DNA from: a virus
Virus record (IMG/VR): IMGVR_UViG_3300040815_000595
Coordinates: 1-25,847 of that record
DNA: 25,847 bases
Strand: one strand, 5' to 3'
Shown here: in pieces, positions 1 through 25,847 of the stretch
How the letters are laid out: the number at the start of each line of letters is the position of its first letter
Position numbering within the stretch: the first letter of the stretch is position 1
The notes under the pieces: generated by a model
What the model was told of the DNA's origin: nothing
Seen by the model: only the letters and a program-made list of their open reading frames with translations
Database searches by the model: none
Program-made: the position numbers and the translations under genes

Positions 1-306
1 AACCTAAATAAGTTTACTGTAGAACACGAAAAGAACGTAACAGGAGTTAATGTTATTGAATCTTGGGTAGTTGAAGACCCTAAGAACGATAAATCTAACC
101 TTTACAACTTAGAGCCTAAAGGTGGTGAGTGGGTAATGATGTCAAAGATATATAATGATGATGTATGGAATGAAGTTAAGCAAGGCACATACAAAGGATA
201 TTCTATAGAGGGTAAGTTTGATGGTTTACAAGACTTGGAAATGTCAGAAGATAACGAAAGAGAAGAAACTATTGAAGCAATTAAAGACTTCCTAAAAAGT
301 ATATGA
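1..306 (+). CDS. XkdF-like prohead protease, C-terminal part (5' truncated)
   Basis: Frame 1 is open from the first base to a TGA at 304-306, giving the last 101 residues of a protein that starts outside the window. The visible part contains HEKNVTGVNVIESWVVEDP, then a GEWVMMSKIYNDDVW stretch and a KGYSIEGKF segment. This arrangement is typical of the XkdF-like putative serine protease domain found in head operons of Bacteroidota phages. By family knowledge it would process scaffold or capsid precursors inside the prohead. Its stop overlaps the ATG of the next gene, which suggests translational coupling. The catalytic residues cannot be judged because the N-terminal part is missing. The family call is by recognition of the motif pattern; the protease role is inference. 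Confidence 0.75.
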   Translation, partial: NLNKFTVEHEKNVTGVNVIESWVVEDPKNDKSNLYNLEPKGGEWVMMSKIYNDDVWNEVKQGTYKGYSIEGKFDGLQDLEMSEDNEREETIEAIKDFLKSI

Positions 307-1094
307 GTAAGTTTAACTTTTCACAAAGGTATATAGATAGCACATCTATTGATGATACTGATGGTATTATATTAGATGTAGTTGGTAGTGATGTACCTAA
401 AAGAGTTGATTATAATAACTTTATCACTTCAGGTAGTGGTTATTGTGGTTACTCACACACAGGCGCATTTGCAGGTAAGCCACTTTCAAATAATTATGTA
501 TGGGAGGCAGGTCAAGGTATTAATTACACTCAAACTGATGTAAATAATGATTTATACAAAGTATTATCATTAGACAATGCAGTTCATTTAGCTGTTGATA
601 ATCCTTATTGGACTACACCTGATGTTACAGAAGAGCCTAATGTAGATTTATTTAATGGATACGCTTTACCTCCAAATGTAGACAGTTTATTTGATTACAC
701 TTATGATTTTGATACTGAATATCCATCTTCTACAGGGACAGGATTCGAGGGTTCTACAGGTAGAATAAGATTGAATGACTTACAATATGGAGACCAATTA
801 AGAGTAAGGTTTGATTTTAACGTTATACCACAAATTGCAAATACAACGATAGAACCTGCTTTATGGTATAGTAATAGAGATGATAATGATAATATTACGT
901 TTACTTTCCCTTTAACAACATCTCCTGTGTTTTTTGGTGGTGGTACTGTAGGTAATACATATTTGAATAGGGTAGAAATATCTGCATGGGTAATAAGTAA
1001 TGAAGATGTAAACGCTTTAACACTACCAGCAATAAAATCAGATAATCCAATAATTATACAGCCTTTAGGTTTGTTAGTAACAGTAATTAGATAA
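303..1094 (+). CDS. Putative virion structural/decoration protein
   Basis: The product is 263 residues long, acidic, poor in Lys, and rich in Asn, Thr, Tyr and Gly, with alternating short hydrophobic stretches that suggest an all-beta fold. It has no signal peptide, membrane segment or coiled coil. The ATG overlaps the stop of the protease gene (ATGA), and the next structural gene starts two bases after its stop. It therefore sits between prohead protease and scaffold/capsid genes, where head decoration or head-fibre proteins are common. I do not recognise a named family. The structural role is inferred from position and composition; a tail or appendage component is the main alternative. Confidence 0.6.
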   Translation: MSKFNFSQRYIDSTSIDDTDGIILDVVGSDVPKRVDYNNFITSGSGYCGYSHTGAFAGKPLSNNYVWEAGQGINYTQTDVNNDLYKVLSLDNAVHLAVDNPYWTTPDVTEEPNVDLFNGYALPPNVDSLFDYTYDFDTEYPSSTGTGFEGSTGRIRLNDLQYGDQLRVRFDFNVIPQIANTTIEPALWYSNRDDNDNITFTFPLTTSPVFFGGGTVGNTYLNRVEISAWVISNEDVNALTLPAIKSDNPIIIQPLGLLVTVIR

Positions 1095-1095
1095 G

Positions 1096-2358
1096 ATGAG
1101 TATAAAGATAAAAAGAAACGAAGCAGGTAATTGTATTACGTTTGAGGGTTCATCTAATCCTGTGTATTGGAATAGCTGTTTGAGTGGGGAGATAGATTCA
1201 TCAGATAACACTTTAGTTAATGTAATAAACGATATTAGGACAGCACAAAGTGGGACGCCATTTTATGAGTTTTTTAGAATACCTTACACTGTTTTTTTAG
1301 ATGCTAACGGCAATTCATTTTCTAATAGTCAAGATTGTGTTGACTACATTAATCAAGAAGCTAATGTATTGGAAGCTACTTTAGCAGGTTTCTTAAATTT
1401 AGAAAATGTTTCAGGTACAAATGATAAAGTTGATTTAACAAGTGTAACAAGTCAAGATAAAATAGGGGGAGGTATAAAATTCACAGCAGGTAGCAACATC
1501 CAATGTGGACAGCCTGTATTTTACAATTATAGTTCCACAGGTGTAGTTACAGCAGTATCGGCAGGGACTTTACCATTGCAACACGATTACATAGGGATAG
1601 CTTTAAAAACAGTTACAACAGGTGAATCGGTAAACGTATTAACAAAAGGTTTAGTAACGGCGAGAAGAGATACAACTTACTTAACTTCATCAGAAACTGT
1701 AATCCTAAACAATATATCGAACAACACTACAAAGAACTTGACTAACTCTACAACTTTTGTTGATAGTGGAGATACAGGTGGGGATTATACAAGTAATGAA
1801 AACTACAGTATAACTTTTGATGCACAAGCAGGCTACACAGTAGATATAATATTTAATGATTTTCAGTTTGAACATTCAACATATAAAATGTACGATAGGT
1901 TAGGTATTCAAGGTTCTAATGATGGAATTAATTTTAATAATTTAAGCGTACAATGGTTGCAAAAATCAACTGCTTCTACACCTACATGGAGTGATAGCTT
2001 TTTTGGTAGCAATGCATGGAATAGCACAGGTGCTGATAATGGATATATTTTGCCTAAAGATACAGCAAGAGCAATTTTATTGTCAAGTGGTACATTTCCT
2101 GTGACAGTTAATACAAGTTACAGATATATAAGATTTTATTTTAGGTCAGATAGTAGCGTTAATGATGATGGGTGGAACATTACGTTACAGCCTAACACAC
2201 CTTATCCATCAAACGTAGAATCAGTTGCAGAGGGAACTACCTTATATTTAGATAGTACAGATTTTACAAAAGTAACTACAGACGATACAACTCAAATAGT
2301 TGTGGGTTATTGTGCATATAATGACGCTGCGAACGATAGCATATTTTTAAGAATATAA
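1096..2358 (+). CDS. Decoration/head-fibre-like protein with an internal CUB-like domain
   Basis: The product has 420 residues. Residues about 120-205 (KIGGGIKFTAGSNIQCGQPV, then an HDYIGIALKTVTTGESV stretch) resemble the small beta-barrel capsid decoration fold with a DUF2190-like pattern. The end of that fold (VESVAEGTTLYLDST through VVGYCAYND) appears only at about 373-420. Between them, about residues 205-365, lies a CUB-like segment: a FVDSGDTGGDYTSNENYSI stretch, then a hydrophobic strand and FEHSTYKMYDRLGIQGSNDG, matching the CUB pattern of a DSGG/NYS start, an F..F-E core and a D-L-x-I strand. CUB domains are frequent in secreted Bacteroidota adhesins and hydrolases. The insertion suggests a carbohydrate- or surface-binding decoration protein exposed on the virion. 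Domain calls rest on motif patterns; the role is inferred. Confidence 0.6.
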   Translation: MSIKIKRNEAGNCITFEGSSNPVYWNSCLSGEIDSSDNTLVNVINDIRTAQSGTPFYEFFRIPYTVFLDANGNSFSNSQDCVDYINQEANVLEATLAGFLNLENVSGTNDKVDLTSVTSQDKIGGGIKFTAGSNIQCGQPVFYNYSSTGVVTAVSAGTLPLQHDYIGIALKTVTTGESVNVLTKGLVTARRDTTYLTSSETVILNNISNNTTKNLTNSTTFVDSGDTGGDYTSNENYSITFDAQAGYTVDIIFNDFQFEHSTYKMYDRLGIQGSNDGINFNNLSVQWLQKSTASTPTWSDSFFGSNAWNSTGADNGYILPKDTARAILLSSGTFPVTVNTSYRYIRFYFRSDSSVNDDGWNITLQPNTPYPSNVESVAEGTTLYLDSTDFTKVTTDDTTQIVVGYCAYNDAANDSIFLRI

Positions 2359-2369
2359 ATTATAAAAAA

Positions 2370-2807
2370 ATGAGAATACAAGATTTAACGGAACAAACTA
2401 CCTTATCTGATACAGATGTATTAGTAATAAATAATGGTAGTACAAAGAAGATTACAGTAGCCAACTTAAAAAGCGAGTTAGGTGTAAATAGTAATGTATT
2501 AAGATTGAATTTATCACAATCAGGTACAGACGCACCAACATTTACGGAATTAGAGAATACAACAGGTGCTAATATCACAGCTTCAAGATTAACTACAGGT
2601 ACATATCAAATAGAAGTAGATTCAGATTTATTTACAACTGCTAATAATGTATATGTTATGATTAATGGTTATAGGTATCCTTATGCTATTTCAGCTTATA
2701 GGATATCATCAACAATAATACAAGTACAAACGTGGGTAGTATCTACTGATGGTGCTACTGATGGAGCATTAAATAGAACATCTTTAGAAGTAAGAATTTA
2801 TAATTAG
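2370..2807 (+). CDS. Small phage structural/fibre protein
   Basis: The product has 145 residues. The N-terminus MRIQDLTEQTTLSDTDVLVI, followed by a short NG turn and KKITVANLK, is a pattern seen at the start of many phage fibre and head-decoration proteins: a short I-x-DLT segment, then a D-x-D-V-L-VI strand, then a TKKI-T-x-x-L helix. A similar N-terminus is present in the protein at 8313-8801, so the window carries two such modules. The rest is beta-rich with no hydrophobic membrane stretch. The ATG lies 11 bases after the previous stop, preceded by an A-rich leader. It probably forms part of a virion surface appendage. The exact role is not readable from sequence. Confidence 0.6.
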   Translation: MRIQDLTEQTTLSDTDVLVINNGSTKKITVANLKSELGVNSNVLRLNLSQSGTDAPTFTELENTTGANITASRLTTGTYQIEVDSDLFTTANNVYVMINGYRYPYAISAYRISSTIIQVQTWVVSTDGATDGALNRTSLEVRIYN

Positions 2808-2813
2808 AAATAT

Positions 2814-3002
2814 ATGGCTAAAAAAGTAAGTCCGAAAGGAGGGAAAAGAGGTTGTTTGTGCAAAGATGGTACATACAGTTCAAAGTGTTGTGATGGAGAG
2901 TTGAAATCACAAGGAATAGGTAACATTACAGATACAGGATTAGATACTGTAACGCAATCAGAGAGTAACGGAACTCGCACAAGAACAAGGGTTTCAGGTT
3001 AG
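2814..3002 (+). CDS. Small cysteine-rich phage protein
   Basis: The product has 62 residues with a basic N-terminus (MAKKVSPKGGKRG) and a compact Cys cluster, C-x-C at residues 14 and 16 and CC near residues 25-26 (GCLCKDGTYSSKCCDG), followed by a QGIG segment and a Thr/Ser/Arg-rich tail. Four cysteines in a dozen residues suggest metal binding or a disulfide-stapled turn. It sits between a structural gene and the scaffold gene, six bases after the previous stop. I believe similar short Cys-rich proteins recur in flavobacterial phage head operons, but I cannot assign a function. It could be a minor capsid or assembly factor. Confidence 0.55.
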   Translation: MAKKVSPKGGKRGCLCKDGTYSSKCCDGELKSQGIGNITDTGLDTVTQSESNGTRTRTRVSG

Positions 3003-3040
3003 AATTTACAACAAAAATTAATAATTAATGTTATATAAGT

Positions 3041-3634
3041 ATGAAAAAAGAAGTAATAGAAGCAATTAACACATTAAAAGTTTTTTTAGGTATGGAAAAA
3101 CAAGAGGAGGTTGTTAAGTTAGCAGAGCAAATGAAGTTAGACAACGGTACTATTATCGAGGTTGAATCTTTAGAAGCAGGTGCTGCTGTAGCAATCGTAA
3201 ATGAAGATGAGCGTATCCCTTTACCGATAGGAGAGTATTCATTAGAAGATGGTAGAATCTTAGTAGTATCTGAAGATGGTGTATTATCAGAAGTAAAAGA
3301 TGCTGAAATTGAAACACCTGAACAAGAGCAAGTTGAAGAAGAAGCACCTATGATGAGTGAAGAACCTACTAAAGAAGCTAAGAAAGTAGTTGAATCTACT
3401 GTTAAAGAAACTTACTTTGAAGAGATTGAAAAGTTGAAAGCTGAAAACGAAGAGTTAAAAGCTAAGATAACTGAATTGTCAAAAGTAGAAGAAGTTAAAG
3501 AAGAGGTTGAATTATCTGAAGAGCCTAAGCCAATTAAATCTAATCCTGAAAACAAAGTAGAAAAGGAAGCTATTAGATTTGGTAAACAAGGTAAATCAAA
3601 AATATCAACAATTTTAGAAAAAGTATATAATTAA
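3041..3634 (+). CDS. Putative capsid scaffolding protein
   Basis: The product has 197 residues and is highly charged. After a short structured N-terminal part it is dominated by Glu/Lys-rich sequence from residue about 85 onward, with a coiled-coil-like heptad region around EEIEKLKAENEELKAKITEL. It ends in a short basic segment (FGKQGKSKISTILEKVYN). This composition, length and position directly upstream of the major capsid gene are the classic signature of a head scaffolding protein, which templates procapsid assembly and is removed before packaging. The C-terminal basic motif is the likely capsid-binding end. No protease domain is visible in this gene; the XkdF-like gene at the window start could supply cleavage. 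The role is inferred from context and composition. Confidence 0.72.
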   Translation: MKKEVIEAINTLKVFLGMEKQEEVVKLAEQMKLDNGTIIEVESLEAGAAVAIVNEDERIPLPIGEYSLEDGRILVVSEDGVLSEVKDAEIETPEQEQVEEEAPMMSEEPTKEAKKVVESTVKETYFEEIEKLKAENEELKAKITELSKVEEVKEEVELSEEPKPIKSNPENKVEKEAIRFGKQGKSKISTILEKVYN

Positions 3635-3655
3635 TAATTAAAATAGAAAAGAAAA

Positions 3656-4609
3656 ATGCCAACTACAACTAGTATTAGTACAACGTACTCGGGAGAACAT
3701 AGCGGAAAATGGATATCTGCTGCATTATTATCAGGTGTAACTTTATCAAATGAGTTAATCACAATTATGCCTAACGTTAAGTTTAAATCAGTAGTATCTA
3801 ACTTAGTTAGTGCTTCAGGTTTAGCTGATGCATCTTGTGATTTCACAGCTACAGGAACAGTTACTTTAACTGAAAGAATTCTTGAACCGAAGAGCCTACA
3901 AGTGAACAAGCAACTTTGTAAGGCGGACTTTAGAGACACATATCAAGCGATTGAAATGGGTTATTCTGCACACGATGTTTTACCAAAGTCTTTTGCTGAT
4001 TACTTATTAGCACACCAAGTTGACCAAGTAGCTGCTGACATCGAGCAACACATTTGGAATGGAGACGCAGGTAACTCAGGAGAGTTCAACGGATTTATGA
4101 CATTATTAACTACTGATGCTGATTTACCAGCTGCACAAGAAATCGCTGGAACTACTTTAGATTCAAGTGTAATTATCGCTGAGTTAGGAAAGGTTGCAGA
4201 TGCGATTCCATCAAGACTATATGGTAAAGAGGGATTAAGAATATATGTTTCTCAACAAGCTATGAGAGCATATGTAAGAGCGTTAGGAGGTTTCGGCGCA
4301 GCTGGATTAGGGTCTAACGGAGTTGATAGTAAAGGAACTACTTGGTATCAAGGTGGTGAATTATTTTTTGACGGAATTCCAGTAGTAGCAGCAAATGGAT
4401 TGACAGCAAACCAAATGTTAGCTACAACTAAAGAAAACTTATTCTTTGGAACTGGTTTACTTTCTGATAACAATGAGGTTAAATTGTTAGATATGTCAGA
4501 TTTAGATGGTTCTGAAAACGTAAGAATCATTATGAGAATGACAGCAGGTGTTCAATACGGTAACGTTACAGATATCGTAACTTACGGAATCACTAACGCT
4601 GCTAACTAA
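3656..4609 (+). CDS. Major capsid protein (HK97-fold type)
   Basis: The product has 317 residues, a usual length for HK97-fold capsid subunits. The N-terminus is a Ser/Thr-rich arm. A central helical segment (VDQVAADIEQHIWNGD, about residues 122-137) corresponds to the spine-helix region and the WNGD turn seen in Bacteroidota phage capsid proteins. A second region (LRIYVSQQAMRAYVRALGGF) and a GIPVVAANGL segment match the A-domain order of the family. It follows the scaffold gene by 21 bases and is followed immediately by a strong terminator at 4633-4660, consistent with a highly expressed structural gene. Codon use is more even and less AT-biased than in most neighbours, as expected for a virion major protein. 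Confidence 0.85.
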   Translation: MPTTTSISTTYSGEHSGKWISAALLSGVTLSNELITIMPNVKFKSVVSNLVSASGLADASCDFTATGTVTLTERILEPKSLQVNKQLCKADFRDTYQAIEMGYSAHDVLPKSFADYLLAHQVDQVAADIEQHIWNGDAGNSGEFNGFMTLLTTDADLPAAQEIAGTTLDSSVIIAELGKVADAIPSRLYGKEGLRIYVSQQAMRAYVRALGGFGAAGLGSNGVDSKGTTWYQGGELFFDGIPVVAANGLTANQMLATTKENLFFGTGLLSDNNEVKLLDMSDLDGSENVRIIMRMTAGVQYGNVTDIVTYGITNAAN

Positions 4610-4632
4610 TAGTAATAATAATTAATTAAAGA

Positions 4633-4660
4633 GGGGAGGTAAAGTGCCTTCCCTTTTTTT
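4633..4660 (+). terminator. Rho-independent terminator after the capsid gene
   Basis: The sequence GGGGAGG at 4633-4639 pairs with CCTTCCC at 4647-4653 (seven pairs, one G-T wobble) around a seven-base loop. Seven T residues follow directly. It lies 24 bases beyond the capsid stop and probably ends or attenuates the head transcript. Confidence 0.85.
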
Positions 4661-4683
4661 GTATAACTTTAAAAATATTTAAT

Positions 4684-5241
4684 ATGTCGTGTTTATTATC
4701 TAAAGGAAGACAGGAAGTGTGTAAAGACACAGTCGGAGGATTAAAAAATGTATACTTTGCAAACTTTGACATTGAGCCTGCTGATATTACCTATGATGGT
4801 ACGGATACAGATTTGATTACAGCAATCACAGGAATTTCTAACCTTTATAAGTTTGAGTTAAAAGGTAACTCATCTTTTATTCAAAACATCAACTCATCAA
4901 GAGAAAACGGTACTACTTTCTTTGAGCAAGTATTATCATTAGAATTGAAAAAACAAGATGTTGCTACAACAAAAGAAATTAAAATACTTTCTTATTCAAG
5001 ACCTCACGTTATCGTGGAGGGGAATGATGGTCAGTACTTCATTGCAGGTTTGTTAAGAGGAATGGATTTATCGGCAGGTACTATAGAGAGTGGTACGGCA
5101 TTAGGAGATTATAATGGATATAAAATTACCCTAACTGGCGGAGAAAAAACACCTGCTAATCACTTAGACTGTACAACAGAAGCAGGATTAGCTACATTGT
5201 TTGCTACATCAGCAGTAGATGCTACAATCGTAACTTCATAA
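4684..5241 (+). CDS. Putative major tail (tube) protein
   Basis: The product has 185 residues. Its N-terminus (MSCLLSKGRQEVCKDTVGGL, followed by VYFANFD) carries a GR-x-x-C-KD-x-VGG pattern that I associate with major tail proteins of flavobacterial siphophages and prophages. The body alternates beta strands with a SRENGTTFFEQVLSLEL segment, and a small helical YNGYKITLTGGE region lies near the end. It stands alone between two strong terminators (4633-4660 and 5264-5291), as expected for an abundant virion protein that needs its own transcript level. A tail tube gene next to the capsid gene suggests a long non-contractile tail. The tail-tube assignment is by pattern recognition and context. 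Confidence 0.65.
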   Translation: MSCLLSKGRQEVCKDTVGGLKNVYFANFDIEPADITYDGTDTDLITAITGISNLYKFELKGNSSFIQNINSSRENGTTFFEQVLSLELKKQDVATTKEIKILSYSRPHVIVEGNDGQYFIAGLLRGMDLSAGTIESGTALGDYNGYKITLTGGEKTPANHLDCTTEAGLATLFATSAVDATIVTS

Positions 5242-5263
5242 TTACTCATAATTGTTTGTTTAG

Positions 5264-5291
5264 CCCTCACTTTAGTTAGTGGGGGTTTTTT
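5264..5291 (+). terminator. Rho-independent terminator after the tail tube gene
   Basis: CCCTCAC at 5264-5270 pairs with GTGGGGG at 5279-5285 (one T-G wobble), extended by T5271-A5278, and six T residues follow at 5286-5291. It sits 23 bases after the stop of the upstream gene. Confidence 0.85.
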
Positions 5292-5330
5292 ATTTTTAAA
5301 ACAAAATTAACGTTTTAAGGTTTATTAAGT

Positions 5331-5750
5331 ATGATAGTATTAACAACATCTACAAGTTCACAAAGTTTTAATTTCATTCCACGTACAGGAACGCAACCTA
5401 CTGTTATGTTAATTACAGATGAAGAAACTAACACTACAGAAAATGTAACTATTACAAGCTATGTAGTAGATACTTACTTTGATACTATTACAGCATCATT
5501 TAGCTTAAGAGAAGGTAGATATTACACAGTAAGACTACAGAACTTTGATAGTGATGAGTATTTACAAACTGATGATTACAGCTACTTGTTAACAAGTCAA
5601 AATGATAGAATTGAAATTGATGGTTATAATGGTACAACTGAAGTTATGTATGTAGGTAAGATATTCTGTACTGACCAAACTACAGATTATTCAGTTAATA
5701 GTGGTCAATACCAACAGAAGAATACCACAAACGACTTTTTATATTTATAG
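5331..5750 (+). CDS. Hypothetical virion-associated protein
   Basis: The product has 139 residues and is predominantly beta-strand by pattern, rich in Thr, Tyr, Asp and Ser, with no membrane segment. It begins MIVLTTSTSSQSFNFIPRTG, contains a FSLREGRYYTVRL strand pair and ends with a polar Gln/Asn/Thr-rich tail. It lies between the tail-tube terminator and the portal gene, whose ATG follows three bases after its stop, so the two are probably co-expressed. The composition resembles small phage adaptor or appendage proteins, but I do not recognise a named family. A structural role is inferred only from position. Confidence 0.55.
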   Translation: MIVLTTSTSSQSFNFIPRTGTQPTVMLITDEETNTTENVTITSYVVDTYFDTITASFSLREGRYYTVRLQNFDSDEYLQTDDYSYLLTSQNDRIEIDGYNGTTEVMYVGKIFCTDQTTDYSVNSGQYQQKNTTNDFLYL

Positions 5751-5753
5751 AAT

Positions 5754-7508
5754 ATGAGTGATAATTTAAAGATATTTTCGTTAGCACAGCACGAAAGACC
5801 TGAAATAATAGAAGATAAGCGTAAAGACTGGGTAACTTGGGGCGATGAAAATAGTTATTTTGAGTATCTTATGGACAGATACAAAAACAGCACAACTAAC
5901 AACTCTATAATTAACTCTATTGTTAGGTTAATGTACGGTAAAGGATTAGGTGCAAAAGATGCTAATAGAAAGACTGAAGAGTACGCTCAGATGATGTCGA
6001 TGTTTAGCAAGGTCGATGTTAGGCAAATGTGCTACGATTTAAAACTATTTGGTAAATGTGCAATTCAAGTACACTATTCTAAGGATAGAAAAAAGGTAGC
6101 TAAAGCTTATCACATTCCAGTAAACTTATTAGCACCTGAAAAGTGTAATGAAGATGGAGATATTGAAGCATATTATTATAGTGATAATTGGCACGATGTA
6201 AGGAACTACGAGCCTAAAAGAATACCTGCATTTGGTACATCAAAAGAAAGCGTTGAAATACTTTACGTTCAACCTTATTCGGCAGGGATGAAATACTTCG
6301 CTCACGTAGATTATCAAGGTGGTGTAGATTACGCTTTATTAGAAGAAGAGATTGCAGATTACTTAATTAACGAGGTTCAGAATGGTTTCTCAGGTACAAA
6401 GGTAATTAATGTTAACAATGGTATTCCTACAGATGAACAACAGAACTTAATACAATCAAAGATAACTCAAAAGTTAACAGGTAGTAGAGGACAAAAAGTA
6501 ATAGTTTCATTTAACGACAATAAAGAAAGTGCTATTACAGTAGATGATATCCCATTAAATGATGCTCCTGAACACTACACCTATTTGAGTGAGGAGGCTA
6601 TGCGTAAGATTATGCTTTCGCATTCAGTTACAAGTCCTTTAATCTTTGGGATTGCATCAACTAATGGATTTTCGTCTAATGCTGATGAATTACAAAATAG
6701 CTTTGTGTTATTTGATAACATGGTTATTAGACCATTTCAAGAGATGTTATTAGATGCTTTTGATGAGATTTTAGCGTATAATGGTATTAAGTTAGACTTG
6801 TACTTTCAAACATTAAAACCTTTAGAATTTGGTACTGATGAGAATAGTCAGGAGGTTAAAATGTCAAGTGATTTTGATTTAGATTCATTCTTACAAGAAA
6901 TAGGCGAAGATGTACCTGATGGATATGTAGTGATTGATGAGCGTGATGTAGATGAAGTAGAAGATGAAGATGTGTTAAATGCTTATTTAGAAGAGTTACA
7001 AAAAGAACTATTAAAAGAAGAACCTACTACACTAAGTAAGATAATGAATTTCTTTACAACAGGCACAGCAAGACCAACAGCAAGAAGTTCACAGGATAAG
7101 TTAGTTAAAGATAAGTTCTTTAAAGTACGTTATAGATATACAGGTAATAAATCTCCTGAACGTGGTTTTTGTAAGGCTATGATGAACGCAGGTAAACTAT
7201 ATAGAAAAGAAGATATAGATAGACTTTCTGATGCAAATCCTAACAAAGGATTAGGAGAGTTCGGAGGGGACAATTACAGCATCTTTAAGTATAAAGGAGG
7301 TGCGAGGTGCAGACATAAATGGCAACGTGTTACTATGATGATAGACCTAAACAAAGAAGATAGCGAGTTTAAAAATATAGGTACAAGAGCAGCAGAGATT
7401 AAAGGTTTTAAAGTTACTAATCCATTTGAAGTATCTGTATATCCAAACAACCTACCTTTAAAGGGATTTAGTCCAAACAATAAGAATTTACCATCAGACG
7501 TGAAATAA
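5754..7508 (+). CDS. Portal protein with an extra C-terminal Cys/His domain
   Basis: The product has 584 residues. Residues 1 to about 380 follow the portal layout of Bacteroidota siphophages: an early WGDENSYFEYLMDRYKNSTT segment, NSIINSIVRLMYGKG, the clip/stem region, then PLIFGIASTNGFSSNADEL and the long helix NMVIRPFQEMLLDAFDEILA. The portal dodecamer forms the DNA channel at the capsid vertex and docks the terminase. Residues about 380-430 are an acidic linker. About residues 450-584 form a separate domain with RYRYTGNKSPERGFCKAMM, YRKEDIDRLS and YSIFKYKGGARCRHKWQRV, where the C-x-H-x-W pattern suggests a conserved pocket. That domain is recurrent in Bacteroidota phage head proteins as far as I recall; MuF-like head morphogenesis is a guess. 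Confidence 0.78.
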   Translation: MSDNLKIFSLAQHERPEIIEDKRKDWVTWGDENSYFEYLMDRYKNSTTNNSIINSIVRLMYGKGLGAKDANRKTEEYAQMMSMFSKVDVRQMCYDLKLFGKCAIQVHYSKDRKKVAKAYHIPVNLLAPEKCNEDGDIEAYYYSDNWHDVRNYEPKRIPAFGTSKESVEILYVQPYSAGMKYFAHVDYQGGVDYALLEEEIADYLINEVQNGFSGTKVINVNNGIPTDEQQNLIQSKITQKLTGSRGQKVIVSFNDNKESAITVDDIPLNDAPEHYTYLSEEAMRKIMLSHSVTSPLIFGIASTNGFSSNADELQNSFVLFDNMVIRPFQEMLLDAFDEILAYNGIKLDLYFQTLKPLEFGTDENSQEVKMSSDFDLDSFLQEIGEDVPDGYVVIDERDVDEVEDEDVLNAYLEELQKELLKEEPTTLSKIMNFFTTGTARPTARSSQDKLVKDKFFKVRYRYTGNKSPERGFCKAMMNAGKLYRKEDIDRLSDANPNKGLGEFGGDNYSIFKYKGGARCRHKWQRVTMMIDLNKEDSEFKNIGTRAAEIKGFKVTNPFEVSVYPNNLPLKGFSPNNKNLPSDVK

Positions 7509-7509
7509 A

Positions 7510-8010
7510 ATGGCAGAAGTATTATTAATAGAAAGAGCAGATTTAGTTAAGTTTACAGTTGTAGATGGCAACGTAGATACAGATAAGTTTGTGCAGTTTA
7601 TAAAGATTGCGCAAGATATCCATATACAAGGTTACTTAGGAACTGATTTACTGAACAAACTAAAATCAGAAATAGAAGCAGGTACGCTATCAGGTAACTA
7701 TTTATCTTTGTTAGAAAATTTTGTGAAGCCGATGCTTATCCATTGGGCTATGGTGGAATATTTGCCTTTTGCAGCTTATACAGTAGCTAATAAAGGAGTG
7801 TATAAACATACATCAGAAAATTCATCAGATGTGTCAAAGAACGAGATAGATTTTTTAGTAGAAAAGCAAAGGATAACAGCAGAAAACTATTCACAAAGAT
7901 TTGTAGATTACATCTGTTTTAATCAAGCATCATTTCCTGAGTATAACACTAATTCAGGTGCTGATGTTTATCCTAAACATAATTCAAATATAGGAGGTTG
8001 GTATTTATGA
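7510..8010 (+). CDS. Head-tail adaptor (DUF6712-like)
   Basis: The product has 166 residues. The pattern of an N-terminal strand (VLLIERADLVKFTVVDGNVD), a helix with FIKIAQDIHIQGYLGTDLL, and a second helical half with a LENFVKPMLIHWAMVEYLP segment matches the family of small head-tail connector proteins found in Bacteroidota phages (DUF6712-like), functional analogues of gp6/gp15 adaptors. Such proteins form a ring below the portal and complete the head for tail joining. The gene starts one base after the portal stop, which fits. Its last codons overlap the ATG of a tiny downstream ORF (ATGA). Function is inferred from family resemblance and position. Confidence 0.7.
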   Translation: MAEVLLIERADLVKFTVVDGNVDTDKFVQFIKIAQDIHIQGYLGTDLLNKLKSEIEAGTLSGNYLSLLENFVKPMLIHWAMVEYLPFAAYTVANKGVYKHTSENSSDVSKNEIDFLVEKQRITAENYSQRFVDYICFNQASFPEYNTNSGADVYPKHNSNIGGWYL

Positions 8011-8102
8011 AAAGATATAAAATGAAACAAGACGACATTAAGAAGTTAGAGAAATATTTAGTAAAAATGTCAAAACAAAATCCTAAAAAAAAGGTTAATT
8101 AA
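8007..8102 (+). CDS. Very small basic protein
   Basis: A 31-residue frame starts with ATG overlapping the adaptor stop (ATGA at 8007-8010) and ends TAA two bases before the ATG of the next gene. The product (MKRYKMKQDDIKKLEKYLVK and an Asn/Lys-rich tail) is very basic and predicted to be a single helix. The exact fit in the gap between two genes and the coupled start argue that it is translated. It has no recognisable family. Confidence 0.5.
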   Translation: MKRYKMKQDDIKKLEKYLVKMSKQNPKKKVN

Positions 8103-8104
8103 AT

Positions 8105-8308
8105 ATGTGGGGAGAAGCAGTATATAATACGGTAGGTTTTGGTAAGCAATCGGATGATGGAGATAACATTATAGACGAAGCTAACACATTACTTTTAATT
8201 AGTGAAGAAGATGAAACTGCATTATCTGAAGAACTTTCTATTAGTTGGGGAGGTTTTGGACTTGCATACGATAATAGTTGGTTTGGATTAACAAAATACG
8301 AAAGATAA
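8105..8308 (+). CDS. Small acidic virion-associated protein
   Basis: The product has 67 residues. It has an aromatic/Gly N-terminus (MWGEAVYNTVGFG), an acidic middle (about residues 16-45, many Asp and Glu) and a second aromatic Gly-rich end (SWGGFGLAYDNSWFGLTKYE). The two ends share a WG-x-x-x-YN/YD pattern, suggesting an internal repeat of a short beta hairpin. It starts two bases after the 31-residue gene and ends four bases before the next one. No family is recognised. Position among adaptor and fibre genes makes a minor virion component likely. Confidence 0.5.
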   Translation: MWGEAVYNTVGFGKQSDDGDNIIDEANTLLLISEEDETALSEELSISWGGFGLAYDNSWFGLTKYER

Positions 8309-8312
8309 AAAA

Positions 8313-8801
8313 ATGGCTACAAAAAAAATAAGTGAATTTACAGCAAAGGGTGCTAATTTAGAAACTACTGATTTATTATTAATTTCTGATTACAATGGTT
8401 CAACATACGATTCAAAGTATGTAACTGGTGCAGAAGTTATGCAAGAGGTAATTCAGGTTGCAGTATCTGATGAAACTACAGCATTAACTACAGGTACAGC
8501 TAAATTAACTTTTAGAATGCCTTTTGCTATGACTGTAACAGAAGTAAGAGCATCATTAAGCACAGCAGGTACAACATCAGGTACTACTACAATAGATATT
8601 AATGAGGGGGGAGTATCAATACTTTCTACTTTGTTAACTATAGATGCTACAGAAAAGACTTCTACTACAGCAGCTACACCTGCAGTTATTAGTGATTCAG
8701 CATTAGCAGACGATGCAGAGATTACTATAGATATTGATGCAATTTCAGGAGGTGCAACTGAAGCAGGTTTAAAAGTTACATTAATAGGTAATAGAGCGTA
8801 A
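8313..8801 (+). CDS. Phage fibre/decoration protein
   Basis: The product has 162 residues. Its N-terminus (MATKKISEFTAKGANLETTD, then LLLISDYNG) is the short capsid- or tail-attachment module found in many phage fibre and head-decoration proteins: I-S-E-F-T-x, then T-D-L-L-L-I-D, then a helix. The rest (residues about 55-162) is a Thr/Ala-rich beta sandwich with a SLSTAGTTSGTTTIDINEGG segment and a hydrophobic C-terminal strand (AGLKVTLIGNRA), resembling receptor-binding or trimeric fibre tips. Related in its N-terminal pattern to the protein at 2370-2807. It starts four bases after the upstream gene and is followed by a TAATTATG junction to the next. Confidence 0.6.
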   Translation: MATKKISEFTAKGANLETTDLLLISDYNGSTYDSKYVTGAEVMQEVIQVAVSDETTALTTGTAKLTFRMPFAMTVTEVRASLSTAGTTSGTTTIDINEGGVSILSTLLTIDATEKTSTTAATPAVISDSALADDAEITIDIDAISGGATEAGLKVTLIGNRA

Positions 8802-8803
8802 TT

Positions 8804-9604
8804 ATGTTTTTAATTAATCCTTATATATTTGCTAGTGGTGGTTCTTACCTGCTAGATACTTATTCAGGTGCAGATTTAGCTTTTTCAACACGTAGACTTT
8901 CTTCTACTTATATGGGAGCTTGTTTGCGTGTAAGGAGGTCAAGTGATAATTCTGAACTTGATATAGGTTTTGTAGGTCAAGACTTAGATACGTCAGCGAT
9001 AAGTACATTTTGTGGAGTAGATACTGGCTACGTAACAAAATGGTACAATCAAAATGGTGGTGGTCTTGATTTGTTAAATTCAACAGCTAGTAGTCAGCCT
9101 ATAATATATAATTCAGGTTTTACATTGAGGAACGGAAAGCCTTATATACAAGCCACTGCAACTAGATGGTTGTATTTTACAAGTGCATATATAATGTCAG
9201 CTAACGAGGACTATTCTCTGTGGATGACTTATGAAAAATCAAACACAAATAATAATGCTATTCTTTATCAAAGTGGCTCATCTTATATGTGGATGGATTA
9301 CGGTGCTTCTCAATACGTAAACTCATCAAATACAGTTACTATTTCCCCTCAATATTTAGCAAACACTTTGTATCTTAATAATACTATTTCAGATTATTCA
9401 TTGAGTACTAAAATTTATCAAAATAATGTATTGATAGGTTCACGAGGTGCTAGTACAACTGGAGGGCAAATTCTTTTTGTACCTGCGCATCAATTTAGGT
9501 CAGCAACAATTACATATTCTGAATTAATATGGTATAAATCAGATAAAACATCAGATGCATCTGCTATTAGTTCAAATATTAACGATTATTTTTCAATTTA
9601 TTAA
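8804..9604 (+). CDS. Tail-fibre-like protein with an arabinofuranosidase/lectin-type domain
   Basis: The product has 266 residues. The segment from residue about 15 contains LLDTYSGADLAFSTRRLSS, YMGACLRVRRSSDNSELDIG, a LDTSAISTFCG strand and the YVTKWYNQNGGGLDLLN motif. This is the conserved front of the alpha-L-arabinofuranosidase B catalytic-like domain, which in phages is usually a concanavalin-type beta sandwich on tail fibres rather than a proven enzyme. The C-terminal half continues the jelly-roll pattern and ends with SNINDYFSIY, as in that family. It probably binds or trims surface glycans of the host. It starts two bases after the preceding stop (TAATTATG). Catalytic competence cannot be judged from sequence alone. 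Confidence 0.7.
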   Translation: MFLINPYIFASGGSYLLDTYSGADLAFSTRRLSSTYMGACLRVRRSSDNSELDIGFVGQDLDTSAISTFCGVDTGYVTKWYNQNGGGLDLLNSTASSQPIIYNSGFTLRNGKPYIQATATRWLYFTSAYIMSANEDYSLWMTYEKSNTNNNAILYQSGSSYMWMDYGASQYVNSSNTVTISPQYLANTLYLNNTISDYSLSTKIYQNNVLIGSRGASTTGGQILFVPAHQFRSATITYSELIWYKSDKTSDASAISSNINDYFSIY

Positions 9605-9606
9605 TT

Positions 9607-9828
9607 ATGACAGGATATAAATTTAACACAATAGCAGAAGTAAACAGTGCTATTCAACAAGTAAATACAGCTAATAATTTCACTCCTATTAATGGAAATG
9701 TAACGCAGACTTTAGTATGTGCAAGTCAAGGCACATATCAAGGTGATGACTTTTATTATATATTAGAAGATAATTACACGAATATTTTAGGGGTTTCAGA
9801 AGAAATATTAATTGATGAAGTTATTTAA
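9607..9828 (+). CDS. Small hypothetical protein next to the fibre gene
   Basis: The product has 73 residues, is acidic, and contains alternating strand and turn patterns (MTGYKFNTIAEVNSAIQQVN, then NGNVTQTLVCASQGTYQGDD). It is linked to the fibre gene by a TAATTATG junction and its last base is the first base of the next start codon. The position suggests a fibre chaperone or a small fibre accessory protein. No family is recognised. Confidence 0.55.
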   Translation: MTGYKFNTIAEVNSAIQQVNTANNFTPINGNVTQTLVCASQGTYQGDDFYYILEDNYTNILGVSEEILIDEVI

Positions 9829-10145
9829 TGGAAACTTACCAATACATAGTAACAGCATTATTAGGCGTAGTCGGATACTTCCTTAGAGATGTTTACTCTA
9901 GGTATAAGGCTTTAGAAAAAGAGCATTGGAAGCTATCTGATAGAACTATGAAATTAGAAGGTAAGTTAGATAACTTAAACGAAAAGATGCCATCTGAGAT
10001 TGAGAATTTAGAGCGTATAATGGACTTAAAGTTCGAGCAATTTAATAAGCAATTTGAAGATTTAGCAAGGGCAATTAGACACGCTGAAAGAACTATGAAA
10101 GCTAACGCAGAAGCATTTGTACAACTTTTCAATATGAAGAAATGA
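9828..10145 (+). CDS. Membrane-anchored coiled-coil protein, probable lysis component
   Basis: The product has 105 residues. Residues about 4-20 (YQYIVTALLGVVGYFLRDVY) form one N-terminal transmembrane helix, followed by a long charged helix with heptad repeats through residue about 98. This layout (short N-out anchor plus coiled coil) is common for phage lysis accessory proteins such as holin-like or spanin-like products. It directly precedes a two-helix holin-like gene, whose ATG overlaps its stop region by four bases. No family is recognised and there is no lipobox. A membrane role is supported by the hydrophobic segment; the specific lysis role is inferred from the neighbouring endolysin. 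Confidence 0.6.
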   Translation: METYQYIVTALLGVVGYFLRDVYSRYKALEKEHWKLSDRTMKLEGKLDNLNEKMPSEIENLERIMDLKFEQFNKQFEDLARAIRHAERTMKANAEAFVQLFNMKK

Positions 10146-10375
10146 GAAGATTAATACATCGAATGCTAAGAGATACATTAATGAAGTTGGAAGAGGGTAG
10201 ATTTCGCTACTCTCGTACTTCTTTAACAATGTTTAGCGCTTGGTTAATTGTTGTGTATATGGTAATCTATGACCTATATAAAGAGGGCTTTAGATACGAT
10301 GTTTTTATAACTATGGTAGGTGTAGCATTAGGTACTAAATTAACTGATAGTATTAGTCAAAAGATAAAGAAATGA
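10142..10375 (+). CDS. Holin-like small membrane protein
   Basis: The product has 77 residues. It has a basic N-terminus, then two hydrophobic helices: SLTMFSAWLIVVYMVIYDLY (about residues 27-46) and VFITMVGVALGTKLTDSI (about 54-71), and ends in a short basic tail (SQKIKK). Two transmembrane helices, small size and a location two genes upstream of a GH24 endolysin without a signal peptide fit a class II-type holin that would let the endolysin reach the periplasm. I recall similar sequences in Bacteroidota phages. The reading frame overlaps its neighbours at both ends by four bases, indicating tight coupling. No biochemical proof can be seen in sequence. Confidence 0.65.
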   Translation: MRRLIHRMLRDTLMKLEEGRFRYSRTSLTMFSAWLIVVYMVIYDLYKEGFRYDVFITMVGVALGTKLTDSISQKIKK

Positions 10376-10827
10376 AGTTAGAGCATCATATTATAGGTTT
10401 ATTGTTATTAGTTGCAGTGTATTTATTTATACATCGAGTACCAAAGAATGGTGTAGATGTTAAGTATATTACTAAGTACGAACAAAGGATTGATACACTA
10501 ATAAAAGATACAACTATATTTAAAACTAAAATAAGACGTTTTAAAGACACTATTATAGTTTATAGAGATAGTATAATAGTAGCGAAAGAAAACAACGACA
10601 CAGTTAAGATTATAGCTTTTCAAGATAGTGTAATAGAGCAACAAGATTATACTATTAAATGGCAGGATACATTGATAGGTCAATTAGATACTATTGTGAT
10701 GCTACAGAATAAAGTAAACGATAAGCTAAAAGATAGCATTATAGACTTACAACAAAACAAAAAGAGAAAGAAGTTAGCACATATATTAAGTGCTATAGGT
10801 TTAACAGCTTTATTTATAGTTAAATGA
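10372..10827 (+). CDS. Spanin-like coiled-coil membrane protein
   Basis: The product has 151 residues. A hydrophobic N-terminal helix (HHIIGLLLLVAVYLFIHRVP, about residues 5-24) is followed by a long polar region rich in Asp, Lys, Ile and Thr with regular heptad-like spacing (repeated DSI/DTI units), then a basic KKRKK segment and a second hydrophobic stretch (ILSAIGLTALFIV, about 138-150). Inner-membrane anchor plus periplasmic coiled coil is the layout of i-spanins (Rz-like). The C-terminal hydrophobic end could reach the second membrane, as in unimolecular spanins. It sits between the holin-like and endolysin genes. The spanin reading is inferred from topology and context. Confidence 0.55.
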   Translation: MKLEHHIIGLLLLVAVYLFIHRVPKNGVDVKYITKYEQRIDTLIKDTTIFKTKIRRFKDTIIVYRDSIIVAKENNDTVKIIAFQDSVIEQQDYTIKWQDTLIGQLDTIVMLQNKVNDKLKDSIIDLQQNKKRKKLAHILSAIGLTALFIVK

Positions 10828-11258
10828 AAATATCAGAAGAGGGCAAAGATTTAATTAAGTCTTTTGAGGGGTGTAGGTTAAATGCTTACAAATGTTCAGC
10901 AGGTGTACCAACTATTGGTTATGGAAATACATATTACCCTAACGGAGATAAAGTTAAAATGGGAGATGTTATTACATTACAACAAGCAAAAGAATTATTT
11001 GATGACCTCATCGTAAGATATGAAACAATAGTAAACAGCAAGTTAAAAGTAGATGTTAAACAAAATGAATTTGATGCTTTAGTATCTCACACTTATAACA
11101 CAGGAGGTAGTTCTACACTGTTTAAATTGGTAAATATGGAAGCGCCAAAAGACAAAATTAAGAACTGGTTTACTACAAAATACATTACAGCTAACGGAAA
11201 AAGATTACAAGGTTTAGTAAATAGACGTTTAAAAGAGTGGGATTTATATAATAAATAG
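10824..11258 (+). CDS. GH24 endolysin (T4-type lysozyme, muramidase)
   Basis: The product has 144 residues. The catalytic pattern is E15-x8-C24-x5-T30 in the segment SFEGCRLNAYKCSAGVPTIG, with the usual Asp replaced by Cys as in several phage lysozymes. The downstream NEFDALVSHTYNTGGS segment and the C-terminal GLVNRRLKEWDLY motif are GH24 hallmarks. It hydrolyses the beta-1,4 bond between N-acetylmuramic acid and N-acetylglucosamine in peptidoglycan at lysis. There is no signal peptide or SAR-type transmembrane anchor, so export should depend on the holin-like protein encoded upstream. The ATG overlaps the upstream stop (ATGA). A strong terminator follows at 11301-11331. Confidence 0.93.
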   Translation: MKISEEGKDLIKSFEGCRLNAYKCSAGVPTIGYGNTYYPNGDKVKMGDVITLQQAKELFDDLIVRYETIVNSKLKVDVKQNEFDALVSHTYNTGGSSTLFKLVNMEAPKDKIKNWFTTKYITANGKRLQGLVNRRLKEWDLYNK

Positions 11259-11259
11259 T

Positions 11260-11267
11260 TATATTTG
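11260..11267 (+). promoter_or_regulatory. Bacteroidota -7 promoter box without clear -33
   Basis: TATATTTG matches the Bacteroidota -7 consensus TAnnTTTG. No TTG or TTTG is visible 18-21 bases upstream, so the promoter is weakly supported. If active it would make an RNA of about 60 bases ending at the terminator at 11301-11331. Confidence 0.3.
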
Positions 11268-11300
11268 TACTGATTTCATAATTAAGATTTAGTGTTTTAG

Positions 11301-11331
11301 CCCTTACTGATAAAAAAGTAAGGGTTTTTTT
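11301..11331 (+). terminator. Rho-independent terminator ending the lysis/structural block
   Basis: CCCTTACT at 11301-11308 pairs perfectly with AGTAAGGG at 11317-11324 (eight pairs, eight-base loop), followed by seven T residues. It separates the late gene block from the next promoter at 11386. Confidence 0.9.
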
Positions 11332-11385
11332 ATGCTCAAAATCAACTACTTATAAATTAATTTAAAAATATTTTTATAAAAACGC

Positions 11386-11414
11386 TTGTAATTAAAAAAG
11401 AATGATTAGATTTG
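11386..11414 (+). promoter_or_regulatory. Bacteroidota-type promoter for the second gene block
   Basis: TTG at 11386-11388 and TAGATTTG at 11407-11414 are separated by 18 bases, matching the Bacteroidota -33/-7 arrangement. The predicted start near 11420 is followed by an A/C-rich leader and the first of several small genes at 11445. It lies just after a terminator, so it should define a new transcription unit. Confidence 0.75.
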
Positions 11415-11444
11415 TCATATACAAACAAATAAAAACAAATAATT

Positions 11445-11603
11445 ATGAAAGCATTAGATTTACAAAAAAGAATGAATATGTATTTAGTTAAAAAGAATTA
11501 TCGTTTAGCTTATAAATCATTTTTAAAAATGAATGAATTAAGATTGAGCGAGGGTTTAGAATTTTTAACAATGCCAAATTTACAAGCGAGATTTGAAAAG
11601 TAA
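11445..11603 (+). CDS. Small basic protein, first gene of the promoter-driven unit
   Basis: A 52-residue frame starts at ATG 11445 after an A-rich leader (AAAAACAAATAATT) and ends TAA at 11601-11603. The product (MKALDLQKRMNMYLVKKNYR and onward) is basic, Lys/Leu-rich and likely helical, with no membrane segment. It sits about 25 bases after the predicted transcription start of the promoter at 11386-11414. The same 17-base leader-plus-ATG sequence precedes the next small gene, which supports both starts. No family is recognised; early phage genes that act on the host are often of this size. Confidence 0.6.
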   Translation: MKALDLQKRMNMYLVKKNYRLAYKSFLKMNELRLSEGLEFLTMPNLQARFEK

Positions 11604-11652
11604 TTAACCAACCTAACCACCACTAAAAAGTAACAAACAAAAACAAATAATT

Positions 11653-11820
11653 ATGTTAGTAATCAAAGACCAAAAGTTAGCAGAATCTTACGACTATTTC
11701 ACAAGGTTCGGAAAAGGAAGCTTTAATTTCCGTTTGTACGCAGATTTACTTACTGCTAAGGGTATTAATCCAAATGATAAGTTAGAGTTTATTAAACGTG
11801 CTAAAAACATCAAAAAATGA
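11653..11820 (+). CDS. Small basic protein with a duplicated leader
   Basis: A 55-residue frame starts at ATG 11653 and ends TGA at 11818-11820. The product begins MLVIKDQKLAESYDYFTRFG and ends in a Lys-rich helix. The leader and start codon (11639-11655) are identical over 17 bases to those of the gene at 11445, so the two are probably translated with similar strength. Its stop overlaps the ATG of the next gene (ATGA). No family is recognised. Confidence 0.6.
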   Translation: MLVIKDQKLAESYDYFTRFGKGSFNFRLYADLLTAKGINPNDKLEFIKRAKNIKK

Positions 11821-11993
11821 AAGATTTAATTAATACAATTCAGCAAGGTTTAGAGAAAGACTTGTTAAGAGCAAAAGAAATGATTAATAATGGTGAGAAT
11901 GATTATGTAGTTAGTCAACATCTTATAGAAACATTAGAGATAGTAAATAAACAATTATTAATATTGGCATACGAGCCACAAATAAATAAATAA
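11817..11993 (+). CDS. Small acidic helical protein
   Basis: A 58-residue frame begins at the ATG that overlaps the previous stop and ends TAA at 11991-11993. The product (MKDLINTIQQGLEKDLLRAK and onward) looks fully helical with Leu/Ile heptads, mildly acidic, and no Cys. The coupled start and end, five bases before the next ATG, support a real gene. Function is unknown. Confidence 0.55.
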   Translation: MKDLINTIQQGLEKDLLRAKEMINNGENDYVVSQHLIETLEIVNKQLLILAYEPQINK

Positions 11994-11998
11994 GAATT

Positions 11999-12316
11999 AT
12001 GGACACATTATGGATTTACGATGGTATAGCTTACCATTCAAGAGATTTAGCTATTTTACATGGAGCAGATGAATTATCACTATATTCAGTTAAGTATAAC
12101 GATACGTTAGATGATGACATTGATATAGATGTAAAGTTTGATAAGGTTACTTTTACCGAGTGTTACGACCAAATAGAAATAAACACTAATCAAGACCCTG
12201 ATTTCTTTGAATTAGATTTTAGTATGAGATTATTAAGCAAAGATATGAAAGGTAATATTGAAGATGCTTTATATATATTCGCAGAAGAAAGTAAGTATAA
12301 CGATTTAGAAGATTAA
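11999..12316 (+). CDS. Hypothetical acidic protein
   Basis: The product has 105 residues and is strongly acidic (a run of Asp around residues 38-46, and an acidic C-terminus). It begins MDTLWIYDGIAYHSRDLAIL. Mixed alpha/beta pattern with no membrane segment. The start has the AATTATG context common in this genome. Small acidic phage proteins sometimes mimic DNA or bind host enzymes, but nothing in this sequence proves that. No family is recognised. Confidence 0.6.
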   Translation: MDTLWIYDGIAYHSRDLAILHGADELSLYSVKYNDTLDDDIDIDVKFDKVTFTECYDQIEINTNQDPDFFELDFSMRLLSKDMKGNIEDALYIFAEESKYNDLED

Positions 12317-12338
12317 TAAACAAATAAATAAAAGTAAA

Positions 12339-12605
12339 ATGAAAAAGTTAGTATTAGTATTAGGATTAGGTTTAGTAGCATCTACGTTTAGCTGTGAAAA
12401 GAGAGGTAAATTAGATTGTAGTTGTGATAGAGTAGAAGCTGAGGGTAAATTCTACATAGTAGATTATCAATCAAGCACAGACCAAATTGATACGATTGTA
12501 AATCCAAATGTACACGAATATATCACAGTAAACGACTGCTCTAAAGAAAGAAGAAGAATAGCAGATTTCTCAGGTGCTGAGCATAAAGTTGGGGATTGTT
12601 ACTAA
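12339..12605 (+). CDS. Putative phage-encoded lipoprotein
   Basis: The product has 88 residues. Its N-terminus (MKKLVLVLGLGLVASTFSCE) is a short signal peptide: two Lys, a hydrophobic core of about 12 residues, then a relaxed lipobox TFSC with Cys at residue 19. Bacteroidota lipoboxes are often relaxed, so lipidation at C19 is plausible. The mature part is small, with additional Cys residues near 27, 29 and at the end, which could form disulfides in the periplasm. Phage lipoproteins expressed early often block superinfection at the cell surface. That role is inferred only from localisation and position. No named family is recognised. Confidence 0.6.
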   Translation: MKKLVLVLGLGLVASTFSCEKRGKLDCSCDRVEAEGKFYIVDYQSSTDQIDTIVNPNVHEYITVNDCSKERRRIADFSGAEHKVGDCY

Positions 12606-12657
12606 TGGGTAAAGTTATCGAATACGTTTAAAGAGTAAATTTTAGAATTAAACAATA

Positions 12658-13035
12658 ATGGCATACACTAAAAAAATAAAAACAACAAGGATAAAAAAAG
12701 CTGGTAATCCCTCTCACATATCATTTAATGAGGGGGAAACAATGTACAGATTTTTAAATAGACAATATACATATATAGTCGGTCAAGTAATAGAATCAAA
12801 TAATGATGTAGTGATTTTTGATTGCGGTAAAGTTGTTAATAAATTAGATATTATTTATTATGCAGGTGTAAAGTTCAAAAGTTTACCACGTTACGACAAA
12901 GAAGTTGAAAGCACAAAAATTTTAGGAGTAAAAAACCAATCTTATCTAACAGAACAAGAAATGATTATAGGTTATGTTGCACCAAGTTATAATCAATTAA
13001 GTAAAGAAGAAAAAGAGATTTGGAAAACAAAATAA
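12658..13035 (+). CDS. Hypothetical basic protein
   Basis: The product has 125 residues with a very basic N-terminus (MAYTKKIKTTRIKKAGNPSH) followed by strand-rich sequence containing YTYIVGQVIESNNDVVIFDC and IIYYAGVKFKSLPRYD, then a helical C-terminus rich in Glu and Lys. It has no signal peptide or membrane helix. It is preceded by 52 bases without other features. A nucleic-acid-binding role would fit the basic N-terminus, but no family is recognised. Confidence 0.55.
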   Translation: MAYTKKIKTTRIKKAGNPSHISFNEGETMYRFLNRQYTYIVGQVIESNNDVVIFDCGKVVNKLDIIYYAGVKFKSLPRYDKEVESTKILGVKNQSYLTEQEMIIGYVAPSYNQLSKEEKEIWKTK

Positions 13036-13043
13036 GTAAATAT

Positions 13044-13184
13044 ATGTTAATTAAACAGTTAAGAACAAGAAAACAAATGATTAAAGGTGGTGTAATTAAA
13101 CAACGTTATTTTAGACTATTACATAAAGAACACAGCCTAATTTTAAAATCTCTAAATTATTACAAAAATGCAGAAGAGAATTGA
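13044..13184 (+). CDS. Small basic protein overlapping the metallophosphoesterase gene
   Basis: A 46-residue frame starts at ATG 13044 (context AAATAT-ATG) and ends TGA at 13182-13184, overlapping the next gene by 17 bases. The product (MLIKQLRTRKQMIKGGVIKQ and onward) has many Lys, Arg and His residues and no membrane segment. It fills the 130-base gap between two genes. The coding call is moderately supported by packing and codon use, not by homology. Confidence 0.4.
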   Translation: MLIKQLRTRKQMIKGGVIKQRYFRLLHKEHSLILKSLNYYKNAEEN

Positions 13185-14301
13185 TGAACTACTACTATCA
13201 GGTAAGAGTATAGCTGACGTAGTTAGAATAGTATCCAATGAAACTGGTAAATCTAAACAAAACATAAGATACCACGTTAACAAGATTAAAGACAAAAACA
13301 AAGCATTAAGAGAAGAGTGTGAAGATAAAGGTATAGACTTCGATAGTGTAAACTACTATTGGTATAAGAGTGAAAAGTTTTCAATAAATGCTACACCTAC
13401 TGAAACTGTAGACTATGAGAAAATCATTAATGACATTTTAGAGCAAAAGTTCACTAAGTTAGAAAAGAAAGAATTACCAGAAGTAGAAACATTTGATAGA
13501 TTAGTATTTACTGACACGCACGTGGGAATGGACGCATCTCGAAAGGGAGTTGCAATGTATGCTGAAGAGTGGGGAGGGGAGATGTTGTTCCAACGTATAG
13601 AGGAAATGGCTAATAAGATGTTGTCGTGTAAACGTTCAAGTGTATTATATATTGATGACTTAGGAGATTATATGGATGGTTTTAATGGTTTGACTACGCG
13701 TGGAGGTCACAAGTTACCTCAGAATATGACTAATGAAGAAGCATTCGACACAGGTTTAAAAGCTAAATTAATGCTTGTTGACTTACTAAGTAAAGAATAT
13801 GAGTTTATAACGTTTAACAATGTGTGCAACGATAATCATTCAGCATCTTTTGGCTATACTGTTAATAGTGCATTTAAGCAAATATGTGACGTTAAGTACA
13901 ATAATGTAGAAGTAGTTAACCATTTAAAGTTTATGAGCCATTATGTTGTAGGAAACCACGCTTTTGTGATTACTCACGGTAAAGATGATAGGCACATGAA
14001 GTATGGATTTAAGCCTATTCTAGATGCAAAACAAGTTTACAAAATAGACCAGTTTCTAAAAAACGAGGGTATTTATAGAAAAGCAAAGTATATCGAAATA
14101 AGTAAAGGAGATTCACACCAATGTTTGTTTGATATGTGTACATCTGACGACTTTCACTATTTTAACTTCGCTGCTTTTTCTCCATCTTCTGAATGGGTCC
14201 AGTTAAACTTTACTAAAGGACGTTCAGGATTTACTATAATGCACATCGACAAATACACACCTAATAAATCAATATTCCCTTATTTTTTTAATAACAATTA
14301 A
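13168..14301 (+). CDS. Metallophosphoesterase with an N-terminal helix-turn-helix
   Basis: The product has 377 residues. Residues 1 to about 45 (LLLSGKSIADVVRIVSNETG, SKQNIRYHVNKI) look like a helix-turn-helix DNA-binding module. The catalytic part carries the calcineurin-like order of metal ligands: D116-T-H118 (FTDTHVG), G166-D167 (DLGDYMDG), N221-D-N-H224, and H270-G-K-D-D-R-H276. Such enzymes are binuclear-metal phosphodiesterases or phosphatases, often nucleases in phages. Attachment to an HTH suggests DNA targeting. It is flanked by a methyltransferase gene two bases downstream (TAATTATG). I recall similar proteins in flavobacterial phages; the substrate is unknown. Confidence 0.8.
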   Translation: MQKRIDELLLSGKSIADVVRIVSNETGKSKQNIRYHVNKIKDKNKALREECEDKGIDFDSVNYYWYKSEKFSINATPTETVDYEKIINDILEQKFTKLEKKELPEVETFDRLVFTDTHVGMDASRKGVAMYAEEWGGEMLFQRIEEMANKMLSCKRSSVLYIDDLGDYMDGFNGLTTRGGHKLPQNMTNEEAFDTGLKAKLMLVDLLSKEYEFITFNNVCNDNHSASFGYTVNSAFKQICDVKYNNVEVVNHLKFMSHYVVGNHAFVITHGKDDRHMKYGFKPILDAKQVYKIDQFLKNEGIYRKAKYIEISKGDSHQCLFDMCTSDDFHYFNFAAFSPSSEWVQLNFTKGRSGFTIMHIDKYTPNKSIFPYFFNNN

Positions 14302-14303
14302 TT

Positions 14304-14921
14304 ATGAATATAACAGATAAAATAACAATTACAAACGAGGACAATATGCAGTTAATGGCACGTTATCCTGATAACTATTTTGATTTGGCTATTGTAGACC
14401 CTCCTTATGGGATTAAAATGCATGGTGGAACAAGACAATATAATACTTATAAGAAAAAAGATTGGGATAATAATATACCACCAAAAGAATATTTTGAAGA
14501 ATTAATGCGTGTTTCAAAAAATCAAATTATCTGGGGAGGGAATTATTTTACAGAGTTTTTATATCCTTCAAGATGTTGGATGATTTGGGATAAAACAATT
14601 CATGGAAACACTTTTGCTGATGGTGAAATGGCTTGGACTTCTTTTGATAAGAATACAAGAATACTCGATTTAAACATTAATGCAAATCAAGGAGTAAGAT
14701 TTCACCCAACACAAAAACCAATAAAACTTTATAATTGGGTTTTAGATACTTTAGCAAAAGAAAATGACAAAATACTAGACACTCACTTAGGTTCAGGAAG
14801 TATAGCGATAGCGTGTCATGATTACGGATTTGATTTAACAGCTTGTGAGTTAGACAAAGAATACTACGACAAAGCAATAGAAAGAATAAAAAACCACGTT
14901 TCACAACAAAAATTATTTTAA
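14304..14921 (+). CDS. DNA methyltransferase (N6-adenine/N4-cytosine type)
   Basis: The product has 205 residues. The catalytic motif DPPY is at 32-35 (LAIVDPPYGIKMHGG), the SAM-binding motif I appears later as LDTHLGSGS at 158-166, and HPTQKP at 134-139 is the usual motif preceding it. The order catalytic motif first, SAM motif second defines the beta class of amino-methyltransferases. The protein is short and has no large target-recognition domain, so recognition of a short site is expected. It would modify phage DNA to evade host restriction, or mark DNA for other phage functions. No cognate endonuclease is visible nearby, so it appears to be an orphan enzyme. Confidence 0.9.
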   Translation: MNITDKITITNEDNMQLMARYPDNYFDLAIVDPPYGIKMHGGTRQYNTYKKKDWDNNIPPKEYFEELMRVSKNQIIWGGNYFTEFLYPSRCWMIWDKTIHGNTFADGEMAWTSFDKNTRILDLNINANQGVRFHPTQKPIKLYNWVLDTLAKENDKILDTHLGSGSIAIACHDYGFDLTACELDKEYYDKAIERIKNHVSQQKLF

Positions 14922-14922
14922 A

Positions 14923-15135
14923 ATGAAAGCAACAATAACATTCGAAGAAGAAGAAGATTTAAGAACTGCGTTAGACGGTTATAAATGGAAGCTAGTAGCT
15001 TGGGATTTAGACCAAGAAATGAGAAGATTATTAAAGTATGATGATACTATTTCAGATGAGAAATGGCATCAAGTAGAAGAACTAAGAACGAAATTAAGAG
15101 AAATTATTAACGATTACGGATTAAAATTAGATTAA
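14923..15135 (+). CDS. Hypothetical charged protein
   Basis: The product has 70 residues and is helical and highly charged (MKATITFEEEEDLRTALDGY, then KWKLVAWDLDQEMRRLLKYD). It begins one base after the methyltransferase stop and is linked to the next gene by TAATTATG. Short proteins with this strand-then-helix pattern and length are widespread in phage early regions, but I cannot name a function. No Cys residues and no membrane segment are present. Confidence 0.6.
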   Translation: MKATITFEEEEDLRTALDGYKWKLVAWDLDQEMRRLLKYDDTISDEKWHQVEELRTKLREIINDYGLKLD

Positions 15136-15137
15136 TT

Positions 15138-15419
15138 ATGAACGCAAAACAAAGAAAGTTAGAAAGATTGGCACAATACAAAATGAATAGTGCTAGATAT
15201 GATAAAGCAGTAGTAGTAACTTATGGTGGTTTACTAGCCTTAATTGACTACATAGAAGATTGTAACGAAGTATTCCCTGAACTGGTTACAACATCATTAA
15301 AGAATGAAGTAAACAAAGTTTTAAACAAAGTGTATGATACTAAAGCAGAAGCTGAAGTAATCGAAGAACATAATGAGATTGCAAATTTATTTAGAGAAGT
15401 GATTGCTGAATTAAAATAA
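15138..15419 (+). CDS. Hypothetical helical protein
   Basis: The product has 93 residues, predominantly helical (MNAKQRKLERLAQYKMNSAR, then a YGGLLALIDYIED helix and a long C-terminal helix ending VIAELK). It is the last gene before the noncoding region at 15420-15940. The -33 element of the promoter at 15403-15432 lies within its last codons. No family is recognised. Confidence 0.6.
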   Translation: MNAKQRKLERLAQYKMNSARYDKAVVVTYGGLLALIDYIEDCNEVFPELVTTSLKNEVNKVLNKVYDTKAEAEVIEEHNEIANLFREVIAELK

Positions 15420-15432
15420 TTTATTATATTTG
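15403..15432 (+). promoter_or_regulatory. Bacteroidota-type promoter driving a short noncoding RNA
   Basis: TTG at 15403-15405 and TATATTTG at 15425-15432 are separated by 19 bases, an almost ideal Bacteroidota promoter. No gene follows: a strong terminator lies about 45 bases beyond the predicted start. The -7 region is part of a 23-base direct repeat with 15813-15835. Confidence 0.7.
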
Positions 15433-15436
15433 CAAA
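15414..15436 (+). repeat. 23-bp direct repeat, copy 1 (promoter box)
   Basis: Positions 15414-15436 and 15813-15835 are identical over 23 bases, including TTATTATATTTGCAAA. Each copy places TATATTTG just upstream of a structured noncoding RNA candidate. Confidence 0.9.
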
Positions 15437-15437
15437 G

Positions 15438-15507
15438 GGGGTTATTTGTCTTACTCCTATTTTTAACATTCTTTACTCTATCCCCTGTAGAAATACAGGG
15501 GTTTTTT
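15438..15507 (+). ncRNA. Candidate small RNA between promoter and terminator
   Basis: A promoter at 15403-15432 and a terminator at 15482-15507 bracket about 70 bases with no open reading frame of useful length. The 5' G run (15437-15441) could pair with the C run of the terminator stem (15482-15485), which would compete with termination. Position beside the iteron array suggests a replication-control or primer RNA, or an attenuator. The transcript boundaries are inferred from the promoter and terminator. Confidence 0.5.
15482..15507 (+). terminator. Strong terminator with a GAAA tetraloop
   Basis: CCCCTGTA at 15482-15489 pairs perfectly with TACAGGGG at 15494-15501 across the tetraloop GAAA, followed by six T residues. 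Confidence 0.92.
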
Positions 15508-15511
15508 ATTT

Positions 15512-15784
15512 ATTACACTTTGTATTTAGTGATGTGTAATAGTCTAAACGACATAAAATCAGCAACTTAAACCTAATTATTACAGATTACACGTTTTTCT
15601 TAATGTTTCTAAAAGTTCTAACGTAAAAAAAATAAAGTTTAATCAAACAAAAAAAATACATATAGTTTATAAAATATACATATAATGTGTAATGTGTAAT
15701 AATATACCCTCAATCTCAATGTTTATAGGGGATTCGATTATTACAGATTGTGTTTTTTAAGTGTAATAAAGTGTAATGTGTAAT
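15512..15784 (+). repeat. Iteron array, candidate phage replication origin
   Basis: The heptamer GTGTAAT occurs at 15534, 15687, 15694, 15761, 15771 and 15778 on the + strand, and as ATTACAC at 15512 and 15586. Two pairs are head-to-tail without spacing (15687/15694 and 15771/15778). A 13-base repeat ATTATTACAGATT is at 15576-15588 and 15737-15749, and ATACATATA at 15656-15664 and 15676-15684. The stretch between about 15600 and 15690 is extremely AT-rich and could be the unwinding element. It lies directly upstream of the primase-helicase gene, as in many iteron origins. No DnaA box was found. Origin function is inferred. Confidence 0.6.
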
Positions 15785-15812
15785 ATTTTTTTATATAGTT
15801 TTCATTTATATT

Positions 15813-15835
15813 AAATAATTTATTATATTTGCAAA
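15813..15835 (+). repeat. 23-bp direct repeat, copy 2 (promoter box)
   Basis: Identical to 15414-15436. The TATATTTG at 15824-15831 is a candidate -7 element for the primase-helicase transcript. No good -33 motif is seen 18-21 bases upstream, so this copy may be weaker or activator-dependent. Confidence 0.9.
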
Positions 15836-15836
15836 C

Positions 15837-15925
15837 GTGAAGGGACGCACAATTAAAGACATTATTAGAAAAGGGTTTTAAATTAGTAGGTCGTCCCTCC
15901 GAAAGTTTGAAGCCCTTTTTATTTT
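15837..15925 (+). ncRNA. Structured 5' leader of the primase-helicase gene (candidate)
   Basis: AGGGACG at 15841-15847 pairs with CGTCCCT at 15892-15898. AAAAGGG at 15869-15875, inside that loop, pairs with CCCTTTT at 15913-15919 outside it, giving an H-type pseudoknot or two competing helices. The downstream CCCTTTTT followed by an A/T run resembles a weak terminator. A 14-codon frame from GTG 15837 ends TAA 15879-15881, so the leader could be a translation-sensitive attenuator. The alternative is an ordinary untranslated leader. Confidence 0.4.
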
Positions 15926-15940
15926 TTAAAACTTTTATAA

Positions 15941-18034
15941 ATGATTAGTATTTTTAGAACTTGCAAAGAGAAAAACGCAAAACCTATTAGAAACTTATCT
16001 GAACATTCCTTTTTTGATGGAGTAAAGAATGGACAATGGCAAGATGAGGTGTTAGATTACAGAACAGGTAAGATTGAAAAAACAGGGTTAAACTGTTTAA
16101 CACCATCAGGAGTATTCTCACAAAGAGAAATTAAAGGTTTGGTAGAACATTCAAACATAATTTGTTTAGATGTTGATGCAAAAGACCAAATAGCAGATTT
16201 TGATATTGAAGAAATTAAACAAGACCCTTATGTTTATGTAGTTCACGAATCTTGTTCAGGTAATGGTGGCTATGCTATTTATGTAAAGATTGATGGTAAT
16301 AAACATTTAGAGGCATTTTTAGGTTTAGAACATTACTTTTTTGTTAACTATTCAATAGTATTAGATAAAGCTTGTAAAGATGTATCAAGATTAAGATTTG
16401 TATCATTTGACCCTTACTTGTTTCAAAACAATAAATCTAAGGTATTTAAAAAGTATTTAAAGAAAAAAGAAGTACAAGCAAAACAACATAAGACTATAGT
16501 TGTTAAGTCTGATTTTGATGAAATGGTTAATCAAGCAAGTTCAATGAATTTGTTTGATGATTATAACGATTATATTTCATTATGCTTTGCTTTAGTTTCT
16601 GAATTTGGAGAAGATGGTAGAAATTACTTTCACACGCTTTGCTCATCATCAAGTAAGTATAAGTATGAAGAAGCTGATAAACACTTTACACAAGCTTTAA
16701 AACGTGAAAAAACAGGTATTACAATTTCAACTGTTTACTATAAATTTAAAGAAGCAGGTATTTCATTGACATCTGAACGTACAGAGCAAATAAAATCTAT
16801 TGCTAAGTTAGTAGAAAATCCTTCTGAAGTTTTAGAGGAGTTGAATATTAGAGATGATGAAAACTTAATTGAAAAGTTTAAAGATAAATCTGATGAAGAA
16901 AAAACTGAGATTGATTTGATAATTGATTTAATTAAATTCTCTAAGGTTAAATTTAATGAAGTATCAAGAAACTTTGAGTTTAATGGCGAAGAGATGAACG
17001 ATAGATTATTAGCAAAGTTTTATACTCAGGTATGGACAAAGATTGATGATGGTATTTCAAAAGATAAGATATTTACATTAATACAAAATAGAGATAATTC
17101 TGAAAGTTATAATCCTATTCACGAATGGTTTAATAGAAATAAACATATAGAAGCAAAAGGTAATTTTGATGAGTTAGTTAAATGTTTTAATATTGAATCA
17201 CACATTTATGAAGAGAATAAAGTTTATAAAGTTACAGATTATTTAGATGTATATCTTAAAAAATGGTTATTAGGTTTGATAGGTTCTGCTTATGGTACAT
17301 ATTCATTAATGATTTTAGTGTTAAGTGGGGAGCAAGGAATTAAGAAAACAGAGTTCTTTAGAAATTTACTGCCTAAAGATTTAAGAAAGTTTTATGCTGA
17401 ATCTAATTTAGATGAGGGTAAAGATTCAGAAATATTAATGACTAAAAAGTGGTTAATTATTGATGATGAATTTGGTGGTAAATCTAAAAAAGATGCAACA
17501 AAATTAAAACGTTTATCTTCACAGCAAAACTTTTCAATTCGTATGCCTTATGGTAGGGTTTCAGAAGATTTAAACAGATTAGCAGTTTTAGGTGGTACTT
17601 CTAATGATTACGAAATTATAAACGACCCTACAGGTAACAGAAGAATTATTCCTGTCAACTTAATATCTTTTGACTTTGATAGATTTGATAAGATTAATAA
17701 AACTGAATTGTTTATAGAATTGTATAAGGAATGGGAACAAGATAAAAAAGGATGGTTCTTAACAAAAGAAGAGATTGAACATCTTAATATGGCTACAACT
17801 AAAAACGTTCAGGTAATGTCTGAAGTTGAAATTATTGATAGGAATTTAAGATATGACCCTTATTCAAAAATGACTAACACAGATATAAAATTAGAGTTAG
17901 AAAAGTTATTTCCAAGTTTAAGAACATCATCTAAAAGAATAGGTCAAGCTTTAAAGCTTTGTGGATATGAACAAAAGATTAAATGTATTGATGGTAAAAC
18001 TGTTAGATATTACGAATGTATTTTTAAACAATAA
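15941..18034 (+). CDS. VirE_N/VapE-type primase-helicase
   Basis: The product has 697 residues. Residues 1 to about 165 form a VirE_N (BT4734-like) domain of the archaeo-eukaryotic primase superfamily: ICLDVDAKDQ supplies the acidic D-x-D motif and ESCSGNGGYAIYVKID the second conserved motif, followed by DVSRLRFVSFDP. A linker holds a PriCT-like helical region (about 195-275). From about 400 the VapE/virulence-E P-loop NTPase follows: Walker A G463-E-Q-G-I-K-K-T470, Walker B LIIDDE (D508-E510), then SIRMPYGR and NDPTGNRRIIPV. It should prime and unwind DNA at the phage origin, and the iteron array lies directly upstream. The Walker A lacks the usual Gly before Lys. Fit to the family is otherwise strong. 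Confidence 0.88.
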   Translation: MISIFRTCKEKNAKPIRNLSEHSFFDGVKNGQWQDEVLDYRTGKIEKTGLNCLTPSGVFSQREIKGLVEHSNIICLDVDAKDQIADFDIEEIKQDPYVYVVHESCSGNGGYAIYVKIDGNKHLEAFLGLEHYFFVNYSIVLDKACKDVSRLRFVSFDPYLFQNNKSKVFKKYLKKKEVQAKQHKTIVVKSDFDEMVNQASSMNLFDDYNDYISLCFALVSEFGEDGRNYFHTLCSSSSKYKYEEADKHFTQALKREKTGITISTVYYKFKEAGISLTSERTEQIKSIAKLVENPSEVLEELNIRDDENLIEKFKDKSDEEKTEIDLIIDLIKFSKVKFNEVSRNFEFNGEEMNDRLLAKFYTQVWTKIDDGISKDKIFTLIQNRDNSESYNPIHEWFNRNKHIEAKGNFDELVKCFNIESHIYEENKVYKVTDYLDVYLKKWLLGLIGSAYGTYSLMILVLSGEQGIKKTEFFRNLLPKDLRKFYAESNLDEGKDSEILMTKKWLIIDDEFGGKSKKDATKLKRLSSQQNFSIRMPYGRVSEDLNRLAVLGGTSNDYEIINDPTGNRRIIPVNLISFDFDRFDKINKTELFIELYKEWEQDKKGWFLTKEEIEHLNMATTKNVQVMSEVEIIDRNLRYDPYSKMTNTDIKLELEKLFPSLRTSSKRIGQALKLCGYEQKIKCIDGKTVRYYECIFKQ

Positions 18035-18036
18035 TT

Positions 18037-19533
18037 ATGTTAAGGGACTATCAAAAAGAAGCAATACAACAGTTTGAAACATCTGAATCTAAAAATATTC
18101 TTTTACAGATGCCTACTGGTGCAGGTAAAACTTTTACATTTTGCGAAATAGCGAAAAGGTATAATCAAAAGAATAATAAGAAAGTATTAATATTAGTACA
18201 TCGTACAGAACTATTAGAACAAGCTAAACGTTCTTTAGGTCAGAGATGTTTCGCAATAGAAAAAGGTGTAAAAAACATATCACACCATTATGATTTTTAT
18301 GTTGGTATGGTAGAAACATTAAACCGTAGATTAGATAAAATACCTGAATTTGGTTTAGTTATTATTGATGAAGCACACATAGGTAACTTTAAAAAGATGC
18401 CTTTCTTTTCTGATTCAGAAATAAAAGTTTTAGGTGTTACTGCTACACCTGTAGCAGAACAGCCTTTATCTGATTATTATAATAGAATGTTAATGCCTGT
18501 AACTATTAATAAGTTGATTGAAGATAAATACTTATTGAATTGCCAAGTTTATGGTTTTGCATCTGATTTAGTAGCTACACAAAAGTTTAAAGTTAAGCGA
18601 GGGGATTTTGATGATAAGCAGTTAGAAGAGTTTTATTCATCTGAGAAGATGGTTAAGAATGTTATTAGAGCATATAACGAAAAGTTACATAATCAAAAGA
18701 CATTAATATTTAATGTAAACGTTAAACACAATCAAGCTGTTTATAATGCTTTTAAAAGTCAAGGTTATAATGTGTATTCATTAACTGGTGAAACACCAAC
18801 AAATGAACGTAAAGATATACTTAAAAGATTCAAAGAAGAAGATAACGCAGTTCTTTGTAATGTAGGTGTATTAACAGCAGGTTTTGATGAGCCAAGTGTT
18901 AAGGGTGTTATATTAAATAGGGCTACAAAATCTTTAGCTTTATATCTTCAGATGATAGGTAGAGGTTCAAGATTATATCCAAACAAGGATAAGTTTATAG
19001 TTTTAGATTTAGGTAAGAATACAATAAGACACGGTTTTTACGATGGTTATTTTAATTGGAATAAGTACTTTATTAATGGTACTAAAAAGAAAAAAGGTAC
19101 AGATAAAGAGGGTGCAGCACCAATTAAAGAATGCCCTGATTGTGGATTTACTTTACATAGTAGAAAAGTAAGCTGTGATAATTGTGGACACGATTTTGAA
19201 GAGGAACGTGAAAGGCAAAAGAAAGAAGAACGTGAAGAGAAGTTATATCTTCTAACAAAAGAAAAGCCTATAAATATACCTTATGATAATCTTTATGAAC
19301 TCGCTGAGAAAAGACAATGGAAACCATATGCAATGTTACATAAAATACAGGAGCATATTTTAAAGTATCAGAAAAGATATGCTGATATAGTAGATGATGA
19401 ATTTTGTGAAGCACAAGCATTAATAGAATTATCAAACTGGTGTATAAAACACAATAAGAAGAATAATAAATGGCATAAAGAATTAATGATTAAACAATTA
19501 AATGAAAAGAGAAATGCAGAAGTCAGAAAGTAA
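18037..19533 (+). CDS. SF2 DEAH-type helicase with C-terminal zinc ribbon
   Basis: The product has 498 residues. Motifs in order are the N-terminal RDYQKEAI (Q-like motif), Walker A PTGAGKT (26-32), DEAH (111-114), TAT (135-137), and the second RecA domain with LTAGFDEPSV and motif VI QMIGRGSR (305-312). Four Cys (366, 369, 380, 383) form a zinc ribbon after the helicase core, followed by a charged coiled coil and a helical C-terminus. It is a DNA translocase or helicase similar to UvrB/RecG-like phage helicases of the Type III Res class, likely used in replication or recombination. It follows the primase-helicase by a TAATTATG junction and overlaps the nuclease gene. Confidence 0.88.
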   Translation: MLRDYQKEAIQQFETSESKNILLQMPTGAGKTFTFCEIAKRYNQKNNKKVLILVHRTELLEQAKRSLGQRCFAIEKGVKNISHHYDFYVGMVETLNRRLDKIPEFGLVIIDEAHIGNFKKMPFFSDSEIKVLGVTATPVAEQPLSDYYNRMLMPVTINKLIEDKYLLNCQVYGFASDLVATQKFKVKRGDFDDKQLEEFYSSEKMVKNVIRAYNEKLHNQKTLIFNVNVKHNQAVYNAFKSQGYNVYSLTGETPTNERKDILKRFKEEDNAVLCNVGVLTAGFDEPSVKGVILNRATKSLALYLQMIGRGSRLYPNKDKFIVLDLGKNTIRHGFYDGYFNWNKYFINGTKKKKGTDKEGAAPIKECPDCGFTLHSRKVSCDNCGHDFEEERERQKKEEREEKLYLLTKEKPINIPYDNLYELAEKRQWKPYAMLHKIQEHILKYQKRYADIVDDEFCEAQALIELSNWCIKHNKKNNKWHKELMIKQLNEKRNAEVRK

Positions 19534-19840
19534 GATACAGCAAGAGATTGTAGTATGGTTTAGAAACAATAACCTTAAAACAAATAACATTATTTTTAGT
19601 GTACCCAACGAGGGTAAAAGTGCAAAAGAGCAAATGTTTAAGAAAGCTACAGGTTTAATGTCAGGTGTTAGTGATTTGATATGTATTAATGATGGGGAGG
19701 TTATATTTATTGAATGTAAAGATGCAAAAGGTAAGCAATCAGATAAACAAATAAAGTTTGAAGAGGTAGTTAAAACACAAGGATATAGATATATTTTAGT
19801 GAGAAGTTTAGATGAATTTAAAAATAAATTAAAAAAATAG
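19502..19840 (+). CDS. VRR-NUC domain nuclease
   Basis: The product has 112 residues from the ATG at 19502, or 108 from the second ATG at 19514, which would shorten the overlap with the helicase gene. The VRR-NUC pattern is complete: an early Glu in SKIQQEIVVWFRN, then VPNEGK, GLMSGVSDLI, and the catalytic strand VIFIECKDAKGKQSDKQ, ending FEEVVKTQGYRYILVRS. This PD-(D/E)XK family includes Holliday-junction and flap nucleases. The small stand-alone form is common in phages beside SF2 helicases, so a combined role in processing branched DNA is likely. The first start has the genome's usual AATTAAATG context. Confidence 0.9.
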   Translation: MKREMQKSESKIQQEIVVWFRNNNLKTNNIIFSVPNEGKSAKEQMFKKATGLMSGVSDLICINDGEVIFIECKDAKGKQSDKQIKFEEVVKTQGYRYILVRSLDEFKNKLKK

Positions 19841-19870
19841 TTGTAAATCAATTTATAATAACTATCTTTG
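19841..19870 (+). promoter_or_regulatory. Bacteroidota-type promoter for the recombination genes
   Basis: TTG at 19841-19843 and TATCTTTG at 19863-19870 with 19 bases between match the Bacteroidota promoter. The next ATG is at 19887, about 12 bases after the predicted start, so the transcript would have a very short leader. The downstream unit covers the ERF and DUF3127 genes up to the terminator at 21483. Confidence 0.75.
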
Positions 19871-19886
19871 ACAAAAATAAACAATT

Positions 19887-20072
19887 ATGAACAAAACAAG
19901 ATTAATTCAAGTAAAAGTAGATAAGGCAAATCAAAGCTTTATCAAGAAAGTAGACCCTATTGCAAAGCTAAATGGCTATGAGTACAAACCTGAACGTGTG
20001 AACTATTGCTTAACAATGTTAAGAGAACTACACGAAGCAGGTAAATTCGATTTAAAAGATTTTATTAAGTAA
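19887..20072 (+). CDS. Small basic protein, possible DNA-binding factor
   Basis: The product has 61 residues. A strand-like N-terminus (MNKTRLIQVKVDKANQSFIK) is followed by two helices (YKPERVNYCLTMLRELHEAG and KFDLKDFIK). The strand-helix-helix layout and positive charge resemble small ribbon-helix-helix regulators, but the match is not strong enough for a call. As the first gene after a strong promoter it could autoregulate the recombination unit. Function is unknown. Confidence 0.55.
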   Translation: MNKTRLIQVKVDKANQSFIKKVDPIAKLNGYEYKPERVNYCLTMLRELHEAGKFDLKDFIK

Positions 20073-20092
20073 CACAAAACAATTAATTAATT

Positions 20093-20614
20093 ATGGAAAA
20101 GTTAATGAGTATTCAGAATGAGTTGAAAGCACCTAAAAGCCAGTATAATTCTTTTGGTAAATACAACTATAGAAGTTGTGAAGATATTCTTGAGGCAGTT
20201 AAACCTTTATTAAAAAAGCATAATTGTTCTTTGATAGTATCAGACGAGATTAAAGAAGTTGCAGGTATTACATTTGTAGAAGCTACTTGTAGATTTTGGG
20301 AAAACGAATCAGTAGATAACGAGGTTGTAGTAACTGCTCAAGCAGGTATTGACATTCACAAAAAAGGAATGGATATGTCGCAATGTTTCGGTAGTTCTTC
20401 AAGCTATGCAAGAAAGTACGCTTTAAATGGTTTATTCTTAATTGATGATACTAAAGATGCTGATGCAACTAATAACCATAAGAAGCAATCAATAAGCAAT
20501 GATAGATTTGAGAAAGCTTGTAAACTAATCACAGAAAAGAAATACACAGTAGAAGAATTAAAGAATAGTTTTGAACTAACAGAACTACAAGAAAAAGCAT
20601 TATTAACACTTTAA
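20093..20614 (+). CDS. erf: ERF-family single-strand annealing protein
   Basis: The product has 173 residues. The N-terminal ERF core is clear: MSIQNELKAPKSQYNSFGKY, then NYRSCEDILEAVKPLLKKHN, a beta region with EATCRFW, and GMDMSQCFGSSSSYARKYAL ending in the LNGLFLIDDTKDAD motif. ERF proteins anneal complementary single strands for recombination-dependent replication and circularisation. The C-terminal quarter is a Lys-rich linker and a small helical domain. It starts in the ATTAATTATGG context and is followed, after one gene of unknown function, by an SSB-like OB-fold gene. Recognition of the family is confident; partner specificity is inferred. Confidence 0.92.
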   Translation: MEKLMSIQNELKAPKSQYNSFGKYNYRSCEDILEAVKPLLKKHNCSLIVSDEIKEVAGITFVEATCRFWENESVDNEVVVTAQAGIDIHKKGMDMSQCFGSSSSYARKYALNGLFLIDDTKDADATNNHKKQSISNDRFEKACKLITEKKYTVEELKNSFELTELQEKALLTL

Positions 20615-20625
20615 AACAAATAAAT

Positions 20626-21135
20626 ATGAATGAACATTTAGACATCGACAGAGAAAGAGAAGAGTACGAGTATAACAACTTACAACAATCTCAAGACCAA
20701 CTAGAGCAAATCAGTAAAGTAGGTGTGCCTAACGTAACATCTATTATTAACGGTATAGTATCAGATGTAGAAGTAGGTAACATTAATGCATTAGATGCCT
20801 TTGCTATCTTTAAAAAGATGGAAGCATTATTTAATGAAGCTAAAAAGTCTATAGATAGTTTAGCAATAGATGAAGCAGAAACATTTGGAGAGTCTACATT
20901 CTCACACAATGGACAAAAGTATGAAGTACGCAACGGTGCAACAAGATACTCCTTCAAAGGTATTCAAGAGTGGGAGGAAAAGAACGCAGAACTAAAAGCA
21001 ATAGAAGAAAAGTACAAACAAGCCTACAAGAACTTTAAGATAGGTTTAAGTGCCTTAGATGAAATAACAGGGGAGTTAATAGACTTACCTACAGTAACAC
21101 AAAGTAAATCAAGTTTAATAGTTAAAAACAAATAA
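20626..21135 (+). CDS. Coiled-coil protein between the annealing protein and the SSB-like protein
   Basis: The product has 169 residues, acidic and mostly helical, with an N-terminal charged helix (REREEYEYNNLQQSQDQLEQ), a short FSHNGQKYEVRNGATRYSFK beta segment in the middle, and a long helix with IEEKYKQAYKNF. The location between ERF and DUF3127 genes, in the same transcript, suggests a recombination accessory role, for example a loader or a helper of the single-strand annealing complex, as in other phage operons. The helix-beta-helix layout is similar in plan to the Gp157 type phage proteins, but I do not claim membership. Function remains unassigned. Confidence 0.6.
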   Translation: MNEHLDIDREREEYEYNNLQQSQDQLEQISKVGVPNVTSIINGIVSDVEVGNINALDAFAIFKKMEALFNEAKKSIDSLAIDEAETFGESTFSHNGQKYEVRNGATRYSFKGIQEWEEKNAELKAIEEKYKQAYKNFKIGLSALDEITGELIDLPTVTQSKSSLIVKNK

Positions 21136-21141
21136 AGTAAA

Positions 21142-21471
21142 ATGGAAGTAACAGGTAGAATTAAAATGATTAATCCCACTCAAGTAGTAAGTGAGAAGTT
21201 TAGTAAAAGAGAGTTTGTAGTAACAACAAATGAAACATACCCTCAAGATTTAATGATGCAAATTACACAAGATAAATGTAGTTTATTAGACATCTTTAAA
21301 GTAGGTGAGAATGTAACTGTATCTATTAATTTAAGAGGTAGAGAATGGGTTAATCCACAAGGCGAATCTAAGTATTTTAATACTATTGAAGCATGGAAGA
21401 TAAGTAAATTAGAATCTTCAGGAACTGTTGCAAATTCAGAAACTGTAGAAAACGATAATTTGCCTTTCTGA
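21142..21471 (+). CDS. DUF3127 OB-fold, SSB-like protein
   Basis: The product has 109 residues. The pattern EVTGRIKMINPTQVVSEKFS, KREFVVTTNETYPQDLMMQI, then VGENVTVSINLRGREWVNPQ and YFNTIEAWKI is that of the DUF3127 family, which is a compact OB-fold found in Bacteroidota and their phages. The C-terminus is a flexible linker ending in an acidic tip with Phe (ENDNLPF), like the protein-docking tail of bacterial SSB. It should coat single-stranded DNA and cooperate with the ERF protein. The stop is followed by a terminator at 21483-21542, ending the recombination unit. Confidence 0.85.
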   Translation: MEVTGRIKMINPTQVVSEKFSKREFVVTTNETYPQDLMMQITQDKCSLLDIFKVGENVTVSINLRGREWVNPQGESKYFNTIEAWKISKLESSGTVANSETVENDNLPF

Positions 21472-21482
21472 TATTAACTAAG

Positions 21483-21542
21483 CACCCTACTAAGAATAAA
21501 TATTAACATTTATTAAACGCTTAAACGGTAGGGTGTTTTTTT
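21483..21542 (+). terminator. Long-loop terminator after the recombination unit
   Basis: CACCCTAC at 21483-21490 pairs perfectly with GTAGGGTG at 21528-21535, followed by seven T residues. The 37-base loop contains its own hairpin (AATAAAT 21495-21501 with ATTTATT 21508-21514). The T run touches the first attC-like site at 21541. Confidence 0.85.
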
Positions 21543-21590
21543 ATAACGAGGAATAAACAACGTTTTAATGCTGTTTATATGTTGTTAGGT
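21541..21590 (+). repeat. attC-like recombination site 1
   Basis: The site has R'' TTATAAC (21541-21547), a five-base spacer, L'' ATAAACA (21553-21559), a 12-base loop, L' TGTTTAT (21572-21578), a five-base spacer and R' GTTAGGT (21584-21590). L'' and L' are perfectly complementary, and spacers of equal length give the unpaired central spacer typical of integron attC sites. R' fits the consensus GTTRRRY. Positions 21545-21573 match site 2 at 27 of 29 bases. The structure and the repeat are read directly; recombination activity is inferred. Confidence 0.7.
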
Positions 21591-22290
21591 ATAGCGATTA
21601 GTTAATGATAAATTAATAGAATGAGGAAAATAATACTGCATTTGTGTGCTGATATAGGTAGCGACAGTAGATACTACCAGTTAGACAATAAATACGAGGT
21701 TATAAAAATAGGAATAGAAATAGGTGTTGAAAATTATACACCTCCTAAAAATGTTTACGGTGTAATTGCTAACCCTGTCTGCACAGAATTTAGTAACATA
21801 CAAGGAAGAAGCGAAGATAAAAAAGACTATGAAAAAGGGATGTATTTAGTTAATCATTGCCTGAGAATAATAAAAGAATGTAAGCCTCATTTTTGGACAA
21901 TAGAAAACCCTGCAAAAGGCGATTTGCATAAGTTTTTAGGTAAACCAAAGTTAAAGTACCAACCTTGGCAATATGGTAGCCCTTGGACAAAAGAAACGGC
22001 TTTATGGGGTGAGTTCAATACACCTAATAAGATGTTTGATAAATGGGAAGATGTGCCTAAAAATGAAAAGCTATACATAAGACCAACAAGAAAAAAACCA
22101 TCATTAGCAATACTGCATAAATCAAGCAAAGAACTTATACCTGAAATGCAATGGGCAAAGCATTTGATTAATGATGATATGAGTATAAGAAGTTGGTGCA
22201 GTCAAGGATTTGCTAAAGCATTTTATGAAGCGAATAAGTAAGTTACACCTAACGAGAAATAAACAACGTTTTAATGTTGGTTATGGAGTG
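21585..22290 (+). mobile_element. Putative integron-type gene cassette (706 bp)
   Basis: If exchange occurs between G and TT of each R' box, the segment 21585-22290 is one cassette: a 36-base lead, one gene (21621-22241), and an attC-like site beginning five bases after the stop. That layout is standard for gene cassettes. The R'' of site 2 (ACCTAAC) is the exact complement of the R' of site 1 (GTTAGGT), as expected because both belong to the same circular cassette. The R'' of site 1 (TTATAAC) matches the R' of site 2 (GTTATTA) at six of seven pairs, consistent with a target site split by insertion. No integron integrase is visible in the window. Confidence 0.6.
21621..22241 (+). CDS. Cytosine-5 DNA methyltransferase-like protein on a putative cassette
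   Basis: The product has 206 residues. The pattern follows a compact phage cytosine methylase: an N-terminal nucleotide-binding segment (IILHLCADIGSDSRYY), VYGVIANPVCTEFS (51-58, equivalent of the PC motif with candidate nucleophile C54), FWTIENPAKG (ENP at 95-97, equivalent of ENV), and QYGSPWTKETALWG (about 117-130). Short length implies no large target-recognition domain. The PPC motif is altered to NPVC and the usual FxGxG is DIGSD, so activity is uncertain. It would methylate cytosine in DNA to protect phage DNA. The gene alone lies between two attC-like sites and has no good promoter of its own. Confidence 0.75.
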   Translation: MRKIILHLCADIGSDSRYYQLDNKYEVIKIGIEIGVENYTPPKNVYGVIANPVCTEFSNIQGRSEDKKDYEKGMYLVNHCLRIIKECKPHFWTIENPAKGDLHKFLGKPKLKYQPWQYGSPWTKETALWGEFNTPNKMFDKWEDVPKNEKLYIRPTRKKPSLAILHKSSKELIPEMQWAKHLINDDMSIRSWCSQGFAKAFYEANK

Positions 22291-22296
22291 TTATTA
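22247..22296 (+). repeat. attC-like recombination site 2
   Basis: R'' ACCTAAC (22247-22253, fits RYYYAAC), five-base spacer, L'' ATAAACA (22259-22265), 12-base loop, L' TGGTTAT (22278-22284, one mismatch with L''), five-base spacer and R' GTTATTA (22290-22296). Every element has the same length as in site 1. It starts five bases after the methylase stop. Confidence 0.7.
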
Positions 22297-22321
22297 ATTT
22301 AAAAAGAAATGACGTATATAA

Positions 22322-22356
22322 CCATCATTGTATAGTATAATGTGCAGTAATGATGG
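22322..22356 (+). repeat. Inverted repeat downstream of the cassette
   Basis: CCATCATT at 22322-22329 pairs perfectly with AATGATGG at 22349-22356 across 19 bases. No T run follows, so it is not a terminator. It could be an operator or a leader hairpin for the gene at 22383. Confidence 0.6.
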
Positions 22357-22382
22357 ATAATACCAACAGTAAATTAAATAAA

Positions 22383-22757
22383 ATGAAAATAGGAGATAAC
22401 ATATTAATTACAGAATCAGCTTACGGTAGTGAACTACTAACTGTAGGTAAAGAATACGAGGTGTTAGATTTCGATTTTGATGGTGAACCTGTAGTAACTT
22501 TAGATGATGGTCAAAAGATAGGGCTTTGTTTAAATCAAATAGAGTACAAACTAAAACTAACAGAAACTAAACCTAAGCAATATCAAATAGGTATAGATAC
22601 CTTTCAAAGAGCAGAAGCTAATATGACTAAAGATGAAATACTTGCTTGTGTACGTTTCAACATAGACAAATATAACTGGAGGAAAAAAGGTCAAGACAAA
22701 GAAGATTTTGAAAAGATTATTAAATATGCTGAATGGGCATTAAAACAAATGAAATGA
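22383..22757 (+). CDS. DUF3310-like protein with N-terminal beta domain
   Basis: The product has 124 residues from ATG 22383, which has the A-rich leader usual here (AAATTAAATAAA-ATG). An earlier in-frame ATG at 22350 lies within an inverted repeat and seems less likely. Residues 1 to about 55 form a small beta domain (MKIGDNILITESAYGSELLT). The C-terminal half (YQIGIDTFQRAEANMTKDEI, then CVRFNIDKYNWRKKGQDKED and a KIIKYAEWAL helix) resembles the DUF3310/SaV-like family: N-x-x-KY-x-x-R/W-x-K, then a D-x-x-K-I helix. The family is common in phages and has been linked to nucleotide kinase-like annotations without firm biochemistry. Its stop overlaps the next ATG. Confidence 0.65.
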   Translation: MKIGDNILITESAYGSELLTVGKEYEVLDFDFDGEPVVTLDDGQKIGLCLNQIEYKLKLTETKPKQYQIGIDTFQRAEANMTKDEILACVRFNIDKYNWRKKGQDKEDFEKIIKYAEWALKQMK

Positions 22758-22915
22758 AGAAAAGAGTTAAATACATACTGAACCACAAAACAACATACTT
22801 AGCATTTAAACATAACTATGAAGTAGAATCAGAAGATGAAAACTTTTATTACTTTAAGTTTGGAGATACCTTAATAAAATATCCTAAGTTTTATTTCATA
22901 GTGATTAACAACTAA
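22754..22915 (+). CDS. Small basic hypothetical protein
   Basis: A 53-residue frame starts at ATG 22754, overlapping the previous stop (ATGA); an earlier in-frame ATG at 22733 would overlap more. The product (MKKRVKYILNHKTTYLAFKH, then YEVESEDENFYYFKFGD) is aromatic and basic, with a beta pattern. No family is recognised. Tight coupling with the upstream gene supports translation. Confidence 0.55.
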   Translation: MKKRVKYILNHKTTYLAFKHNYEVESEDENFYYFKFGDTLIKYPKFYFIVINN

Positions 22916-22960
22916 TCAAAAAAATGATTATATTTACGTCGTAACAATAAACGACAAAAA

Positions 22961-23491
22961 GTGAGCCTATTATTAGAATTAAGTAAGTACCATAATGAAT
23001 GGATAACCATCGTTAAATCTTTTGGGGAAAAAGACGAACACGAAGATATAGTACAAGAGATGTACATAAAATTAAACAAGTACACCAAGCTACAAAACAT
23101 CAAACAAAACGGTAAACTGAATAAAAGCTACGTTTGGCTTACTTTACGCAATCTATACTACAATAAACAAAATCAATCTAACAAGGTTTATTATATAGAT
23201 ATAGAGGACTGTAGGTCAATATCTGCTGAAGATTACAATAAACTACACTTTGAGTCACAATCAAAGATAAGTGAACGTATACAACAAGAAATAGACAGTT
23301 GGCATTACGCAGATAAAATACTGTTCGAAATATATCTAAAAGAAAAGAAGTCAATGCGACAACTTGCAAAAGAGATAGACATCAGTTTAACGACTGTATT
23401 CTGGACCATAAAAAGATGTAAGCAAAGACTATTAGAAAGTGTAGGAGAGGACTATGAAGATTATTTAAATAACGATTACGAATTGATATGA
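22961..23491 (+). CDS. Sigma-factor-like transcription regulator (GTG start)
   Basis: The product has 176 residues and starts at GTG 22961; no ATG precedes the conserved part in frame. Residues about 22-40 (GEKDEHEDIVQEMYIKLNKY) match sigma region 2 (the D-I-VQE-x-x-x-KL helix that contacts RNA polymerase). Residues about 131-158 (SMRQLAKEIDISLTTVFWTI, then KRCKQRL) are a region 4 helix-turn-helix. This two-domain layout is that of ECF-type sigma factors, and phage versions may direct late transcription. Its position just before the terminase genes fits a late-gene activator. An acidic Tyr/Asp C-terminal tail is extra. Overlap with the following ATG by four bases indicates coupling. Confidence 0.72.
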   Translation: MSLLLELSKYHNEWITIVKSFGEKDEHEDIVQEMYIKLNKYTKLQNIKQNGKLNKSYVWLTLRNLYYNKQNQSNKVYYIDIEDCRSISAEDYNKLHFESQSKISERIQQEIDSWHYADKILFEIYLKEKKSMRQLAKEIDISLTTVFWTIKRCKQRLLESVGEDYEDYLNNDYELI

Positions 23492-23871
23492 GTGAAACAA
23501 AACCAAAAAGAACGAGAAAACCAAGAGCAAAGAGTAAAGGTTTAGGAGATAGTATAGAAAAAGTAACTAAAGCGACTGGTATAGATAAGCTAGTCAAATT
23601 TATTGCTGGTGAGGATTGTGGGTGCGATGAAAGAAAGGAGAAACTAAATAAAATGTTTCCTTACTTCAAACCTTTATGTCTACTTGAATATGAATACAAT
23701 GAACTAACAGAGTTCTTTAATGGTCGTACAAGCCAAATAAAGCCATCTCAACAAAAGAAACTACTATCAATATACAATAGGGTACTAAACCAAAAACAAG
23801 AGCCTACAACGTGCTCTGATTGCTGGAGGGATATTATAAACAAACTAAGAAAGGTTTACGATGAGTACTAA
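23488..23871 (+). CDS. Cys-rich phage protein upstream of the terminase genes
   Basis: The product has 127 residues. A basic N-terminus (MSETKPKRTRKPRAKSKGLG) precedes DSIEKVTKATGIDKLVKFIA, then the GEDCGCDERKEKLNKMFPYF motif and a C-terminal TTCSDCWRDIINKL segment. The CGC and CSDC pairs could bind a metal ion between two helices. I recall similar proteins upstream of terminase genes in Bacteroidota phages of several groups. The basic tail suggests DNA or RNA binding, perhaps in packaging or late regulation. No function is established from the sequence. Confidence 0.65.
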   Translation: MSETKPKRTRKPRAKSKGLGDSIEKVTKATGIDKLVKFIAGEDCGCDERKEKLNKMFPYFKPLCLLEYEYNELTEFFNGRTSQIKPSQQKKLLSIYNRVLNQKQEPTTCSDCWRDIINKLRKVYDEY

Positions 23872-23968
23872 AATAGTTGAAGTCTTTGAGTGGTATCAGC
23901 TAGATGTACACTTAGATTTAACGCTAAGGTTGTATACAAAGCATTTTATACTAATGTGTAATAATTAA
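23861..23968 (+). CDS. Possible 35-residue protein
   Basis: A frame from ATG 23861 to TAA 23966-23968 overlaps the previous gene by 11 bases and ends 25 bases before the small terminase gene. The product (MSTKIVEVFEWYQLDVHLDL and onward) has a strand-helix pattern. It fills the only gap in this part of the block. It is weakly supported: no homology and no distinctive leader. Confidence 0.35.
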   Translation: MSTKIVEVFEWYQLDVHLDLTLRLYTKHFILMCNN

Positions 23969-23993
23969 TCAAATATTTAAATTGTATTAGATT

Positions 23994-24275
23994 ATGGATA
24001 AAAGGAAAAACAACGGAAATAAAGGTCATTCAACCAAAGCTAAGGGTGTTGACAAAAGAAAAAACGAGTACAGAGAATTATTAGACTTAGCTGCTACTCC
24101 TGATGAAGTTATAGAAGTAATAAAAACTTTAAAGACTAAAGCAATAGAGAAACAAGATGTAAACGCTATTAAGCTATTCTTAGAGTATTACTTAGGTAAA
24201 CCTAAAGAAACTATTGAAACAACACACAACGTTAACACGTTTGATATTAAACAAGTATTAGGATTTGGAGAATAA
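23994..24275 (+). CDS. Putative small terminase subunit
   Basis: The product has 93 residues. A Lys/Asn-rich N-terminus (MDKRKNNGNKGHSTKAKGVD) is followed by two or three helices (EYRELLDLAATPDEVIEVIK, then DVNAIKLFLEYYLGKPKETI), a pattern I associate with short small-terminase proteins of Bacteroidota phages. Small terminases recognise phage DNA and activate the large subunit. Its end overlaps the start of the large terminase gene by 11 bases, strong contextual support. The usual N-terminal helix-turn-helix is not obvious, so DNA recognition may rely on the basic arm. Confidence 0.7.
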   Translation: MDKRKNNGNKGHSTKAKGVDKRKNEYRELLDLAATPDEVIEVIKTLKTKAIEKQDVNAIKLFLEYYLGKPKETIETTHNVNTFDIKQVLGFGE

Positions 24276-25482
24276 AGTTTTAATCAATCCTAAGTACACA
24301 TCTTTGTTTAGTGAAGATAGTAGATACTTTGTAGTAACGGGTGGTCGTGGTAGTGGTAAATCATACACTATAAATATGTTCTTACTTGCTTTGACTTATG
24401 AAGTAGGACATACAATTCTATTCACACGTTACACATTAACATCTGCACACGTTTCAATCATTCCTGAATTCTTAGAGAAGATTGAACAGTTAGAAAATCA
24501 TAACGACTTCCATATTACAAAAGATGAGATTGTAAACCTAAAAACAGGAAGTAAGATTATCTTCAAAGGGATTAAAACAAGTTCAGGAACTCAAACAGCA
24601 TCATTAAAATCATTAGCAGGTGTTACTTGTTGGGTTTTAGATGAAGCAGAAGAATTAGTTGATGAAGATATCTTTGATAAGATTGACCTTTCGATAAGAG
24701 CAAAGAACAAACAGAATAGAGTTATACTTGTACTCAATCCCGCAACAAAAGAACACTTTATTTACCAGAAGTTTTTTGAGAGCAAAGGAGTAGAATCAGG
24801 TAGTAACTTAACTAAAGGAGATACAACTTACATTCACACTACCTATTTAGATAATATAGAAAACCTTTCACAGTCATTCTTAGACCAAGTAGAAGATACA
24901 AAGAAACGTAGACCTGAGAAGTATAAACACGCAATACTTGGTGGTTGGTTAAACAAAGCTGAGGGAGTTATATTTACTAATTGGAGTGTAGGACAATTTC
25001 CTAACACAAATGATACAGTATTCGGACAGGATTTTGGATTTAGTCAAGACCCTACAACATTAATAGAAACACACATAGATACAGCTAAGAAGATAATCTA
25101 TGCACGTCTACACGTTTATAAAGCAGGTTTAACAACTTCAGAGATTGCTCAATTAAACTACAAATTTGCACAAGATAGATTAATAGTGGCAGATTCAGCA
25201 GAGCCACGTTTGATTGCTGAACTAAAAGCAAAGAAGTTGAACATAGTACCGACTATTAAAGGTGCTGATTCAGTTAAGTATGGTATTAGTTTAATTCAGG
25301 ACTATGATATGGTAATAGATGAAAGTTCTATAGACTTAATTAAAGAGTTGAACAATTATTGTTGGTTGGAGCGTAAGAGTGAAACTCCCATCGATAAATT
25401 CAATCATGGACTGGACGCACTACGCTATGCAGTAGCTTATCAGTTAGCTAATCCAAACAGGGGAAACTACGCAATATGGTAG
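24265..25482 (+). CDS. terL: Large terminase subunit (ATPase-nuclease)
   Basis: The product has 405 residues. Walker A is GGRGSGKS (26-33), Walker B VLDEAEE (124-130, D126/E127), and the coupling motif LNPA (157-160). The nuclease domain has Asp in GQDFGF (D256), VADSAEP (D310) and HGLDALRY (D384), all in the expected order for a terminase_3/PBSX-type TerL. It drives ATP-dependent DNA packaging and cuts concatemers. The start is TTG at 24265, overlapping the small terminase gene by 11 bases. The first in-frame ATG lies beyond Walker A, so the TTG start is required for a functional protein. All three catalytic Asp residues are present. Confidence 0.95.
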   Translation: MENKVLINPKYTSLFSEDSRYFVVTGGRGSGKSYTINMFLLALTYEVGHTILFTRYTLTSAHVSIIPEFLEKIEQLENHNDFHITKDEIVNLKTGSKIIFKGIKTSSGTQTASLKSLAGVTCWVLDEAEELVDEDIFDKIDLSIRAKNKQNRVILVLNPATKEHFIYQKFFESKGVESGSNLTKGDTTYIHTTYLDNIENLSQSFLDQVEDTKKRRPEKYKHAILGGWLNKAEGVIFTNWSVGQFPNTNDTVFGQDFGFSQDPTTLIETHIDTAKKIIYARLHVYKAGLTTSEIAQLNYKFAQDRLIVADSAEPRLIAELKAKKLNIVPTIKGADSVKYGISLIQDYDMVIDESSIDLIKELNNYCWLERKSETPIDKFNHGLDALRYAVAYQLANPNRGNYAIW

Positions 25483-25685
25483 AACAAGTACACATAAATC
25501 AAATGATAGCAATGTGTGAAAGCTATCTAAAAGATGTTAAAGGTTATCAAGGTAAGATAGTATTTAATCAACAAATAGTGCATCCTATCCAAAGACAGCA
25601 ATTAAAAGTGCAATTTCAATTATTAAATGAGTTATATTCAGTAGCAAAAAAACATTATGAAGATAAAAATAAAAGTGCCAAGTGA
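25476..25685 (+). CDS. Hypothetical protein after the terminase
   Basis: The product has 69 residues and is basic and helical (MVEQVHINQMIAMCESYLKD, then a LKVQFQLLNELYSVAKKHYE helix). It overlaps the terminase gene by seven bases and the next start by 29, so translation is probably coupled. No family is recognised. Its position between TerL and a tail-assembly-type gene suggests a morphogenesis accessory role. Confidence 0.55.
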   Translation: MVEQVHINQMIAMCESYLKDVKGYQGKIVFNQQIVHPIQRQQLKVQFQLLNELYSVAKKHYEDKNKSAK

Positions 25686-25847
25686 TTTAAGCGAGATAAC
25701 GTTACACGACTATCAACGTTATATGAATGTAATAGATAATTCTAATGATGAGTTATTTATTGCACAAAAGACTGTGAGCATATTTTGTAATATATCACTA
25801 CAGCAAACACTACAAATAAATATAAACGATATTTACAGCATCGTAGA
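25657..25847 (+). CDS. Partial gene, tail-assembly-chaperone-like protein (3' truncated)
   Basis: A frame from ATG 25657 remains open to the end of the window (63 complete codons). The product begins MKIKIKVPSDLSEITLHDYQ and continues with a YMNVIDNSNDE helix and a hydrophobic segment around FCNISLQQTLQINI. The start pattern of a short strand and an I-T-L-x-x-YQ-x-Y helix is what I associate with tail assembly chaperones of Bacteroidota siphophages, which sit upstream of the tape-measure gene. This fits the missing tail genes beyond the window. The call is by pattern and position and is tentative. Confidence 0.5.
   Translation, partial: MKIKIKVPSDLSEITLHDYQRYMNVIDNSNDELFIAQKTVSIFCNISLQQTLQININDIYSIV

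Follow-up and report, generated by a model that had tools for sequence, protein, structure and literature searches.

How does a single DNA methyltransferase gene of a tailed phage come to lie between two sites that resemble the attC sites of integron gene cassettes? The window, by which we mean the whole stretch of DNA analysed here, is an IMG/VR record of 25,847 bases and is probably a fragment. Among cultured phages, the Nonlabens phages P12024L/S have the terminase closest to its own (55% identity), from which we infer that the host is probably a marine flavobacterium. The methylase is likely to be an integron-style cassette in a tailed marine flavobacterial phage, exchanged at the boxes of its sites by a tyrosine recombinase that the host supplies; recombination itself is untested. 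The features of the locus are listed below, with scores from R1, a covariance model described further on.

21142..21471, plus strand: left neighbour, single-strand DNA-binding protein (DUF3127)
21483..21542, plus strand: terminator-like hairpin and T-run at the left edge of the insertion locus, recognized from sequence and conserved in relatives with and without the cassette
21541..21590, plus strand: site 1, layout from sequence, R1 47.3 bits, E 6e-8; boxes R'' TTATAAC 21541–21547, L'' ATAAACA 21553–21559, loop 21560–21571, L' TGTTTAT 21572–21578, R' GTTAGGT 21584–21590
21585..22253, plus strand: exchangeable body between the facing boxes (TTAGGT ... ACCTAAC), based on a 91% identical body in contig L083 and on facing-box complementarity
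21621..22241, plus strand: cassette gene, DNA methyltransferase of 206 aa, PHROG 757, with homologues in other phages
22247..22296, plus strand: site 2, probable resident docking site, R1 31.9 bits, E 9e-5; boxes R'' ACCTAAC 22247–22253, L'' 22259–22265, loop 22266–22277, L' 22278–22284, R' GTTATTA 22290–22296
22350..22757, plus strand: right neighbour, DUF3310-like gene, flanking context

Each site is 50 nt long and has the layout 7-5-7-12-7-5-7. Site 1 reads TTATAAC GAGGA ATAAACA ACGTTTTAATGC TGTTTAT ATGTT GTTAGGT, and site 2 reads ACCTAAC GAGAA ATAAACA ACGTTTTAATGT TGGTTAT GGAGT GTTATTA. Together they form a 44-nt direct repeat with 84% identity, 706 nt apart, the core of which occurs twice in the window and not once in 100 shuffles. 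Within each site the outer boxes pair at 4 of 7 nt, and the inner arms of site 2 carry one mismatch. Across the gene, R' of site 1 and R'' of site 2 pair at all 7 nt, and these two facing boxes are the only ones to fit GTTRRRY/RYYYAAC; TTATAAC and GTTATTA, on the outside, depart from it. The ATG of the cassette gene (21621) lies 36 nt past the proposed cut, and its stop codon ends 5 nt ahead of ACCTAAC. The first-pass annotation, which had placed two attC-like sites of this spacing and architecture here, held to the base, as did its assignment of GTTAGGT and ACCTAAC to R' and R'' and its positions for the start and stop of the gene. Its description of the sites as identical in architecture held for the layout and is refined by the partial pairing of the outer boxes and the mismatch in site 2. 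Its naming of the gene as a methylase held through PHROG 757 (E 3e-24); a Pfam search with the product gave no match, and its resemblance to a cytosine methyltransferase of known structure is weak and non-significant.

Thermodynamic folding of the AT-rich window sites, taken singly, was no better than that of shuffled sequence (z of −0.9, −1.5, −1.1 and +0.4), and the evidence for site structure is for that reason comparative. A further hairpin, CCATCATT...AATGATGG, lies at 22318–22354, directly to the right of site 2 and before the next gene. Elsewhere in the window a separate N6/N4 DNA methylase gene (14304–14921) stands outside the cassette, with no such sites nearby.

Relatives of the insertion locus were found through the neighbouring sigma-like gene. 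In six of them (L004, L007, L009, L010, L013 and L014) the terminator is followed directly by the next phage gene, and it is the entire site that is absent, not merely the gene. In others (L005/L108, L006, L011, L012/L075 and L098) unrelated genes come next, together with a right-hand site of common core, at least five other genes occupying this spot in related phages. The core of site 2 and its right flank are common to L012, L075, L098 and L108, and a form damaged by deletion is present in L005, L006 and L011. The same methylase body also occurs in other phages between site cores that differ on both sides, with the facing boxes intact: in L083 a body of 91% DNA identity is bounded by GTTAGGTGTA...TACACCTAAC, and in L084 by GTTATATG...GCATATAAC. 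In these locus comparisons the ends of exchange coincide with the boxes. Between the terminator and the cassette gene, L005, L012 and L108 contain repeated TATACCCGACAAGGTATAAT elements, possibly the remains of another site or a different repeat.

In 52 consecutive site pairs, viral and chromosomal, complementarity of the facing boxes extends for a mean run of 3.56 nt past GTT/AAC, and often over the full 7 or more, compared with 1.33 for boxes within a site and 1.37 (sd 0.14) for shuffled pairs, none of 5,000 of which reached as high. Such a footprint is expected if a gene and two boxes are the unit of exchange, as in integrons, and is not expected of terminators or chance repeats. Facing boxes of the form GTTRRRY/RYYYAAC that are complementary across a gene, and content that varies at a fixed locus with empty sites, are both properties of cassettes, and both are met here. 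Complementarity of cassette ends, presence or absence, and variation of content at one locus are thereby shown by sequence comparison. The case that would have refuted the first-pass annotation, the same sites around unvarying content, was not borne out, as content differs among related phages. Its integron-type cassette in a flavobacterial phage is supported by that variation, by the complementary ends and by the structured site family described next; strictly, though, an integron cassette is one moved by an IntI that carries the IntI-specific domain, and this has not been shown.

The site family was sought in viral contigs and in genomes with a pattern of fixed TAACG, loop CGTTTTAATG and GTTA, the arms being left free, and is present in many viral contigs and Bacteroidota genomes. 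At least 118 stretches of viral contigs matched, against 14 for a reversed-pattern control; 'viral' here means IMG/VR contigs, some of which may contain host DNA. The same pattern occurs in many genomes of Flavobacteriales, Cytophagales, Saprospiraceae and other Bacteroidota. The free arms of the matches pair and covary. In 88 diverse sites, picked regardless of pairing, the covariation score was 0.297, against 0.152 (sd 0.010) for shuffled sets and 0.065–0.167 for slid versions, so that a covarying site structure is shown by comparison; the covarying arms go with a fixed loop, and no T-run follows the stem. The three variable outer positions are mostly unpaired within a site (51–54 of the 88 sequences). 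One viral-classed contig of 71 kb, L127 (IMGVR_UViG_3300033388_003553), holds ten or more consecutive sites without a recombinase match and could be phage DNA with a long array or else a fragment of a host chromosome.

R1 was built from these 88 sites with the window sites excluded, and its next best match in the window after sites 1 and 2 scored only 11.5 bits (E 1.5). The model detects only sites with loop CGTTTTAATG, whereas other loops exist (in L084 and in Polaribacter phage P12002L), and its E-values are rough; site scoring relied on R1 and not on the published attC models of IntegronFinder and HattCI. Layout, covariation and R1 together satisfy what is asked of an integron cassette site, an imperfect inverted repeat R''-L''-loop-L'-R' with paired inner arms. 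Other searches were less informative: an exact-core search of viral contigs gave 0 matches, the criterion being too strict; an Rfam search returned nothing relevant; and BLAST of a single site against phages gave weak matches only, yet pointed to Tenacibaculum phage JQ.

Cassettes borne by phages have been published before, so a cassette in a phage is in itself no novelty. Phage attC clusters without an integrase (CALINs) were described by Qi et al. 2023 (PMC9892861), with five methyltransferases among their cassettes; of six phage attC sites assayed there, five recombined with attI1, among them one of the two taken from phage P12002L. The window resembles these CALINs, and P12002L in particular, in that attC-like sites flank DNA methyltransferase genes in a marine flavobacterial phage that has no integrase. 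R1 finds sites of the same family in the cultured phages P12002L and JQ; which of the P12002L sites were assayed could not be located from the text of the paper. The shared loop family, its spread across the Bacteroidota, the opposite gene polarity and the host recombinase do not figure in that study. In phage JQ (L429, record 1069-7101, about 1085–3275) several consecutive cassettes have complementary ends, one encoding a methyltransferase, and no description of JQ as an integron-type array was found in the literature searched. The stretch examined in Nonlabens phages P12024L/S contained no convincing site.

Phage and host cassettes differ in polarity and cargo. Of 72 viral cases, 68 have the gene to the right of a site in the same sense as loop CGTTTTAATG, and in 52 of 55 chromosomal cases that gene has the opposite sense (Fisher p 5e-27; 2e-19 for the left side). 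About half of the phage cassettes encode DNA-modification enzymes: among 54 viral cassette proteins Pfam identified 14 N6/N4 methylases, 6 C5, 4 Mom, 2 D12 and 1 MT-A70, and PHROGs adds further methyltransferases, including that of the window. None of those families was among the 25 covered, out of 48, that 51 chromosomal cassette proteins matched, in which a secretion-signal domain leads. As cargo and polarity both differ, the phage pool is not a simple sample of the host arrays seen. In this phage group the gene left of the right-hand core varies and the core itself does not, which makes the TAAC side of each site the more likely point of exchange; we infer that this agrees with host polarity and that phage genes are inverted to it, so that the polarity first assumed for the sites is probably the reverse of the true one. 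It remains possible that uniform cores within one cassette pool mimic a constant right-hand core.

No recombinase match was found by a PF00589 search of the 25.8-kb window record, which is probably a fragment, and a TIGR02249 search of two relatives of the window phage (G057 and G058) also gave none; the window record does not meet the definition of a complete integron, with intI in the same genome. The integron-integrase model TIGR02249 was searched in 49 site-bearing and 14 control genomes. Some match was obtained in all 49 and all 14, presumably through Xer-type proteins, and a match above the cut-off in only one of the 49, a MAG (G042). Most site-bearing genomes encode a tyrosine recombinase, usually of 280–500 aa, that matches the model over about 1–180 and 240–315 and skips the middle. 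Such two-block matches could have reflected an insertion, a reading rejected on the sequences and on alignment to IntI4 (PDB 2a3v), which show a missing segment: IntI4 residues 182–246 face 22 residues in the array-linked recombinases, and TIGR02249 positions of about 181–239 are missing. IntI4 residues 182–246 include the IntI-specific segment. The array-linked recombinases do not, then, possess the IntI-specific domain (patch-less, below); they end in an IntI-like SPLD motif, and the three tested pass the NF040815 cut-off (225–247 bits versus 220). Many, among L330–L348, have N-terminal extensions of 100–300 aa, some of which repeat a motif of about KxIPGRxWS...CWxVPYT.

R1 was scanned over up to 20 kb around 40 patch-less recombinases (548 kb) and, in those genomes, around 20 genes of Xer type (392 kb), the genomes having been sampled for having sites and the sites not for recombinase proximity. 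There were 29 matches near the former and none near the latter. By our count from the tables, 28 of the 29 sites lie on the 3' side of the recombinase and on the opposite strand (13 of 14 loci); the recombinase and the host cassettes share one reading direction. At 8 of 13 loci a box 49–190 nt past the recombinase stop, often behind an inverted repeat TAAACG...GTTTA, matches the box of the first detected site over 8–10 nt, with a mean match of 8.4 compared with 6.8 for shuffled sequence (0 of 2,000). This box has the look expected of an attI, an inference from sequence whose function is untested. Many array-linked recombinase genes lie less than 5 kb from a contig end, on the 3' side in about 22 cases versus 4 (counted from tables), as would be expected if repeat arrays break assemblies. 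A tyrosine recombinase gene adjoining a cassette array is one feature asked of an integron platform in Bacteroidota hosts, and sequence comparison shows both that the site family occurs in host arrays and that these arrays are attached to a recombinase.

With chromosomal integrons (class 1, Vibrio and archaeal, PMC9668308) the host arrays share cassettes of one gene each, GTT boxes, ends that complement each other, inner arms that covary and a recombinase accompanied by an attI-like start. They are unlike them in that the recombinase has no IntI-specific domain and shares its reading direction with the cassettes. IntegronFinder identifies IntI through that domain (PMC9668308), and IntegronFinder 2.0 reported very few integrons in Bacteroidetes (PMC9024848). 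Passing its cut-off, the array-linked recombinases are akin to NF040815 (XerA/integron-integrase); they may also belong to the integron-like subgroup of simple tyrosine recombinases of Smyshlyaev et al. (PMC8138268), whose conservation of the catalytic-domain insertion is incomplete, an inferred possibility. They differ from descriptions of both groups in that the relevant passages credit no cassette arrays to patch-less members, and they are set apart by the IntI-like SPLD end and, often, N-terminal extensions. The phylum-wide site family, its link to a patch-less recombinase and the difference in polarity were not found in the literature searched, which covered few subscription journals and no bioRxiv preprints.

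In the preferred explanation each bracketing site would be a folded recombination site, the outer boxes serving as the points of exchange. A host recombinase acting in trans would insert and excise 'box-gene-box' units beside a site core; during infection, one of the array-linked type would join the boxes of a cassette to the docking site of the phage. Small genes, mostly for DNA modification, would in this way be swapped among phages at fixed places, and the methylase would modify phage DNA and so blunt host restriction. That the XerA/IntI-like recombinase without the IntI-specific domain acts on phage sites, and that it does so on a folded single strand, are inferences, as is the protection from restriction, which has not been observed for the window phage. 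Several points count against the explanation. No recombination has been observed, folding of individual sites is weak, and neither outer box of the window fits the canonical consensus. The array-linked recombinase is without a domain that IntI is known to require. A cassette should bring one core along with it, yet L083 differs from the window in both cores. Against a simple origin from host arrays, the sense of phage genes relative to the loop is the reverse of that in host cassettes.

Of the alternatives, the one that survives best, though it is unlikely, is that these are ordinary attC sites moved in some hosts by a canonical IntI with the IntI-specific domain, the patch-less recombinase being incidental. 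It is favoured by the recombination of one P12002L site with IntI1 (PMC9892861) and by the IntI over the TIGR02249 cut-off in genome G042. Against it, such an IntI was found in only 1 of 49 site-bearing genomes, a MAG, and the sites cluster beside patch-less recombinases, on a fixed side and strand and with an attI-like box. Homologous recombination between phages, the hairpins being conserved terminators or spacers with cargo beside them by chance, is very unlikely. The locus does follow a terminator, its flanks are conserved, phages are generally mosaic and single sites fold weakly, but the facing boxes are complementary across unrelated genes at viral and chromosomal loci, exchange ends at the boxes, the arms covary around a fixed loop with no T-run after the stem, and host arrays are tied to a recombinase. 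It is likewise very unlikely that the sites are transposable-element ends (MITE-like or IS200/IS605-type hairpins) carrying a gene. Hairpins do surround a single gene and similar ones occur in many genomes, but the sites are in direct and not inverted order, many stand alone or belong to long arrays of varied genes, no transposase was encountered, and complementary boxes are foreign to such ends. A chance repeat without function, suggested by the AT-rich sequence and unremarkable isolated folding energies, is all but excluded by the absence of matches in 100 shuffles, the covariation, the facing-box complementarity and the at least 118 viral pattern matches versus 14 reversed. Chance, terminators and transposon ends were thus rejected on covariation, box complementarity and site order.

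The reading we prefer, a phage cassette exchanged by a host recombinase, can be extended. By a narrow margin, we favour a bolder version in which the Bacteroidota have a widespread integron kind of their own, with XerA/IntI-like recombinases without the IntI-specific domain, and phages use that machinery for an inverted cassette pool rich in DNA-modification genes. Lacking that domain, the recombinase would have let this integron kind be missed by IntI-based searches. Should these sites prove to be worked by the host recombinase, the IntI-specific domain on which present tools rely would not be needed for cassette exchange, and the cassette systems of a whole phylum would be under-counted. Phages, for their part, would trade DNA-modification genes singly at fixed docking sites, and how virulent phages renew their protection against restriction would become testable.
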